In this document: piece after piece, positions 1-64,000 of the stretch
How the letters are laid out: each line of letters opens with the position of its first letter
Position numbering within the stretch: position 1 is the first letter of the stretch
Source: Phycisphaerales bacterium
GTDB lineage: Bacteria; Planctomycetota; Phycisphaerae; Phycisphaerales; UBA1924
Reading direction: 5' to 3'
DNA length: 64,000 nucleotides
NCBI GenBank assembly: GCA_028289195.1
Contig: JANQQR010000026.1
Coordinates: 62,001-126,000, forward strand
The notes under the pieces: model-generated
Told to the model about the DNA's origin: nothing
Seen by the model: the letters and a program-made list of their open reading frames with translations, nothing else
Database searches by the model: none
Translations under genes and position numbers: made by a program

Positions 1-2513
1 CGCTGGATGTCCGAGGCCTGACCCGGCGCCGCGCTGTCTCGCGATGGACGGTTCCACCACGTCACGCCACGGGCGCCGCGGGTCGTCACCGGGATGGCTC
101 GACCGAACGAACCGTCATCGTCGATGGTCCGCAGGTAGACCTCGCGCCGGCCGGTCTCGTCGCTCGTGTAGGCGAGCATCGTGCCGTCGGGCGAGTAGCC
201 GCTCCACGTCTTGTTGGAGTCGTTGCCGAGAATCAGCCGGGGCGGTGAGGATCCGTCGGTGGGCGCCTCGTAGAGACGGGCCCCCTCCGGGCGCTCCCAC
301 ATCAGGAGCACCCTGTTGCCGGAGGGGTGGAAATCGATCGGCGCGATGAGCCCCTCTTCAACCGGCTCGACGATCAGTCGTGGCTCGAACCGGCCGTCGA
401 ACGACGCGATCTCCACGCCGGTGTCGCCTTCTTCGGCGATCATGTACGCGAACGAATCGTTGTCCGGCCCGAACACCGGGTAGTTCAGGTCGGCGACGCC
501 CACCCCGCGGACGCGTCTCATCCGAGGCTCGTCGAGTTCCGACCCCCAGATTTCGTAGAGCTTCGTGGGGGCGACGACGACGGTCAGGATCCGCGATTGA
601 TCCGGCGAGATCGACACGGTCTGGTCGAACGGCCGGGGCGCTCCGGGCCACACTTCGATCGAACCGTCGGCGCTCTGGAACTCGAGGCGGCGCTGGGCGC
701 CCTGCTCGCCGCCGGGGGAGAAGACGATCGTTCCGTCGGCGCTTATCTCGAACGACGCGTCGTCGAACGGCGCGGGGGTACGCAGACCAGCGACGAGCTG
801 TGCGGCGGAGCCGGCTTCGAGCGATTCGAGGTCGAACGGTGCGCCGTAGAGCACCGAGCCGCGCGTGAACAGGATCGAACCGTCGGGCCCGATCGCAGCG
901 TCGCCGGCGTTCTCGATCACCGGGGTCACCGTGGCGGCGCCGGTATCGAGTACCGCGATGTCGTATTGGAACCCGCGCTCGCTGTATCGGAACAGCCGGC
1001 AGAGCGCCCGCTCGTCGTCGATCCGTCCGAGGATCAGGTCGAGGTCGCCTCCGTAGTCCCCGACATCGAGCGGCACGGGATCGGACATCGACCCGCTCTC
1101 GGCGTCGACGAATCTGACCTGGTTCGCGCGCCCGTCGGCGAACATGAACCGGTCGGGGCCAAGCCATGCGTAGGTGTACCCGGAGATGGCGACCGACTCG
1201 GGGAGGACGGCGATCGGGATCGGCGGCAGGTCGGTGCCTAGGGCGTGCTTGACGAGCTGCATTTGCGCCCCGTCCTGCCCGATCGGGACGATGAACGAGA
1301 CCCAATCGCCGCTCGGGTCGATCGCTGCGCCGCGTGCGCCGCGCGTCCACTCCAGAGGGGTTGATTCGTGCTCGTCGATCCTCCTGAGGAATCCGAGGAG
1401 AGCGCCACCCTCGCGGGGCGCGGCGGCGAACATCACGGTGCGCCCATCGGGGGAGATGGCCGGCGGCCGGACCAGAACATGCTCGGCGGGAGGCGCGACG
1501 GAGAGTCGCATGTGCGTGCCGTTCGTCGCGGGCTTGAACGTCCACGCCAGCGCCAGACCGGCCGCCAACGCGAGCGCGCCGACGATTCCCGTGAGCATCG
1601 GCGATCCAGAGCCTCGCCCCGAGTGCGAGTCTCCGGCCGGCGCGGGCTCCGATGCGGCGGCCTCCAGCTCGATGCGCACGTCCCCGAGGTCCTGGAATCG
1701 CCGCGCTTTGTCTCGCTCCAGGCAGCGCGCCAGCACCCGGCGCACATCGTGCGGGGTTCCGCTCGGCAGCACTCCGAGATCGGGGTCCTTGTGCAGGATC
1801 GCGCCGATCGAGTCCGTCACCGTCTCGCCCACGAACGGGCTCGCCCCTGTGAGCATCTCGTAGAGCACGACCCCGAACGACCAGATGTCGGTCCGCTTGT
1901 CGACGCGCCGCCCGCGGGCCTGCTCGGGAGACATGTATGCCGCGGTCCCGAGGATCACGCCGGGCGATGTCGGTGAGTGGACGGCAGGGGTCGTCAGCGT
2001 TGCGGCTTCGCTGGCGCCCGTGGAACTCTGTCCCTCGTCCTGCCGGGCGAGTCCGAAGTCGAGCACCTTGGCGACGCCGTCGGGCGTGACCTTGATGTTC
2101 GCGGGCTTGAGGTCTCGGTGGATCACCCCGACGGCGTGCGCTGCGGCGACGCCCGCGGCGATCTGGCACGCGAGTTCCACGGCTTCGTCCGGCTCGATCG
2201 GCCCGCGATCCAGCCGGTCGGCGAGCGTCTCGCCTTCGACATACTCGAGCACGAGGAAGCGCTGGCCGTCCTGCTCCTCAACGCCGTGGATGCCCGCGAT
2301 GTTCTGGTGGCTCACCTGCGCGAGCGATCTGGCCTCGCGCTCGAATCGCTCGAGGCGTCCGGGATCGGACGCGAAGTCCGCCGGCAACGCCTTGATGGCG
2401 ACATCACGATCGAGGCGTTCGTCGTGGGCGAGGTACACGACGCCCATCCCGCCGCGGCCGAGTTCTCGCTCGACCGTGCAGGAACCGATCCTGGATCCCT
2501 GTCCGGTGGACAT
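1..2513 (-). CDS. Ser/Thr protein kinase with C-terminal TolB-like propeller (3' end outside window)
   Basis: The frame is open from the ATG at 2513 to the left edge (at least 837 codons), so the C-terminus is missing. A Hanks-type kinase domain occupies about residues 13-275: glycine loop LGRGGMGVVYLA (18-29), ATP-binding Lys41 in AIKAL, catalytic IHRDLKPAN with Asp134, DFG at 152-154, and MSPEQARG in the activation segment. A hydrophobic stretch near 303-322 is a probable single membrane span. The outer part has repeated D/SPDG-type motifs (AISPDGRTV, SISPDQSRI, YSPDGTMLAY) typical of PD40/TolB beta-propellers. The layout, cytoplasmic kinase plus membrane span plus extracytoplasmic propeller, is common in planctomycetes and suggests an envelope sensor; the ligand is unknown. 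The HNH gene ends 31 bases upstream, so the two may be cotranscribed. Confidence 0.93.
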   Translation of the reverse strand, partial: MSTGQGSRIGSCTVERELGRGGMGVVYLAHDERLDRDVAIKALPADFASDPGRLERFEREARSLAQVSHQNIAGIHGVEEQDGQRFLVLEYVEGETLADRLDRGPIEPDEAVELACQIAAGVAAAHAVGVIHRDLKPANIKVTPDGVAKVLDFGLARQDEGQSSTGASEAATLTTPAVHSPTSPGVILGTAAYMSPEQARGRRVDKRTDIWSFGVVLYEMLTGASPFVGETVTDSIGAILHKDPDLGVLPSGTPHDVRRVLARCLERDKARRFQDLGDVRIELEAAASEPAPAGDSHSGRGSGSPMLTGIVGALALAAGLALAWTFKPATNGTHMRLSVAPPAEHVLVRPPAISPDGRTVMFAAAPREGGALLGFLRRIDEHESTPLEWTRGARGAAIDPSGDWVSFIVPIGQDGAQMQLVKHALGTDLPPIPIAVLPESVAISGYTYAWLGPDRFMFADGRANQVRFVDAESGSMSDPVPLDVGDYGGDLDLILGRIDDERALCRLFRYSERGFQYDIAVLDTGAATVTPVIENAGDAAIGPDGSILFTRGSVLYGAPFDLESLEAGSAAQLVAGLRTPAPFDDASFEISADGTIVFSPGGEQGAQRRLEFQSADGSIEVWPGAPRPFDQTVSISPDQSRILTVVVAPTKLYEIWGSELDEPRMRRVRGVGVADLNYPVFGPDNDSFAYMIAEEGDTGVEIASFDGRFEPRLIVEPVEEGLIAPIDFHPSGNRVLLMWERPEGARLYEAPTDGSSPPRLILGNDSNKTWSGYSPDGTMLAYTSDETGRREVYLRTIDDDGSFGRAIPVTTRGARGVTWWNRPSRDSAAPGQASDIQ

Positions 2514-2544
2514 GCGCAGAGTGTAGCGGGGCGGCGATTGGGCC

Positions 2545-3288
2545 TTATCGCAGCTCGACACTCCAGTAGGCAGAGTCGAGGAACGTGCGCCACGTCTCGT
2601 ACTTCTCGTTGTTGAGCCGGAGAGTGATCAGCGGGTTGCGCTTGGGGCGCACCGGTTCGCGGATGAGCTCGATGCGCGCCTGGGCGGGTGTCCTGCCGCC
2701 CTTCTTGGCGTTGCAGCGCACGCACGCGCACACCAAATTCTCCCACGTGTCGCGACCGCCCTGGGCGCGCGGGACGACGTGGTCGATCGAGAGCTCGCTC
2801 GTCGGGAAGCTCTTGCCGCAGTATTGGCACTGATTGCGATCGCGGGCGAAGAGGTTGCGCCGGTTAAGCTTGACCTGCTGCTGGGGGAGGCGGTCGTAGC
2901 CCAGCAGGCGGATGACCTTGGGCACCGCGATCTCCATGCGCACGGTGCGGATCCAGTCGTGACGCTCGGGCTCGAACTCCGCCTGCAGCGCGCTAATCTC
3001 CGCCCAGCTCTCGAAGTCGTAGCTGAGGTACTGGCCGTTGTCGACGTGGATGACCTCCGCCATGTCGCGCGCCAGCATGCAGAACGCGCGCCTCGCGGAG
3101 ACGACCCGCATCGCCATGTAGAGCTTGTTCAGGACCAGGACCTTGGCGTTCAGACCGCCGGCGAGGGCGTATCCGTTTGATCCGGCGGCGAGCGCTTCAG
3201 CACCGGCTACGCCGCCCTCCGAATCGGCGCGGGCGCCACCGCGCTCGCGTCTGGCGTGTCCACCGTTCGTTCTGGGTCTGCCTGCCAT
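2545..3288 (-). CDS. HNH endonuclease family protein
   Basis: 247 residues. The C-terminal half is an HNH nuclease domain: [16 protein letters not shown] with the first zinc-type CxxC at about residue 154, [12 protein letters not shown] with the catalytic His near 171, then [18 protein letters not shown] with the second CxxC. The N-terminal half ([20 protein letters not shown] and what follows) is the conserved lead-in of this widespread stand-alone HNH family, whose cellular role is not established. The start at 3288 is chosen because GGAGGT lies four bases upstream; the frame extends to 3396 but that extension has no ribosome site and little family character. It precedes the kinase gene by 31 bases in the same direction. 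Nuclease fold is confident; target and function are not known. Confidence 0.88.
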
Positions 3289-3441
3289 GCGGACCTCCGT
3301 CGGTGCGATCCCGAACTCCTGGAATCGCCCCAAACGGTATCCAAGCCCCGCGCGAGCGGCAATATCCGCGCACAATCCTTCACAATTACCGAACATTCGG
3401 GCTGGGCGCCCCCGGGGACCGCCTGATCGGACGGTCGCGGC

Positions 3442-5067
3442 TCAGTGCCGGAAGTGACGCGTGCCGGTCGTGAAGCACGAGACGCCCATCCGCTCGCACA
3501 GATCGAACGTCTCGTCGTCCCGCTTGGACCCGCCGGGGTGCACGAGGAGGGTGACGCCGGCCTGGATCAGCAGCTCGGGCCCGTCGGGGAACGGGAAGAA
3601 CGCGTCGCTCGCCGCGATCGCGCGCTTCCCGGGGCTGCGGGCCTTCTGCACCGCGAGCTTGCAGGCCGTCACGCGGTCCATCTGGCCGACGCCCGCGCCG
3701 TGCAGGCGCACGCAGTCAACACCCGGCACCCGCGCCCCGATCCCGATCGCGTTGCTGCTCAGGTGCTTGGAGACGATCCACATCATGGCCGCGTCCCGGA
3801 GACGCGCGTCGTCGACGATCGGGCCGGCGCGGTGCTCCCAGTGCTCGGTCTGCACGGGGGCGAGGTCGGGGGTCTGCACCAGCGCGCCCCCGGCGATCGT
3901 CCGCAGGCGCAACGCGCCTGGATCACCCGGTTGCCCGAACGATCCTGCCTCGAGCAGGCGCACGTTCACGCTCTTGGCGCGGAGCCGCTCCAGCGCGCTC
4001 TCGGTGAACTCGGGGGCGACGATGACCTCAAGGAACACTTCCTTGCTGCAGAGGTGATCGGCAACCCGATCATCGATGGTCCCGCTGCAGCACAGGATCC
4101 CGCCGAACGACGCCATCCTGTCCCCGTCGAGCGCGGCTTCGACCGCGGTGGCCGGATCCGACGCGATCGCCGCCCCGCAGGGGTTGGCGTGCTTGATCAC
4201 CGCGGCGCAGGCCTTGCCCGGTTCGAGGCGTGAAAGATCGTCGACCAGTTCCATGGCGGCCGAGGCGTCGTTGAGGTTGTTGAAGCTCAGCGCCCGGCCG
4301 TGGCGCTGGCTCGCGGTGACCACGCTCGGTCCCCTCGCCGACTCGTTGACGTACACGGCGGCCCGCTGGTGGGGGTTCTCGCCGTATCGCAGGTCGGACT
4401 TCTTCGGGTAGCGCAGCTCCAGCGAATCCGGCATGCGCTCCGGGCCCGCGTCTTCCGGGGTTCCGGCGCCCGAGAGGTAGGCGGCGATCGCCCGGTCATA
4501 CGCGGCGGTGCGCGCGAACGCGGACGCGGCGCACGACGAGCGGAACCCGATGCCGGTCGCGCCGTCGTTCGCCTCGAACTCGCTCAGGAAGGCGCCGTAC
4601 TGCGACGAGTCGGTCAGGACAGTCACGAATTCGTGGTTCTTCGCGGCAGAGCGCACCATCGACGGGCCGCCGATGTCGATCTGCTCGATCGCCTCCTGGC
4701 GTGTCTCGCCCTCGCGACCAACCGTCTCCTCAAACGGGTACAGGTTGATGCAGACGAGATCGATCGGCTCGATGCCGTGCTCTGTCATCGCCGCGCCGTG
4801 CTCGGCGTTGTCTCGGAGGGCCAGGATGCCGCCGTGCACCTTGGGGTGCAGCGTCTTGACGCGTCCGTCCATCATCTCGGGGAACCCGGTGATGCGATCG
4901 ATCGGCACGACCTCGATACCGGCGTCGGCGATGGCTCGGGCTGTCCCGCCGGTGGAGACGATCTCAACGCCCCGTGCCGCGAGCGCGCGGGCGAGGTCGA
5001 CCACGCCGGACTTGTCGGAGACTGAGATGAGCGCTCGTGTGATCGGTCGCGTGCCCGGCGTCGTCAT
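3442..5067 (-). CDS. purH: Bifunctional AICAR transformylase / IMP cyclohydrolase
   Basis: 541 residues, near the usual PurH length. It carries out the last two steps of purine synthesis, formylation of AICAR and ring closure to IMP, in the cytosol. The N-terminal IMP cyclohydrolase/MGS-like domain shows ALISVSDKSGVVDLARAL, VSTGGTARAI and DGRVKTLHPKVHGG. The C-terminal transformylase domain shows LRYGENPHQRAAVY, the catalytic KHANPCGAA and the family ending TGTRHFRH. The ATG at 5067 gives the standard N-terminus; an in-frame extension upstream to 5337 runs into the neighbouring gene and is rejected. The BamB-like lipoprotein gene ends 47 bases upstream, so cotranscription is possible although there is no functional link. 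Confidence 0.97.
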   Translation of the reverse strand: MTTPGTRPITRALISVSDKSGVVDLARALAARGVEIVSTGGTARAIADAGIEVVPIDRITGFPEMMDGRVKTLHPKVHGGILALRDNAEHGAAMTEHGIEPIDLVCINLYPFEETVGREGETRQEAIEQIDIGGPSMVRSAAKNHEFVTVLTDSSQYGAFLSEFEANDGATGIGFRSSCAASAFARTAAYDRAIAAYLSGAGTPEDAGPERMPDSLELRYPKKSDLRYGENPHQRAAVYVNESARGPSVVTASQRHGRALSFNNLNDASAAMELVDDLSRLEPGKACAAVIKHANPCGAAIASDPATAVEAALDGDRMASFGGILCCSGTIDDRVADHLCSKEVFLEVIVAPEFTESALERLRAKSVNVRLLEAGSFGQPGDPGALRLRTIAGGALVQTPDLAPVQTEHWEHRAGPIVDDARLRDAAMMWIVSKHLSSNAIGIGARVPGVDCVRLHGAGVGQMDRVTACKLAVQKARSPGKRAIAASDAFFPFPDGPELLIQAGVTLLVHPGGSKRDDETFDLCERMGVSCFTTGTRHFRH

Positions 5068-5114
5068 TGGGTCGATTCCATCCGTGCCCCGAGCGGGTCT
5101 CGCGAGGTCGTTGC

Positions 5115-6299
5115 TTAGCGGGGGGAGTACTTCTGGATCCGTCCACCGCTCTCGACAAGATACAGATCTCCGTCGACGAAGCGATTCGTCACGGCGAAGT
5201 CCACGTCCGGCAGCGAACGCCGCTCGACCACGCCGCCTCGCCCCGCGTCGACGCTGGTCAGCGAGCCTCCGTCCCACACGATCAGACGCCCGTCCCGCTC
5301 GGCGATCACCTCGCCGCCAAGATCGGGGATCGCCCACTGGCGCTCACCCGTGCCCGCGTCGAGCGACACGAGGCCTTCTCCGGGGATCTCGATCAGGAGG
5401 CGCCCGTCGTGCAGAGCGGGCTGCGCGCGCAGCCGGTGCTCGGTGCGCACCCGCCACCGGACGTCACCACCGAGCGTCGAGAACGCCCAGACCGACTGGT
5501 CGCGACCGGCGATGTAGACGAGGTTCTGGGAAGCAACCGGACGGGAGTCGATGCCGTCGTAGATCGTGGTTCGCATGATCGACGTGCCCGAGCGCGGATC
5601 GACGACGACCACCTCGCCAACATCGCTCACGGCGCCGACCGCATCGCCGACGTTGAACGGCGCCGAGCGGATGGGCCCGCCCAACTGGTAGCCCCAGGCC
5701 TTGAACCCGGAGCCGAGGTTGTGCCCGAGCAGTTCCCCGGTCGTCCCGCCTACGACGAGCATCATCCCGTCGACGACCGGACGCGTATTGGCGAGGGTCG
5801 CCAGATCCTGCCTGTCGGTAAGCACACCGGACTGGTCGTCGAGCAGGTAGGCCTCGGTCTCAGAGACGCTGACGATGTCGCCGGAAGAGGTGCGAGCGGT
5901 GCCGACGAACTTCGCGATGCGCTCGCTGAGCTTCTGGTTCCAGCGGAGGCTGCCCGTGCTGGTCTCAATGACCGAGAGAGAGTTCGCCGATTCGTGGACC
6001 GCGATGATGTCGTCCCACACGTCGACGTACTCGACCTCGCGCCGATTGGGAACAACCGCGAAGCCGGTCCACTCGAGCCGGTAGCCGAGCGCTCGCAGCG
6101 CCTGGTACCGCTCGTCGCCGGCCGGCTCGATCGGTCGGTTCACGCTCTCGTTGGGCGTGTAGGAGGAGGCCGAGCTCGCCTGGGAGTCCTGGGTGGCGGA
6201 CCCGCTCCCGCTGGAGCACGCGCTCAGCGATGCCGCGCAGAGCCCCGCGATCAGGGCGACGGGGCGGGCGAACAACACACGATGGCGAATCTGGGGCAT
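5115..6299 (-). CDS. BamB/PQQ-propeller-like lipoprotein
   Basis: 394 residues. The N-terminus is a lipoprotein signal: charged MPQIRHR, a hydrophobic stretch, then the lipobox LSAC with Cys near residue 28, followed by a Ser/Gly-rich linker. The body has repeated VVDPRSG / SLDAGTGERQWAIP / VIETSTGSLRWN motifs with the W-containing blades of PQQ-like (BamB-type) beta-propellers, about seven blades. In Gram-negative bacteria BamB is an outer-membrane assembly lipoprotein, but many planctomycete propeller lipoproteins are not BamB, and no other Bam gene is nearby. I call the fold, not the role. It lies directly upstream of purH. Confidence 0.85.
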   Translation of the reverse strand: MPQIRHRVLFARPVALIAGLCAASLSACSSGSGSATQDSQASSASSYTPNESVNRPIEPAGDERYQALRALGYRLEWTGFAVVPNRREVEYVDVWDDIIAVHESANSLSVIETSTGSLRWNQKLSERIAKFVGTARTSSGDIVSVSETEAYLLDDQSGVLTDRQDLATLANTRPVVDGMMLVVGGTTGELLGHNLGSGFKAWGYQLGGPIRSAPFNVGDAVGAVSDVGEVVVVDPRSGTSIMRTTIYDGIDSRPVASQNLVYIAGRDQSVWAFSTLGGDVRWRVRTEHRLRAQPALHDGRLLIEIPGEGLVSLDAGTGERQWAIPDLGGEVIAERDGRLIVWDGGSLTSVDAGRGGVVERRSLPDVDFAVTNRFVDGDLYLVESGGRIQKYSPR

Positions 6300-6460
6300 A
6301 TCTCAGGCTCTCTGGGGGCGGCCTCGTCCCGGAATCGGGCCGTGACGGGGCGAAGGAGGGGAGTATCAGGCCCCGTTTGGCAGGGGTCAACCACGCGAGC
6401 CCCCGGGCTCCTCCATACGCCCGGAACGCCCCGGCGGCTCCCTGAGCATGGGAGGGAACC

Positions 6461-6466
6461 TATCCT
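6461..6466 (+). promoter_or_regulatory. Candidate -10 box of ribE (leaderless)
   Basis: TATCCT ends seven bases before the GTG start of the riboflavin synthase gene, which has no ribosome-binding site at the normal distance. The initiating nucleotide would fall at or next to the start codon. No good -35 box is visible. Inference from sequence only. Confidence 0.4.
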
Positions 6467-6473
6467 CGACCCC

Positions 6474-7088
6474 GTGTTCACCGGACTCGTCCAAGCCGTC
6501 GGCAGCGTCGCCTCCCGTGAGGCCACGGAGCGCGGTGCCCGCATCGAGATCGCGTTCGGGGAGTGGGACCACAGCCCCGCTCTTGGGGATTCGATCAGCG
6601 TCAGCGGCTGCTGCCTCACGGTCGCCGCGGCTCCAGGCGAGGGAACCTTTGCGTTCGACATGGTCCCCGAGACTCTGGCCAGAACCACGCTCGGCGCCCT
6701 GGCTGCGGGCTCGCAGGTGAACCTCGAGCACGCCGCCACCCCGTCCACCCTCCTCGGAGGCCACATGGTCCAGGGCCACGTCGACGGGGTCGGCGAGGTC
6801 GTCGAGCTCCAGGCGGACCCGGCGGACTGGCGCGTGGTGTTCCGCTGCCCTCCGGACGTTGGCCGGTTCATGGTGCCCAAGGGCTCGGTGACGGTCGACG
6901 GCGTGTCGCTCACGATCACCGAGGTGGACGGCGGCCGGTTCGGCGTGGCGCTGATCCCGACGACGCTCGAGTGCACGACCCTCGACGCGCTCGGCGTGGG
7001 CTCGCGCGTGAACATCGAGGCCGACATCATGACCAAGACGATCGTGCGCACGCTGGATCACATCCAGCACTCGCGCGCCGGGAGCTAG
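6474..7088 (+). CDS. ribE: Riboflavin synthase, alpha subunit
   Basis: 204 residues, the usual length. It catalyses dismutation of two 6,7-dimethyl-8-ribityllumazine molecules to riboflavin. The protein is two repeated lumazine-binding barrels, each with the typical sequence: MFTGLVQAVGSV at the N-terminus, SVSGCCLTV and GGHMVQGHVDG in repeat 1, and TVDGVSLTITEV in repeat 2. The start is GTG at 6474 because MFTGLV is the family N-terminus; the frame is open far upstream (from 5067) but that part is antisense to the BamB-like gene. It converges with lpxA and the two stop codons overlap in a CTAG tetranucleotide at 7085-7088. No other rib gene is in the window. Confidence 0.96.
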   Translation: MFTGLVQAVGSVASREATERGARIEIAFGEWDHSPALGDSISVSGCCLTVAAAPGEGTFAFDMVPETLARTTLGALAAGSQVNLEHAATPSTLLGGHMVQGHVDGVGEVVELQADPADWRVVFRCPPDVGRFMVPKGSVTVDGVSLTITEVDGGRFGVALIPTTLECTTLDALGVGSRVNIEADIMTKTIVRTLDHIQHSRAGS

Positions 7089-7963
7089 TCCGCCGAAGCC
7101 GAGCGGGACTTGCCGCGTCCGGCCCGCGAGCGCGAGCCGCACAGGCCCTTGTTGCGCGGCGGCTCGTGGGAGATCGCCCGCCGGACCGCGTCGACGAACT
7201 CGCGCGCCGCCCAACCGAGGTCCTGACCTTCGAACTCAGTGCACACCGATTCGAGCGATTCGTTCCCGCGCTCGCGATAGAACCTGCGATACATCGACTT
7301 GACCTGCGCGCGGTCCTCGTCGCTGATCTGCGGGTTCCGCTTGAGCCCGACGGAGTTCAGCCCGGCCACCGTGTTCGCACCGGCGAGTAGCACGAAAGGC
7401 GGCACGTGCATGCTCACCCCCGCCGTCGCCTGGAACATCACCCCGCGTCCCACTTCAACGAACTGGTGGATCGTGGTGAACGCGCTCATCACGCTGTTGT
7501 CGCCCAGGGATGAGTGGCCCGCGAGCGATGCCGAATTGGCCATCGTCACGTTGTCGCCGATCCGGGCGTTGTGCCCGATGTGCGCCTGGTTCATCAGGAA
7601 GCACCCCGAGCCGACGCGGGTGGCCGCCCCGTTCCAGTTGCCGCGCCCGATCGTCACGAACTCCCGGAACACGTTCTCGTCACCGATCTCGAGCTGGCCG
7701 GGCTCCTCTGGCCTGAAGCTGCGGTCCTGCGGGTCGCTCCCGAGGACAGCAAACGGGTGGACCGTGTTCCGCTCGCCCATCGTCGTGTGCGCCACAATGA
7801 CCGCGTGGTGCATCAGCGTCGTCCCCGCGCCGATGCGGCATCCGGGCCCGACGACGGCGTTGGCCCCGATGCGCACATCCGGACCGATGTGCGCGCTCTC
7901 GTCGATGTGGGCGCTCGGATCGACCTGCGCTGAGGCGTCTACGTTTCCGCCGGTCTGGGGCAC
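7085..7963 (-). CDS. lpxA: UDP-N-acetylglucosamine O-acyltransferase (LpxA)
   Basis: 292 residues. First enzyme of lipid A synthesis: transfers a 3-hydroxyacyl chain from ACP to UDP-GlcNAc. The N-terminal two thirds is a left-handed beta-helix of hexapeptide repeats (AQVDPSAHIDESAHIG, VRIGANAVVGPGCRIG). FREFVTIGRG and MNQAHIGHNARIGDN match the LpxA active site, with the catalytic His in IGHN. The C-terminal helical part ends in an unusual Arg/Ser/Gly-rich tail of about 20 residues. The start is GTG at 7963, preceded by GGAGGAG with six bases of spacing. It implies an LPS-type outer membrane. Last gene of a minus-strand run after the SpoIIE-type phosphatase; it may also have its own promoter. 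Confidence 0.93.
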   Translation of the reverse strand: MPQTGGNVDASAQVDPSAHIDESAHIGPDVRIGANAVVGPGCRIGAGTTLMHHAVIVAHTTMGERNTVHPFAVLGSDPQDRSFRPEEPGQLEIGDENVFREFVTIGRGNWNGAATRVGSGCFLMNQAHIGHNARIGDNVTMANSASLAGHSSLGDNSVMSAFTTIHQFVEVGRGVMFQATAGVSMHVPPFVLLAGANTVAGLNSVGLKRNPQISDEDRAQVKSMYRRFYRERGNESLESVCTEFEGQDLGWAAREFVDAVRRAISHEPPRNKGLCGSRSRAGRGKSRSASAD

Positions 7964-7990
7964 GCGCTGCTCCTCCGCTGAAACGGGCGG

Positions 7991-7996
7991 AGTATA
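7991..7996 (-). promoter_or_regulatory. Candidate -10 box of lpxA
   Basis: Read on the minus strand this is TATACT, one mismatch from the consensus, 27 bases upstream of the GTG start and between the phosphatase stop and lpxA. It would allow lpxA to be transcribed apart from the upstream genes. No convincing -35 box. Confidence 0.35.
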
Positions 7997-8016
7997 GCTC
8001 GCGCCGGGGCCGGCTC

Positions 8017-9312
8017 TCAGATCTCGCCGAGGTGGGCGCCGAGCACCGGACGCGTCGCGGAGGCGACCCCCGCCGTCGGCCCGACGAAGAGCGCCGTCAG
8101 GTCGTCGACCTGATGCAGCGAGCCAGAGCCGTTGTCGATCTCGCGCGCGAGTAGTTCGATCGCCGCGTCCATGCCCTCGTCGGACCAGGCCTGGCCCGCA
8201 CTCATGAAGCGCCGGATGTAGTCGCGGTTCGGGACGCGCCGCCCGTAGGCGTCGGCGGTCGGCGACGGGAACGCGGTCTCGAAGCCGTCGGAGTAGAGCA
8301 CGAGCAGCTCGTCGGGATCGAGCGTGAACGACACTTCCTCGAACGTGTCCTCCGGGAAGATCCCCAGCAGGCCGCCTTCCGTGCGCACCGGCTTGGCCTC
8401 GTTGCCCCGCACGCGGAGCGGGTGCGGGTGACCGGCCCCGGCCATGCGCACCTCGAGTGTCTGCCCGTCGATGATGCCGTACACCGCTGTTGCGAATCGG
8501 GGCGTGTCCCCGTGACGCCGGATCAGCTCGCGGTTCATGGTCCGGAGCACCTCGCAGGGCTCGAGCGCGCGCTGCCGGTCGTTCTCGGTGATCCGGGTCG
8601 TCAGGCAGCGGCACAGCACCATCGTCATGAGCGCTGCAGGGACCCCGTGGCCGACAGCGTCGGCGACGAAGAACCCGAGCTTGTGCTCGTCGATCCGCTG
8701 CACGTCGTAGATATCACCGCTGACGTACCCGCACGGGCGGAACAGCACACGCACGTCGACATTGTCGACGGTCGGGATCTCCAGCGGGAGGAACTCCCGC
8801 TGCACGCTGGCGGCGAGCTGGAGCTCCTCGTGGATCTTGTCGATCTCGCCGCGCAGGCCTCCCTGGAAGCGGCGCGCGACGCGGACATCGGATTCGAGTT
8901 GCTGGATCTTGGGCTGGCGTTCGAGCAGTGCGCACAGCATCGACGACACCACGATCGGGTCGGTGTCCGCCGGAACGACGATCACCGTTTCCTCGCTGGC
9001 GTCTTCGAAGCGTGCGGCGTGCTCCTCGCCGACGACGACCGCCGGCAGATGGGCCTGGCTGAGGCGATCGAGCAGCCGGAACAGGCTGGCATCGGAGACC
9101 TCCTTCGACGCGACGATCAGCGCGGCGCCTGCCTCGGGAAGCGTGCTGGCGATGGCGCCTTCCCAGGTGAGCACGAACGCCTCGGCCGGGATGTGGAATC
9201 CGGGCCAGCAGCGCTTGATCGGCTCCCAGTAGCGGTGCCGGGCGCCCTCGTGGTCTTCGGGCGTGATCAGCACGACCGATGTGCTCGAACTGGCTTTGGG
9301 CGTGCCGGCCAA
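8017..9312 (-). CDS. SpoIIE/RsbU-type PP2C phosphatase with N-terminal receiver-like domain
   Basis: About 431 residues. The C-terminal half is a PPM/SpoIIE-type Ser/Thr phosphatase with the metal-binding acidic motifs in order: GYVSGDIYDV, VADAVGHGVPAALM, LLVLYSDGFETA and DDLTALFV. A helical linker (VQREFLPLEIP region preceded by a coiled coil) joins it to about 120 N-terminal residues with the alternating pattern of a CheY-like receiver (SVVLITPEDHEG, ALIVASKEVSDASLF, LPAVVVGEEH). These enzymes normally act on anti-anti-sigma (STAS) proteins in partner-switching cascades, but no STAS or anti-sigma gene is in the window. The start is uncertain: TTG at 9312 follows GAGG seven bases upstream, and no ATG fits between it and the upstream gene. 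Confidence 0.88.
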   Translation of the reverse strand: MAGTPKASSSTSVVLITPEDHEGARHRYWEPIKRCWPGFHIPAEAFVLTWEGAIASTLPEAGAALIVASKEVSDASLFRLLDRLSQAHLPAVVVGEEHAARFEDASEETVIVVPADTDPIVVSSMLCALLERQPKIQQLESDVRVARRFQGGLRGEIDKIHEELQLAASVQREFLPLEIPTVDNVDVRVLFRPCGYVSGDIYDVQRIDEHKLGFFVADAVGHGVPAALMTMVLCRCLTTRITENDRQRALEPCEVLRTMNRELIRRHGDTPRFATAVYGIIDGQTLEVRMAGAGHPHPLRVRGNEAKPVRTEGGLLGIFPEDTFEEVSFTLDPDELLVLYSDGFETAFPSPTADAYGRRVPNRDYIRRFMSAGQAWSDEGMDAAIELLAREIDNGSGSLHQVDDLTALFVGPTAGVASATRPVLGAHLGEI

Positions 9313-9403
9313 GTGGGCGCCTCGATCCTTTCCGTGTGGAGCGTCCGGATAACCCGGAGGGCCTGCATGCCGGCCCGCGCACTCCCGGATTGATCGAATC
9401 GGG

Positions 9404-9907
9404 CTACTCCGCCCGCGCCTTGAGCCCGTCAGCGTCCAGCTCGACCTTATCGCCGGCCTCAAGCCCGAGTTCCCGCATCCGGCCGCCCCTGAGCTCGATG
9501 ACGAACTGGGCATCGAACCGGCTGTGGTAGCGCCGTAGACGGAACTCGTAGGCCGCATCGGACTCGTTCTCGCCCTGAGGATCCTCCGGCTGCATCTCGT
9601 GAACAGCCGTGACGCGCGCCGACGGATCGAGGAACGCGATGTCGATCGGGATCGGGCAGTCTCGCATGACGAAGTACCGCTGCGCGGAATCCGGGAACAC
9701 GAAGAGCATGCCCCCGTCGTCCGGTATCGACGTCCGCCCGCTGAGGCCCCGGAAGCGCGACGCGTCGTCGAGCGCCGGCTCCAGCCAGAACACCTCGCCG
9801 GAGATCTCCACGCGCTCCTCCCCGTCCCGCCCCGCCGGAGGCACCTCGTCGCAGCCGGACGTGAGGAGCATCGAAGCCGCGGCGGCTGAGAGAGCGAGTC
9901 GGTTCAT
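9404..9907 (-). CDS. DUF192 family lipoprotein
   Basis: 167 residues. Signal sequence MNRLALSAAAASMLLTSGC with the lipobox Cys at about residue 19. The body is the DUF192 fold with its hallmark strings RFRGLSGR, GGMLFVFP and YFVMRDCPIPIDIAFLD. The biochemical role of this family is not established. The ATG at 9907 overlaps the TGA of the upstream GluQ gene (ATGA), so translation is probably coupled. Followed at 91 bases by the phosphatase gene. Confidence 0.9.
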   Translation of the reverse strand: MNRLALSAAAASMLLTSGCDEVPPAGRDGEERVEISGEVFWLEPALDDASRFRGLSGRTSIPDDGGMLFVFPDSAQRYFVMRDCPIPIDIAFLDPSARVTAVHEMQPEDPQGENESDAAYEFRLRRYHSRFDAQFVIELRGGRMRELGLEAGDKVELDADGLKARAE

Positions 9908-10935
9908 CGCGCTGTTCCTCGGTTCCGAAGCCATGCGTCGTGCTCGGGCAGGAACACGATCCGCCCGCGGGACATCGTATCGATGGCGAAACGCCCGGTG
10001 AGCTCCGCAAGGTCGATCGGTTCCGGATCCTCGAGCACACCGAGCCAGTTGGCCAGCAGGCCCAGAACGCGCTCGGGCGCGACGCCGAGGCTCTTGTAGG
10101 AGTCGACACGCGTGTCGCCGTGGCGCTTGGCGAGGCGCCGGCCGTCCGGGCCGATCACCAGCGGCACGTGCCAGTACTCCGGCTCGAACTCGAGCCCCAG
10201 TGCTCGAGCCAGCAGCAGCTGGCGCCCGGTCGAAGGCACGAGGTCGTCACCCCGGACGATCCGGTTCACGCCCTGGCGGGCGTCGTCGACTACGACCGCG
10301 AGCTGGTACGACGGCTCACCCCGCTTGGTCCAGACGACGAAGTCACCGACGTCGGCGCCCGGATCGACGGCCTGGGCGCCGGCGACCCTGTCGTTGAATG
10401 CGACCGGCCCCGGGGGCGTGACGAATCGCCAGCTGCGACCGGGCTCGTCGAACGAGCGCGGCGCGAACTCCGGGCGCAACTCTGGCGGGAACCGCGTTTC
10501 CCCGCCGGCCTCGTGCGGCGCGCTCGAAGCCTCCTCGATCTCAGCGCGGGACAGGTCGGAAGGGAACGCGACCCCGGCTCCTGCAAGGCTCTCCATCGCT
10601 CTGGAGTAGGTCGAGAGATCGGATGATTGGTAGTGGGGGCCCTCGTCGTACCCGAGGCCGAGCCACTCGAGCACCGCGAGCGCACGCTCGGCGGCGCCGG
10701 CCTTGACCCGCGGCCCGTCGAGATCCTCGATCCGCATCACGATGCGCCACCCGAACCGGCGCGCCAGCAGCCAGTTGATGAGGAACGTGCGCGCGTTGCC
10801 CAGGTGCAGCGCTCCCGTCGGGGACGGCGCCAAACGGGTCACGCCGGCGGTGCCCACATTCCCGCTGGCGCTCTCTGAGAGGGGGCCGGACCCGATCATT
10901 CCCCCGCCTTCGGACTGGTCGCTTGACTCGGGCAT
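9904..10935 (-). CDS. gluQ: Glutamyl-queuosine tRNA(Asp) synthetase-like protein
   Basis: 343 residues. Class I synthetase catalytic core of the GluRS type without the anticodon-binding domain, the architecture of GluQ-RS, which glutamylates queuosine in tRNA(Asp). Visible motifs: TRLAPSPTGALHLGNARTF (HIGH box as HLGN), RIEDLDGPR, RIVRGDDLVPSTGRQLLL and RLAKRHGDT (KMSKR equivalent). The protein has no cysteine at all, so the Cys-based zinc site of E. coli GluQ-RS is absent (FPSDLSR where YxCxCTR is expected). The start is taken at ATG 10935; a TTG at 10941 and an ATG further in (MIGSG) are alternatives. A truncated GluRS acting on another substrate cannot be excluded. Confidence 0.87.
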   Translation of the reverse strand: MPESSDQSEGGGMIGSGPLSESASGNVGTAGVTRLAPSPTGALHLGNARTFLINWLLARRFGWRIVMRIEDLDGPRVKAGAAERALAVLEWLGLGYDEGPHYQSSDLSTYSRAMESLAGAGVAFPSDLSRAEIEEASSAPHEAGGETRFPPELRPEFAPRSFDEPGRSWRFVTPPGPVAFNDRVAGAQAVDPGADVGDFVVWTKRGEPSYQLAVVVDDARQGVNRIVRGDDLVPSTGRQLLLARALGLEFEPEYWHVPLVIGPDGRRLAKRHGDTRVDSYKSLGVAPERVLGLLANWLGVLEDPEPIDLAELTGRFAIDTMSRGRIVFLPEHDAWLRNRGTAR

Positions 10936-10945
10936 GTTCAAACCG

Positions 10946-10953
10946 AAGATACT
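10946..10953. promoter_or_regulatory. Overlapping divergent -10 boxes (gluQ / pterin dehydratase)
   Basis: AAGATACT reads TATCTT on the minus strand, ten bases from the gluQ ATG, and GATACT on the plus strand, about 40 bases from the dehydratase ATG. The two genes are only 57 bases apart, so back-to-back promoters sharing these bases are plausible. Inference only. Confidence 0.3.
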
Positions 10954-10992
10954 GACGGTTCACACACCCGAGGCCGAAGAGGGCTGCAACGA

Positions 10993-11280
10993 ATGGACAC
11001 ACTCACGAAGCTAACGGAAGAGCAGGTCGAGCAGATGCTCGACGATCGCCCGGAGTGGTCCGAGGCCGGCGGCGTCATCCAGAGGACCTACCAGTTCAAG
11101 GACTTCGTGCACTCGATGAAGTTCGTGAATCAGGTGGCGGACCTCGCCGAGGAAAAGCAGCACCACCCCGACATCCTGGTCCGCTACAACAAGGTCACGC
11201 TGTCGCTCTCGACCCACGACGCCGGCGGGATCACGACCAAGGACTTCGATCTGGCCGCGGAAACAGACAAGCTGCTCTGA
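10993..11280 (+). CDS. phhB: Pterin-4a-carbinolamine dehydratase family protein
   Basis: 95 residues, normal for the family. PCD/DCoH proteins dehydrate 4a-hydroxytetrahydrobiopterin to recycle the pterin cofactor of aromatic amino acid hydroxylases; many bacterial members have no known partner enzyme. The signature EKQHHPDI followed by YNKVTLSLSTHDAGGIT contains the paired His and later His/Asp of the active site. The N-terminal LTEEQVEQML and the helix KFVNQVADLA also match. GAGGG lies ten bases before the ATG. No phenylalanine hydroxylase is in the window, so its substrate here is unknown. Confidence 0.93.
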   Translation: MDTLTKLTEEQVEQMLDDRPEWSEAGGVIQRTYQFKDFVHSMKFVNQVADLAEEKQHHPDILVRYNKVTLSLSTHDAGGITTKDFDLAAETDKLL

Positions 11281-11296
11281 GCCCCTCGAGGCGCCT

Positions 11297-12349
11297 CTAG
11301 CCGGCGCGGGCCACACGCTGCAGGGTCGCAGGCGACTCAGGCTGTCCGGTGCGCGCGCTTAGGAGAGCCGCCTCGCACGACGCCAGCACCGCGGCGCTGT
11401 CGAACGGTGTGTGCTTGGCGGCCTGGGGATCGAGCAGCCGCTTGAGTTCCCGGCCCAGGGCCCTCGCCGCGCCGTCCACCTCGCGTTCCGACGCATCCGC
11501 ATCCCGCGAAGAGTCGACCGTCTCCCCGCTCTCGTCGAAGTGCTCGAACCCGGATTCGTCCAGCCGGATGCACCCGCGCTCGCCGAGGATCGTGGCGCCG
11601 CGGAACCAACGGCCCGCGCGATCGGAGAGTGCGAGCGATGCCGCGCACCCTCCGGCGTAGCGGAGGTTGGCAGTGAGGTCGCCCTCGAGGAGCCCCAGCG
11701 TCTCCGGCGGCGCGCGCCGCACGCCCGAACTGGCGACGTGCGTGACGACCGACGCGTCGACCTGATCCGGCTGGCCGATGAACGCATGCACGGCGTGCAT
11801 CGCGTCGAACAGGCGGGCGCCCAGGCCGCCGTGGCCCGAGCCGCAGCGGAACGAGATGCCGAGCGTGCGCACCGACCCGAATGTCTCGAGCAGGTCCGCC
11901 GCTGTGCGCGCCGCGTCTCCTTCGCAGAAGAGCGGGAGCACCATCGGCAGTTTCGGGTGGCGCCGGGTCGGGATCACGCTGAAGTTCGCGCTCGTGCCGG
12001 GAACCGGCAGCAGCGAGACGATGCGCGCCGAGGTCGACTCCAGGTGGTTCAGCAGCGCATCGTCGTCGTACGGGAGCAGCGGGTCGCTGCCGGACGCCGG
12101 ATCGGGGCGGGACGTCGTGCCCAGGATCACCAGGTCGGGATCGGCGCCCGAGAGTGCGCGCGGGAGATCGTTGTGCTGCTGGGCTTCGCTGAGTGACTCC
12201 GGGACCTCGAAGCCCGAACGCCCCAGCGCCGCGGGCACCCCCAGCGCGACGATCTCAACACCGGCGATCTCGCACGCCTGCGCGATGGTGCGCATCTGGG
12301 CGGGGTGCACCCAGACCAGCGCCGAGGCCCGGTGGTTCGAGGTCGCCAT
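11297..12349 (-). CDS. Gfo/Idh/MocA-like protein of uncertain function
   Basis: About 350 residues, starting MATSNHRASALVWVHP. The layout resembles an NAD-dependent oxidoreductase-like fold: an N-terminal alpha/beta part (VEIVALGVPAALG, PDLVILGTTSR), then a second part with HGGLGARLFDAMHAVHAFIG, reminiscent of the C-terminal domain of Gfo/Idh/MocA proteins, and GGCAASLALSDRAG. The canonical N-terminal GxGxxG dinucleotide motif is not evident, so it may not bind NAD(P). The frame extends to 12388 with another Met, but that would overlap the rnpB promoter. Function not assigned. Confidence 0.75.
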   Translation of the reverse strand: MATSNHRASALVWVHPAQMRTIAQACEIAGVEIVALGVPAALGRSGFEVPESLSEAQQHNDLPRALSGADPDLVILGTTSRPDPASGSDPLLPYDDDALLNHLESTSARIVSLLPVPGTSANFSVIPTRRHPKLPMVLPLFCEGDAARTAADLLETFGSVRTLGISFRCGSGHGGLGARLFDAMHAVHAFIGQPDQVDASVVTHVASSGVRRAPPETLGLLEGDLTANLRYAGGCAASLALSDRAGRWFRGATILGERGCIRLDESGFEHFDESGETVDSSRDADASEREVDGAARALGRELKRLLDPQAAKHTPFDSAAVLASCEAALLSARTGQPESPATLQRVARAG

Positions 12350-12398
12350 GGGCCCGATGATACAGGCGGGCGTCGTCACCCCTTGCACGCACCAGGCG

Positions 12399-12404
12399 TA
12401 TCAT
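12399..12404 (+). promoter_or_regulatory. Candidate -10 box of rnpB
   Basis: TATCAT lies seven bases before 12411, where pairing of P1 places the 5' end of RNase P RNA. The spacing is right for a sigma-70-type promoter, but no clear -35 box is seen 17 bases upstream. Confidence 0.5.
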
Positions 12405-12410
12405 CCGGAC

Positions 12411-12830
12411 GAGCGTTGGTGGGCGGCCGCCGGGGCATCCCGACCCTCGGGTCGGGGGCGCGTCGGAGGAACGTCCGAGCACACCAGGGTGCGGCTGTGG
12501 GTAGAGGCCCACACGGCCCCTCGATCAGGGGCTGCGAGCTCTGGGAAGAAAATGACCGCCGATGGGCGGGCCTCGGCCCGTCACAGGCAAGGGTGAGAAG
12601 GTGCGGTAAGAGCGCACCAGGCGTCTGGCGACAGGCGTGCTGCCATCTCAGCCGGTGCAAGGCCAAGCAGTTCCCGTCCCGCTTCGGCGGGAGCGTCGCC
12701 ACCCGGGCGACAGGGAACGGGTAGGCCGCTCATGAGCGTGTCGGCAACGGCACGCCGAGAGAAATGGTCGCCGCCCCCGTCCGTGAGTTTGCCGGTCGGG
12801 GGGACAGAACTCGGAGTACAGCCAGCGCGT
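12411..12830 (+). ncRNA. rnpB: RNase P RNA (bacterial type A)
   Basis: Catalytic RNA that matures tRNA 5' ends. All universally conserved blocks are present and in order: GAGGAACGTCCGAGC near 12466-12480 (5' half of P4), AAGGGTGAGAAGGTGCGGTA and AGAGCGCACC at 12590-12618, GAGAAATGG near 12760, and ACAGAACTCGG at 12804-12814 (3' half of P4). P1 is formed by GCGTTGG (12413-12419) with CCAGCGC (12822-12828), which fixes both ends. The usual CCGGG/CCCGG pairing in P4 is CCGAG/CTCGG here, a compensatory change that supports a functional molecule. About 420 nt, normal for type A. Confidence 0.96.
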
Positions 12831-12838
12831 GGTCGAAT

Positions 12839-12877
12839 CGCGGGCCCGGGCGAGAGCCTGGGCCCGCGGCCTTTTTT
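12839..12877 (+). terminator. Rho-independent terminator of rnpB
   Basis: CGCGGGCCCGGGC and its complement form a 13-base stem with a GAGA loop (12839-12868), followed after GCC by six T. It sits nine bases after the end of rnpB and 23 bases before the convergent beta-helix gene. Confidence 0.93.
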
Positions 12878-12900
12878 GAGCGTTCGCAGCGGGACACCGT

Positions 12901-14601
12901 CTAGTGCTCGATGTTGGCCCACGAATCGGCGCCCAGCAGCGTCACGGGCGCCGGCGCGTTCTGGTTGTTCATGTTCACGTCCTCGAGCTGCGGTCCCCCG
13001 TTGAGGATGAACGTGTTCCGCACGACCACGTTCCGGTTGTCGTCCATGCGCACGCCGCGGAAGTTGCCCTTGAGCATGTTGCTCTCGACGCGGCAGCCCT
13101 CGAACACGCGGATGCCCGCCTCACCGACATCCCCGCCGTTGGTGATCACCTGGTTGCCGGAGATGTATGCGTAACTCGAGACGTGGATCCCCGAGTCGAC
13201 GTTGTCGCGCACGAGGCAATTCAGGATGCGGCAGTCCTCGGTCCCGTCGATGCCCCTGAGGCCGTTCAGTTCGACGGTGCAGGCGTCGATGAGCATGCCG
13301 CTCGACCCATCGATCCCGTTCCCGGTGTTGCTGATGATCTCGCAGTTCCGAACAGTTGCCCCCGCGCCCAACTCCAGGCCGTCGCCCATGTTGGCCCGGA
13401 CGAGAGTGCCCTCGACCGAGCAGTACTGCCCGGCGATGACCCCGCCAGTCCCGTTGCCCGCAACGACACAGCCCGAGAGACGCAGCGCATCGAGCGCGGT
13501 GATGCCGCACTGCGCGTTGTCCGTCGAGGTGCACCGTGTCAGCGTGGAACCGTCTTCCACGAGGAAGCCGCACAGCGTGTTCTGATTCGCGATACACGCG
13601 CTGAGCTGGGCCGACTGCTGGAGATTGAATCCTTCTTCGCCGTTCTGGTAGGCGATGCACTTGTCGAACACGATCCCCTCGAAACTGCCGACACCCGTCT
13701 GATCGACGTACCCCTCGCCGCCGTTGTTGCGGCTCACGCACCCGGTCACCGTCGAGTCTCCGGCGATCCGGAGTCCCTGATCGTTGTTCGACGAACTCAC
13801 GCAGTCCCGCACCGAGCACCCGATCCCGACCGAGATCCCGGCGGAGCCCGGGCCGCCGTTGTTCTCGGCGGTGCACCCCACGACGACCGACCGGCTGCCG
13901 ACCCCGATCCCCCCGGTGCCGTTCTCTCGAGCGGTGCACATCTCAACGACAGAGTCGATGTTCGTGAGGATCCCTGTGAGTGAAGAGCCGATCACGAGGC
14001 AGCGGCTGACGCGACCGCCATCGCGAGTCAGGCGGATGCCGTAGCCATCGCACCCGGCGACGACGCAGTCCTCGACGATGGAGTTCTGCTCGCAGCGGAT
14101 GCCGTCGCCGCCGCAATCGCGGACCCGCAGGCGCCGGACCTCACCCCGAGCCGTGCCGGGATCGAAAAGGGGATCGGGATCCAGGAACACGCCCCCGCCC
14201 GACCACCCGACCACCGTGCCGTCGTGCACGGAGATATTCGTGCGCCCGAAGTTCGCGTAAATCGCCGGCCACGCAAGGCTCACCGCGGGTTGGCCCGTGA
14301 GGGTGAACCCGCGCAGATCCACGGTCACATCCGACGCCTCGATGAGGATCCCGATCTTGTCCACCTCGCCGACGAGGTCTTCGGTGAGGTAGTACGAGCC
14401 GGGCTGTGTGATGCGATACGTTGAGTTCGCGGGATCGCCCGGCGTCGTGTCGGGGCCGATCGGGATGCGGGGCTCGACCTGCTCGAGCGTCTTCATGCTC
14501 GGCGCGATCGGACCCGGTGGCGGGGCGAGAGGCCCGGCGTGGGCGACGGCCGCGAGAGCGGAGGCGAGCAGCGCGAACGGAACTGTCCCGGCTTTCGGCA
14601 T
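12901..14601 (-). CDS. Exported right-handed parallel beta-helix protein (paralog 1)
   Basis: 566 residues. Signal peptide MPKAGTVPFALLASALAAVA with a probable AHA-G cleavage. Then a conserved segment also found in the neighbouring paralog: MKTLEQVEPRIPIG, DTTPGD, YRITQPGSYYLTEDL. The rest is about 18 coils of 20-24 residues, each with the pattern C-x-x-x-x-N-x-x-x-G (for example CTARENGTGGIGVGS, CVSRNNGGEGY), the signature of a right-handed beta-helix with a stacked Cys/Asn ladder. Such folds often bind or cut polysaccharide, but catalytic residues cannot be recognised. It follows its paralog by 13 bases, with AAAGGGG overlapping the upstream stop, so the pair is one operon. Confidence 0.88.
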   Translation of the reverse strand: MPKAGTVPFALLASALAAVAHAGPLAPPPGPIAPSMKTLEQVEPRIPIGPDTTPGDPANSTYRITQPGSYYLTEDLVGEVDKIGILIEASDVTVDLRGFTLTGQPAVSLAWPAIYANFGRTNISVHDGTVVGWSGGGVFLDPDPLFDPGTARGEVRRLRVRDCGGDGIRCEQNSIVEDCVVAGCDGYGIRLTRDGGRVSRCLVIGSSLTGILTNIDSVVEMCTARENGTGGIGVGSRSVVVGCTAENNGGPGSAGISVGIGCSVRDCVSSSNNDQGLRIAGDSTVTGCVSRNNGGEGYVDQTGVGSFEGIVFDKCIAYQNGEEGFNLQQSAQLSACIANQNTLCGFLVEDGSTLTRCTSTDNAQCGITALDALRLSGCVVAGNGTGGVIAGQYCSVEGTLVRANMGDGLELGAGATVRNCEIISNTGNGIDGSSGMLIDACTVELNGLRGIDGTEDCRILNCLVRDNVDSGIHVSSYAYISGNQVITNGGDVGEAGIRVFEGCRVESNMLKGNFRGVRMDDNRNVVVRNTFILNGGPQLEDVNMNNQNAPAPVTLLGADSWANIEH

Positions 14602-14614
14602 CGAAGCGCCCCTT

Positions 14615-16432
14615 TCAGTGCTCGATGTTGTCGTTGTCGACCGCCGTCGATGCGTTGCCCGATGGCGGAAGCGAGGAGCCGCCCGGATTGCTGATGTTCG
14701 CAACCGAGTTCAGGATGAGGCTGTTGCGGAACACGACGTTCCTCGAACTCTCCAGCCGAATGCCGGAGGCGTTGTTTTGCACGAGAGAGTTGCCCTCGAT
14801 GCGGCAGCCGAAGAACGCGCGGATCCCCGAATCGGTTCCACCAGAGCCGTTAGCGTTGACGCTGTTCTCGACAATCCGGCAGTAGCTGCCCGCGAAGATC
14901 CCGTTCGCGGAGTTGCTGCGCGCTGTGCACTCGCGGACGTGGGTCCGGTCGCCCGCGCGGATGCCGACAGAGTTGTCCCCAACCGTGCAGGAGGCCACGA
15001 GCGAGCCCGTCCCTGCCTGGATCCCATCGGCGCTGTTGTCGCCGGCCACGCAGTCGATCACGGAAGAGTCGTTGCCGGCGACGATGCCGTCGATGCCGTT
15101 CACCGAGGCCGAGCACCCGGTGATCGTCGAATCCGTGCCGGCGAGGATCCCGTTGGACGAATTCGCGCTCGAAGAGCAGGCCCGGATGGTGCAGTTGTTG
15201 CCCGTGGAGATCCCGTGCGGGTTGTTGGCGGTAGCGACGCAATCTGCGATCGTGGAGCCGTCACCCACGATGATCCCCTCCAGGTCGTTGTTGGACACGG
15301 TGCAGGACTGGATGTTCGTCTTGTCTCCCGCCGTGATTCCCGCTCCGCTGTTTCGGGAGGCGCTGCATCCGATGAAAGTCACGTCGGTCGACGCGCTGAA
15401 TCCGTCTCCAGTGTTCTGACCGGAGGCGCAGTCCTCGAAGACAGATTCGAACGAGGAGCTAAACCCGTCCGTCGCGTTGATGCGCGCCACGCAGCCCCGC
15501 GCGACGGAGCGGGCCCCGATGCTGAACCCGATGCTGTCGTTGGCTGTCGCCACGGAGTTCTCGATCGTGCCTGCCGTGAGGATGAAGCCAATCCCGCCGT
15601 TGTTCTCGGCCTGGCAGCCGTTGAAAGAACCGTGCTGGCCGCCCTGATACCCCGCGCCCCCGTTGTCCGTCGAGAGGCAGTTGAAGAACACGCAGTTCGC
15701 GCCGTACGAGAATCCGTTAGCGGATCCGACGGGGTCGTTGCTGTCGGCGATGCAGGCCTCGACTCGGTTGAACTCTCCCAACGCGTAGCCCCCAGCGTCG
15801 TTGCTCTGTGCCACGCAGTCCCTGAAGGTGCAGTTGTCGCCGCCTCGGAATCCGAGGGAGTCGTTGCCCAGGGCGAGACATCGCGTAAACAGCACTCCAT
15901 TGCTGAATGCGTTGTAGCCGTTGCTCGTGTTTGAGCGCGCGATGCAGTCGGTCACCTGCATGTACGCCGTGATGTAGAAACCGTATTCACCGTTTCCGAT
16001 CGATGTCAGGCGCTCGGCGCGCGAGTAGAACGCCCTGAGGTCGAACCCCGTGCCGCCCCAGTTGCGGGCGAACCCGTCGTGGACGTTCACGTAGCTGCCG
16101 CCGATGTCCACGCCGTCGAGCGACCCGGCGACGCCCTCTAGCGTGAAACCGCCCAGGTCGAGCGTGACGGACGACGACTGGATCTGGATCCCGTGCTTGC
16201 CCGCCTCGCCCTGGACGTTCCCGGTCAGGTAGTACGAGCCGGGTTCGGTGATCCGGAACACCGAGTCCGCATCACCGGGCGTCGTGTCCGGGCCGATCGG
16301 GATGCGGGGCTCGACCTGGTCGAGCGTCTTCATGGTCGGAGCCACAGGGCCGGCAGGCGGTGCGAGTTGGCCCGCCGGGGCGACAGAGGCGGCGAGGAGC
16401 ATGAATGCTGCTGCGGGAACGGAACGGATCAT
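14615..16432 (-). CDS. Exported right-handed parallel beta-helix protein (paralog 2)
   Basis: 605 residues. Signal peptide MIRSVPAAAFMLLAASVA; the ATG is preceded by GGAGG with eight bases of spacing. It shares the segment MKTLDQVEPRIPIG, DTTPGD, FRITEPGSYYLTGN with the downstream paralog, and both proteins end in NIEH. The body is some 20 beta-helix coils of about 22-23 residues with a regularly spaced Cys (CIADSN, CLSTDNGG, CQAENNGG, CVARINATDG). The repeats are more regular than in paralog 1. Exported structural or glycan-binding role is an inference; no enzyme motif is visible. First gene of the pair. Confidence 0.88.
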   Translation of the reverse strand: MIRSVPAAAFMLLAASVAPAGQLAPPAGPVAPTMKTLDQVEPRIPIGPDTTPGDADSVFRITEPGSYYLTGNVQGEAGKHGIQIQSSSVTLDLGGFTLEGVAGSLDGVDIGGSYVNVHDGFARNWGGTGFDLRAFYSRAERLTSIGNGEYGFYITAYMQVTDCIARSNTSNGYNAFSNGVLFTRCLALGNDSLGFRGGDNCTFRDCVAQSNDAGGYALGEFNRVEACIADSNDPVGSANGFSYGANCVFFNCLSTDNGGAGYQGGQHGSFNGCQAENNGGIGFILTAGTIENSVATANDSIGFSIGARSVARGCVARINATDGFSSSFESVFEDCASGQNTGDGFSASTDVTFIGCSASRNSGAGITAGDKTNIQSCTVSNNDLEGIIVGDGSTIADCVATANNPHGISTGNNCTIRACSSSANSSNGILAGTDSTITGCSASVNGIDGIVAGNDSSVIDCVAGDNSADGIQAGTGSLVASCTVGDNSVGIRAGDRTHVRECTARSNSANGIFAGSYCRIVENSVNANGSGGTDSGIRAFFGCRIEGNSLVQNNASGIRLESSRNVVFRNSLILNSVANISNPGGSSLPPSGNASTAVDNDNIEH

Positions 16433-16549
16433 CGGGGTTCCTCCAGGCGATGGGCGCGTGACATCCCCCCGAGCGACGTTTGACCGGCGATCACGCCACC
16501 GGCAGGTGGCTCGGGGCGCGTCACCCCGTCTCATGATTCAATCTGAGCC

Positions 16550-19045
16550 CTAGCGGCTGCTCGAGCAAGGATCCAGCCACTCGATTGCCGGACTTCCGAT
16601 CGGGCTCCCCGGCGGCTGATCGTGCGCCGATTCGGTCGGCAGCGGCTCGTCGAACGGGCGTTCGAGGTGTGCGCTGATAACCGAGGCAAGCTGGCGAGCA
16701 TGGGCTTCGATCCAGGGCTCGTCGGACGCGAGCAGACGGGAACGAAGGTCGCGGAGATGGGCGTTCGCCCGGGCCCGCACCGCTGGGTCGGCGCCCGAGT
16801 GCTGGGCAACGTGGATCAGGCGCTGCACGAGCACCGACTGGATCCGGCGCCGGATCTCGCGCTCGCGGAGGTCGTCGCCTCCCTCCATCGCCAGGTCGGC
16901 CACCCGGCGCATCACCTCGTTGACCGAGGGCACCTCGGGGTCGCGCCGGTGCTGGTCGTACAGGCGCGACAGGCGCGCCGGGTCGAGCACGAAGCCGAGC
17001 GTGAGGTCGGCCGCGGCAGACGCCGCCCCGAGCGCGTCGAAGGCCGGAGACGTGTTCGAGGCGAACAGCTCGCGATTGACGGGATTCCCGAACGAACGCG
17101 GAGCCAGCAGCGCGAGCACCGGCTCGGGGATGTCGAGGTATCCAGGCTCGATCGTCGTGAGCACCGCGTCGAGCGCAGCTCGCTGCGTCTCGGGTTCGAC
17201 GAAGCGGGTGGGGGGCTGGCCGTCGCCGACGACCGAGTAGGTGTATCGCAGCCCGCCGATCGACTTGCAGGCGGCTTCGACCTGGTAGCGGTGGTAGAGG
17301 TAGAGCGGGACGAACGTCTCGTGGAGCTGATCGACCGGCGCGCCTTCGGGCAGGTTGCCGGTGCCGAACGACTCCATCGCGATCCGGCGCACCTCGCTCA
17401 CGTTGGCGAGTTCGGCCACCAGGTCCGAACCGTTGTCCCACAGAGCCGCGTCGGGGTGCGCGGCGCCGGGCGGGCGGGCATCGGCGTCGCTGATGAACGC
17501 GTAGCCCGCGTCGAGCCCTTCCTGCACGATGGCCGCCAGGCCGTCGGCTTCATCCTCGGGATCGAACTCGGTGTAGGCGTAGCGCACACAGTGGGTGTCC
17601 CACTCGCCTATTCCGATGTCGTAGACCTGCCCGAACGCCAGGCGACCGTTCTCGGCACGGACCCACGGCGCTGGGTAGTCCATGACCGACGCGCGCCCCG
17701 CGTACGTCGATGCTGCGAAGTTGTGCGCGAACCCGATCGTGTGCCCGACCTCGTGCGCGCTCAGCTGGCGGATCCGGGCCAGGGCGAGCTGGACGGGGTC
17801 GTCGGGCGCGCCGCTCCCGGTGCCGTCAACGCCCGAGAGCGCCTCGAAGATCCTGCGGTCCTGGCGCACGCGCAGCGAACCCAGAGAAACATGCCCCTTG
17901 AGGATCTCGCCTGTGCGCGGGTCGTAGATCGAGCCGCCGTACGACCAACCCCGCGTGGAGCGGTGCACCCACTGGATCACGTTGTAGCGCACGTCCAGCG
18001 GGTGGGCGTCCTCGGGCATGACCTCGACGCGGAACGCGTCGTCGAACCCGGCGGCTGTGAACGCCTGGTTCCACCACGATGCTCCCTCGATCAGCGCCGA
18101 ACGAACCGGCTCGGGGGCGCCGCGATCGACGTAGTACACGATCGGTTCGACGGCTTCGGATCGCTCCGCGCTCGGGTCGGCCCGCTCCAGGCGATGGCGC
18201 ATGATCCACCGGGTCTCGAGCGCGCCGTCGAGCGGGGCGGCGTAGTCGAGGAAGCTGATCGCGAAGCTCGCGATTCTGGGATCGAAGGCCCGCGGCCGGT
18301 ACCCGTCGTCCGGCAAGCGGATGAACGAGTGGTGCACGCGGAGGGTGACGCTCGTCGCGTCGGGGGCCGTCTGGCGCACGTGGCGCCCCGGCTCGCTCGA
18401 ACTGAACGTGACCAGAGCTTCGAGCTCGACGTTGTCCGGAAACGCGAGCGTCGCGCGGGTGTCCGGCGCTGAGCGCGAAGCGTCCATGGAGAAAGACCCC
18501 TGCCCGGTGCGCTTCAGCGTCGACACGACCCGATGGGAGTCGCGCACCACGAACGAGGTGATATCGACGAGGAGCGAGCCGTCCTCGGGGTCACGCAATT
18601 CGACCGGGCCGGCCCACAGCACGCTCGAGGCGAATGAATCGCGCACCGCGCGTCGCTCGTCGGGGTTGTCGGTCGCTGCTCTGAATCCGGTGTTGTGCTG
18701 CTCGACGAGGACCTTGCCCCCGACCTCGCGGATCGACACGAGGCGCGACGGGCCGAGCTGGCCTCGATCCAGGCCCACGGGGTTCGAGCCGAGGCCGGCC
18801 GCGAGCGACTCGACGTAGATGCACGTCTCGATGTGCCCGGTCTCCGGATCAGGGGCCGGGAGCGTGAGCCAGATCGTCCCCGCGTCGTGATCGAGGTGCA
18901 GATCAAGGAAGCCTTCGCGTGTATCGAGTTCGCCCGTCCGGTCCGCGATCGTCTCGGGGGCGACCTCCTCGGGTGCCGCAGCGTCTGGCTGGGCGAGGCT
19001 CGGAACGGTCAGCGACAGCGCGAAGATTGCAAGAGCGGCACGCAC
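16550..19045 (-). CDS. Large exported zinc metalloprotease (DUF5117-type)
   Basis: About 831 residues. The GTG at 19045 is preceded by a perfect AAGGAGGT with four bases of spacing and gives a clean signal peptide (RAALAIFALSLTVPSLAQ); an ATG five codons upstream lies before that site and is less likely. The zincin motif HEVGHTIGFAHNF is at about residue 430, with a Met-turn-like SVMDYPAPW some 20 residues later. The N-terminal domain (HLDHDAGTIWLTLP) and the middle (VYYVDRGAPEPVRSALIEGA) match the DUF5117-zinc protease family found in planctomycetes and Bacteroidetes. Probable periplasmic or secreted peptidase. It reads into the beta-helix pair after 117 bases but is probably a separate unit. 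Confidence 0.92.
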   Translation of the reverse strand: MRAALAIFALSLTVPSLAQPDAAAPEEVAPETIADRTGELDTREGFLDLHLDHDAGTIWLTLPAPDPETGHIETCIYVESLAAGLGSNPVGLDRGQLGPSRLVSIREVGGKVLVEQHNTGFRAATDNPDERRAVRDSFASSVLWAGPVELRDPEDGSLLVDITSFVVRDSHRVVSTLKRTGQGSFSMDASRSAPDTRATLAFPDNVELEALVTFSSSEPGRHVRQTAPDATSVTLRVHHSFIRLPDDGYRPRAFDPRIASFAISFLDYAAPLDGALETRWIMRHRLERADPSAERSEAVEPIVYYVDRGAPEPVRSALIEGASWWNQAFTAAGFDDAFRVEVMPEDAHPLDVRYNVIQWVHRSTRGWSYGGSIYDPRTGEILKGHVSLGSLRVRQDRRIFEALSGVDGTGSGAPDDPVQLALARIRQLSAHEVGHTIGFAHNFAASTYAGRASVMDYPAPWVRAENGRLAFGQVYDIGIGEWDTHCVRYAYTEFDPEDEADGLAAIVQEGLDAGYAFISDADARPPGAAHPDAALWDNGSDLVAELANVSEVRRIAMESFGTGNLPEGAPVDQLHETFVPLYLYHRYQVEAACKSIGGLRYTYSVVGDGQPPTRFVEPETQRAALDAVLTTIEPGYLDIPEPVLALLAPRSFGNPVNRELFASNTSPAFDALGAASAAADLTLGFVLDPARLSRLYDQHRRDPEVPSVNEVMRRVADLAMEGGDDLREREIRRRIQSVLVQRLIHVAQHSGADPAVRARANAHLRDLRSRLLASDEPWIEAHARQLASVISAHLERPFDEPLPTESAHDQPPGSPIGSPAIEWLDPCSSSR

Positions 19046-19104
19046 GGGGACCTCCTTCATCCTTCTCGATGAGGTGGAAGCCTACCGGAACGCGCGGGCG
19101 TCCC

Positions 19105-19695
19105 TCAGCCGGGCTTGAACGTCTTGCCCACGATGTACATCTCCCGGGAGACGTCCCGGGATGCCTTGGGCTTGTAGCCCCGCGCCGAGGCGAACAAGGC
19201 CGAGGCCTCGCGGAGCACCTCTGGGTATTCGGCACCCTCGAGGATCTTGGCGACGAAATTCCCACCAGGACACAGGATATTCGGGAGGAGTTCGATCACC
19301 CGCCTCACGAGGTGGGCCGAGCGCATGTCGTCGCCGTGCCCGCTGGTGGACGGGGCCATGTCGCTCAGGACCGCGTTGAACAGTTCGCCCGACTCCGGCA
19401 GCAGCGTCTGGGCATCGGTTTCGAAGACGTCGCCCTGGATAGTGCGCACATTTTGCTCGAACTCGGCGCGGATCTCCTGCAGGTCGAGCCCGACGACGCT
19501 GCCACGCTCGCCGACGACCTCGAGGCTCGCCTGGATCCACGCGCCGGGAGCGCAACCGAGGTCGAGCACCCGGTCTCCGGAGCGGAGCACCCGCTTGGCC
19601 TCCTGAATCTGGAGGAGCTTGAAGGCCGAACGCGCGAGGTATCCTTCTCGCTTGGCCTGCTTGAAGTACTGGTCGTGGAGGCGTCGTTTGGCCAT
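19105..19695 (-). CDS. rlmE: 23S rRNA (uridine-2552-2'-O)-methyltransferase
   Basis: 196 residues, the normal RlmE (RrmJ/FtsJ) length. It methylates U2552 of 23S rRNA late in 50S assembly. The SAM site is VLDLGCAPGAW. The K-D-K-E catalytic set is visible as Lys26 in RSAFKLLQ, Asp in LSDMAPSTSG, Lys in NFVAKILEG and Glu in SREMYIVGK. It starts MAKRRLHDQYFKQAKREGY, typical of the family. It lies 59 bases upstream of the metalloprotease gene and transcribes in the same direction. Confidence 0.95.
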   Translation of the reverse strand: MAKRRLHDQYFKQAKREGYLARSAFKLLQIQEAKRVLRSGDRVLDLGCAPGAWIQASLEVVGERGSVVGLDLQEIRAEFEQNVRTIQGDVFETDAQTLLPESGELFNAVLSDMAPSTSGHGDDMRSAHLVRRVIELLPNILCPGGNFVAKILEGAEYPEVLREASALFASARGYKPKASRDVSREMYIVGKTFKPG

Positions 19696-19938
19696 TTGAG
19701 GGCGTCAGGCGGGGCCCGGAGGCGTCGGGAGCGGTGCTGGGATGGAAGATTTGGTTTGAACTGAAAGAACCGGGTGAACCCACCCAACTAGGATCAGGAC
19801 ATCCCGCGAGGGCATTTCAGCGCGGGAGAATCGGGGTTGTTCGAGGGTTGGCGGGTAACCGCCGCAACGGGACGAACGAAGTCTAGGTACTGACACCAGA
19901 GGTGGTGATCGCCGGGGGTCGGGTCTGGAGGTATCGCT

Positions 19939-21429
19939 GTGCGAATCGGTCGCATTCTCAAGTGGACGCTCGGCGTCTTTGTCGTCCTGATCGTCGTGGT
20001 TGGGGGGGCGGCTGTCTTCCTGATCCCGAAGGTCAAGGATGTCATGGAGCAGCGGGCCAGCGCCGCCGGCGGCAAGCAGGTCGTCGTCGAGGTCGCCGGT
20101 CGCGACAGCCTCACTCGCTACGTCAGCGCTCCGGGCTCCATCGCCCCGCTGGCCTTTGCCAACATCAGCTCGCGGGTCAGCGCCAAGATCGAAGAAATGC
20201 CCTTCGACGAGGGCGACTGGGTCAGCGAGGGCGACGTGCTCGTCCGGCTCGAGTCTCGCGAGCTCGAGGCGTCCCTCGCGGCCGCTCGGGCCCGCTACCT
20301 GGCGGACGAGGCGAACGCCAAGTCGGCCGAGGCCCAGCTGGTCTCCGAGGAAGCCCGGGTCGTCGGGGCCAAGGCCTCCTACGACAACGCCGTCGCGGAA
20401 TTCGAACGCCAGCAGGAGCTGTTCTCGAGCGGCGACGTGAGCCAGTCCGACCTCGATCGGGCCCAGACCGAGATGGACCGCCTCAACGCCTCCTACGAGG
20501 CGCAGGTCGCCGGCCTCGAGACGCTCCGCGCGAACGTCGAGGCCGCCAAGGCCAGGGCGCAGGCTTCGCTCGCCGACATGGACCGCGCCCAGCGCAACCT
20601 CGAGTACGCGACCATCACCGCACCGTTCGACGGCATCATCACGCAGCGGAACCTCAACGTCGGCGAGGTCGCACTCGGAACGATCTCGAACCAGGGCGCC
20701 ACGATCATGGTGCTCGAGGATCAGAGCGAGATGATCATCGAGGCACGCCTCGCCGAGCTCGACGCGCCGAAGGTCGACGAGGGCCAGAGGGTCAGCTGCT
20801 TCGTCAGCGGTTTCCCGGATCAGGATTTCACCGGGATCGTTCGGCGAGTCGGAGGCCGGGCCCAGCGCTGGGCCGCGGACAACACGCTCTACTTCGAGGC
20901 CGAGGTCGTGGTTGACACGTCGGGCGCCCCGATCAAGAGCGGCACGACCGCCAACGTCGATATTGAGATCGAGACCATCGGCGACGTCCTGGTCGTCCCC
21001 AGCCAGGCGGTGCAGGACAAGCGGGTCGATTCGCTCCCCCAGAACATCCGCGAGGAGAGCACGATCGTCGATCGCGAGAAGACGTTCGTCCGCGCGGTGT
21101 TCCTGATGAAGAACGGCAGGGCGGTGCTGACGCCGGTCGACACCATCTCGAGCAACCTGGTTGCGACGGCGATCGGAGCCGGCATCGAAGAGGGCGACGA
21201 GATCGTTGTCGGGCCGTTCGCGGTGCTCCAACAGCTGAACCACAACGACGGAATCCGCGTCCGAGGCGCGGATCGCGACGAGGCCGCCGAATCCGAGACC
21301 GCTGCCGTGGCCGAGGCCGAGGGCGACGAGGATGACGACGAAGGCGAGACGGCAGAAGAGACCGCCGCCGGTGAGTCTTCCTCTTCGCGCAGCGTTCCCG
21401 CAGCCGCCACCGCGAGCACGGCGGGCTGA
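19939..21429 (+). CDS. Periplasmic adaptor of a MacAB-like tripartite efflux system
   Basis: 496 residues, GTG start with GGAGGT five bases upstream. One N-terminal membrane anchor (about 7-29), then the lipoyl-like half motif ([20 protein letters not shown]), a long alpha-helical coiled-coil hairpin (about 110-215) rich in Ala/Glu/Arg, the second half motif ([20 protein letters not shown]) and a beta-barrel/MP domain ([13 protein letters not shown]). These are the domains of HlyD/MacA membrane-fusion proteins. The tail after about 440 is very acidic and Ser/Thr-rich, unusual for MacA. It is the first gene of the operon adaptor - ATPase - permease - outer-membrane channel. Substrate unknown. 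Confidence 0.93.
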
Positions 21430-21433
21430 GGCC

Positions 21434-22219
21434 ATGAACGACGTCACGATCCACGTCCGCGACCTGCGCAAGACCTACAAGATGGGCACGGAGCGCGTCC
21501 ACGCTTTGGCCGGGGTCAGCCTGCAGATCCGGCGCAACGAGTTCGTCGCGATCATGGGAGCCTCGGGTTCGGGCAAGTCGACGCTCATGAACATCCTGGG
21601 CTGCCTCGACAAGCCGACCAGCGGGACGTTCGAACTCAACGGCAAGATGACGCACCAGATGGGGCCGCTCGAGCTCGCCCGCGTCCGGGGCGAAGAGATC
21701 GGGTTCGTCTTCCAGACCTTCGAACTGCTCAATCGTGCGACGGCGATGAAGAACGTGCAGCTGCCGCTGCTGTATTCGCGCCGGCGCTGGCTGGGCGCCC
21801 GGCGTTCTGCCAAGGCAGCGTTGGAGAAGGTCGGCCTCGAGACGCGCATGGGGCACAAGCCCAACCAGATGTCCGGCGGACAGCGCCAGCGTGTCGCGAT
21901 CGCCCGCGCTCTCGTGAACCGGCCAAGCCTGATCCTCGCCGACGAGCCGACGGGCAACCTCGACTCCACCACGGGCGAGGGCATCATCGCGCTCTTCAAG
22001 GAGCTGCACGCCGACGGCCAGACGATCGTGATGGTCACGCACGAGGAAGATGTCGCAGGCCACGCCGATCGCATCGTGCGCCTCCGCGACGGGCGGATCG
22101 ACAGCGACTACCCCACGGATGAAGACCCGATCCATCGGATCTGGCTCGACCAGGCGGCGACGGCGGCGCGCCAGCGCGCCACGGTGCCCACCGGTCCCGA
22201 GCCTCTGGAGGTGAACTGA
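21434..22219 (+). CDS. ABC transporter ATPase, MacB/LolD type
   Basis: 261 residues. It powers the MacB-type permease encoded four bases downstream. Walker [10 protein letters not shown] near residue 40, Q-loop FVFQTFELL, signature [15 protein letters not shown], Walker [14 protein letters not shown] and the H-loop VTHEED are all present. Unlike E. coli MacB, in which ATPase and permease are fused, they are separate genes here, as in many MacB-like and LolCD-like systems. The ATG is four bases after the adaptor stop. The C-terminal tail of about 40 residues after the H-loop is variable. Confidence 0.96.
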
Positions 22220-22222
22220 CCA

Positions 22223-23485
22223 ATGCTGTTCCGCCTGAGCGCCCAGACCGTCTTCTCAGCGATCACGCAAATGTGGGCGAACAAGGCCCGCGCAGCGCTG
22301 ACCACGCTCGGCATCATCATCGGAGTCTGGGCGATCACGGCCGTCATCGCCGCGATCGGCTCGCTCAACGGCTGGGTGATGAAGGGCTTCGAGGAACTCG
22401 GCGCCAACAAGCTCGAGCTCTGGGGCCAGGTGCCCGAGGGCCAGCGCGGTCGCATGAGCTGGCAGAAGGTGAAGCTCAATCAGACCGACGCCGATGCGAT
22501 CCGCCAGCACGCCGAATCGGTCGACCTGCTCGCGCTCTACGCCAATGAGAGCTGCCGCGCCCGCACGGCGTACGAGGAAAAGGGCGGCGTCCGCGTCACG
22601 GCGATCGAAGCCGAGTGGCTCGAGATCAACAACCGCACGATCCTCGAGGGCCAGCCGATCCAGCCCAGCCACGTAGAGGACGCGCTCCAGGTCTGCCTGA
22701 TCAACGAGCACGGCGTCGAAGAGCTCCGCCTGGACAACGGCGGCGTCGGCGAGCACATCTTCCTGAATGACCACCGGTTCCTGATCATCGGGATCATCCA
22801 GACCAAGGACCTCGGCCCCATGTTCGGCGGCGGCGAGGCGCGGGCCGAGGTGTACGTCCCGTTCCCGATGATCTACAAGCTCGACCGCTGGCCCTGGCCC
22901 CAAGCGACCATTCGGATGAAGACCGAGGGGTCGGAGTTCCTGGGCAAGGACTGGACCAAGAACGTCGAGGAGGAGATCCGGTTCATCCTCCGCAACGTCC
23001 GCGGCCTGAAGCCGGGCGAAGACGACACCTTCGACATGTTCGTCATCGAGTCGATCGTCGACAACATGCGCAAGATCGGTGACGGCATGCTCATGGGCGC
23101 GAGCGTCATGGTGGGCATCTCCCTGCTCGTCGGCGGCATCGGCATCATGAACATCATGCTGGTGTCGGTCAGCGAGCGAACGCGCGAGATCGGCCTGCGC
23201 AAGGCCGTCGGCGCCAACCCGCTGGTGATCCTCCTGCAGTTCCTCATCGAGGCCGTGATCCTCTGTCTCGGCGGCGGTCTGCTCGGGCTGGTCCTCGGCC
23301 AGCTGACGGTGCTCGGGATGACCAGCGTCGATCAGGAGAACTGGCCCTTCGCCGATGCGCAGATCCCGATCTGGGCGATCGTGCTGGCGATCGGCTTCAG
23401 CGCCGGGGTCGGTATCGTGTTCGGCATGTGGCCTGCGGTGAAGGCCGCGCGTCTCAATCCAATCGAGGCTCTCCGGCATGAATGA
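22223..23485 (+). CDS. MacB/FtsX-type ABC permease
   Basis: 420 residues. Topology of MacB-like mechanotransmitters: one N-terminal helix (about 27-49, AALTTLGIIIGVWAITAVIA), a periplasmic domain of about 220 residues, then three helices at the C-terminus (MLMGASVMVGISLLVGGIGI, LLQFLIEAVILCLGGGLLG, WAIVLAIGFSAGVGIVFG). The conserved ERTREIGLRKAVGA loop, which contacts the ATPase, and the final VKAARLNPIEALRHE are diagnostic of the FtsX/MacB family. The end overlaps the next gene by eight bases (CATGAATGA). Confidence 0.95.
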   Translation: MLFRLSAQTVFSAITQMWANKARAALTTLGIIIGVWAITAVIAAIGSLNGWVMKGFEELGANKLELWGQVPEGQRGRMSWQKVKLNQTDADAIRQHAESVDLLALYANESCRARTAYEEKGGVRVTAIEAEWLEINNRTILEGQPIQPSHVEDALQVCLINEHGVEELRLDNGGVGEHIFLNDHRFLIIGIIQTKDLGPMFGGGEARAEVYVPFPMIYKLDRWPWPQATIRMKTEGSEFLGKDWTKNVEEEIRFILRNVRGLKPGEDDTFDMFVIESIVDNMRKIGDGMLMGASVMVGISLLVGGIGIMNIMLVSVSERTREIGLRKAVGANPLVILLQFLIEAVILCLGGGLLGLVLGQLTVLGMTSVDQENWPFADAQIPIWAIVLAIGFSAGVGIVFGMWPAVKAARLNPIEALRHE

Positions 23486-25223
23486 TCGAAAGCTCGTGGG
23501 CACCTGCGTCGGGCGTGCATCCCTCTCTCTCACGCTCGCCGGCGCAGGCGTGCTGTCGTCGTGCGCCAGCCCCTTCGGGCCGGACATCAGCGACTACGGC
23601 CCCGTCACCCCGATCGAGCGCCTGCGCACCATCGCGTCGTTCAGCATCGACGAATTCTCGGTTCCCGAGACGCCCGAGGACGAGATCGAGGACCTCGTCC
23701 AGCCGCTCGAAGACCCCTACGCCGGCTTCGACAGCGTGGAGGTCTCCGTCCAGCAGGCCAGGGCCTGGGCGCTCGAGAACAACCTCGACCTCCAGGTGAG
23801 CCTCGTGGATCCCACGATCGCCCGCGAGCGATTGAGCCAGGAAGAGGCCAAGTTCGAATCGACGTTCAACGCCTCGATCGCCTACACCGACACCGACCAG
23901 CCCACAGCGAGCGATCTCGACGACGCCGAGGCGAATTTCTGGAACATCAACACCGGCGTGAGCATCCCGTTGCGCACCGGCGGGCGGGTCACGGTCGACC
24001 TTCCTTGGAACAGGACCGAAACCAACAACGAATTCGCGACGCTGAACCCGTCATACGAGACGGACGTCGCGCTCTCGTACAGCCAGCCCCTGCTCCGCAA
24101 CGCGGGCCGGCGTGTGAACTCGCACTCGATCCGGATCCAGGCGCTCGAGACCCAGATCTCCGAGTCGCGCGCCAAGCTCGAGATCATCCGCGAACTCGCG
24201 ACTGTCGACCGGGCCTACTGGCTGCTCTACGCCTCCCAGCGCCAGCTCGAAGTGGCGCAGGAGCAGTACGAACTGGCCGTCGAGCAGCTCGAGCGGGCCG
24301 AAAGGCGCGTGCGGGCTCAGGTGGCGCCCGAGGTCGAGATCGTGCGCGCCCAGGACGGCGTGGCCTCGCGGCTGGAAGACATCATCATCGCCGAGAACCG
24401 CGTGCGCGATACGCAGCGCAACCTCAAGCGCCTGATGAACGTGCCCGGCCTGGAGATGGGCACGCAGATCGTCCTAATGCTTGCTAGCGAGCCCGATCCG
24501 GTCCGGTACGAGCTGAACGCCGAATCGCTCACCCGCGCAGCCGTCGCCAACCGGATGGAGATGCTCGAGCTCGAGCTGCGCCTGGCGCAGGACTACAGCA
24601 GCATCGACTTCGAGCGCAACCAGGCGCTCCCGAGCTTCCTGCTCGACTTCTCGTACTCGCCCCAGGGGCTGGGCGACAGCTACTCGGAATCGCTCGACAC
24701 GCTCCGGCGGAACAGCTTCGCCGACTGGTCGGTGGCGGCACGCGTCGAGGTGCCGATCGGTAACGAGGCCGCGGAGGCCCGCGTCCACCAGGCCATCCTC
24801 AGGCGTCTCCAGCGTTTGGCCTCGAAGGCCGCCCGGGCGCTCTCGATCCGCCAGGAAGTGTTCGACACGGTCGACGGCCTCAACGCCGGCTGGCAGCGGG
24901 TCCTGGCGACGCGCCAGTCCACGATCCTCGCGGCACGCACCCTCCGCGCCGAGCAGAACCAGTTCGACGTCGGAGCACGCACCAGCACCGACGTGCTCGA
25001 TGCCGCCACCCGACTCGCCGACGCGCAGACTGCCGAGATCGTCGCCCTGACGAACTACCAGATCGCACAGGTCGATCTGGCGTTCGCCACCGGAACCCTG
25101 CTGGGTCAGGCCAAGGTCGACTGGGAGCCCCGCGACCCGCGCGGCTCGGGCGACTTCGTGGGCGAGCGGCGCGGACGGGTCCCGCTGGGGCCCCAGGGAG
25201 TGGCGATCCCGGACCAGGACTGA
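23478..25223 (+). CDS. TolC-family outer-membrane channel lipoprotein (efflux operon)
   Basis: 581 residues. Signal sequence with lipobox VLSSC near residue 29, so probably lipid-anchored like NodT/OprM-type channels. Two outer-membrane-efflux repeats with long amphipathic helices (ARAWALENNLDLQVSLVDP, RRVRAQVAPEVEIVRAQDGV, DVLDAATRLADAQTAEIVAL) and barrel strands (VALSYSQPLLR, LLDFSYSPQGLG). As the last gene of the adaptor-ATPase-permease operon, with its start overlapping the permease stop, it is the matching exit duct. A different TolC-like gene lies at 29312-31114. Confidence 0.93.
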   Translation: MNDRKLVGTCVGRASLSLTLAGAGVLSSCASPFGPDISDYGPVTPIERLRTIASFSIDEFSVPETPEDEIEDLVQPLEDPYAGFDSVEVSVQQARAWALENNLDLQVSLVDPTIARERLSQEEAKFESTFNASIAYTDTDQPTASDLDDAEANFWNINTGVSIPLRTGGRVTVDLPWNRTETNNEFATLNPSYETDVALSYSQPLLRNAGRRVNSHSIRIQALETQISESRAKLEIIRELATVDRAYWLLYASQRQLEVAQEQYELAVEQLERAERRVRAQVAPEVEIVRAQDGVASRLEDIIIAENRVRDTQRNLKRLMNVPGLEMGTQIVLMLASEPDPVRYELNAESLTRAAVANRMEMLELELRLAQDYSSIDFERNQALPSFLLDFSYSPQGLGDSYSESLDTLRRNSFADWSVAARVEVPIGNEAAEARVHQAILRRLQRLASKAARALSIRQEVFDTVDGLNAGWQRVLATRQSTILAARTLRAEQNQFDVGARTSTDVLDAATRLADAQTAEIVALTNYQIAQVDLAFATGTLLGQAKVDWEPRDPRGSGDFVGERRGRVPLGPQGVAIPDQD

Positions 25224-25309
25224 GCGCGCTGGCACTCTGCTCCCGGCGCGGTACCCTCTCCGCCCCGATTGTCTAACCGCTGCCTATTTCTGGAGTAGGG
25301 AGACCTCCA

Positions 25310-26311
25310 TTGCACATCGCACGCGCCCTCATCGTGACGGCTTCGATCGTCCTGGTATCACTCATGGCCTCGCTCGCGCACGCGCAGGTGACATGGTCGG
25401 AGGTCGCCCAGGGTGACGACATCGAGATCACGCTCTCCAACGGAGACGTCTTCCGCGGCAGCTTCATCCGCCAGGAAGACGGGCAGGCGTACATCACCCA
25501 TCCGATCGTCGGAGAGATCGGCATCCCGATCACTTCCGTGGACTCGATCGCTCGAGTTCCCGAAGGCGACGCCGAGCTGCAAGCCGGCGAAGGCGAAGGT
25601 GATGCAGAGGCAGCCGAAGAGCCCACCGAAGAAGAGGAGATCCCGGAGGAGCCGGTCAGCAAGTGGGAGCACTCTCTTGAAGTCGGCATCGACGGTTCAG
25701 AGGGCAACACGGTCGACTTCAACGCGCGCCTCCGCTTCGGGTCGTCGTTCACGAACGACAAGATCGAGTTCAACGCCTACGCGCTGTACCTCTACTCGGA
25801 GGAGAACCGCGAGTCCACGAAGAACCGCGCCGAGGTGGGCGTCCGCAACGACTGGCTCATCAGCGACAGCCCGTGGCGTGTGTTCGCCCAGGGTCTCTAC
25901 GAGTACGACGAAGAGAAGTCGTTCGACAGCCGCATCTCGGGCAACGCGGGTCTCGGTTACACGTTCGTCGATACCGAGAAGGTGACGTTCATCGGCCGCC
26001 TCGGTCTCGGTACCTCGCGCGAGTGGGGGACCAACCGCGACCGGTTCGTTCCCGAGGGCATCGCGGCCATCGACCTGCGCTACAAGATCGACGATCGGCA
26101 GTCGTTCACCGGTCTGACCGAGTACATCCCCAACCTCGAAGACTTCAACGACTACCGCGTTCGTGCGGTCGCCGCCTACCAGCTCCAGATGGACCTCAAG
26201 GGCAACCTGTTCCTGAGGCTCGGTCTGGAGTCTCGCTACGACGAGACCGTCGATCCGGGCGACGACCGGAACGACCTCGACTACTTCGTGACGATCTCAT
26301 ACCAGTTCTGA
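25310..26311 (+). CDS. DUF481 family outer-membrane beta-barrel protein
   Basis: 333 residues; start is TTG at 25310, with GGGAG seven bases upstream. Signal peptide ends in LAHAQ. The first about 60 residues form a small beta domain (DDIEITLSNGDVFRGSFIRQ), then an acidic Glu/Pro linker (EEPTEEEEIPEEP), then a DUF481 (YdiY-like) barrel with alternating strands and the terminal aromatic FVTISYQF. DUF481 proteins are outer-membrane proteins of unknown function, often acid or salt induced in E. coli. It follows the efflux operon after 86 bases. Confidence 0.88.
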   Translation: MHIARALIVTASIVLVSLMASLAHAQVTWSEVAQGDDIEITLSNGDVFRGSFIRQEDGQAYITHPIVGEIGIPITSVDSIARVPEGDAELQAGEGEGDAEAAEEPTEEEEIPEEPVSKWEHSLEVGIDGSEGNTVDFNARLRFGSSFTNDKIEFNAYALYLYSEENRESTKNRAEVGVRNDWLISDSPWRVFAQGLYEYDEEKSFDSRISGNAGLGYTFVDTEKVTFIGRLGLGTSREWGTNRDRFVPEGIAAIDLRYKIDDRQSFTGLTEYIPNLEDFNDYRVRAVAAYQLQMDLKGNLFLRLGLESRYDETVDPGDDRNDLDYFVTISYQF

Positions 26312-26329
26312 TCTGGCAGAGCGGCCCGC

Positions 26330-27121
26330 CTAGCGGGAGCCCCGGTCTTCGGTGTTGCGCACCTCGGCCGGGGCCTCGGTGATCCTGATCGTCCGCAGGA
26401 GCTGCAGCCAGCGGGCCTCGTGGAGTTCGACGAGCTCTCGCGGGCCGGTGAGCCGGAAGTACAGAGTCCCCTCCGGGCCCCCTTCGATGATCGCGCCGAG
26501 GAACTTGGTGTTCTCCTTCGGGCCGGGGCTGCTGGGGAGCCCGGTGTCGTAGGTGCCCACCGCGATGAGTTCGGTCACCAGCAGCGGCGTGCCGTCGAGG
26601 TAGGTCATCGTGCGGATCTGCGGCGAGAACTCGACGTCGGTCATCTGGCGCACCCAGCGCGCCAGGTTGGCATCCACGGAGCCGCCGATATCGCCGAAGA
26701 CCGCGAAGATCGCATCGTCGTCTTCTGCGAGGTTGTTGGGGATCCGGACCTGGTTCAGTCGCGGGGGCGTGGCGAGTTCCCGCTCGGGGATCCACCCGTT
26801 GGGGATGTTGTAGATCAGCGCCCGCGTCTCATGGAGATGGCGCACGCCGATGCTGTCCTCGGGGAACCTGGGGATCTGCTCGTCGGGCATGATCTCGACG
26901 TCTTTGTCAAAGGCCCCCTCTGGCAGTTCCTCGGGCTCTGCGTCCTGGGGAGCCGCACCCTGGGCCGCGTCCGGCGCGTCGGTCGCCTGCGCTGCGGCGC
27001 CGCTCTGGGAGACGCTTTCGCTGTCGGGCTGGTTGCCCCCCTCGCCGCAGCCTGCGAGCATCGCGAGGAGCAGCGCCGAACCTATGAGGACGAGGCCGAC
27101 CGGCGAGTGTTGACTGTTCAT
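26330..27121 (-). CDS. Lipoprotein of unknown function
   Basis: 263 residues. Signal MNSQHSPVGLVLIGSALLLA with lipobox LAGC near residue 25, then a low-complexity Gln/Ala/Asp-rich stretch to about 75, then a compact domain starting about 90 (IYNIPNGWIPERELATPPRL, FGDIGGSVDANLARWVRQM, YFRLTGPRELVELHEARW). The pattern of a Trp after a Pro/Leu run and the terminal LRTIRI is seen in uncharacterised planctomycete lipoproteins; I do not recognise a named family. The ATG at 27121 is chosen for the signal peptide; GGAGAAG is upstream. It converges with the DUF481 gene (18 bases) and its stop lies in a CCCGC/GCGGG hairpin. Confidence 0.8.
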   Translation of the reverse strand: MNSQHSPVGLVLIGSALLLAMLAGCGEGGNQPDSESVSQSGAAAQATDAPDAAQGAAPQDAEPEELPEGAFDKDVEIMPDEQIPRFPEDSIGVRHLHETRALIYNIPNGWIPERELATPPRLNQVRIPNNLAEDDDAIFAVFGDIGGSVDANLARWVRQMTDVEFSPQIRTMTYLDGTPLLVTELIAVGTYDTGLPSSPGPKENTKFLGAIIEGGPEGTLYFRLTGPRELVELHEARWLQLLRTIRITEAPAEVRNTEDRGSR

Positions 27122-27153
27122 CACTTTTGCTTCTCCGTCGCGGATGGACTGAC

Positions 27154-27996
27154 TTGAGCCCGCAAACCCAGACCATCTCAAGCCTAGATGATCCGCGGAT
27201 CGCCGACTACCGGGACGTCCGCGACGCGGACCTGCTCGGCGAGCGGGGCCTGTTCATGGCCGAGGGCCGGTTCATCGTCGCCCAGCTGGCGTCGGGCCGC
27301 TCTCTATACCGGCCGCGTTCGTATCTGTTGACCCACCAAGCCTTCGAGGCCCTGGAGAACGCGATCAACCTCGATGACCCGGACGCCCCGCCGGTGTACG
27401 TCGCGGAGCAGGGCGTCATGGACGCTATCACCGGCTTCCACATCCATCGCGGAGCCCTGAGCGCCGGGGAGCGATCGACCCCGCCCGACGTCGGAGCGCT
27501 GCTGCGGTCGGTGCCGGACGGGCCGGCGACGATCGTCCTCCTCGAGGGCCTCTCGAACCACGACAATCTCGGGGGCATCTTCCGCAACGCGCTGGCGTTC
27601 GGGGCGGCGGGCATCATCCTCAGCCCGGGATGCTGCGACCCGCTCTATCGCAAGGCGATCCGGGTCTCCATGGGGGCCGCGCTCCGCGTGCCGTTCGCGG
27701 TGTCGGAGAGGTGGACCCGGGATCTCGCGCTCGTCCGCGGGGCCGGGTTCCGCCTGATCGCCCTGGCGACGGGACCGGACTCCGAGCCGATCGAGCGGGT
27801 TGTCCGGAGCATCGATGCCGGCGAGCGTGTCGCGATCCTGCTCGGCGCAGAAGGGCCCGGGCTCACGCCCGAGGCGTTGCAGCTCGCCGATCGCGTCGTT
27901 CGGATCCCCATGGCGCCGACCGTCGATTCCCTCAACGTGGCGACGACCGCGGGGATCGCGCTGCACCTGCTGGCGCGACCCGGGGTTCAGGAGTAG
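27154..27996 (+). CDS. SpoU/TrmH family RNA methyltransferase
   Basis: About 280 residues. SPOUT-fold 2'-O-methyltransferase for tRNA or rRNA. The C-terminal domain shows the three SpoU motifs: NLGGIFRNALAFGAAGIIL, AILLGAEGPGL and IPMAPTVDSLNVATTAGIAL, which make the deep trefoil knot that binds SAM. The N-terminal part (SSLDDPRIADYRDVRDADL, GLFMAEGRFIVAQL) is a substrate-binding domain as in TrmH/RlmB homologs. The start is TTG at 27154, just before the family N-terminus; a TTG at 27127 is possible. The target nucleotide cannot be told. The rpiA start is four bases after its stop. Confidence 0.92.
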   Translation: MSPQTQTISSLDDPRIADYRDVRDADLLGERGLFMAEGRFIVAQLASGRSLYRPRSYLLTHQAFEALENAINLDDPDAPPVYVAEQGVMDAITGFHIHRGALSAGERSTPPDVGALLRSVPDGPATIVLLEGLSNHDNLGGIFRNALAFGAAGIILSPGCCDPLYRKAIRVSMGAALRVPFAVSERWTRDLALVRGAGFRLIALATGPDSEPIERVVRSIDAGERVAILLGAEGPGLTPEALQLADRVVRIPMAPTVDSLNVATTAGIALHLLARPGVQE

Positions 27997-27999
27997 ATT

Positions 28000-28695
28000 G
28001 TGCCCATGGCCGGTACCGACCAGCTCGCGCACGCGGGCGTGCAGGACATCGAGAGCGGCATGATCGTGGGCCTCGGCACGGGACGGGCGGCGTCGCGCGC
28101 GATCGAGGCGCTGGCGCTGCGTGTCCGCGAGTCAAGCCTGCGCGTGCAGTGCGTCTCGACGAGCCGGCGTTCGCACGAGCTGGCCGAGTCTCTGGGGCTG
28201 TCCGTTCTCGACATGGACGGCGTCGCTCGTGTCGACTGGCTGTTCGACGGCGCTGATGAAGTCGATCCCCGTCTCCGGATGATCAAGGGCGGGGGCGGCG
28301 CGATGACGCGCGAGAAGATCGTTGCCCACGCCGCGAGCCACCGGGTGTACCTGGTTCAGGAGACGAAGCTGGTCCCGCGCCTCGGCATCGGCCACGCGCT
28401 GCCCATCGAGGTGCTCGCCTGCGGGCTCGCGTCGATCGAGGACCGGCTGAGCCGCCTGGGCTTGCGCGGGCGGGCACGCCAGGACGACGCGGGCGAGCTG
28501 TTTCTGACGGATCTGGGCAACCCCGTGATCGATGCGCCCGTCCCCGACGACATTGATGTGACCGACCTCGGCGCGCTGCTTGACTCGATCCCCGGAGTCG
28601 TCGGGCACGGCCTGTTCCTCTCCGAAGCGGATGCCGTGTTCGTCGAGGACGAGACCGGCGCCGTGCGCGAGCTGTCGGTTCAGGCCAGCGCCTGA
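28000..28695 (+). CDS. rpiA: Ribose-5-phosphate isomerase A
   Basis: 231 residues, usual RpiA length. Interconverts ribose 5-phosphate and ribulose 5-phosphate in the pentose phosphate pathway. Visible: GLGTGRAASRAIEAL (phosphate loop), DGADEVDPRLRMIKGGGGA (catalytic Asp and Lys region) and REKIVAHAA. The GTG at 28000 is chosen because AGGAG lies six bases upstream, inside the end of the TrmH-type gene, so the two are cotranscribed. The 3' end overlaps tsaC on the other strand by 16 bases within a palindrome. Confidence 0.95.
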   Translation: MPMAGTDQLAHAGVQDIESGMIVGLGTGRAASRAIEALALRVRESSLRVQCVSTSRRSHELAESLGLSVLDMDGVARVDWLFDGADEVDPRLRMIKGGGGAMTREKIVAHAASHRVYLVQETKLVPRLGIGHALPIEVLACGLASIEDRLSRLGLRGRARQDDAGELFLTDLGNPVIDAPVPDDIDVTDLGALLDSIPGVVGHGLFLSEADAVFVEDETGAVRELSVQASA

Positions 28696-28698
28696 ACC
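28677..28698. repeat. Palindrome holding the stop codons of rpiA and tsaC
   Basis: GGTTCAGGC (28677-28685) and GCCTGAACC (28690-28698) are perfect inverted arms around CAGC. The rpiA TGA and the tsaC TGA lie symmetrically in the arms, so both proteins end in nearly the same residues (VQASA and VQALA). It could act as a bidirectional hairpin at the convergent ends; no long T tract follows on either side. Confidence 0.85.
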
Positions 28699-29315
28699 CG
28701 GACCCCCAGCACTTCCTCTATCCGCTCAATCGGCAGCGCGCCGGCCCGCAGCAGGACCGGCGGGTCGTCGGCGAGCGAGACGACCGTGGACGGCTCCGAG
28801 CCCGGGCACGTCCCGCCGTCGAGCACGAGCAAATCGGCGCCGGGCAAGGCCGACATCGCCGACTGCGCGTCGAGCGCCGGCGCCTGCCCGGTTACGTTCG
28901 CGCTGGGGACCGCGACCGGGCGTCCGAGGCGCCGGAGGACTTCGAGCGTGAGTTGGTGATCGGGGCACCTGATGCCGACGTTCGGTCCGCCGGCGCTGAC
29001 ACGCGCCGAGATCGACTCGTTCTTGGGGACGACGAGCGTCAGCGGGCCGGGCCAGAATCGCTCGGCGAGGATGCCGGCGTGCGCCGGCCACGATGAAACG
29101 AGCGTCCGGGCCTCGGTCTCGGAGAACACCTGCACGGGCAGCGGGTGATCCGGGCCGCGCCCCTTGGCCTCCATGAGCGCCTCGATGGCCTCGGGATTCG
29201 TCGCGTCGGCGGCGATCCCGTAGACCGTTTCGGTCGGGATGATCGCGAGCCCGCCTCCAAGCAGGCGCTCCACGACCTCATCAACGGATTTCGTCAGGCG
29301 TGCGCCCGCGCTCAT
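28680..29315 (-). CDS. tsaC: L-threonylcarbamoyladenylate synthase (TsaC/Sua5/YrdC)
   Basis: 211 residues, the short TsaC type without the Sua5 C-terminal domain. It makes threonylcarbamoyl-AMP for t6A37 in tRNAs reading ANN codons. Motifs: IIPTETVYGIAADAT (nucleotide and carbonate binding), KGRGPDHPLPVQV, FWPGPLTLVV and VAVPSANVTGQAP. The ATG overlaps the stop of the TolC-like gene upstream (ATGA), so translation is likely coupled. Downstream it converges with rpiA. Confidence 0.94.
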   Translation of the reverse strand: MSAGARLTKSVDEVVERLLGGGLAIIPTETVYGIAADATNPEAIEALMEAKGRGPDHPLPVQVFSETEARTLVSSWPAHAGILAERFWPGPLTLVVPKNESISARVSAGGPNVGIRCPDHQLTLEVLRRLGRPVAVPSANVTGQAPALDAQSAMSALPGADLLVLDGGTCPGSEPSTVVSLADDPPVLLRAGALPIERIEEVLGVRVQALA

Positions 29316-31114
29316 GGGGCGAAATCGGTCTCGACATCGAGGAACTGCGCCGCGTCGGGCACCTCGAGCCGGATCCGGTTCCGCTCGAGCGCGGTGCCGG
29401 TCGCGCGATAGAGCTCGGCGATCGCGCTGTTGTAGTCGATCACCGCCTGCACCTCGTCGAGTTCGGCCTGCGCGAGCGATTCCTGGCGCCGGAACTTGAG
29501 ATCCAGGAAGTCAGGAGTCAGCGACTGGATCGTCTGCTCCTGCACAATCAGCGTGCGGAGGTTCTCGGTCGCCGCGAGGCGGCTGGTGCGGGTCTGCTCG
29601 ATGAGCCGGTAGTTCGTCACCAGAAATCGCAGGGCTGTCTTCACATCGAGCACGACATCCTGCACGGTGCGCCGGTAGTTGATCGTCGCCTGCATGCGCG
29701 CGAGCTGGCTCGCCCGGAGGTTCGCCTGGGCGGCGCGATTGCCGATCGGCTGCTCGAACAGGAGGCTGAACACCATGTCGACGAAGTTCGCATCGCCGAT
29801 GTCCTCGTACGCTCCGTCGACGTCCTCGTCCAGGCCCTGGAACAGAGCGTTGAATCGGGCGTCCAGCGCCGGCAGGCGGGCGTTCCGCGCGACCGTCAGC
29901 CGGATCGAGGCGTCGTCGATGTCCAGGATCGCCTGCTGGATCTCCGGGCGGTTCCGCACCGCCGCCACCAGCGCATCGCGCATGCTTCCGAAGACGGGCT
30001 CCTCGATGGGATCGTCGATCGCCAGCAGCTGCGTTTCGCTGCCGACCGTGAGCTCGGGGTCGTTGATCAGCGCCTTGAGCGAATCCGACTGGAGGCGGAG
30101 CAGGTTCTCGGCGCGGATGATGTCGGCCCGCCGGCGCTCGACCGTCGCGACGGCATCGGAGAACTCGGCCGGTTTGACGTCGAACGTCCTGCGAGACTCG
30201 AGTACGTCGCGGGTCTCGATGCCGCGATCGAGCAGGCGCTGCTGGATCTCGAGGTTCCGCTGCGCGAGCACGAGCTCCCAATACGCCCGCTCGGTCTGCG
30301 TTGCCACTTCGATGAGCGTCAGCTTGTACCCGTACACGGAGCGGCGCTCATCGTTGCGCGCCAGGCGTACGTCGGCGAGCGCCACATCCGATCCGAACCC
30401 TCTGAGCAACGGCTGCGAGAAGTCGATCTCGAGGAACGTGCGATTCGCCGGATCGGGGGCGAGGTCCACCCCGGAGCCCGTGTTGTCGGTGTAGGTCAGT
30501 CCCTGGCTGATCGAGAGCGAGCCGCCGGAGGTGAGATCACGCCGGATGCCGGTCGAGTAGCCGACGGACTGATCCTGTCGCGCCGAAGCGCCCACAGGGA
30601 TGCCGTTGACGACCGGGACCGTCTGGGGCGAGTCGGTGCGCCCCCAGTTGAAGTCGGCGAAGAAGATCCAGTCGAACGCGGCCTGCGCCGAGACCACCGC
30701 CGACTCACTGATCGCCGGAGACAACCTTCCCGCCTGGACGGCGAGGTTGTTTTCCACAGCCCGGGTGATCGCCTGCTTGAGGTCCACGCGAAACGTGGTG
30801 GTGGGCTGGCCGGTCAGGTTGTCCTCGAGATTGATCCCGACTTCCTCGTAGGCGTCGGGCCCGGCCATCTGGTTGAGCTCCTCCATCCGCTCTTCTGAGA
30901 AGTCCAGGGAAGGGGCTGTGGCCGCCGGCTCCCCCCGCTCGGGGTATGCCTCGGCCTCCGCGAGTTCCCTCCGGGTGGACTCGAGCACCGATTCCCTGAG
31001 GGTCTCGGCCGTCTCGGTCTGGAAAGGGCTCGCGCAGCCAGCCGCCAGGCACGCGACGAGGAAGAGGCCGGAACCCGGTTTGACAGTTTGGTAGAATCTG
31101 GGTGCGAGGGTCAT
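29312..31114 (-). CDS. TolC-family outer-membrane lipoprotein (second copy)
   Basis: 600 residues. Starts MTLAPRFYQTVKPGSG, with lipobox LAAGC near residue 26. The central and C-terminal parts have two efflux-protein repeats (AITRAVENNLAVQAGRLSP, VLESRRTFDVKPAEFSDAVA, DVKTALRFLVTNYRLIEQTR) and barrel segments (FLEIDFSQPLLRGF). Outer-membrane exit duct for an exporter or type I secretion system, but no adaptor or pump gene accompanies it. It is only distantly like the TolC at 23478-25223. The start codon lies inside a long inverted repeat. It is coupled to tsaC at its end, an unusual pairing. Confidence 0.92.
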   Translation of the reverse strand: MTLAPRFYQTVKPGSGLFLVACLAAGCASPFQTETAETLRESVLESTRRELAEAEAYPERGEPAATAPSLDFSEERMEELNQMAGPDAYEEVGINLEDNLTGQPTTTFRVDLKQAITRAVENNLAVQAGRLSPAISESAVVSAQAAFDWIFFADFNWGRTDSPQTVPVVNGIPVGASARQDQSVGYSTGIRRDLTSGGSLSISQGLTYTDNTGSGVDLAPDPANRTFLEIDFSQPLLRGFGSDVALADVRLARNDERRSVYGYKLTLIEVATQTERAYWELVLAQRNLEIQQRLLDRGIETRDVLESRRTFDVKPAEFSDAVATVERRRADIIRAENLLRLQSDSLKALINDPELTVGSETQLLAIDDPIEEPVFGSMRDALVAAVRNRPEIQQAILDIDDASIRLTVARNARLPALDARFNALFQGLDEDVDGAYEDIGDANFVDMVFSLLFEQPIGNRAAQANLRASQLARMQATINYRRTVQDVVLDVKTALRFLVTNYRLIEQTRTSRLAATENLRTLIVQEQTIQSLTPDFLDLKFRRQESLAQAELDEVQAVIDYNSAIAELYRATGTALERNRIRLEVPDAAQFLDVETDFAP

Positions 31115-31140
31115 CGGACCGGAAGTATGATCCTCGCACC
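31101..31140. promoter_or_regulatory. Inverted repeat over the start of the TolC-like gene
   Basis: GGTGCGAGGgTCAT (31101-31114) and ATGAtCCTCGCACC (31127-31140) are 14-base arms with one mismatch, separated by 12 bases. On the minus strand the second arm read 5' to 3' contains the TolC ATG (31114-31112). On the plus strand TATGAT at 31126-31131 is a good -10 box for the divergent SH3 gene. The element can thus be an operator between divergent genes or an mRNA hairpin that buries the start codon. Confidence 0.6.
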
Positions 31141-31233
31141 GGGTGGGGTCAATGCGAGCGGGCGATGGATCGACGAGCCCCGCATTGGCCAGCAGACAAT
31201 CTGCGAGCAGGCGACTCAAGGAAGGACAGACCG

Positions 31234-32703
31234 ATGCTCAGCATGCCCCGAAACGACCGACGTGCGCTCCGAATCCCGAGCCTCCGTGCCCCCAGCGCAG
31301 GAGTCCTGGCCGTCGTGCTCTGCGCCGGAGGCGTGGTTTCGCCCGTGACCCCGCTCCTCGAGCCGGCATACGCCCAGGCAGCCGAGCGGTACGTCGCCCC
31401 GGTGGCCGACGGCGTGCAGATGCGCTGTAACCCCGGCTCGGCCTGGTACAGCGTCGCCACGCTCGATTCCGGCACGGTGCTGTCGGTGATCCGCACGACG
31501 AGCGAGGGCTGGCTAGAGGTGGCCTACCCGGCCGGCACCCGCGCGGTCGTGAAGGACGAAGAGGTCCAGGTCGATCAGGCCACCCGCACCGCGACGCTCA
31601 CCCGTCGCAGCCGCCTCCGCGCGTTCAGCCCCGCCAACCCGGTGCTCGACGAGTGCTTCAAGGCGATCTTCGACGACTTCCTGGAGCCTGGGACGACGCT
31701 GCGCGTTGAAGGCCGCATCCAGAACCTCGAGGGCAAGCCCTCGGGATATGTCGTCGTCGCTCCCGCGGGCGCAACGGGCTACGTGCTCGCGAGCGAAGTC
31801 CGCGACGCAACACCCGACGAAGTCAGCGCCTTCAGAGCGAGCGGCGCCGCGATCGCCAGCGCTCCGGCCGCCGCCACGCCGGCGCCCTCGCGCCCCGCCG
31901 ATTCGGGCGCGGTGCAGCTCTCCGATGCAGCGGACGCGCCGGCGCAGGCCGAAACAGAGTCCGCGCCGGTGTCCGGCGAATTGACGATGGGGCAGACCGG
32001 GCAGCAGGAATCGCTGCCGGGTTCGATGCCCGCTGAGCAGCAGCCCGCCCCGGCCCAGACGCAGATCACCGAAGCGCAGCCCAGCCCGGTGCTGCCGGCG
32101 CCGCGCCCCCAGAGCGGCCCGTCGCTCAATCAGCTCGACGCCGCCTTCGCGCGCATGCAGCGGCAGCCCGTGGCGTCCACCGATCCGACGGAGCTGATCG
32201 AGCAGTTCGAGCGCTACGCCCAGCAGTTGATGGACGACGGCGCGCCGCAGCGATCCATCGACTACGTCGACGCCAGGATCCAGGTGCTCCGCCTCCGCGA
32301 AGAGCTCCGCATGACCGGCGTGCGCATCGACCAGCTCGCGACGCGGGTGGACGGCGTGCAGGAAACGTACGAGCAGACGCTCGCCCGCCTCGCCAACGGG
32401 CGTGAGTACCTCGTCGTCGGTCGCCTGATGCCGAGTTCGCTGTACGACGGCGAGCGTATGCCGCTGCTCTACCGGCTGACGTCGATCGACGCGACCGCGC
32501 CGCGCACGCTGGCGTACGTGACCCCCCAGCCCGGCATGGAGCTCGATTCCAAGACCGGCGCCATCGTCGGCGTCGTCGGCGACAGCGGTCCCGACACGAA
32601 CCCGAGTGTCAGCATCGTGCGCCCGACGAAGATCGACATCCTGCAGGCCGCCAGCGCCAGCCGCCCGATGACGGCAGACGCCGAGCAGTCCGAACCCGAA
32701 TAA
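31234..32703 (+). CDS. Exported SH3-domain protein of unknown function
   Basis: 489 residues. The ATG at 31234 has AAGGA seven bases upstream. Signal peptide region with LAVVLCAGGVVSPVTPL and probable cleavage after AYAQA. About residues 50-105 form a bacterial SH3-like domain (YVAPVADGVQMRCNPG, SAWYSVATLDSGTVLSVI, GWLEVAYPAGTRAVVKDE). A Pro/Ala/Gln-rich linker follows (about 220-310), then a helical segment with coiled-coil character (RIQVLRLREELRMTGVRIDQ) and a small C-terminal beta domain (YLVVGRLMPSSLYDGERMPL). SH3-type domains often bind peptidoglycan, but planctomycete members may differ. Function not assigned. Confidence 0.85.
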   Translation: MLSMPRNDRRALRIPSLRAPSAGVLAVVLCAGGVVSPVTPLLEPAYAQAAERYVAPVADGVQMRCNPGSAWYSVATLDSGTVLSVIRTTSEGWLEVAYPAGTRAVVKDEEVQVDQATRTATLTRRSRLRAFSPANPVLDECFKAIFDDFLEPGTTLRVEGRIQNLEGKPSGYVVVAPAGATGYVLASEVRDATPDEVSAFRASGAAIASAPAAATPAPSRPADSGAVQLSDAADAPAQAETESAPVSGELTMGQTGQQESLPGSMPAEQQPAPAQTQITEAQPSPVLPAPRPQSGPSLNQLDAAFARMQRQPVASTDPTELIEQFERYAQQLMDDGAPQRSIDYVDARIQVLRLREELRMTGVRIDQLATRVDGVQETYEQTLARLANGREYLVVGRLMPSSLYDGERMPLLYRLTSIDATAPRTLAYVTPQPGMELDSKTGAIVGVVGDSGPDTNPSVSIVRPTKIDILQAASASRPMTADAEQSEPE

Positions 32704-32745
32704 GGCCGGCGGGAGAGAAACAGCAGAAGCAAGAACGCCGGTCGC

Positions 32746-33312
32746 CTACAGCAGGCCCAGGCGGTCCCCGTGCGCACGGATCGCGTCGATGCAGTTCTGG
32801 ATGTGCTGCGTCTGGTCGACCTCGGCGATCGGGCCCAGTTCATCGAGCCCCTTGGCGATGTCCTCGCGGCTCACCGCCGCGGCGAACGCCTTGTCCTTGA
32901 GCTTCTTCTTGACGCTCTTGGGCGCCAGGTCGGCGATGCCGCTGGGCCTGACTTTCGCGCAGGCCACGATGAACCCTGCCAGTTCGTCGCACGCGAAGAG
33001 TGCCTTGGCCATCGGTGTCTCGCGGGGTACACCGGAGTACTCGGCGTGCCCGAGGATCGCGGTGCGGATCTCCTCGTCGACGCCGAGTTCCTCGAGCTTC
33101 TTGACGCCGACGAACGGGTGCTCTTCCGCAGACGGGTGCTTCTCGTAGTCGAAGTCGTGGAGCAGACCGGCAACGGTCCAGCGCTCCTCGTGATCGGGCT
33201 CGAGGTATCGCGCGTAGTGCGCGACGCACGCCGCGACGCTCTCCATGTGCACGCGCAGCGACTCGCTCTCGGTCCACTCTTCCATCAGTGCTCTTGCATC
33301 GTCGACGTTCAT
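32746..33312 (-). CDS. HD-domain protein (putative phosphohydrolase)
   Basis: 188 residues. The ATG at 33312 follows GGAGGT by nine bases. HD-superfamily signature: SLRVHMESVAACVAHYARYL, then GLLHDFDYEKHPS with the HD pair, then AILGHAEYSGVP and FACDELAGFIVA, matching the HD metal site of small stand-alone HDIG-type proteins. Such proteins are often annotated as HDIG hydrolases, and the substrate is unknown. Starts seven bases after the O-methyltransferase stop, so the two form an operon. Confidence 0.9.
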   Translation of the reverse strand: MNVDDARALMEEWTESESLRVHMESVAACVAHYARYLEPDHEERWTVAGLLHDFDYEKHPSAEEHPFVGVKKLEELGVDEEIRTAILGHAEYSGVPRETPMAKALFACDELAGFIVACAKVRPSGIADLAPKSVKKKLKDKAFAAAVSREDIAKGLDELGPIAEVDQTQHIQNCIDAIRAHGDRLGLL

Positions 33313-33319
33313 GGTGCTG

Positions 33320-34012
33320 CTACCTCCGCAGGGCCACGAGCATACCCGCACGGATCGGGTCGCAGATCGCAAAGAACCGGTCGTCGGACGCGACGGCCCG
33401 ATTGAATCGATCGACAGCATCCCGTCGCTCGTCGCTGCCGGGCGCGTCGGTGATGCGCCAGTCGGAGGTCAGCACGTTGTCGGCGATGAGCAGGCCACCC
33501 GGCTTGACCATCGGTGCGCACAGCTCGTAGTAGTCCGGGTACTCCGTCTTGATGGCATCGAGGAAAACAAGATCCAGTGAGGCGTCGCCCAGTTCGGCGC
33601 GGAGCCCGGGCAGGGCATCGAGCGCTGGCTCGGCGATGATCTCGACAGCGTCGCCTACACCCGCCTCGTCGAACGCTCGGCGCGCAAACGCGGCGTGCGC
33701 CGGTTCGGGCTCGATCGTCAGCAGCCTGCCCCCGGGGGCGAGTGCGCGGGCGATCCAGATTCCCGAGTAGCCGGCGAGCGTGCCGAGCTCGAGGGCGAGC
33801 GATGGCCCGCGCCCGGCTCCGGTCATCCGGGCGAGCAGGTGCAGCGTGCGCCCGGCGTCGGCGGAGAGCGCGATGTCGGGCAAGCCCGCTTCCCGTGCGC
33901 GGGGCATGAGCGAGTCCATGAACTCGTCCTGACGACCGAACACCTCGCCGATGTACGACGCAAAGCCCGGCTCGACCGGGCTCTCGTCCTGCTGGGATGG
34001 CTGGCGGCTCAT
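33320..34012 (-). CDS. Class I O-methyltransferase, caffeoyl-CoA/COMT type
   Basis: 230 residues. SAM-dependent O-methyltransferase of family 3: LELGTLAGYSGIWIARAL (SAM loop), LLTIEPEPAHAAFARRAF (acidic end of strand 2), DLVFLDAIKTEYPDYYELC (metal-binding Asp) and GGLLIADNVLTSDWRI (second metal ligands Asp-Asn). Probable substrate is a catechol-like hydroxyl, but this cannot be told. The ATG at 34012 has no ribosome site; a -10-like TACGAT lies six bases upstream of the ATG on the minus strand, so a leaderless mRNA is likely. The divergent lyase gene starts 39 bases away. Confidence 0.92.
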   Translation of the reverse strand: MSRQPSQQDESPVEPGFASYIGEVFGRQDEFMDSLMPRAREAGLPDIALSADAGRTLHLLARMTGAGRGPSLALELGTLAGYSGIWIARALAPGGRLLTIEPEPAHAAFARRAFDEAGVGDAVEIIAEPALDALPGLRAELGDASLDLVFLDAIKTEYPDYYELCAPMVKPGGLLIADNVLTSDWRITDAPGSDERRDAVDRFNRAVASDDRFFAICDPIRAGMLVALRR

Positions 34013-34018
34013 GACCCG

Positions 34019-34043
34019 ATCGTACCGAAGCCAGCAGTACACT
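34019..34043. promoter_or_regulatory. Divergent -10 boxes for two leaderless genes
   Basis: ATCGTA at 34019-34024 is TACGAT on the minus strand, ending six bases before the O-methyltransferase ATG (34012). TACACT at 34038-34043 on the plus strand ends seven bases before the lyase ATG (34051). Neither gene has a Shine-Dalgarno site, and the whole spacer is 38 bases, so both transcripts should begin at or near the start codon. Confidence 0.5.
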
Positions 34044-34050
34044 CGCGACG

Positions 34051-35196
34051 ATGCCCCAGGTCTTCATGAACCCCGTAGACCCCGCGCACACGATCGAAAC
34101 GCCCGCGCCATCGCCGGATGTGCAGTCGTTTCACAGGAAGCTGCCCGGCTACGAGGTGACGCCGCTCGTCGATGCGCCGGAACTCGCGCTCTCGTGTGCC
34201 GTGGGGCGCGTCCTTGTGAAAGACGAATCACAACGACTGGGTCTTCCCGCGTACAAGGTGCTCGGCGCCAGTTGGGCCGTCTGGCGATTGCTCCAGGACC
34301 GGCTCGGGATAACGCTCGACGACTGGGGGACAATCGATGAACTCGCGTCTGTGGTGCGCGAGCGTATCCCGGCCCTCCGGTTCGTCAGCGCAACCGACGG
34401 CAACCACGGCCGGGGCCTGGCAAGGGTCGCTTCCTGGCTCGGCTCCCCGGTGCGCATCTTTATGCCGGCCGGCACGACGAGCGCACGGATCCGCGCGATC
34501 GCGGGCGAGGGCGCGGCGATCACGATCGGCGGCGAGTACGACGAAGCCGTCGAGAACGCCCGGATCGAAGCCCGGCGCAGCGGTGCATGGCTCGTGCAGG
34601 ACACCTCCTGGGAGGGGTACAGCGAGGTGCCCGGCTGGATCGTTGATGGGTACTCGACGCTCGGGCGCGAGATCGACGAGCAGGAACGAGCCGTCGACGC
34701 GGCCATCGTTCCCATCGGCGTCGGTTCTCTGGCGATGGCTATCGCCCGGCATTTCGCCGGGCGGGGCGTCCGGGTGATCGGGGTCGAGCCCGACAGCGCC
34801 GACTGCGCGCTGCAGAGCGTCCGGGCCGGCTCGAGCGTCCGCGTCCCCGGGCCGCACCGATCGATCATGGCGGGCCTGAACTGCGGGACGGTGTCCCGTG
34901 ACGGGCTGGATGATCTCCGGAACTCCGTCGACGCCTTCGTCTCGATCGACGACGACCGCGCCCGCGAGGCGATGCGCGCGCTGGCGTCGGCCGGTATCGA
35001 GAGCGGGGAGAGCGGGGCGGCATCGACCGGCGCGCTGCTCGAACTGGTTTCGAGGCCGGACGCCCTCTGCGAGTTCGGTCTTGGCGAGGGATCGACGGTG
35101 CTGCTGCTCTCCACGGAGGGCGCGACCGATCCGGCCTCCTGGGAACGGATCACCGGCCTCAACCTCCCCTCGTTCCGGGCGGGACGCCAGCGCTAG
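34051..35196 (+). CDS. PLP enzyme, diaminopropionate ammonia-lyase-like
   Basis: 381 residues, similar in length to DpaL/YgeX. Fold-type II PLP enzyme. The N-terminus has VQSFHRKLPGYEVTPLVDAP, and RVLVKDESQRLGLPAYKVLG contains the Schiff-base Lys, as in DpaL. SATDGNHGRGLARVASWLG binds the cofactor phosphate and PAGTTSARI follows. The end has EGSTVLLLSTEGATDP. DpaL converts 2,3-diaminopropionate to pyruvate and ammonia; related lyases (threonine or serine deaminase types) are possible. The ATG at 34051 has no ribosome site and is likely leaderless. Confidence 0.9.
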   Translation: MPQVFMNPVDPAHTIETPAPSPDVQSFHRKLPGYEVTPLVDAPELALSCAVGRVLVKDESQRLGLPAYKVLGASWAVWRLLQDRLGITLDDWGTIDELASVVRERIPALRFVSATDGNHGRGLARVASWLGSPVRIFMPAGTTSARIRAIAGEGAAITIGGEYDEAVENARIEARRSGAWLVQDTSWEGYSEVPGWIVDGYSTLGREIDEQERAVDAAIVPIGVGSLAMAIARHFAGRGVRVIGVEPDSADCALQSVRAGSSVRVPGPHRSIMAGLNCGTVSRDGLDDLRNSVDAFVSIDDDRAREAMRALASAGIESGESGAASTGALLELVSRPDALCEFGLGEGSTVLLLSTEGATDPASWERITGLNLPSFRAGRQR

Positions 35197-35323
35197 ATTG
35201 GACGCGGAGCAGGCCACCGACCGACTGTTCCCTCAGGCGCCGGTCCGCGCTGCCCGGCCTGGTCGCGGGGGCGCTCCGCGCTCGTCCGTTTCCTCACCTC
35301 GAACCGGGGGAAGGAGGCGCAGC

Positions 35324-35926
35324 ATGGAAGTGATGGATCTCTGGCTGCCGATCGTCATCAGCGCTGTGGTCGTGTTCATCGCGAGCTTCATGGCGTGGAT
35401 GGTGTTCCCGCACCACAAGAAGGATGTCCTGAAGCTGCCGGACGAAGCCGGGTTCGTCGAGGCGCTGAAGCGCTACGACATACCCGCCGGCACCTACATG
35501 TGGCCGAACTGCGTCGACGCCGCGGAGATGAAGAGCGACGAGTACAAGCAGCGGTACAAGGCCGGCCCGTGGGGCAGCATGACCGTCCAGCCGGGGCAGC
35601 CGAACTTCGGGCTGAACCTCGCCCTCGTGTTCGTGTTCTACCTCGTGGTCGGGGCGTTCGTCGCCTACATCACGGGGCAGGCTCGCGCTCCAGGAGCCGA
35701 GTACCTTTCGGTGTTCCAGGTCGCCGGCGCCAGCGCGTTCGCTGCCTACTGCCTCGGAGGGCTCCCCAACGCGATCTTCTTCGGCCGGCCCGTCCGCGCC
35801 GTGTTCACCGACTTCATCGACGGCCTCGTCTACGCCCTGCTCACCGCGGGCATCTTCGCGTGGCGGTGGCCGGACGCCGTGGCAAGCGCGGCCGAGCAGC
35901 TTCCCGCCGGTACACCCGGCATGTGA
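35324..35926 (+). CDS. Four-TM integral membrane protein, uncharacterised
   Basis: 200 residues. The ATG at 35324 follows a perfect AAGGAGG by six bases; the longer upstream frame is antisense-like and rejected. Predicted spans at about 5-28 (WLPIVISAVVVFIASFMAWM), 94-115 (LNLALVFVFYLVVGAFVAYI), 128-150 and 165-186. A soluble loop of about 60 residues follows the first span, starting FPHHKKDVLKLPDE and containing MWPNCVDAAEM. I do not recognise a named family; similar proteins appear as conserved membrane proteins in planctomycetes. It opens a three-gene run with the Pmp3-type peptide (20 bases later) and a K+ channel. Confidence 0.85.
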   Translation: MEVMDLWLPIVISAVVVFIASFMAWMVFPHHKKDVLKLPDEAGFVEALKRYDIPAGTYMWPNCVDAAEMKSDEYKQRYKAGPWGSMTVQPGQPNFGLNLALVFVFYLVVGAFVAYITGQARAPGAEYLSVFQVAGASAFAAYCLGGLPNAIFFGRPVRAVFTDFIDGLVYALLTAGIFAWRWPDAVASAAEQLPAGTPGM

Positions 35927-35946
35927 TTGACCAGCAGGAGACGACC

Positions 35947-36129
35947 ATGGCAGGCGCCACGAGCGACACGAACAAGCTTCTTCTCATCATCATCGCGATA
36001 CTCCTCCCGCCCCTTGCTGTGGGGCTGAAGGAAGGCATCGGGGTGCAACTCCTGATCAACATCCTGCTCTGGGTATTCCTGGTGTACATCGGGGGTCTGG
36101 TCCACGCCCTGTGGGTCATCCTGAAATAG
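35947..36129 (+). CDS. Pmp3/YqaE family small membrane protein
   Basis: 60 residues. AGGAG lies seven bases before the ATG. Two helices fill the protein: LLLIIIAILLPPLAVGLKEG and LLINILLWVFLVYIGGLVHA. The double-Pro (ILLPPLAV) and the final VHALWVIL are the signature of the Pmp3/YqaE (UPF0057) family. Yeast and plant Pmp3 affect plasma membrane potential and cation tolerance; bacterial members are poorly understood. It stands between a four-TM protein and a potassium channel gene (15 bases), so the context agrees with cation homeostasis. Confidence 0.93.
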   Translation: MAGATSDTNKLLLIIIAILLPPLAVGLKEGIGVQLLINILLWVFLVYIGGLVHALWVILK

Positions 36130-36144
36130 CGAGTTGTTCGACCG

Positions 36145-36810
36145 ATGCCCCTTGGTTCCCACCCCCAACCGAAACTCCGCTGCGGGTGGCTGCTCGCGGC
36201 CCTTCTCTTCCTGGTCATCGCGGTGCCCTTCGTCGAAGAGGGCTCGATGGCCGACACGCTGCTCGCGATCATCGGCGTCACGGTGATCGCCACCGGCATC
36301 ATCACGCTTGCCGGTTCGGCGCGCACGGTCTTGATCGGTCTGGCGCTCGGCGCCCTGTACGTCGGCGTGGGTATCGCGTCGTCGATCAGTTCAACCACGA
36401 TGTCCGAGCTGCACGTCGGGGCGGCGACGACACCGTTCGCTGCGTACACGGCGTGGATCGTCCTGCGATACGTGCTGCGCGGCGAGACGCTCAACGACGA
36501 CAAGATCCTCGGCGCGGTCGCGGCCTACCTGCTGATCTGCCTCAGCTGGGCAGGCGTATACGCAGCAATCGAGATCGCCAAGCCCGGCTCGTTCGTCGCC
36601 GGAGGAGAGCCGATCAAACGCTGGGGCGACTACTTCTACTACAGCGTCGTAACCATCACGACGCTCGGGTACGGCGACATGCTCCCGGTCTCGCGACCGG
36701 CTCGCGCGTTCGCCGCGCTCGAAGCGGTGAGCGGCGTGTTCTACATGTCCGTGATCGTCGCGAGATTCGTCGGGCTCTACTCGCTGTCCGATCCCGATTC
36801 ACCGGATTGA
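36145..36810 (+). CDS. Potassium channel, 6TM plus pore loop
   Basis: 221 residues. Six predicted spans at about 13-30, 38-56, 63-84, 93-112, 124-145 and 185-207, with a pore helix YFYYSVVTITTLGYGD before the last span; TTLGYGD is the K+ selectivity filter. There is no arginine-rich S4 voltage sensor and no large C-terminal gating domain. The ATG at 36145 is 15 bases after the Pmp3-type gene. The 3' end overlaps the hydrolase gene on the other strand by 34 bases. Homotetramer formation is expected from the family. Confidence 0.92.
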   Translation: MPLGSHPQPKLRCGWLLAALLFLVIAVPFVEEGSMADTLLAIIGVTVIATGIITLAGSARTVLIGLALGALYVGVGIASSISSTTMSELHVGAATTPFAAYTAWIVLRYVLRGETLNDDKILGAVAAYLLICLSWAGVYAAIEIAKPGSFVAGGEPIKRWGDYFYYSVVTITTLGYGDMLPVSRPARAFAALEAVSGVFYMSVIVARFVGLYSLSDPDSPD

Positions 36811-38774
36811 CCGATCAGCGCCGCTCCGGTGCCGAGCGATCCGAACACGATCCTCGACGGGTACTCGCTCGACCTGAACACGCGGTGCGTCGCGGCCGTG
36901 AAGTCGTCGTCCTCGGCGAAGAAGATGTTCTCGACCCACTTCTGCGGGTTGCGGTCCATGATCGGGAACCAGGTCGACTGGATCTGGATCTGGATCTTGT
37001 GGCCCTTCTTGAACGTGTGCATGACATCCTGCAGCGGCAGGCGCACGAGGGTCGGCGTGTCGCGGGTGAACGGCTCGGGGTTCTCGAACGAGTTGCGGTA
37101 GCGCCCGCGGATCGCCTCCGATCGCACGAGCATGTGGTAGTTGCCCGTGCGCATGCCGTCGTCGAGCTCGTCGTGGTCCTCGGCGTCGGGCGGGAAGATG
37201 TCGACCAGCTTCACCACGAAGTCCGCGTCGTCCATCGTCGTCGACACCCACAACTCGGCAACGAGCGGCCCGGCCATTGTGACATCGCGGTCCAGCACCG
37301 GGGTCGTGTAGCTCAGGACGTCGGTGCGGCGCGCATTGAATCGTTGATCGTCGGTCATGTACGGGCGCGTCATCCCCGTGGTGATGTCCGTCGTGTACGG
37401 CACCGGGCGATTGGGATCCGAGAGGTACTCATCGTTCGCCCGACCGGGGTCTGCCGGCGAGTCCAGCGACAGCGTCCAGCCATCGCGCAGGTAGAGGATC
37501 GACTCCTCCGCAGCCGCTGGGGGCCACGAGGAGAAATGGCGCCACTGGTTGGCGCCGGTCTCGTACACGAGCGCCTCAGGGAGGTGGTGTTCTGGCCCGC
37601 CCCTGAGGTGATGCTCGAAGAACGGGAGCATCACGTGGTTCTGGAAGTAGTTGCTCACGCCGGGCGAGAACTGGGCATCGCCCAGGCGCTCGCCGCTCCC
37701 GCGCAGCCAGCCGCCGTGGGACCACGGCCCCATGACGAGGAGGTTCTCGACGTCCGGGTTTTGCTGCTCGACGGCGCGGTAGGTCGCCAGCGGGCCGTAG
37801 AGGTCTTCGGCGTCGAACCAGCCCCCGACCGTCATCACCGCTGGGGGCACACGCTGAAGGTGCGGGAGGATGTCCCGCGCCTGCCAGTACTCATCGCGGG
37901 TCGGGTGCTGGATCACCTCGTTCCAGAAGGGGATCTCGTTCTTGTAGTACTTCTCGTTCACGTTCTTCAGCGAGCCGAGCTCGAGGAAGAAGTGGTAGCC
38001 GTCGGGCGTCCCGTGGTCGATGCGCTCGGGCCATTCGGTTGTGAGCCCCTCGCGTTCGCGCCCGAAGGTGTAGAAGAAGTTGAAGAAGTGGGGGAGGAAA
38101 AACGCCCCGTTGTGATAGAAGTCGTCGAAGTACCAGTCGGCGATCGGCGCCTGGGGTGAAGACGCCTTGAGCGCCGGGTGCGCATCGGGCATGCCGGCCG
38201 ACGTGTAGAACCCCGGGTAGCTGATGCCCCACTGGCCGACGCGGCTGTTGTGATTGTCGACGTTCTCCATCAGCCACTGGATCGTGTCGTACGTGTCGGT
38301 GGACTCGTCGACGTCCTGGTCGGACTGCTTGTCGGGGTTGTGGGGCCGCATGTTCACGAAGTCGCCCTCGCTCATGAACTTGCCGCGCACGTCCTGGAAC
38401 ACGAAGTGGTATCCCGCCTCGGCGAACTCGATGTTCGGGCGGAAACGCGAAGGGAACTCGTCCGCGCCGTACGGCGCGACGGTGTAGGGCGTTCGCAGGA
38501 GCAGGATCGGGTACCGCTCGCTGGTGTCCTTCGGTGAATACACGCTCGTGAACAGGGTGGCCCCGTCCCGCATCGGGACCCGGTGCTCGCTCTTGGTGTA
38601 GTGCTCCCGCAGGTACGCGGCGACGCCTTCCTCAGCGAGACGCTCGTTGTCGGCGAGGGAGAGGTCCCTGGAACTCGCCGGCCCTGTCTGGGTCGTGCAT
38701 GCTCCGAGCACCGCGGCCAGCGTGAGAGCGGGCACGGCGCGGGTGATGGAACGGATCATCGGGTAGATCGTCAC
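36777..38774 (-). CDS. CocE/NonD-type alpha/beta hydrolase, lipoprotein
   Basis: About 665 residues. The start is taken as GTG at 38774, with GGAGG five bases upstream; the ATG at 38759 is the alternative. Signal peptide with lipobox LGAC (IRSITRAVPALTLAAVLGAC). The N-terminal half is the S15/CocE hydrolase: PMRDGATLFTSVYSP, VFQDVRGKFMSEGDF, GQWGISYPG (nucleophile Ser in GxSYxG), GGWFDAEDLYG (Asp) and MGPWSHGGW (His). The C-terminal half is the jelly-roll galactose-binding-like domain of the family. Such enzymes cleave acyl esters or X-Pro peptides; substrate unknown. TATCAT on the minus strand at 38815-38820 could be its -10 box. Confidence 0.93.
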   Translation of the reverse strand: MTIYPMIRSITRAVPALTLAAVLGACTTQTGPASSRDLSLADNERLAEEGVAAYLREHYTKSEHRVPMRDGATLFTSVYSPKDTSERYPILLLRTPYTVAPYGADEFPSRFRPNIEFAEAGYHFVFQDVRGKFMSEGDFVNMRPHNPDKQSDQDVDESTDTYDTIQWLMENVDNHNSRVGQWGISYPGFYTSAGMPDAHPALKASSPQAPIADWYFDDFYHNGAFFLPHFFNFFYTFGREREGLTTEWPERIDHGTPDGYHFFLELGSLKNVNEKYYKNEIPFWNEVIQHPTRDEYWQARDILPHLQRVPPAVMTVGGWFDAEDLYGPLATYRAVEQQNPDVENLLVMGPWSHGGWLRGSGERLGDAQFSPGVSNYFQNHVMLPFFEHHLRGGPEHHLPEALVYETGANQWRHFSSWPPAAAEESILYLRDGWTLSLDSPADPGRANDEYLSDPNRPVPYTTDITTGMTRPYMTDDQRFNARRTDVLSYTTPVLDRDVTMAGPLVAELWVSTTMDDADFVVKLVDIFPPDAEDHDELDDGMRTGNYHMLVRSEAIRGRYRNSFENPEPFTRDTPTLVRLPLQDVMHTFKKGHKIQIQIQSTWFPIMDRNPQKWVENIFFAEDDDFTAATHRVFRSSEYPSRIVFGSLGTGAALIGQSGESGSDSE

Positions 38775-38911
38775 GGTCTCCTCCGTCGGGTTCGAGGCTT
38801 GCCCCACCGCACCGATGATACAGCAGAGCACTGGGCGCCCCTGAGGCGGTCTCGCGCACCGGACTGCGGGTACACTCTCGCTGCCGATCGGGGCGACGGG
38901 AGACGGGTGCG

Positions 38912-39505
38912 ATGGAGCAAGATGCCGCCACGCGCGTGACGCAGATCCTCCAGCACTTCGGGGAGCGCGAGCACGCGGCCGACGATCTGCTTCCCTTGGT
39001 GTACGACCAGCTCCGCGCGATCGCCACCCGCAGGATGGCCGGCGAGCGCGCCGCGCACACACTGCAAGCGACGGCCCTCGTTCACGAGGCGTACGTGAAG
39101 CTCATCGGCGATCAGGACATCTCGTGGGAGAACCGCGCACACTTCTTCGGCGCCGCTGCCGAAGCGATGCGACGGATCCTGATCGACCACGCCCGGAAGC
39201 GTTCCAGCCAGAAGCGAGGCGGGGGCCGGTCGGCCGTGCCGATGAGCGTCGTCGATCTGGCCGAGGACTGCGATCCGTCCCAGGTGCTGGCGCTCGACGA
39301 GGCGCTCACGAATCTCGAAGCGAGCGACCCGCGCGCCGCCAAGGTCGTCCAGCTGCGCTTCTTCGCGGGGCTGGGCGTCGACGAGGTGGCCGAGGTGCTC
39401 GGTATCTCCGAGAGGACCGTGATGCGGGAGTGGGCGTTCGCCCGAGCGCAGCTGTTCGAGTCGTTGGGAGACGGCGGGGCCCCGTCGGGTGAAGACGCAC
39501 CATGA
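38912..39505 (+). CDS. ECF-family RNA polymerase sigma factor
   Basis: 197 residues. Sigma region 2 (LLPLVYDQLRAIATRRM, TLQATALVHEAYVKLIG, FFGAAAEAMRRILIDHARKR) and region 4 (LRFFAGLGVDEVAEVLGIS, RTVMREWAFARAQLFE) are clear. The sequence is the SigZ/TIGR02999-like ECF type common in planctomycetes, next to Ser/Thr kinases. The ATG at 38912 has GGGAG nearby. TACACT at 38871-38876 is a candidate -10 box. Its stop overlaps the start of the kinase-TPR gene by four bases (ATGA), so the two are translationally coupled, and the kinase may control the factor. Target promoters unknown. Confidence 0.94.
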   Translation: MEQDAATRVTQILQHFGEREHAADDLLPLVYDQLRAIATRRMAGERAAHTLQATALVHEAYVKLIGDQDISWENRAHFFGAAAEAMRRILIDHARKRSSQKRGGGRSAVPMSVVDLAEDCDPSQVLALDEALTNLEASDPRAAKVVQLRFFAGLGVDEVAEVLGISERTVMREWAFARAQLFESLGDGGAPSGEDAP

Positions 39506-42312
39506 GCGACACTGGCGACAGAACCAAGGACCTCTTCTTCGAACTGCTCGACCTCGACCCCGACGAGCGGACACGCTATCTGGATCGTGCCAGCGCAGGT
39601 GACGCCGAACTGCGGGCCCGCGTCGAGCGACTGATCGCGGCGCACGATGACGCGGGCGCGTTCATGTCCGAGCCGACCTCCCCCGACGCCGGCGTCTTCC
39701 GCGCGGCCACACCCGGGCCCGCGCCCGAAGCGCATACCCCCGAGAAGCCCGGGGATGTGATCGGCAACTACACGCTCTCCCGCCTGATCGGCGAGGGAGG
39801 GTTCGGTTCGGTCTACCTCGCAGAGCAGACGCGGCCGGTGTCGCGCCGCGTGGCTCTCAAGCTCGTCAAGCTCGGTATGGACACCCGCCAGGTCGTCGCC
39901 CGGTTCGAGGCGGAGCGCCAGGCGCTGGCGATGATGAGCCACCCGCACATCGCGCGCGTGTTCGACGCGGGCATGACGGGCGCCGGCCGGCCCTATTTCG
40001 TGATGGAGTACGTCGACGGCGAGCCCATCACGCAGTTCTGCGACCGCAAGCAGTTCACCGTGACCGAACGCCTCGAGCTGTTCCGCGAGGTCTGCATGGC
40101 GGTGCAGCACGCCCACCAGCGGGGGATCATCCACAGGGACATCAAGCCCTCGAACGTGCTGATCACGGTGGTCGACGGCAAGGCCCAGCCGAAGGTCATC
40201 GATTTCGGCATCGCCAAGTGCATGGGGCGCGGTCTCACAGAGCAGACGCTCATCACCGAAGACCGGCAGATGATCGGGACGCCGGAGTTCATGTCGCCGG
40301 AGCAGGCCACGCTGAGCGCTTCGGATGTCGATACGCGCACGGATGTCTACGGCCTGGGCGTGCTGCTGTACGTGCTGCTGTGCGGCGCCGGCCCGTACGA
40401 CGAGGGCCGCTTGCGCTCGGCGTCGTTCAGTGAGCTCGAGCGCATCATCCGCGAGGAACAGCCGCCCCGCCCGTCGCAGCGGATCGAGCAGCTCGCTGAT
40501 CAGCGCGAGGCCTTTGCGCGGGCCCGCGGCGTCGAGCCCGAGCGTCTTGCGCGCGCCGTGCGGGGCGAGCCGGACTGGATCGTGCTGAGAGCGATCGAGA
40601 AGGACCGCGCGCGCCGCTACCCGACGGCGTACGCGTTCGCATCGGACATCGAGCGATCGCTGCAGAACGAGCCGATCGAAGCCGGGCCCCCGAGCCGCGT
40701 CTACCGCGCCCGCAAGTTCATACGCCGCCACAGCGTCGGGGTGGGCGTTGTCGCGCTCGTGGCGGTGCTCCTGATCGCGGGCGTCGCGGGGACCAGTTGG
40801 GGCCTCGTCCGCTCCATGCGCGCTAATGAGCAGACGAATCGGTTGCTCGTCGCCGCACAAAACGAGCGCGAGAATGCGACCGAGGCGCAGCGCGAAGCCG
40901 AGCGTCGCTCGACGGAGCTGCGGGTGCTCGCGGATTTTGCCCAGAGCATCCTGACCGGTGTCGACCCCGCGATCGCCCAGGGACGCGACACCGAGCTGCT
41001 CATGGAAGTCCTGCGCAGCGCCGGCGATCGCGCCGAACTTGAGCTGGCGGATTCGCCCGAGATCCACGCACGCATCCGCAACACGATCGGGCACACGTTT
41101 GTGCAGATCGGCAAGTACCCCGAAGCAGCCGTCGAGTTCCAGCGGGCTCTGGATGTCGCCACGGACGCCTTCGGCCCGACGCACGTTGATGCGATGGACG
41201 CGCGCCAGAACCTCCTGGTGGCGAGATTCCAGACGGGAGATCTGGAGGGCGTCAGCGAGATGGCCGGGCCCCTGATGGCCGATCAGCAGGAGGTGTTCGG
41301 CGAGCGCCACCAGGAGTCGCTCCGGACCGAGCGGGTGGTGGCCAGGGTCAAGATGAGCGAGGGAGACTGGGAGGCTGCGCGCGAGATCTTCGAGCGCCAG
41401 CTCCCGATCCTGCGGGAGGAGCTGGGTCCCCGTGACCCCGACACGCTTAGCGCCATGAACTCGCTGGGCGTCGTCTACGACAACATGGGCATGCGCGACG
41501 AGGCGATCGAGATCTACGAGGAGGTCAGCGCGTGGCAGCAGGAACTCCGCGGCGAGAAGCACCCGCTCACGCTCGCGACGCTCAACAACCTCGCCGACGT
41601 GATGATGGACGACGGCCGGTTCGAGGAAGCCCTGCCGATCCTCCAGCGCACCTACGAGACCAAAGTCGAGATCCTCGGCCCCGAGCACCCGAGCACGATC
41701 ATCGGCGGCAACAACCTCGCCAGCGCGTACGGCCAAGTCGGGCGCACCCAGGAAAAGATCGACCTGCTCCTGGAGATCGAGGCCGCCGCGGTGCGCGGGC
41801 TCGGCGAGCAGGACATGCGGACGCTCATCCTGCGCAACAACATCGCGATGGAGTACGCCAAGTCGGGAGACCTCGCCCGGGCCGAGCCGATGCAGGAGCG
41901 GGTCGTGGCGGGTTTCGAGGGGCTGTTCGGGCCCGATCATCCCAACACCCTCCGCGCGGGCGCCAGCCTTGTGGGCATGCGCATCGACCTTGGTCATTAC
42001 GAAGAGGCATACGAACGCATCACCCCGTTGCTGCCCCGGGCCGATGAGGTGTTCGGCGCCGACTCGGCCACAGCGCAGGCGTTCCAGATCCACTACGCTC
42101 GAGCGCTGATCGGGCTCGAGCGCTACGAAGAGGCGGAGCCGATTCTCGATCGCGCACTCGAACTGCTCGAGGAGGATCACGGGGGCCAGCCGGCGCGCAT
42201 CGATCGCGCGATGCGGGCGCTCGCCGAGCTCTACGGCGCCACCGGGCGGGCCGACGAGCAGCGGGCGATGCAGGCGAGGCTCGACGAGCGGGGCTCCGAT
42301 CCCCCCGCCTGA
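39502..42312 (+). CDS. Ser/Thr protein kinase with TPR repeats, partner of the ECF sigma factor
   Basis: 936 residues. Short helical N-terminal part (DLFFELLDLDPDERTRYLD), a Hanks kinase domain (about 88-370): LIGEGGFGSVYLAEQ, VALKLVKLGM, IIHRDIKPSNVL (catalytic Asp near 212), VIDFGIAK and GTPEFMSPEQA; then a single span at about 412-435 (VGVVALVAVLLIAGVAGTSW). The outer part is about ten TPR units (for example AVEFQRALDVATDAFGPTH, ALPILQRTYETKVEILGPEH). The order of sigma factor then kinase is a typical planctomycete signalling pair in which the kinase regulates the factor. The signal sensed is not known. Confidence 0.95.
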   Translation: MSDTGDRTKDLFFELLDLDPDERTRYLDRASAGDAELRARVERLIAAHDDAGAFMSEPTSPDAGVFRAATPGPAPEAHTPEKPGDVIGNYTLSRLIGEGGFGSVYLAEQTRPVSRRVALKLVKLGMDTRQVVARFEAERQALAMMSHPHIARVFDAGMTGAGRPYFVMEYVDGEPITQFCDRKQFTVTERLELFREVCMAVQHAHQRGIIHRDIKPSNVLITVVDGKAQPKVIDFGIAKCMGRGLTEQTLITEDRQMIGTPEFMSPEQATLSASDVDTRTDVYGLGVLLYVLLCGAGPYDEGRLRSASFSELERIIREEQPPRPSQRIEQLADQREAFARARGVEPERLARAVRGEPDWIVLRAIEKDRARRYPTAYAFASDIERSLQNEPIEAGPPSRVYRARKFIRRHSVGVGVVALVAVLLIAGVAGTSWGLVRSMRANEQTNRLLVAAQNERENATEAQREAERRSTELRVLADFAQSILTGVDPAIAQGRDTELLMEVLRSAGDRAELELADSPEIHARIRNTIGHTFVQIGKYPEAAVEFQRALDVATDAFGPTHVDAMDARQNLLVARFQTGDLEGVSEMAGPLMADQQEVFGERHQESLRTERVVARVKMSEGDWEAAREIFERQLPILREELGPRDPDTLSAMNSLGVVYDNMGMRDEAIEIYEEVSAWQQELRGEKHPLTLATLNNLADVMMDDGRFEEALPILQRTYETKVEILGPEHPSTIIGGNNLASAYGQVGRTQEKIDLLLEIEAAAVRGLGEQDMRTLILRNNIAMEYAKSGDLARAEPMQERVVAGFEGLFGPDHPNTLRAGASLVGMRIDLGHYEEAYERITPLLPRADEVFGADSATAQAFQIHYARALIGLERYEEAEPILDRALELLEEDHGGQPARIDRAMRALAELYGATGRADEQRAMQARLDERGSDPPA

Positions 42313-42357
42313 CGATGGTGACAGGGGCCCGCCCGCGGCCTACCATCGGCTTCTTCC

Positions 42358-43473
42358 GTGGAGCCGGGGACGGGAGACGAGCACCCTTCGTATCACGACC
42401 GAGCCTTCGAGATGTCAGTCGACCGAGGATTTGTCGCAGAGATCATCGAGACCGGGGCGGGAGCCTTCGCCGGCTATGCCGCGTCCGACCTGCTCGAGCG
42501 GCAGAGCTCGGGCGAGGAGGCCGATCGCACCGGAGCGTTCGCGCCCTGGAAGGACCACTTCGCCTACCTGCTGGAGGAACTCGCCGCCGCGATCCGCGCG
42601 GGGCGGGTGGAGCTGTTCTCCCGCCACCTCAAGTGGAGGCAGGGATCGCTCGAGGCGCGCAGGTTCGACACGACGACCGGGCGCGACGCCCTGTTCGTGC
42701 TCCGCGAAACGCTGAGCCGCGAGCTGCCGCCCGACGCACGCTCGCTGGCCAACGAGTACATCGTGCTCGCGATCGACGAACTCGATCGCGGCGGGTCTTC
42801 GCCCGAGCAGGGCCTCACCGCGGACACCGAGAACGGCGCGCTCGCGCTGCGCTTTCTCGAGAAGATCCTCGAGGGCGATCGGCGCGGGGCGATCAGGGTG
42901 ATCCTGTCAGCCGTCGACGCGGGCTCGGACCCGCGGAACGTCTACACGGATGTCCTGCTCAAGGTGCAGGAAGAAGTCGGGCGCATGTGGCACGCCGACG
43001 AGATCATGATCGGCGAGGAGCACTTCGGCACGGAGACCGTGCGCAACACGATGGCGATCCTCGCGCACCGCTACGCCCCCGACACGACCGACGGCCCGAC
43101 CGTGCTCTCGGCAGCCGTGCAGGGCAACGCCCACGACATGGGCGTGCGCGCCGTGGCCGACTTCTTCGAGATGGAGGGTTTCAAGTCGGTCTGCATCGGC
43201 AGCGATGTGCCCCCGCTCGACCTTGCCCAGGCCGTGAACGCGTTCGGCGCAGACCTCGTGAGCCTCTCGGTCGCGATGCCCACGCAGCTCAAGGCCTGCG
43301 AACGCGCGATCGCCACGATCCGCGAATTGGACCAGGCACGCAGAGTGAAGATCCTCGTCGGGGGCCGTGTGTTCCGCGAGACGCCCGATCTCTGGAAGCA
43401 GTACGACGCCGACGGGTTCGCCGAAGGTCCGCGCGAGGCGATCGCCAAGGCCCGCGAACTCCTGGCCGGATGA
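42358..43473 (+). CDS. Cobalamin-binding sensor-like protein (CarH/AerR type, no DNA-binding domain)
   Basis: 371 residues from GTG 42358, supported by TACCAT 11 bases upstream (nearly leaderless); ATG 42412 is an alternative. N-terminal about 150 residues are helical with WKDHFAYLLEELAAAIRAG, resembling RsbR-type N-terminal domains. Then a helical B12-cap domain (LKVQEEVGRMWHADEIMIGE), with Trp211 and Glu221-His222 in the W-x9-EH spacing of CarH and related photoreceptors. The Rossmann domain has GNAHDMG with His259 (Asp of DxHxxG replaced by Asn), LVSLSVAMP and ILVGGRVF. Unlike CarH there is no MerR helix-turn-helix. It lies downstream of the sigma/kinase pair. Cobalamin binding is likely, function inferred. 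Confidence 0.8.
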   Translation: MEPGTGDEHPSYHDRAFEMSVDRGFVAEIIETGAGAFAGYAASDLLERQSSGEEADRTGAFAPWKDHFAYLLEELAAAIRAGRVELFSRHLKWRQGSLEARRFDTTTGRDALFVLRETLSRELPPDARSLANEYIVLAIDELDRGGSSPEQGLTADTENGALALRFLEKILEGDRRGAIRVILSAVDAGSDPRNVYTDVLLKVQEEVGRMWHADEIMIGEEHFGTETVRNTMAILAHRYAPDTTDGPTVLSAAVQGNAHDMGVRAVADFFEMEGFKSVCIGSDVPPLDLAQAVNAFGADLVSLSVAMPTQLKACERAIATIRELDQARRVKILVGGRVFRETPDLWKQYDADGFAEGPREAIAKARELLAG

Positions 43474-43476
43474 TCG

Positions 43477-43495
43477 GCGCCCGCACCTCGGGCGC
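43477..43495. terminator. Hairpin between convergent genes
   Basis: GCGCCCG-CACCT-CGGGCGC is a perfect seven-base stem four bases after the stop of the cobalamin gene, in the 46-base gap before the convergent metalloprotease. No T tract, so termination activity is uncertain. Confidence 0.4.
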
Positions 43496-43519
43496 GCACG
43501 GCTGAACCAGGACGTGATA

Positions 43520-44812
43520 TCAGCGCCGGCGCCGGCGGATGGCCAGCAGCCCGAGGCCCACGAGCGAAACACCGGCCGGGGCCGGGATCACACCGTTAAA
43601 CCGGTTGACGAACAACTCGTAGTTCCCGGTGTCGCCGGCGCTAAACGCGTTGACCTTCAGGTAGTAGGTATCGTTGGCTGGCAGGAACAGATCGAGGATC
43701 TGCGAATCTAAGCCCTCGAGTTCGTCGTCGTTGAAGGCGTTCGTGCCGTAGTAGTCAACGAAGTTGCCAAGCGAATCGAAGACGCTGATCTGCGGATCGA
43801 TCGTCGCGCCGAGCTGCTGCGCGATCGAGCCCGACATCACCTCGATGTTGATGAGGTCGCCTGCGTTACCGGTGAAGCTGTAGAAGTCCGATTCTCCGGA
43901 GAACGAGAGCGTGCCGGTCACGCTCAGGGCGTCGACGGAGAAATCCGCGAGCCCGGCGTTGTCACCCGAGACGATCGTGTTCGGGACGGTCATGTTGGCG
44001 AGGGAGATCGGCTGCGCGGTGCCGATCGAGCCCTTCGGTCCCGGCGTTTCCCCGATGAAGGTTCCCATCTCGTTGAAGGCGAGCTTGACCGCCGCACGCT
44101 CGCTGAGCCAGGAGGGCGTCAACGCGGCGCTCAGGGGCTGGCCGACCGAGCCGGGTGAGGCCATGATGTGGTCGTTGGTTTCGTCGCCGCCGAGCGGGCC
44201 GGGGTAGCTCGGCAGCCAGGCGCTCGAGGGCAGAGCCGGGGTGATGCCCGAGCCGATCGGGCCCATCGAATCGTGGTGGCGCAGCCCGAGCAGGTGGCCG
44301 AGCTCGTGCGACCCGATGATCGAGCTCGCCGAGATGATGTTCGACACGCCGCCGATGCCGAGGCCGTCGATGTTGACGACCGCCGTGTCACCGAAATCGA
44401 CGTTGCCGAAGTCGATCTGCTGTGCGAGGCCGCCCGGGCTTCCGGCGTTGAACGTGATCGTCGAGAACACACCGCCCGGGTTCACGTTGGTGACCTGGAC
44501 GTTGAACGCGCTGTAGTGCCCGTTCATCGAGTCGCGGATGGCGGTCCGCATCGCCGGCGTGTAGTTGATCGTGCCGTCGGATCCCGAGTCGAAGTCGAGG
44601 AACACGAACTGCGTGGGGCTGCCGCGCGAGCCGAAGCGGTCGATCCCCCGCGCCCTGAGTTCGGGGCCTTCGCCGATCGACACATCACCGTGGATCGTGC
44701 CCTTCACACCGGGCTCGCAGCACGTGCACTGCCAGAATCCAAGGGCCTGGCTCGACAGCGCGAGCGACCCGGAGAGCAAGCCGAAGGCAACCCGAAGTCC
44801 TGATTGACGCAT
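43520..44812 (-). CDS. Exported zincin metalloprotease with PEP-CTERM-like tail
   Basis: 430 residues. Signal peptide MRQSGLRVAFGLLSGSLALS with probable cleavage after ALG. Zinc-binding HELGHLLGLRHHD near residues 166-178. After the catalytic part, a beta-sandwich domain (SFSGESDFYSFTGNAGDLI) as in bacterial pre-peptidase C-terminal domains. The tail IPAPAGVSLVGLGLLAIRRRRR is a PEP-CTERM-type signal (PAPA for PEP, a hydrophobic helix, then Arg), which in related bacteria targets exosortase. Shortly after the signal, WQCTCCEPG contains three Cys, perhaps a metal or disulfide site. GGAGG is 12 bases before the ATG. No exosortase gene is in the window. Confidence 0.9.
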   Translation of the reverse strand: MRQSGLRVAFGLLSGSLALSSQALGFWQCTCCEPGVKGTIHGDVSIGEGPELRARGIDRFGSRGSPTQFVFLDFDSGSDGTINYTPAMRTAIRDSMNGHYSAFNVQVTNVNPGGVFSTITFNAGSPGGLAQQIDFGNVDFGDTAVVNIDGLGIGGVSNIISASSIIGSHELGHLLGLRHHDSMGPIGSGITPALPSSAWLPSYPGPLGGDETNDHIMASPGSVGQPLSAALTPSWLSERAAVKLAFNEMGTFIGETPGPKGSIGTAQPISLANMTVPNTIVSGDNAGLADFSVDALSVTGTLSFSGESDFYSFTGNAGDLINIEVMSGSIAQQLGATIDPQISVFDSLGNFVDYYGTNAFNDDELEGLDSQILDLFLPANDTYYLKVNAFSAGDTGNYELFVNRFNGVIPAPAGVSLVGLGLLAIRRRRR

Positions 44813-45087
44813 TCCCGCGATCCTCCAGGGCGCACCGCCCGCTCCACGCGGCAGCGACGCACGCCAACGCAACAAGGCACCCACCCCGGGTGCCGGTCAG
44901 TACGACTGCGCTTGTGAGGATGCCCCCGTCAGCGACGGGAAGCGGCGACGTGCCTCTCCTCCTGCAAGTGCAGCGAGCCCGAGGGCTCAGTCAGAACGTA
45001 GCCCGTACCGCCGGGCCCGCAAGCTAAATCCTTGGGATCACTCGGGATTGGGCGTGTTTCAGCCCGAGGGACGACGGCCCGGCAACG
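44813..45087 (-). other. Hairpin-rich leader between tRNA-Ala and the metalloprotease
   Basis: 275 bases without a gene. On the minus strand several short perfect hairpins follow one another: GAGCCC-TC-GGGCTC, CTGCA-CT-TGCAG, CCCGTC-GCT-GACGGG, CAGT-CGT-ACTG and GGCACCC-GGGGT-GGGTGCC (44876-44894). This is far denser in pairing than most spacers here and lies upstream of the metalloprotease ATG, so it may be a structured 5' leader. It does not match the consensus of any riboswitch I know. Confidence 0.35.
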
Positions 45088-45118
45088 AAAAACGCCCGAC
45101 CCAGGCGGGTCGGGCGTT
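45088..45118 (-). terminator. Rho-independent terminator of tRNA-Ala
   Basis: On the minus strand AACGCCCGACCC and its complement form a 12-base stem around a four-base loop, ending in a run of T (45092-45088). It lies eight bases after the tRNA 3' end. Confidence 0.9.
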
Positions 45119-45126
45119 CATCGAAG

Positions 45127-45199
<73 letters not shown>

Positions 45200-45238
45200 T
45201 GGGACGACGCGGGGCCGGGGCCTCCGCGACAGGCCCAA

Positions 45239-45267
45239 AGAGTAGCCCCGCTCCCCCGGGCCGTCTA
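45239..45267 (-). promoter_or_regulatory. Sigma-70-type promoter of tRNA-Ala
   Basis: On the minus strand: -35 TAGACG (45267-45262), a 17-base spacer and -10 TACTCT (45244-45239), about 40 bases before the tRNA 5' end. Four of six matches in each box. The remaining stretch to the methyltransferase start (45268-45403) shows nothing else recognisable. Confidence 0.55.
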
Positions 45268-45414
45268 GCGACGCCCGGAACCGGGCCCGGGGCCCCCTCG
45301 AAGGCGCTCGGAGAAGCGCCTCCCGGCCTTGGTGAACGGGGTACCGGCGTGGAGCGACCGGTGGACAACCTGGCGCTGTTGCGCGCACCATTCCGGATTG
45401 CGCTACCGTGGGGC

Positions 45415-46485
45415 ATGAGCAATCACGCCGCGGCGATGGGAGCAAGGAAGAAGCCGACGAAGAACGGAAGCGGGAAGCCCCTGCAAGGGAAGCGGGCTTC
45501 ATCGGCGGCACAGACTGAAGCGGTCGCACCCGAGGACCAGCGACCCCCCCAGCACGCAGGCGACCAGCCCGGGACCCGGGCGGAACCAGGCGCGAGCACA
45601 CGGACAGAGCCACTGACCGACCTGGAGCCAGGCCAAGGACATGGCCGCGCGCAGGTGTTCCTCGGCGACTCGCGGGAGCTCCTCCGCTCCGTGCCCGAAT
45701 GCCTCGAGTCGAAGGTGAACCTCATCTTCGCCGACCCCCCCTTCAACTGGGCGCGCGAGTACGAGGAGTGGGACGACAAGATGCCCGAGGACGAATACCT
45801 CGGCTTCACCTACGACTGGCTCGACGGCTGCATCGATGCGCTCACGCCCACGGGTTCGCTGTGGGTGAACATCCCCGACACCTGGGCCGCCGAAATCGTG
45901 GTGCACCTCAAGCGCACCCGCGGGCTCACGATGATCAACTGGTGCATCTGGCACTACCGGTTCGGCCAGAACACGACCGGGCGCTTCATCAACAGCAAGG
46001 TCCACGCCCTCTACTTCTGCAAGGACCCCAACTCGCGCACGTGGAACGCAGAGGAGATCCTCGAGCCCTCCGATCGCGCGACGACCTACTTCGACCCGCG
46101 CACCCACAACAAGAAAGAGGGCGTCAGCGGCATGCGCACGCCCATGGATGTCTGGTACGGCAAATACTGGGGACGCATCCAGGGCAACAACAAGGAGCGG
46201 CGCGCCAACCACGACAACCAGATCCCCGAGGTCTACCTCGAACGCGTGATCCGCGCCTGCTCCAACCCCGGCGACCTCGTGCTCGACCCGTTCCTGGGAT
46301 CGGGCACGACCTGCACCGTCGCACGCGCGCTCGGACGCGACACGATCGGCTTCGAGTTCAGCGAGCAGACCGCCCGCAGCGCCTCGCAGCGCATCGAGAT
46401 GGGACCCGTGCGCATCGATCCCGCCGAGCCGACCCGCCACACGACGGCGATCTTCGCGCCGCGGGCGACACGCAACCCGGGGTAG
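45415..46485 (+). CDS. Solitary beta-class DNA methyltransferase
   Basis: 356 residues. N-terminal about 80 residues are basic, low complexity and probably disordered. Then the catalytic motif IV IFADPPFNW (DPPF), later VLDPFLGSGTTCTVARAL, the SAM-binding motif I; this order, IV before I, is the beta class of N6-adenine or N4-cytosine methyltransferases. INWCIWHYRFGQNTTGRF and the middle loop are typical of CcrM-like and RsrI-like enzymes. No restriction gene is adjacent, so it is an orphan methyltransferase, possibly for replication or gene control. The ATG at 45415 has no ribosome site, and TACCGT ends five bases before it. Confidence 0.92.
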   Translation: MSNHAAAMGARKKPTKNGSGKPLQGKRASSAAQTEAVAPEDQRPPQHAGDQPGTRAEPGASTRTEPLTDLEPGQGHGRAQVFLGDSRELLRSVPECLESKVNLIFADPPFNWAREYEEWDDKMPEDEYLGFTYDWLDGCIDALTPTGSLWVNIPDTWAAEIVVHLKRTRGLTMINWCIWHYRFGQNTTGRFINSKVHALYFCKDPNSRTWNAEEILEPSDRATTYFDPRTHNKKEGVSGMRTPMDVWYGKYWGRIQGNNKERRANHDNQIPEVYLERVIRACSNPGDLVLDPFLGSGTTCTVARALGRDTIGFEFSEQTARSASQRIEMGPVRIDPAEPTRHTTAIFAPRATRNPG

Positions 46486-46563
46486 CGACGCCCGCGACAA
46501 TCGCTCGCAGTTTTTCTGAACCGATCCGGCTCGCACGCGACCATTGCTCCCGGAGGCGCTTCC

Positions 46564-47460
46564 ATGCCAGCGATTGCCGCCCGGGGCCTGACAAAGCGGT
46601 ACGGGACGAGGGTCGGGGTCGACGGTCTCGATCTCGTGGTCCCCGAGGGCAGCCTGTTCGGCTTCCTCGGTCCCAACGGCGCGGGCAAGACCACCACTAT
46701 CCGTTTGCTGCTCGGGCTGATGCGGGCGACCTCGGGCGAGGCATCGGTGTTCGCGAGCGACTGCTGGCGCAAGGGCAAGACAGTCCGGCGCGACGTCGGC
46801 TACCTGCCGGGCGACCTGCGCCTGTACCCCTGGATGACAGCGCGCTCCGGGCTGTCGCTCTTCGGGCGCATGCGCGGGAAAGACCTGAGTGCACAAGGGC
46901 GGGAACTCACCGATCTCTTTGATCTGGACCCCGCCATCCCCGTGCGCAAGATGAGCCAGGGCATGCGCCAGAAGCTCGGGCTGATCCTGGCGATGGCCCA
47001 CGATCCGCGCCTGCTGATCCTCGACGAGCCCACCAGCGCCCTCGATCCGATCGTCCAGGAGATGCTCGCCGAGCACCTGCGCTCGCTGTGGCGCGACGGG
47101 CGCACCGTGTTCTTCTCCAGCCACACGCTCAGCGCCGTCGAGCGGATCTGCGACAGGGTCGCGATCGTGCGCCGCGGCAGGATCGTCGCCGACGAGACGC
47201 TCGAGTCGCTGCGCAGCCGGGCCCGGCGCCAGGTGCGCATCGAGTTCGCCTCAGAGGCGGACGCGCCCGAGGTTGCGCCGGAGTTTCTCGACGTCTCCCG
47301 CCGGGAAGCGGCAACATGGCAGGCCGAGATCGACGGCGAGGCGTCTGCACTGCTTGAATGGCTGAAGGGCAGGAGCGTGCGTGACCTCTCGATCAGCCCA
47401 CCGGACCTCGAGAGCCTGTTCCATTCGTTCTATCGCGATGACGAGGGGAGTTCGTCGTGA
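46564..47460 (+). CDS. ABC exporter ATPase (ABC-2 type)
   Basis: 298 residues. Walker A LGPNGAGKTTT near residue 37, Q-loop region, signature KMSQGMRQKLGLILAMA, Walker B LLILDEPTSALDP and H-loop FFSSHTLSAVERI. The C-terminal about 90 residues (VRIEFASEADAPEVAPEFL) form the extra domain typical of CcmA/DrrA-like exporters. GGAGG lies in front of the ATG. Its end overlaps the permease by four bases (GTGA), so the two make one exporter. Substrate unknown. Confidence 0.95.
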   Translation: MPAIAARGLTKRYGTRVGVDGLDLVVPEGSLFGFLGPNGAGKTTTIRLLLGLMRATSGEASVFASDCWRKGKTVRRDVGYLPGDLRLYPWMTARSGLSLFGRMRGKDLSAQGRELTDLFDLDPAIPVRKMSQGMRQKLGLILAMAHDPRLLILDEPTSALDPIVQEMLAEHLRSLWRDGRTVFFSSHTLSAVERICDRVAIVRRGRIVADETLESLRSRARRQVRIEFASEADAPEVAPEFLDVSRREAATWQAEIDGEASALLEWLKGRSVRDLSISPPDLESLFHSFYRDDEGSSS

Positions 47461-48269
47461 TCGGGCTCATCCTCAAGTCGGTGCGCGAGACGTGGGTGAT
47501 CACGGCGATCATGGGCGCAGCGATGCTCGCGCTCGAGGTCGCGCTGCACGTGATCCTGCCCCAGTTCCAGACGCAGGCCGACGATCTGTTCCTGCAGGTG
47601 CCCTTCATCCGCACCGTGATCTCGGCGCTGATGGGCGCGGACGTGGGGGAGTCGTTCACGACCACGCTGCTGCAGGCGATCCTCTGGCTGCACCCGGTCG
47701 TGCTGACGGTCGCCTGGGCCCACGCGATCATCCTGTGCACGCGCATCCCCGCCGGCGAGATCGAGCGCGGAACGATCGACGTGCTCCTCGCCCAGCCGCT
47801 CTCGCGCCGGGCCGTGTACGCCGGCGACTCGCTCGTGTGCCTCGCTTCCGGTCTCGCGGTGCTCCTCGGCGCGTTCCTCGGCACCCGCATCGGCGCGGCT
47901 ATCTGGACGCCCGACGATGGAGCGCTGGTGAGCACGGTGCTGCTGATCCTTCTCAACTTCGCGGCGCTGTACGTCGCCGTCGCCGGCTTGGCGTCGCTGG
48001 TGTCCGCGCTCACCTCGCGCCGCGGCAAGGCTATGGGCATCGCCTTCGCGATCGTCGTCGGCTCGTTCCTGCTGAACTTCCTCGCCCAGGCGTGGGAGCC
48101 CGCGAGGGCCGTGTCGTTTCTCGGCGTGCTGGAGTACTACCGCCCGGCGGACGTGCTGCGCACGGGCCGCGCTCCTGTCGGTGATGTGGTCACGCTGCTG
48201 GCGATTGGCGCGGCGTCGTGGATCGCGGGGTGCGTGGTGTTTCAGAGGCGCGATATCGCGACGGCGTAG
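47457..48269 (+). CDS. ABC-2 type permease
   Basis: 270 residues, GTG start overlapping the ATPase stop. About six membrane spans: the first about 12-40, then 75-97, 128-150 (AVLLGAFLGTRIGAAIW), 158-178 (STVLLILLNFAALYVAVAG), 195-213 and 236-258. The sequence RIPAGEIERGTIDVLLAQPL is the elbow/coupling region seen in ABC-2 permeases of the ABC exporter family (PF12679 type). Together with the ATPase it forms a small efflux or export system. Confidence 0.93.
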   Translation: MIGLILKSVRETWVITAIMGAAMLALEVALHVILPQFQTQADDLFLQVPFIRTVISALMGADVGESFTTTLLQAILWLHPVVLTVAWAHAIILCTRIPAGEIERGTIDVLLAQPLSRRAVYAGDSLVCLASGLAVLLGAFLGTRIGAAIWTPDDGALVSTVLLILLNFAALYVAVAGLASLVSALTSRRGKAMGIAFAIVVGSFLLNFLAQAWEPARAVSFLGVLEYYRPADVLRTGRAPVGDVVTLLAIGAASWIAGCVVFQRRDIATA

Positions 48270-48290
48270 ACGCGGGCCTTTCCGCTACAT

Positions 48291-48338
48291 CTCCCTCTGG
48301 GAGAGGTCGATCCGCCGAACGGCGGATCGGGTGAGGGC
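48291..48338. repeat. Palindromic intergenic element
   Basis: TCTCCC-TCT-GGGAGA (48291-48305) followed by CGATCCGCCG-AA-CGGCGGATCG (48309-48330) and GGGTGAGG. Two perfect palindromes back to back between convergent genes, of the kind seen in dispersed REP-like or MITE-like elements (ctccctctgggagagg...ggtgaggg). No second full copy was found in the window; it may also serve as a bidirectional terminator. Confidence 0.5.
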
Positions 48339-48346
48339 TCTGCCTT

Positions 48347-49216
48347 CTACCCCCTCTTCTCCGCCTCGTTCGGAGGGCGCATCGTGGAAAGATCGTGCCT
48401 GCGCAGAAAGGTCATCTCGAGCCCTTGGACCTGGTGCAGTTCGAGCGTGCCTTCCGTCGTAGCCCCGACAAACTTGCCGTCGTGGGACCAATCCGCCCAA
48501 ATCCACTCGGGAGACAGCGAGCGTCGATCAGGGCCATTGCGAAGATACGTCACGGATTGGACGCCTTCGATCTGACCTTGCCGAGCATTGAAGTGGTAGC
48601 CGTCGCTGATGACACTCAGTTCAGATTCTCCTTGAGGTTGCGATCGCGTGACCGCAACTCTGCTCTCTGGGTAGGAATCCACTACGGCACTGTGCAGTTG
48701 CGGTGGTAACCACTGCGTGCTCGCGCGTTCGAAGTCTGAATCTCGTGTCCAGCCGTGTGACCTCTCTAGCGCGAAGAGGTCGCTGTCGTAGGACTTCATG
48801 ATGAACCTTTCGCCGTTTGGAAGAGCTACCTCCCGATCACGTTCTCCGACCGGGCCAGTCGGCGCGCCGAAGCGGTAACCGCGTGTGTACATTCCCGACT
48901 CAGGCCAGCCAGCCGTTCCCTCCAGCGAGGGGATCTCCGAGATGTCTGCCCAAGAATCTGAAAGGTCATACGGGCTTCTTCCGCGCGCGCTCCAGTCGGC
49001 TTGAACGATGCACAGGTACTTTCCATCCGGCGAAATATCGCAGCGTCTCGGGTAGAACGACCCCCGTCTCCATCCGAGAACCGTCAACTCGAACGACTGG
49101 AGGTCGAGCATCAGCACGCACCATTGCTCGCTCGGCCCTCGTCGGAAAATGACGGCGACCGGGGCTTCCGTTGCAATGATGCCGTAGATCCGCGGTGGAG
49201 GGGGTGTCTTTCCCAT
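48347..49216 (-). CDS. Hypothetical protein (propeller-like fragment), composition unlike neighbours
   Basis: 289 residues, ATG at 49216. Single stretch of beta-rich sequence with one clear CDISPDGKYLCIVQADW motif and WADWSHDGKFVGATTEGT, which recall TolB/PD40 blades. There is no signal peptide. I recognise no named family. Codons look less GC-rich and more mixed at third positions than the genes on either side, and a palindromic element flanks its 3' end, so horizontal gain is possible. Upstream, the methyltransferase stops only 13 bases away in the same direction. Confidence 0.7.
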   Translation of the reverse strand: MGKTPPPPRIYGIIATEAPVAVIFRRGPSEQWCVLMLDLQSFELTVLGWRRGSFYPRRCDISPDGKYLCIVQADWSARGRSPYDLSDSWADISEIPSLEGTAGWPESGMYTRGYRFGAPTGPVGERDREVALPNGERFIMKSYDSDLFALERSHGWTRDSDFERASTQWLPPQLHSAVVDSYPESRVAVTRSQPQGESELSVISDGYHFNARQGQIEGVQSVTYLRNGPDRRSLSPEWIWADWSHDGKFVGATTEGTLELHQVQGLEMTFLRRHDLSTMRPPNEAEKRG

Positions 49217-49229
49217 TCCGCGCTTCCCC

Positions 49230-50039
49230 TCACGTGCGCGCCACAAACACCACCCGAGACAAGCGCCCCTCGCCCGCCAGCCTCGCCGTGACATCCAGGA
49301 ACACCTGCTGACGCTCGAACGAATCGGCGCCCTCGACTTCGCGCAGGCCGTCGGCGTGCGCGGCGCGGGCGTCGCGGAAGCGCGAGGCCACCAGCGCCAT
49401 GTTGCCGGTCACGTCTTCTTCGCGCTCGATCTCGAAGCCGATCTCCCCGAGCAACCCGGCGTCGTAGGCGCGGGGCACCATCAGGAAGTAGCCGATCGAC
49501 GTGCGGATGCGCATCTCCTCGTCGGTGATCGGCCCGGTCACAATGATCGGGTCGGTGAACAGCAGGCATCCGCCGGGCTTGAGCACGCGCTTCCACTCGC
49601 GCAGCACCGCCGGGCGATCCGGCAGATGATTGATCGCGTCGAAGCACGACAGCGCATCGAACGTGCCGTCTTCAAAAGGGAGGCCCGCGCCGGCGTCGAC
49701 GGTCTGGAACCTGCAGCGCTCGTCGAGCGATCGCTCCTTGGCCTGGCGATTGGCCTGCGCGACGCCGTCGGCGTGGATGTCCACCCCGACGAGATCGCAC
49801 CCCGTTTCCTTGGCCATGAACAGCGCGGGACCGCCGGAGCCGCAGGCGATGTCGAGCAGCGCCTGCCCGGCGCCGAGGCCGATCCACGACAGGAAGCCGC
49901 GTACTTCGTCGGCGGTGATCCAGCTGTTCTGTCCGATGTCCTCGCCCCAGGTCTCGCGCCGGATGGAGGCGTAGAGGTCGGTGGCGAAGCCGCCGTATTG
50001 CGCGTCGTAGAACTCGCTCTTCGACGCCTCGGTCGTCAC
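49230..50039 (-). CDS. SAM-dependent methyltransferase, class I
   Basis: 269 residues. SAM motif LLDIACGSGGPALFMAKE, strand 2 DLVGVDIHADGVAQA, then GLPFEDGTFDALSCFDAINH and WKRVLKPGGCLLFTDP, all typical of the UbiE/Erg6-like class. The helix at the start (EASKSEFYDAQYGGFATDL) resembles sterol or small-molecule C-methyltransferases. Substrate unknown. GTG start at 50039 overlaps the dnaN stop (GTGA). Confidence 0.9.
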   Translation of the reverse strand: MTTEASKSEFYDAQYGGFATDLYASIRRETWGEDIGQNSWITADEVRGFLSWIGLGAGQALLDIACGSGGPALFMAKETGCDLVGVDIHADGVAQANRQAKERSLDERCRFQTVDAGAGLPFEDGTFDALSCFDAINHLPDRPAVLREWKRVLKPGGCLLFTDPIIVTGPITDEEMRIRTSIGYFLMVPRAYDAGLLGEIGFEIEREEDVTGNMALVASRFRDARAAHADGLREVEGADSFERQQVFLDVTARLAGEGRLSRVVFVART

Positions 50040-51196
50040 TGCAGGTTGACCGGCATCACGACGTAGAGGAAGTCCGAGCCGCTCTTGATCAGGCCGGGCT
50101 TATTCGGCGCCTTGAGCTCGAGGATGATCTGCTCGTCGGCCATGACCTTCAGCGCGTCGGTCAGGAACGCCGGGTTGAAGCCGATCTCGATGTCCTCGCC
50201 CTCGTAGCCCTCGAGCTCGACGTCGATCTCCGCCTCGCCCATCTCCGGGGTGCGGCTGGACATCTTCAGCAGTTCGCCCTTGTCAGCCTTGCTGAACGCC
50301 AGGCGCACGCCGCGGCTCTCCTCGTTGGTCAGCAGCGCGGCGCGCCGGACGGCAGAAGAGAGGATCTGGGTGTCGAACTTCGCCTTCTTGTCCTGGTCCT
50401 TGGGGATGACGTCGTCGTAGGGGGGGAACGCACCTTCCACGAGGTTCGACGCCAGCACAGCGCCCGAGCCGTCCTCGGTTTCGTCGAAGGCGAAGACGAT
50501 CTGGTTCGAGGTGATCGCCACGCGGACCTTGCCCTGCGGGTCGTCGATCAGCTTGGCGACGAGGTTGAGCGCCTTGGTGGGGACGATGCACGAGCTGTCG
50601 TCGGTGCCCGACGGGGTCTCGGCGTTGCCGCGGGCGAGCGCCAGGCGCCGGCCGTCGGTCGCGACCATCTCCAGCTTCTTGCCCTGGCGACGCAGGAGCA
50701 CGCCGTTGATCGCGTAGCGCGAGTTCTCGCGGGCGGTCGAGAACACGGTGCGACTGATCAGGCGCTCGAGCGTCTCGGTCGAGATGGTGAACACGTCGGC
50801 GCCCGCGTCGTCGCCGGGAAAGTCCGGGACAGCGGGGAAATCCTGGGCGGGGTAGCCGAACACCTTGAACTTGGCGTCGCGCCCCTTGATCTCGCAGACG
50901 TCCTGCTGGGATTCGATGGTGAGCGTCGGTTCGGAGTCCTGCGCCTGCACGATCGCGCGGAGGCGATCGGCGGGGATGAGGACTTCGCCCGGTTCCTGCA
51001 CCTCGACCTGCGCGCGGCTGAGGCGCGTCGAGATCTCGGCGTCGGTGCCGCTGAGGGTGATGAGATCTCCGGAATCACCCTTCTTGGCCTCGAAGTGGAT
51101 GCACATCAACTGCGGCTTGGGAGTTCTCGATGCAACGACGCCCGCAACGAGGTTGACGGCGTTCAAGAGCGCAGCGCGATCACAGATCAGCTTCAT
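50036..51196 (-). CDS. dnaN: DNA polymerase III beta subunit (sliding clamp)
   Basis: 386 residues. The ring-shaped clamp that holds replicative polymerase on DNA. Three domains of similar fold: MKLICDRAALLNAVNLVAGV at the N-terminus, LIPADRLRAIVQ and RLISRTVFSTARENSRYAIN in the middle (conserved NGVLL region), and the C-terminal YVVMPVNLQ (consensus MPMRL-like end used for partner binding). ATG at 51196. It is not next to dnaA, recF or gyrB here, in contrast to many bacteria. TACACT at 51251-51256 is a possible -10 box. Confidence 0.96.
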   Translation of the reverse strand: MKLICDRAALLNAVNLVAGVVASRTPKPQLMCIHFEAKKGDSGDLITLSGTDAEISTRLSRAQVEVQEPGEVLIPADRLRAIVQAQDSEPTLTIESQQDVCEIKGRDAKFKVFGYPAQDFPAVPDFPGDDAGADVFTISTETLERLISRTVFSTARENSRYAINGVLLRRQGKKLEMVATDGRRLALARGNAETPSGTDDSSCIVPTKALNLVAKLIDDPQGKVRVAITSNQIVFAFDETEDGSGAVLASNLVEGAFPPYDDVIPKDQDKKAKFDTQILSSAVRRAALLTNEESRGVRLAFSKADKGELLKMSSRTPEMGEAEIDVELEGYEGEDIEIGFNPAFLTDALKVMADEQIILELKAPNKPGLIKSGSDFLYVVMPVNLQ

Positions 51197-51250
51197 GGAC
51201 GGTCGGACTCCCAAGGGTCGGGTCGCCCCCTTCGGGCTACCACAATCGGC

Positions 51251-51256
51251 AGTGTA
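51251..51256 (-). promoter_or_regulatory. Candidate -10 box of dnaN
   Basis: On the minus strand TACACT, about 54 bases before the ATG. No matching -35 box. Same hexamer as in front of the ECF sigma and lyase genes. Confidence 0.35.
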
Positions 51257-51304
51257 CCGCACCCATGAAATCACGCGCATTGGCGGATCGGGCCCCGGGG
51301 ACCC

Positions 51305-51333
51305 TTGTACGACGGGCTGGAATGTCCGATACT
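51305..51333 (+). promoter_or_regulatory. Candidate promoter of transketolase
   Basis: -35 TTGTAC (51305-51310), a 17-base spacer and -10 GATACT (51328-51333), with a leader of about 80 bases before the ATG at 51418. Position and spacing fit; divergent from the dnaN promoter. Confidence 0.5.
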
Positions 51334-51417
51334 TGCCCGCTTGGAACGCAGCGGGCGGCATCCGTTTGGCGGGTGTTCGGGTCGCTTGTCAGCCTCCGCC
51401 ATCGGCGAGGCAAGGAT

Positions 51418-53403
51418 ATGGAGACTGGCATGTCATTTGAAGCGGCTGTCCACGCGCAAGCGATCGAACTCGACCGTCTCGCCCTCGAGATGACCGCGGA
51501 CGCGGGAAGCGGGCACCCGAGCACAGCGATGAGCCTCGGGCACATCGTGACGGTTCTGATGTTCTCGGCGATGCGCTGGAGCCCCGAGGTCCCAGACTAC
51601 CCCTCGAGCGACCGGCTGGTGCTCAGCGAAGGCCACGCGGTGCCGATCGTCTACGCAGCCGCGGCTCGCCTTGGCGTGCAGATCGGTCGCGACCCCTCGC
51701 AGCGCCGCCCCATGACCATCGACGACGCGATGCGCCTGCGCGAGGCCGACAGCGAGATCGACGGCCACCCCAACCCGGTTGAAGGCTTCCCGTTCTTCGA
51801 TGCCGCGACCGGATCGCTCGGCCAGGGCCTGAGCGTCGCCGCGGGCATCGCCGAGGCGGCCCGCCTTGAGAACATGGACAAGCGGGTGTTCTGCATCATC
51901 GGCGACGGCGAGTCCCGCGAGGGACAGGTCGCCGAAGCGCTCGACTACATCGCCGAGCGCGGCCTGACCAACGTCCTGACCATCTTCAACTGCAACGAGT
52001 ACGGCCAGACCGGGCGCGTCAGCGACCAGCAGTCGGCCGAGAAGCTCGAAGCCAAGCTCAAGGCGTTCGGGTTCGACGTCACCGTGATCGACGGCCACTC
52101 CCCGGCAGAGATCAAGGATGCCCTCGACGCCTTCGCGCAGCGCTCCGGAGATTCCTCCGTCGCGCCGATGGCGATCGTCGCCAAGACCGTCAAGGGCTGG
52201 GGCTCCCCCACGCTCCAGGCCGGCAACTGGCACGGCAAGCCCGCCTCGGGCGACACCCTGACCAAGGTCCTCGACGAACTCAACGAGCGACGGAACGAGC
52301 TGACCACGGCCCTCGGATCCGGAGATGCCTTCACGATCGAGCCCCCGGCGCAGGCCCCGGCGCCCGAATTTGCGACCGGTGATCTGCCCTCGTTCTCCGA
52401 GGCCATGCGCTCCCGCGACATGGAATCGACGCTGCACACCGGGCGCCTGGCGACGCGGAAGGCCTACGGCATCGCGCTCCAGCAACTCGGCCGCGTGAAC
52501 CCGCGCGTCGTGACGCTCGACGCCGATGTCAGCAACTCCACCTTCGCCGAGACCTTCGCGAAGGACCCCGACCTTGCCTCGCGCTTCTTCGAGTGCCGGA
52601 TCGGCGAGCAGAACATGGTGTCCGCCGCTGTCGGGCTTTCCGCGTCTGGGTTCATCCCCTTCTGCTCGACGTTCGGCAAGTTCTTCGCACGCGCGATCGA
52701 CCAGATCGAGATGGCGATCATCAGCGGGGCGAACATCAAGCTCGTCGGTTCGCACGTCGGCGTGAGCCTCGCGGCCGACGGCCCCAGCCAGATGGCCCTG
52801 CCCGACGTCGCCTGGTTCCGCTCGCTCTCGACGGTCAAGAACCACCTGGGCAACCCTGCTTGCTACATCCTGCAGCCCGCGGACGCCTATGCCGCCTACG
52901 CCCTGACCGGCGTGATGGCCGAGTACGAGGGCGCCTGCTACATGCGGACGCTCCGACCCGACACCGAGTTCCTCTACAACGACGACACCGTGTTCAACCT
53001 CGGTGGCTTCGAGGTGCTCAACGAGGGTCGCGACGTCCTGCTGTGTGCCTCGGGCTACATGGTCCACGAGGCCAACAAGGCGCTGGAGCTCCTCGACAAG
53101 AACGGCATCTCCGCGACGCTGGTCGACCTCTACAGCCTCCCGTTCGACGAGGAGGCCCTGCTCGACATGGCCAACGCCAACAACGGCTACATCGTGACCC
53201 TCGAAGACAACTTCGGGGGAGGCATCGGCTCGGCCGTCGCCGACGCTCTGGCCGAGTCCGGCGAAGGGTTCACCCTCGAGCAGATGAAGGTCGACCGGAT
53301 TCCGAAGTCCGCCCGCACCCCCGATGAGGTGATCCAGATGGTCGGGCTTTCTCCCGAGGACATTCTGAATCGGTGCCTGACGATGCTGGGTGTCCCCGTC
53401 TAA
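51418..53403 (+). CDS. tkt: Transketolase
   Basis: 661 residues, the usual size. Moves two-carbon units between pentose, triose and erythrose phosphates using thiamine diphosphate. N-terminal AGSGHPSTAMSLGHIVTVL, DRLVLSEGHAVPIVYAA, GSLGQGLSVAAGIAEA and the cofactor-binding GDGESREGQVAEALDY; later FIPFCSTFGKFFARAIDQIE and SHVGVSLAADGPSQM. The ATG at 51418 has AAGGA close by; an ATG at 51430 with GGAG seven bases upstream is an equal candidate. In the central linker, THERE is an acidic/Pro region (APAPEFATGDLPSF). Single transcription unit. Confidence 0.96.
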   Translation: METGMSFEAAVHAQAIELDRLALEMTADAGSGHPSTAMSLGHIVTVLMFSAMRWSPEVPDYPSSDRLVLSEGHAVPIVYAAAARLGVQIGRDPSQRRPMTIDDAMRLREADSEIDGHPNPVEGFPFFDAATGSLGQGLSVAAGIAEAARLENMDKRVFCIIGDGESREGQVAEALDYIAERGLTNVLTIFNCNEYGQTGRVSDQQSAEKLEAKLKAFGFDVTVIDGHSPAEIKDALDAFAQRSGDSSVAPMAIVAKTVKGWGSPTLQAGNWHGKPASGDTLTKVLDELNERRNELTTALGSGDAFTIEPPAQAPAPEFATGDLPSFSEAMRSRDMESTLHTGRLATRKAYGIALQQLGRVNPRVVTLDADVSNSTFAETFAKDPDLASRFFECRIGEQNMVSAAVGLSASGFIPFCSTFGKFFARAIDQIEMAIISGANIKLVGSHVGVSLAADGPSQMALPDVAWFRSLSTVKNHLGNPACYILQPADAYAAYALTGVMAEYEGACYMRTLRPDTEFLYNDDTVFNLGGFEVLNEGRDVLLCASGYMVHEANKALELLDKNGISATLVDLYSLPFDEEALLDMANANNGYIVTLEDNFGGGIGSAVADALAESGEGFTLEQMKVDRIPKSARTPDEVIQMVGLSPEDILNRCLTMLGVPV

Positions 53404-53808
53404 GGGTGGCGGGTCGCGCAGCACCTGCGCAGAACGCGTCCGGTAACCGCAGCACCCGAACATCTCGGGGTGCCGCGGGCGTCCAGTTCGTGTTTTGTAA
53501 GGACTTGAGTAGAAGCGTTCAAACGAAGGAAAAAAGGCCTTCAATTGTGCATGGGGCCAGATTCTTCGGCCGAAACACCACTCGGCCGGTTTGCGAACGC
53601 TATCCAGCGGAGTTAGGATAGCGGCCACTCACTTGTTCGGAGAACCCCCCCTCTGGGCGTGTGCCCCGGAGCGGGAAACAGAGTCGAGCAGGAAGCCAAT
53701 CGGGCTGAGCCGTCTCTGAGAGTCGATGGAGAGCCAACGCCACACGACTCGATGCGGCGTGCTAAGGCCAACGGCAGAAGAAATAGGGTCATGCTAAAGG
53801 AGAGTCAC
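53404..53808 (+). promoter_or_regulatory. Long intergenic region with promoter of the porin gene
   Basis: 405 bases without a gene. An imperfect hairpin near 53450-53480 (GCAGCACCC with GGGGTGCCGC) could end the transketolase transcript. A sigma-70-like promoter is visible: -35 TTGCGA (53591-53596), 17-base spacer, -10 TAGGAT (53614-53619), giving a leader of about 180 bases before the porin ATG. An AT-rich part (53510-53560) lies upstream and could be an UP-like element. Nothing else recognisable. Confidence 0.55.
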
Positions 53809-55194
53809 ATGAGTAAGACGAGCCGTCTGAGTCTGCTCGCTGGAGCCGCGATTGCGTTCGGCTCGGCTGGCAGCGCCCTCGCCGAGAGCGAGGCCGTCAA
53901 CAATGAGGATCAGGTCCGCTCGATCGTCGCCGAGATGCTCGCCGACGCCGAGTCGCGTTCCAGCCTTCTGCAGTCGGGCGGCTCCGCCGGCCACGACGGC
54001 AGCCAGTTCTTCCTCAGTTCCGGTGACGGTGCGTTCCGCCTGAACGTCAGCGGTCAGATCCAGTTCCGCTACTACCTGAACTTCCGCGACGACGACAACA
54101 ACAGCGACCGCAACGGTGACGGCGACGTCGACGAGATCGACGACGAACTCAACCCCGAGACCGACTTCGAGTCGGGCTTCCAGACCCGTCGCACGAAGCT
54201 CACCTTCGAGGGCAACGTGTTCGAAGAGTCCCTCTTCTACCACGTGACCGGTGCCTTCGATCGCGACGGCGGCGACTTCGAGCTCGAAGACGCCTACGTC
54301 GGCTACGAGTTCGACAACGGCATCGCCGTTCGCTGGGGTCAGTTCAAGGTCCCGTTCATGCGTGAAGAACTCGTCAGCTCCAAGCGTCAGCTCGCCGTTG
54401 ACCGCTCGCTGACCAACGAGGTCTTCAACCAGGGCCGCTCCCAGGGTGTCGAGCTCGCCTACGAGGCCGAGGACGCCAAGTGGCGCACCGCGGTCGCCTT
54501 CTCCGACGGCTTCAACTCCGTCAACTCCGACATCACCACCGAGAAGGGCTTGGCCCCCGGCTTCCGCCTCGGCGGCGGCGAGGCCCAGTACGCCTTCACC
54601 GGTCGTTTCGAGTTCCTCGGCGCCGGCAACTGGAGCCAGTTCAACGACTTCACCAGCCAGCCCGGCAGCGACTTCGGTCTGCTCGTCGGTGCGGCCGTCC
54701 ACTTCGAGGGCGGCGACGAGGACGGCAACGCCTACGGCGGCGACGACTACTTCAACTTCAGCTACACCGTCGACGTCTCGGTCGAGGGTGACGGCTGGAA
54801 CGCCTTCGCTGCGTTCGTCGGTTCGACCACCGAGCTCGACGACGTTCCCGCGGACGGCCCCGGCGCCGACGCCGATGACGTCGACAACGACGACTTTGGC
54901 TTCGTCGTCCAGGGTGGCTGGCAGCTCCCCAACACCGACTGGGAACTCTTCGGTCGCTACGACATCCTCTTCCCGGATGACGGCGATCGCCGCGAATCGG
55001 ATGATGAGTTCCAGACCATCACGTTCGGCACCAACTACTACCTCCACGGCCACGCCGCCAAGTTCACGGCTGACATCCAGTGGCACATCGACGACACCAA
55101 CGAGATCAGCGGTCCGAACACCGGCATCGGCTACCTCCAGGATGACGATGACGGCGAGTTCGCCTTCCGCTTCCAGTTCCAGCTCCTGTTCTGA
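53809..55194 (+). CDS. Outer-membrane porin (OprP/OprO-like)
   Basis: 461 residues. ATG preceded by AAGGAG with seven bases of spacing. Signal peptide MSKTSRLSLLAGAAIAFGSA with cleavage ALA-E. A short helical stretch (EDQVRSIVAEMLADAESRSS) precedes the barrel, as in phosphate-selective porins. The barrel begins LNVSGQIQFRYYLNF and has FQTRRTKLTFEGNV, VRWGQFKVPFMREE and an aromatic end FAFRFQFQLLF. An Asp-rich loop with DRNGDGDVDEID resembles an EF-hand calcium loop. Very uniform C-ending codons, good promoter and terminator indicate high expression. Confidence 0.9.
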   Translation: MSKTSRLSLLAGAAIAFGSAGSALAESEAVNNEDQVRSIVAEMLADAESRSSLLQSGGSAGHDGSQFFLSSGDGAFRLNVSGQIQFRYYLNFRDDDNNSDRNGDGDVDEIDDELNPETDFESGFQTRRTKLTFEGNVFEESLFYHVTGAFDRDGGDFELEDAYVGYEFDNGIAVRWGQFKVPFMREELVSSKRQLAVDRSLTNEVFNQGRSQGVELAYEAEDAKWRTAVAFSDGFNSVNSDITTEKGLAPGFRLGGGEAQYAFTGRFEFLGAGNWSQFNDFTSQPGSDFGLLVGAAVHFEGGDEDGNAYGGDDYFNFSYTVDVSVEGDGWNAFAAFVGSTTELDDVPADGPGADADDVDNDDFGFVVQGGWQLPNTDWELFGRYDILFPDDGDRRESDDEFQTITFGTNYYLHGHAAKFTADIQWHIDDTNEISGPNTGIGYLQDDDDGEFAFRFQFQLLF

Positions 55195-55226
55195 TCCGTT
55201 CAGACCAGGCCTGATCTGAGAACACC

Positions 55227-55264
55227 ACCGGCCGGCTCCTCGGAGCCGCCCGGTTCTTTTTTTG
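55227..55264 (+). terminator. Rho-independent terminator of the porin gene
   Basis: CCGG-CCGGCTCC-TC-GGAGCCG-CCCGG forms a strong GC stem followed by TTCTTTTTTT (55253-55263), 33 bases after the stop codon. Confidence 0.92.
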
Positions 55265-55318
55265 CGATGAGCTCGTGCCCCGACGGGGGAGCGGAAGACC
55301 CCGGGGAAACCGGGACGG

Positions 55319-57337
<2,019 letters not shown>

Positions 57338-57432
57338 GCGTCAAACGCTCCTCTCTCGTCTCGGTGCGGGGAGCGCAAGGATACACGACGCTTCGGAATG
57401 CGATGAGGGCGGCGCACATTCGCGCTGCGCGC

Positions 57433-57468
57433 AAAAAGAACCACCGGCAGGCCGAAGCCTGCCGGTGG
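57433..57468 (-). terminator. Rho-independent terminator of PEP-CTERM paralog 1
   Basis: On the minus strand CCACCGGCAGGC and its complement form a 12-base stem with a four-base loop, followed by GGTTCTTTTT. It lies about 100 bases after the stop codon. Its stem is nearly the same as that of paralog 2. Confidence 0.9.
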
Positions 57469-57567
57469 AATGAACTTACGTTCGTGTCTCGCCCGTCGCC
57501 GCAAGACAGCGGGCGGACGTGCTCAGGGGATGCAGGCCGGGGAAGCGGCTCGCATCACTCGGAGCGA

Positions 57568-58335
57568 TCAGGCGCGCCGACGACGCAGAGCCGCAACGCC
57601 ACCCAGACCGAGGAGGGCGAGCGAACCCGGAGTCGGAACAACCTGGAACCACACGTCGTAGGTGTCACCGTTGGCGCCAGCGTTGGGGACGAGGTAGCTC
57701 TTCAGGACGTACTCCTGACCATCGAGCTCGATCGAAGCGCCATCGACTTCGAACTCGGCACCGATCGGGCCGCTGTTGTCGCCAAGCTGGATGTTGAAGA
57801 GGCCGCCGCCGGTCACGGTCTCGCCGGTCGGAACCGTGAGACGCGCGATGAAGACGCCGTCCTCGCCACGACCACCCGCGCCATCCGGGGCGAAGCCCGA
57901 GATGAAGGGCTGCGGAGCGATGCCGAGGCCGAGGTACGCAGCGGTGTTGCCAGCCGCCCAAGTGCTACCGGGGCCAAGGATGGTGCTGAACGGCAGCGTA
58001 CCGGCGTTGTTCGCCGTGTAGTCACCGGGCACGTAGTCACCGTAGAACGCACGGGTCGCCGCCTGGTTGCCGGCGGCAACGGTCGGACCGAACGCATCGA
58101 TCGCGAAGTAGGAATCCTGCTCGAAGGTCGGGAGGATGCCGTACAGGAACGGGCCGGCGTTCAGGAGGCTGGGGTTACCAGCTTCCTTGTAGAACGCACC
58201 CGAACTCGGGGCGAAACCCTGACCAACGATGCCATCAACCGGTCCGCCAGCTTCGAAGCTGAGGAACTGGAACGGGGCAGCCGAGGCACCCGCCGACAGG
58301 GCGAGGACAGCAGCCGTAGACAGAACAGCCTTCAT
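57568..58335 (-). CDS. PEP-CTERM sorted exported protein (paralog 1)
   Basis: 255 residues, starting MKAVLSTAAVLALSAGASA with cleavage near ASA-APF. The mature part is a compact beta-rich domain (FQFLSFEAGGPVDGIVGQGF, EAGNPSLLNAGPFLYGILP, DGVFIARLTVPTGE). C-terminal VPTPGSLALLGLGGVAALRR is a PEP-CTERM-type tail (PTPG, hydrophobic helix, Arg cluster), predicted to be removed by an exosortase. About three quarters identical to the next gene. GGAG is 10-12 bases before the ATG. Function unknown; probably cell-surface or extracellular. Confidence 0.92.
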   Translation of the reverse strand: MKAVLSTAAVLALSAGASAAPFQFLSFEAGGPVDGIVGQGFAPSSGAFYKEAGNPSLLNAGPFLYGILPTFEQDSYFAIDAFGPTVAAGNQAATRAFYGDYVPGDYTANNAGTLPFSTILGPGSTWAAGNTAAYLGLGIAPQPFISGFAPDGAGGRGEDGVFIARLTVPTGETVTGGGLFNIQLGDNSGPIGAEFEVDGASIELDGQEYVLKSYLVPNAGANGDTYDVWFQVVPTPGSLALLGLGGVAALRRRRA

Positions 58336-58464
58336 GATATGTTTCTCCTCCTGGGACCCGGTCACCCGAGACCCGACAAAGAACCTGCTTCTTCCCAAGC
58401 TGGAAGCCGGTTCAGACGGGTGGGTCGGAAGTCCGGACAGCCAGCGACGTGGTTTCCGTTGCTT

Positions 58465-58492
58465 ATTCTGCCCACAATCCGGGGTGATGCAA
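58465..58492 (-). promoter_or_regulatory. Candidate promoter of PEP-CTERM paralog 1
   Basis: On the minus strand: -35 TTGCAT (58492-58487), 16-base spacer, -10 CAGAAT (58470-58465), 130 bases before the ATG. The gap 58336-58693 otherwise contains only the terminator of the upstream paralog. Confidence 0.35.
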
Positions 58493-58590
58493 GCGGTGTT
58501 TTCCCTTCAATCCGCAGTTTCATGCGGAAAAAATCCTCTCCACCCCTGGCGATAGGTTTCTGGATGGGGAATTCCCGCTCGGGGGCCTGA

Positions 58591-58627
58591 AAAACGAAAA
58601 CACCGGCAGGCCGAAGGCCTGCCGGCG
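58591..58627 (-). terminator. Rho-independent terminator of PEP-CTERM paralog 2
   Basis: On the minus strand CCGGCAGGCC and its complement form a 10-base stem (58603-58625) around GAA, followed by GTTTTCGTTTTTC. It lies about 66 bases after the stop codon. Confidence 0.9.
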
Positions 58628-58693
58628 TCGAGATTTCAGCGTTTCATCCCCCTCCCACAGAGAGGAGAGGTTGGTCTATTGCCGAGATCCGGC

Positions 58694-59458
58694 TCAGGCG
58701 CGACGGCGGCGGAGGGCCGCCACGCCGCCAATCCCCAGCAGGGCGATCGAGCCCGGCGTCGGGATGACCTGGAACCAGATGTCGTACGTGTCGCCGTTAC
58801 CGCCGGCGTTGGGGATCAGGTAGCTGACGAGACCGAGCTGCTGGCCACCGAAGTCCGCAGCGGGACCATCGATCTCGACCTCGGCAGCGCCGTCCTGCGT
58901 GGAGAACAGGCCACCGCCGATGGGTGATTCGCCGTCCGCGACGGTCAGGCGGGCGATGAACACACCGTCGAGGTCGCTGCGTCCGCCGCCGCCCGCGAGC
59001 GGGGCGAAGCCGGAGAGGAACGGCTGCGGGGCGATGCCCAGGCCGAGGTATGCAGCGCTCGGGGCGACAGCACTGGGATCCCAGGTGCTACCCGGGCCGA
59101 GAATGGTGCTGAACGGCAGAGTGCCGGCGTTGCTCGCCGTGTAGTCACCCATGGGGTAGTCGCCGTAGAACGCACGGGTCGCGGCCTGGTTGCCAGCAGA
59201 AACCGTCGGGCCGAAACTATCGATCGAGAAGTACGAATCCTGCTCGAACGACGGGAGGATGCCGTAAAGGAACGGACCCGCATTCAGGAGGCTGGGGTTG
59301 CCCGCTTCCTTGTAGAACGTGCCGCCTGTCGTGCCGAAACCCTGACCAACGATGCCGTCGACCGGGCCGCCAGCCTCGAAGCTCAGGAACTGGAACGGGG
59401 CAGCAGATGCGCCCGCAGTGATAGCGAGAGCGCTCGCAGCGCTGATAACAGCCTTCAT
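58694..59458 (-). CDS. PEP-CTERM sorted exported protein (paralog 2)
   Basis: 254 residues, MKAVISAASALAITAGASA signal, then the same mature domain as paralog 1 (FEAGGPVDGIVGQGFG, NPSLLNAGPFLYGILPS, APQPFLSGFAPLAGG) and tail IPTPGSIALLGIGGVAALRR. GGAG lies nine bases before the ATG. The two copies differ mainly in a short loop (GGGGRSDLDG versus GAGGRGEDG) and in the last third. Tandem duplication, each copy with its own promoter region and terminator. Confidence 0.92.
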   Translation of the reverse strand: MKAVISAASALAITAGASAAPFQFLSFEAGGPVDGIVGQGFGTTGGTFYKEAGNPSLLNAGPFLYGILPSFEQDSYFSIDSFGPTVSAGNQAATRAFYGDYPMGDYTASNAGTLPFSTILGPGSTWDPSAVAPSAAYLGLGIAPQPFLSGFAPLAGGGGRSDLDGVFIARLTVADGESPIGGGLFSTQDGAAEVEIDGPAADFGGQQLGLVSYLIPNAGGNGDTYDIWFQVIPTPGSIALLGIGGVAALRRRRA

Positions 59459-59701
59459 GACAGATATCTCCATCTCTCTCTGTGCAAACAACTTCAGGGA
59501 CCGCGATCCGCACGCGGTGCCCAGGAGCTAAATCTCACCCTTGAAGGTATCACGAATTAGGAAGCGAACAAGCGAAACTCGCGATTCGGCGAGGATTTTC
59601 CCGCGCTTTCTCACGACGCATCGTGGTGCAGACCGACACGCGACGCCTCCGGCCGGCAAGAACTGATCCCCCGGATCGAGTGGGACCATCTGCGAGGTCC
59701 G
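59459..59701. other. Upstream region of PEP-CTERM paralog 2, no further feature seen
   Basis: Spacer between the paralog and the terminator of the prepilin-like gene. No gene, clear promoter or repeat could be supported; TGATAC (minus strand, near 59547) is only a weak -10 candidate. Confidence 0.4.
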
Positions 59702-59732
59702 AAAAAAAACGCCGGCGTGAAACGCCGGCGTT
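59702..59732 (-). terminator. Rho-independent terminator of the prepilin-like gene
   Basis: On the minus strand AACGCCGGCGT and its complement form an 11-base stem with loop TTC, ending in eight T (59709-59702). It lies 28 bases after the stop codon at 59760. Confidence 0.93.
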
Positions 59733-59759
59733 GATGAGGCTCAATTTGATAGGATTTCG

Positions 59760-60800
59760 TCAGGGAACGAGTCGCAGGCCCCGGTTGTTCACGGGGAACT
59801 CCTCGAGCACGGACTGCAGGATGTTCGGGCCCATCTCAGACTTCGACGGGTACCAGAAGATCGGCTGACGGGACTCTTCCTCGCGGAGAGACTCGGCGTG
59901 GCCGTCCCAGAACGCGGCGTTCATCGAACCGCTGTGGCGGTACGTGAGGGGCAGGTTCTGGCCCTCAGACGCGTTGCCGCTGTCCTCGTCGCCGTACACG
60001 TCCGAATCCACCCGGATGGCGCTGTCTGCGAGGAAATCGCCATACAGGAACGAGCCGGTCTCGGACTGAGCGTCGATGAACGCCCGGCCGTCGAGCTCGG
60101 GCCCCGACCCGGTGAAGGTGCGGAAGCCGTCGGCGATCGCGATCTTCTTGCCCTCGTTGCCCACGCGATCGATCTTGGGGATGTACCGCTTGGGGAGCTT
60201 GATGTGGTCTTCTTCCGAGGTCGGCATGCCGATCTGAACCGGGTCGGTCGCGTCTCCGATGGTCTCGCCCGCAAACTGGAAGGCGCCAGGCATGATGTAG
60301 CTCACGCCCGGGACGCCGCCGAGCTCGTCTGCCAGGTCACGGAGTTCCTGGTCGGCGCGGCTGCTGACGGGCACGATCTCGCGCATCGCCGGATCCGCAA
60401 AGTCCGTCAGGATCTTGACGAATCGTTGGGCCCGATCCGAGGGCAGCGAGGCGCTGTCGACGGTCGGAGACAGCCAGTCGTACGTCTGGACGGGCCGGTT
60501 CGAGATCCGGTTCAGGGGCTCGTCCGCGTCGTTGACCCAGTCACGCATCCGCAGGCCGGATGAGTTGACACCCGGGATGAAGTTGTCGTTCTGGCCCGCG
60601 TACCCGATCAAACCGGTAACAAGCTGCTTCTGAGTCGAGAGGCCTTGGGTCTGCCAGGCCGAAGCTCGGGCGCGCCCCAGAGCGGGAAGCAGGATCCCGA
60701 TGAGAATCGCGATGATCGCGACAACAACCAGCAGCTCGATGAGCGTGAACGCCCTCAAGGGCGAGCGTTCACGACCACGATCGGCAAACCCAATTTGCAT
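59760..60800 (-). CDS. Prepilin-like protein with H-X9-DG motif (paralog A)
   Basis: 346 residues, ATG at 60800 with GAGGT six bases upstream. N-terminal prepilin signal: basic MQIGFADRGRERSPLR then AFTLIELLVVVAIIAILIG, so cleavage before Phe with Ala instead of Gly. The body is the planctomycete type II secretion/pseudopilin-like family; the C-terminal part has RHSGSMNAAFWDGHAESL with the H-X9-DG motif. Family members are very numerous in planctomycetes; they are probably surface-exposed pseudopilins, with function unknown. Follows paralog B (61057-62142). Confidence 0.92.
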   Translation of the reverse strand: MQIGFADRGRERSPLRAFTLIELLVVVAIIAILIGILLPALGRARASAWQTQGLSTQKQLVTGLIGYAGQNDNFIPGVNSSGLRMRDWVNDADEPLNRISNRPVQTYDWLSPTVDSASLPSDRAQRFVKILTDFADPAMREIVPVSSRADQELRDLADELGGVPGVSYIMPGAFQFAGETIGDATDPVQIGMPTSEEDHIKLPKRYIPKIDRVGNEGKKIAIADGFRTFTGSGPELDGRAFIDAQSETGSFLYGDFLADSAIRVDSDVYGDEDSGNASEGQNLPLTYRHSGSMNAAFWDGHAESLREEESRQPIFWYPSKSEMGPNILQSVLEEFPVNNRGLRLVP

Positions 60801-61056
60801 TTTGAGACCTCTTCCAAATACCAAACACAGTGTCTTGCGTCTTGACAGATTCCGAGCAATATGCGCAACGAATCAATGAGGGATGCCCAGAAAGTCCTCG
60901 GCCCTTTACGCCCCAACACCACGGATAGATCCCGGATTGCAGCGGGATCCGCTCCGATTCGTATGCGCATGCTGATCACAGTGCCCGGAACATGATCTTC
61001 ACACGATCTTCATTGATTCTAGGGCGACGGAGGATCGCGTCAACCTGGCGCTGCAC

Positions 61057-62142
61057 CTAGGGCAGAATCGACCTCGCGGGCCGCGAAGACGCCTGCGAGA
61101 CCGGGGCACCCTCGTATCCGAACGTCAGGGCGTCCGGATCCGTCCGTGGGCCGTCGACAAGCACAGATCCGCTCGGAGCCCAGTGCACCGGGTTCCGGGA
61201 TTCGGCGATCGAGAGCATCGCGACGTGCCCATCCCAGAAGGCCGCGTCCATCCGCCCGCGATGGCGGAAGACGAGCGGGAGGTTCGCACCATCCCCTCCG
61301 CCGCCGAACCTGCCCCACGAGCGCGAATCCACGTCCAGCGCGGTCCGTTCGCCAAAGCTCCCCCAGCGACCGGGGGCGTACGAGGCGTCGAAATCGATGG
61401 TGCCGCGACGGGAATCGAGATAGCGGAAGCCGTCGGCGATCGCGATCTTCGACTCGGCGGCCCCGACGCGATCCAGACGCGGCATGTAGGCGAGCGGGGT
61501 GCGGATCTGGGCGGTGAGCAGGCCGCCCGCGTAGGTCTCCTGGCCGATTCGCACCGGTATGCGCCGCCGGCCCTCCGTCTGCGTTCTGCCGCCGAAGAGC
61601 TGGAAGTTCATGGGCATCAGGAAACTGACCCCCCGGGGCGGCGAGCTGGCGTTGGCGTCGACCCAGTCGGCCATCTGGCTATTGCCGTTGGCCCCGACAG
61701 CGAACACGGGCGAGCGGGTTTCCATCTCGGGGTCCGCGAACTCCTCGAGGAGGTAGTGGAACCGTTGCTCGCGCAGGCGGGGCAGCGGGACCCCCAACCC
61801 GAGCGACGGGCTCATCCAGTCGACATTCTGGACCGGCGCCCGGGAGTCCTGGCTGAGCCTCCGCGTGACGCTCGGCGACGGAGAGTTCCACAGCTGGATG
61901 CCGCTGGTGCTCGCTCCCGGGATCCACTCGTTGTGCTCCAGGCCGTAGGTGTGAAGAGCGACGACGAGCTGTCGTTGCATCGCCGACGAGCCGGCTTGGC
62001 GCGCCATAGCACGGGTTGCGGAGATCGAGGGCATCAGGACGCCGAACAGGACCGACACGATGGCGACCGAGACCATCAGTTCGACAGCCGTGAATGCCGG
62101 GCATGCCCGGCGCCTCAGCGACCCAGTGTGGTTTCGGCCCAC
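61057..62142 (-). CDS. Prepilin-like protein with H-X9-DG motif (paralog B)
   Basis: 361 residues. GTG start with AGGAGG seven bases upstream. N-terminal signal MGRNHTGSLRRRACP then AFTAVELMVSVAIVSVLFG, a diverged prepilin helix (Ala-Phe cleavage site, Glu at +5 retained). The C-terminal part has RHRGRMDAAFWDGHVAM with the H-X9-DG motif, PLAYMPRLDRVGAAESKIAI and ADGFRYLDSRRG, which align with RYIPKIDRVGNEGKKIAI and ADGFRTFTGSG of paralog A. The two lie in tandem with 256 bases between them and probably arose by duplication. Function unknown. Confidence 0.88.
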   Translation of the reverse strand: MGRNHTGSLRRRACPAFTAVELMVSVAIVSVLFGVLMPSISATRAMARQAGSSAMQRQLVVALHTYGLEHNEWIPGASTSGIQLWNSPSPSVTRRLSQDSRAPVQNVDWMSPSLGLGVPLPRLREQRFHYLLEEFADPEMETRSPVFAVGANGNSQMADWVDANASSPPRGVSFLMPMNFQLFGGRTQTEGRRRIPVRIGQETYAGGLLTAQIRTPLAYMPRLDRVGAAESKIAIADGFRYLDSRRGTIDFDASYAPGRWGSFGERTALDVDSRSWGRFGGGGDGANLPLVFRHRGRMDAAFWDGHVAMLSIAESRNPVHWAPSGSVLVDGPRTDPDALTFGYEGAPVSQASSRPARSILP

Positions 62143-62245
62143 CGCCGAACCTCCTCGGACAATCCCAACGCCACAGCGGCGCGTTCATGCAAGAACATCG
62201 ACACCTCGTTCGAGGCAACGAATGTTGTCCGGGAGGATACTGAGT

Positions 62246-64000
62246 TTATGGGCAGACGGCGAGCCAGTTGGCCAGCGTGTCCGTCACGTCGGCGAAGTCC
62301 ACGATGCCGTCGTTGTTGGAGTCACCCTCGCCGGCACTCCCCGGGGCGTACATGTTCAGCCAGTTGCCCAGGATCGCGGTGATATCGCCGAAATTCACCA
62401 TTCCGTCGCCGTTCGCATCACCGGTGCAGAACGGCGAGATCACGATGTCCGGACCGAGGAACAGCACGGCATCGTACGGTTCCGGGGTGCCGCCGTTGTT
62501 GTAGATCAGGCGGGCGCTGAGCACAGCGCCGCCGAACGACGCGGGGTCCAGGGGATCGGACGGCGTCGCGCCGGCGAGGCGCGGCTGGAGGACGCTCGCC
62601 GAAAACACCGAACCCGAGGCCACCGAGTCCGAATCGCCCAGAACGAGCGAATCGACCGTGTACGACCGCCCCGAATTCGCGCCGGCGAAACTCTCGCCGG
62701 TCTCCAGGAGTCTCTCGAGCTCGTACCCGCTGGGGGTGTTGACCGCCCGGAAGAACGCGGTGCGTTCCATCCCGACGGTCGGCTGGAACGGTGCGACGAA
62801 GTACACGTTGCCGTTCAGATCCATCGCGGGTCCGGAGAAGGTGACCGGTGAGCCCGTTGCGATCGTCCCGATCGGGGACCCGCCGTTCGCGTCGAGCACC
62901 TCTTTGCCCGCGTATGCCGCGACAGTCCAGGTCTCGGAGCCAGGCGCAAAGACAGCGACCGCGACAAACTCGCCGTCCGTGGGATCGGATCCGACGACGG
63001 CCGCGGCGGGATGACCGCTCTGCGCGTCCGTGCCGATTGCGACCTGCCCGTTCCCGCCACGGAATGTCTGTTGACTCAGGTACTGGTGGAACTCCGCGTC
63101 CCCGCCAAGGTTGGTGGAAAAGACGCCGTCGCTGACCGGAGAGGGCAACACGGCCGATCGTGTGGCGACAGGGTTCCCGGATCCATCGATCGCGAACAGG
63201 TTGAGAGCGTTCGTCCGGTCGGGGGCCAACGTTCTGGCCAGCGAGCCCACAACGCCCACACCGCCGAGGTCTGTTACGGACGAGAACGACGGATTCCCTC
63301 GGTGGGCGTCGACACCGGGATCGAGGTGCGTCGAAACACCCGGGGCGCCGCCGGCCCGGTACGAATTGGCGAAATTCAGCGCGAGAGCGATGCCCGATGG
63401 AGCCATCGCGGGCGTGTTGGTGGTGATGGTGTCGTCGTCGATCACGAAGCTCGTTGCCGGCACATCCGCCACCAGGTTCGTCCCAGCGCTGCTGAGAGCC
63501 ACGTTCACCGCCCCCGAGCGTGAGAGCAGGTCAACGGTGAGCACGTTCTCCCCCAGCACAGCGGCTGAAGAGGGGGCGTTGAAGTCATCCGCTCGCAGTG
63601 CCACGAGTCCTGACGCATCGATCCCGCCAAGCGAAAGTGTGGCGGTGTCGTCGGCCGCGATGCTCGGCCGGCTGGAAAGACCAACCACCCGGGTTACGAA
63701 CAGTCGCTCCGGTGAGTCTTCGTGCTGGCCTATCAGTGCTCCAATGACGTTCGTGGCCGTGCTCGAGAAATCGCTCAGGCTCAAGCCGAAGCGGCGGTCG
63801 AAGGTGAGCACGCTGACGGTCGAAGGCGCGGAGTTCGCGACAGGGTTGATGCCCGCTCCCGGAGTCGTCCAGACGGCAAAGTCCGGAGACACGGGGGCGA
63901 CGTCCAACTCCTGGTTCGGGCTCAGCGCCAGCGAACCCAGCGAATGCGTCGCGAACATCGGGTCCGGATCAGCCGATGATTTCAGCACCGGCCCGATGCG
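62246..64000 (-). CDS. Exported protein with C-terminal dockerin-like repeats (5' end outside window)
   Basis: At least 584 codons; the frame is open to the right edge, so the N-terminus is missing. The visible part is beta-rich with Asp/Ser/Thr-rich strands (RPSIAADDTATLSLGG, DPTDGEFVAVAVFAPG). The C-terminus has two calcium-binding dockerin-type repeats: DANGDGMVNFGDITAILGNW and DSNNDGIVDFADVTDTLANW, ending WLAVCP. Planctomycete proteins of this type are exported and end in such repeats; here they may serve as anchoring or calcium sites, as no cohesin is visible. Function unknown. The GTG near 63988 is internal and not the start. Confidence 0.88.
   Translation of the reverse strand, partial: RIGPVLKSSADPDPMFATHSLGSLALSPNQELDVAPVSPDFAVWTTPGAGINPVANSAPSTVSVLTFDRRFGLSLSDFSSTATNVIGALIGQHEDSPERLFVTRVVGLSSRPSIAADDTATLSLGGIDASGLVALRADDFNAPSSAAVLGENVLTVDLLSRSGAVNVALSSAGTNLVADVPATSFVIDDDTITTNTPAMAPSGIALALNFANSYRAGGAPGVSTHLDPGVDAHRGNPSFSSVTDLGGVGVVGSLARTLAPDRTNALNLFAIDGSGNPVATRSAVLPSPVSDGVFSTNLGGDAEFHQYLSQQTFRGGNGQVAIGTDAQSGHPAAAVVGSDPTDGEFVAVAVFAPGSETWTVAAYAGKEVLDANGGSPIGTIATGSPVTFSGPAMDLNGNVYFVAPFQPTVGMERTAFFRAVNTPSGYELERLLETGESFAGANSGRSYTVDSLVLGDSDSVASGSVFSASVLQPRLAGATPSDPLDPASFGGAVLSARLIYNNGGTPEPYDAVLFLGPDIVISPFCTGDANGDGMVNFGDITAILGNWLNMYAPGSAGEGDSNNDGIVDFADVTDTLANWLAVCP

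Follow-up and report, generated by a model that had tools for sequence, protein, structure and literature searches.

A putative stand-alone globin-B12 light receptor of the photocobilin type in a Phycisphaerales bacterium

Receptor gene, locus and family

The window, that is, the whole 64,000-nucleotide stretch analyzed here, comes from a Phycisphaerales bacterium (contig JANQQR010000026.1, positions 62,001 to 126,000). One of its genes encodes a predicted globin-B12 protein, hereafter the receptor, and is preceded on the same strand by genes for a sigma factor and a protein kinase:

38912..39505, + strand: ECF sigma factor gene (PF07638, TIGR02999), overlapping the start of the kinase gene
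39502..42312, + strand: gene for a Ser/Thr kinase with TPR repeats (936 aa), ending 45 bases before the GTG of the receptor gene
42318..42346, + strand: promoter-like site in the gap separating the kinase gene from the receptor gene, GTGACA-17-TACCAT (consensus match only)
42358..43473, + strand: globin-B12 receptor gene, 371 aa from the GTG, likely 353 aa from an ATG at 42412

The ATG at 42412 (residue 19) is a likelier start than the GTG at 42358, because homologues begin near residue 19, residues 1-20 were modeled at a pLDDT of only about 50, and the promoter-like site, the sole sigma-70-like match in positions 38700-43600 (0.3 expected), lies just upstream. In a Pfam analysis of the open reading frame, B12-binding_2 (residues 165-235; 3e-14) and B12-binding (residues 248-361; 6e-18) were the only families above the cut-offs; neither a helix-turn-helix (HTH) nor any other DNA-binding family was found, in agreement with an earlier note on this DNA, which had described a sensor devoid of a DNA-binding domain. 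The AlphaFold model of the receptor, obtained with a 30-row alignment, has a pLDDT of 90.7 and a pTM of 0.86.

Of 100 genomes of the same family, 29, among them that of the window, proved to carry the receptor gene in a whole-protein search. A second survey then extended the set across phyla to 89 non-redundant sequences (88 homologues and the receptor); in the scan of genome contigs, matches were obtained with the alignment as the query and none with the single protein. Globin-B12 proteins of ~350 residues are present in Planctomycetota, Pseudomonadota, Acidobacteriota, Chloroflexota, Balneolota, Myxococcota, and two archaeal metagenome-assembled genomes (MAGs), and no fused output domain was seen among those surveyed across phyla. 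Fusions were considered for two homologues with open frames of 809 and 908 codons and rejected, the extra length being upstream extensions of the frame. The archaeal genes (L173 and L179) come from MAGs labelled Bathyarchaeota and Lokiarchaeota, where transfer or mis-binning is possible.

The B12-binding module and its light signature

The C-terminal part of the receptor is a two-part B12-binding module with four short motifs:

42835..43077, + strand: four-helix bundle of the B12-binding module, residues 160-240 (Pfam B12-binding_2, model)
43090..43470, + strand: B12-binding Rossmann domain, residues 245-371 (Pfam B12-binding, model)
42979..42993, + strand: GxxW light motif, G208-x-x-W211-H212 (alignments; PMC11796333)
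43018..43023, + strand: EH motif E221-H222, of the adenosyl pocket and dimer interface (alignments; PMC11796333)
43123..43134, + strand: GxxH motif G256-N-A-H259, with H259 as the predicted lower cobalt ligand (alignments; PMC11796333)
43198..43212, + strand: GxxxP motif G281-SDV-P285 (alignments; PMC11796333)

Together, GxxW, EH, GxxH, and GxxxP form the published signature of light responsiveness in cobalamin domains, which has been validated experimentally through light response and occurs in only 1,561 of 128,000 CBD sequences (PMC11796333). The receptor carries all four motifs (G208-W211, E221-H222, G256-H259, and G281-P285), with the W211 codon at 42988-42990 and exactly nine residues between W211 and E221. 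The earlier report of W211-x9-E221-H222, followed by a Rossmann domain with H259 in GNAHDMG, is correct in every position. In the 30-sequence alignment, G208, W211, E221, H222, H259, G281, and P285 are invariant. Across the 89 non-redundant sequences, the same holds for all of them but H222, which is kept in 86; because the pattern used in the second survey (E[LVI]G[RT][ML]W...) contained G208 and W211, the conservation of these two residues is not independent there, whereas that of EH, GxxH, and GxxxP is. All eight signature residues are kept in 79 of the 89.

Two further positions deserve attention. The Asp of DxHxxG, where photocobilins have E/DxH, is N257 in the receptor (N257-A-H259), a substitution already recognized in the earlier note; Asn is also the commonest residue at this position in the family (52 of 89 members, against 28 with Asp and 9 with Glu). 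H212, present in 60 of the 89 members, aligns with TtCarH His132, the second cobalt His ligand of the CarH light state, whose counterpart is missing from CtMerR, SasPcob, and AbDPcob (PMC11796333); SasPcob has Gln and AbDPcob Tyr in place of H212.

Structural comparison of the modeled B12 module gave the best match to SasPcob (Z 27.9, rmsd 1.7 Å over 208 residues), followed by AbPcob (Z 27.4), compared with a Z of about 22 for CarH and 20.3 (rmsd 3.6) for AerR. By this measure, the predicted module is structurally nearest to photocobilins, not to CarH, so that CarH and AerR, the points of reference chosen previously, are not the closest ones. The complete signature, H212, and the best match to light-responsive B12 domains nevertheless agree, at the level of sequence and model, with the previous proposal of a light or cobalamin sensor that probably acts by protein contact.

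A different role for such a module would be that of a methyl-carrier corrinoid protein in a methyltransferase system, and the TIGR02370 and MtgC models do match it at 1e-17 to 2e-17. Yet the scores are far under the curated cut-offs (64 versus 215 bits), the corrinoid protein 1y80 has neither the Trp nor EH at the aligned positions, the receptor carries a fused globin, and there is no methyltransferase partner among its immediate neighbors; we therefore reject this role as very improbable.

Other B12-type proteins of the same genome are distinct from the receptor. Both the Trp and EH are missing from its MetH (L003), which has Phe for Trp, and from a second B12-type protein on contig C11. The latter, a two-part B12-type domain of 236 aa (L085:7618-8328; C11 about 162618-163327, - strand), adjoins a ubiE-like methyltransferase gene and also lacks the cobalt His, so that cobalamin binding has perhaps been lost or another ligand is bound. 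The genome further encodes a PduO-type cobalamin adenosyltransferase (9.7e-62) and should thus be able to make AdoCbl from cobalamin.

The N-terminal globin domain and its ligand pocket

Upstream of the B12 module, the receptor contains a second predicted domain, in which two sites are of interest:

42424..42786, + strand: bilin-type globin domain, residues 23-143 (AlphaFold, profile match, structural matches)
42547..42558, + strand: W64-K-D-H67, at the aligned position of the phycobiliprotein bilin motif Cys-x-Arg-Asp (HMMER; allophycocyanin)
42634..42636, + strand: W93, aligned with SasPcob Trp296 and invariant (89/89)

Modeled on its own (residues 20-149), this region reached a pLDDT of 89.6. 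The best profile match is the C-terminal biliverdin-binding globin of SasPcob (8J2W; E 2.2e-11), followed by allophycocyanin, smURFP, and AbPcob, and the Pfam Phycobilisome family matches 9 of 30 family members. Bilin-binding globins, including allophycocyanins, smURFP, and SasPcob, account for nearly all of the structural matches, with Z scores of 14-16. The earlier note had called the domain RsbR-like; the RsbR-type globin 3ZTA falls below the bilin globins (Z 13.3), and RsbR gave no sequence match to the globin profile among the matches listed at E up to 1. Judged by profile and model, the N-terminal domain is a globin of the phycobiliprotein/photoglobin type.

In SasPcob, Asp270 contacts bilin rings A-C and Trp296 packs on ring D of biliverdin, and AbPcob, which has His at the Asp270 position, binds biliverdin weakly and retains a red-light response (PMC10979010). 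The receptor has H67 at the Asp270 position, as does AbPcob, and in the family this position is occupied by His in 29, Asp in 13, and Asn in 12 of the 89 members. The ring-D Trp is present as W93, and R101, the counterpart of AbPcob Arg297, is found in 81 of 89 members. From these alignments, the ligand pocket is conserved in the family, and bilin binding by the receptor globin is uncertain.

These residues bear on a stronger form of the light-receptor reading set out below, in which the receptor would be a dual-chromophore photocobilin whose globin binds biliverdin made by heme oxygenase, so that red light, too, drives AdoCbl photolysis. The proximity of the globin to the SasPcob biliverdin domain, the residues at two bilin-contact positions, W93 (invariant) and R101 (nearly so), and the red-light response of AbPcob despite a His at the same position all argue for it, as does a single heme oxygenase gene in the genome (C19:116831-117400; E 6.9e-22). 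Against it stand the replacement of Cys-x-Arg-Asp by W-K-D-H and the distribution of heme oxygenase, which is encoded in 23 of the 29 genomes with the receptor gene, being missing from the remaining six, and in 49 of the 71 genomes without it (Fisher p 0.34, no association). Co-occurrence with heme oxygenase was accordingly rejected as support for bilin binding, and a phmmer search found no heme oxygenase among the neighbor genes in related loci. We regard a dual-chromophore receptor as a real possibility, at somewhat less than an even chance.

Proposed mechanism and gene neighborhoods

Among characterized systems, the photocobilins SasPcob (8J2W/8J2X) and AbDPcob (8J2Y) share with the receptor a CarH-like AdoCbl domain, W-x9-EH, and a bilin-type globin (PMC10979010); photocobilins provide the best sequence and structure match for the B12 module and the best sequence match for the globin. 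SasPcob, like the receptor, is a stand-alone form (PMC10979010). As in photocobilins, the B12 domain of the receptor, with its W-x9-EH, is fused to a phycobiliprotein-like globin; the order, globin before B12, is the reverse of that in SasPcob, but a group with a C-terminal B12 domain has already been mentioned (PMC10979010), so the arrangement as such has a precedent. The receptor further differs in having NxH instead of E/DxH and Trp at the phycobilin Cys position. Because both the E/DxH and the bilin Asp published for SasPcob are replaced and biliverdin binding is uncertain, we regard it as a variant resembling photocobilins, not as an established one.

The remaining systems each share part of this architecture. 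In CarH/LitR (5C8A-F), W131, His132, E141, H142, and H177 have the receptor counterparts W211, H212, E221, H222, and H259, but a MerR-type HTH takes the place of the N-terminal globin. CtMerR (8JBS) has a divergent B12 domain that, like the receptor, carries the complete light signature, but it differs in its predicted DNA-binding domain and in the Arg at the His132 position (PMC11796333). AerR (7TE2) is a B12 module that acts by protein contact without a DNA-binding domain, has no globin, and is structurally less similar. In the BBAG-2/photoglobin systems, a bilin-type globin is paired with a B12-binding protein, often together with heme oxygenase, but the two are encoded by separate genes and the globin has the RGMC Cys motif, which is missing from the receptor (PMC10151467). 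The N-terminal non-heme globin of the stressosome protein RsbR (3ZTA) shares the heme-free globin fold, but RsbR proteins have a C-terminal STAS domain, which Pfam does not find in the receptor. Thus, the lack of an HTH sets the receptor apart from CarH/LitR, its globin from AerR, and the lack of STAS from RsbR.

On the strength of sequence, model, and analogy, the protein is quite probably a light receptor of the photocobilin/photoglobin-B12 type, stand-alone and dependent on AdoCbl, with the globin placed before the B12 module. No B12 photoreceptor described from planctomycetes was found in a limited literature search. AdoCbl binding, photochemistry, a change of oligomeric state, and bilin binding are properties that we infer for the receptor, with the chemistry carried over from CarH, CtMerR, and photocobilins (PMC11796333, PMC10979010). 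In the dark state, H259 would ligate the cobalt of a base-off AdoCbl lodged where the helical bundle faces the Rossmann domain, while W211, E221, and H222 would secure both the adenosyl group and a head-to-tail dimer. On cleavage of the Co-C bond by green light, the adenosyl group would be lost, after which H212 could ligate cobalt, as His132 does in CarH. Photolysis would change the dimer as well as the contacts made by the globin and, hence, those with a partner. The globin may hold a non-covalent biliverdin, extending sensitivity to red light, or alternatively may merely relay the conformational change. Output would be through protein-protein contact; isolated photocobilins can act in trans, by such contact, on a separate diguanylate cyclase domain (PMC10979010), which provides a precedent for this mode of action.

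The sigma/kinase pair upstream of the receptor gene is an obvious candidate partner, and the receptor might control it directly, as a light-regulated switch of sigma phosphorylation, a possibility compatible with the light-receptor reading. The three genes share a strand, the sigma and kinase genes overlap, and only 45 bases separate the kinase gene from the GTG; moreover, Ser/Thr kinases are known or predicted to regulate ECF factors, also in planctomycete groups (PMC8999054). By analogy, the pair resembles such kinase-controlled ECF factors, being tied to the receptor by adjacency alone. However, it adjoins the receptor gene only here among 27 same-family loci (in one other genome, G059, a sigma/kinase pair lies 3-4 genes away), the chance of finding a sigma gene among four neighbors is about 3%, and the promoter-like site directly precedes the receptor gene. 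Within this family, the gene order is not conserved, and the sigma/kinase operon was rejected as a conserved unit. Direct control of this pair strikes us as unlikely, even though sigma neighbors are enriched among homologues elsewhere, some of them operon-like.

This enrichment concerns the wider family. A sigma-70 family gene was found within two genes in 12 of 57 other non-redundant loci, with about 1.4 expected (P about 3e-8 with the density from the same family of genomes, about 6e-4 at 2% of genes); these counts come from a home-made gene caller, with 5 of the 12 sigma genes checked by Pfam and the rest assigned by similarity. Other neighbors include RskA-type anti-sigma factors (6 loci), fasciclin (9), CFA/UfaM-type methyltransferases (3), DUF1365 (3), and NAD(P)-binding/SDR proteins. 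DUF1365 and fasciclin are tied to photo-oxidative stress regulons. Some of the sigma neighborhoods are operon-like (L123, L145, L112, and G054); for instance, G054, a genome from the organism's own family, has genes for fasciclin, an ECF sigma factor, and an anti-sigma factor immediately upstream of its globin-B12 gene on the same strand. A cluster of ECF sigma with RskA-type anti-sigma and/or fasciclin recurs in L116, L122, L145, L112, L148, L183, and L081 (G054). In gammaproteobacterial loci (L121:5701-6978, L144:6372-7124, and L125:3196-3858), CFA/UfaM-type methyltransferase, DUF1365, NAD(P)-binding, and ECF sigma genes form sets that resemble photo-oxidative stress clusters. In Pseudomonas, genes for UfaM and a short-chain dehydrogenase are light-induced under class II LitR (PMC9758184), a regulon with which the neighborhoods of the homologues overlap.

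Photoprotection-type genes of this kind also speak to another reading, in which the protein senses the availability of AdoCbl or cobalamin, AdoCbl binding alters the protein, and light sensitivity is incidental. The motifs do define an AdoCbl pocket, and the apo and holo states of AbDPcob differ (PMC10979010); nonetheless, with such genes adjoining homologues and the signature itself validated by light response (PMC11796333), we hold a pure availability sensor to be rather improbable.

In a separate clade of the tree, spanning several phyla, the gene next downstream of the globin-B12 gene encodes a histidine kinase (for example, L176:4990-6207). The two genes overlap by 4 bases in L153, L175, L176, and L187 and are closely spaced in L171 and L173, and their products likely constitute a sensor/kinase pair. 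Judging from the neighborhoods of relatives, ECF sigma/anti-sigma switches and soluble histidine kinases are the candidate targets, and the excess of ECF sigma/anti-sigma genes beside homologues indirectly supports the general idea of sigma-linked action put forward in the earlier note. A more far-reaching reading, which we consider possible but not likely, is that of a widespread stand-alone globin-B12 light receptor serving varied transcription switches: ECF sigma/anti-sigma modules in many lineages, a translationally coupled soluble histidine kinase in the separate clade and, here, the Ser/Thr-kinase/ECF-sigma pair, the phosphorylation of which would come under green or red light. What had appeared as a CarH-like sensor with an N-terminal domain of unknown type is now placed, with good support, in the photocobilin/photoglobin group. 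Most of its interest comes from the sigma/anti-sigma and histidine-kinase partners that recur across the wider family; the survey of this family makes the targets of stand-alone photocobilins directly testable.

Elsewhere in the window, we observed genes for a DNA methylase of the N6/N4 type (PF01555; 45655-46485, + strand) and for a DNA polymerase III beta subunit with all three sliding-clamp domains (50036-51106, - strand).
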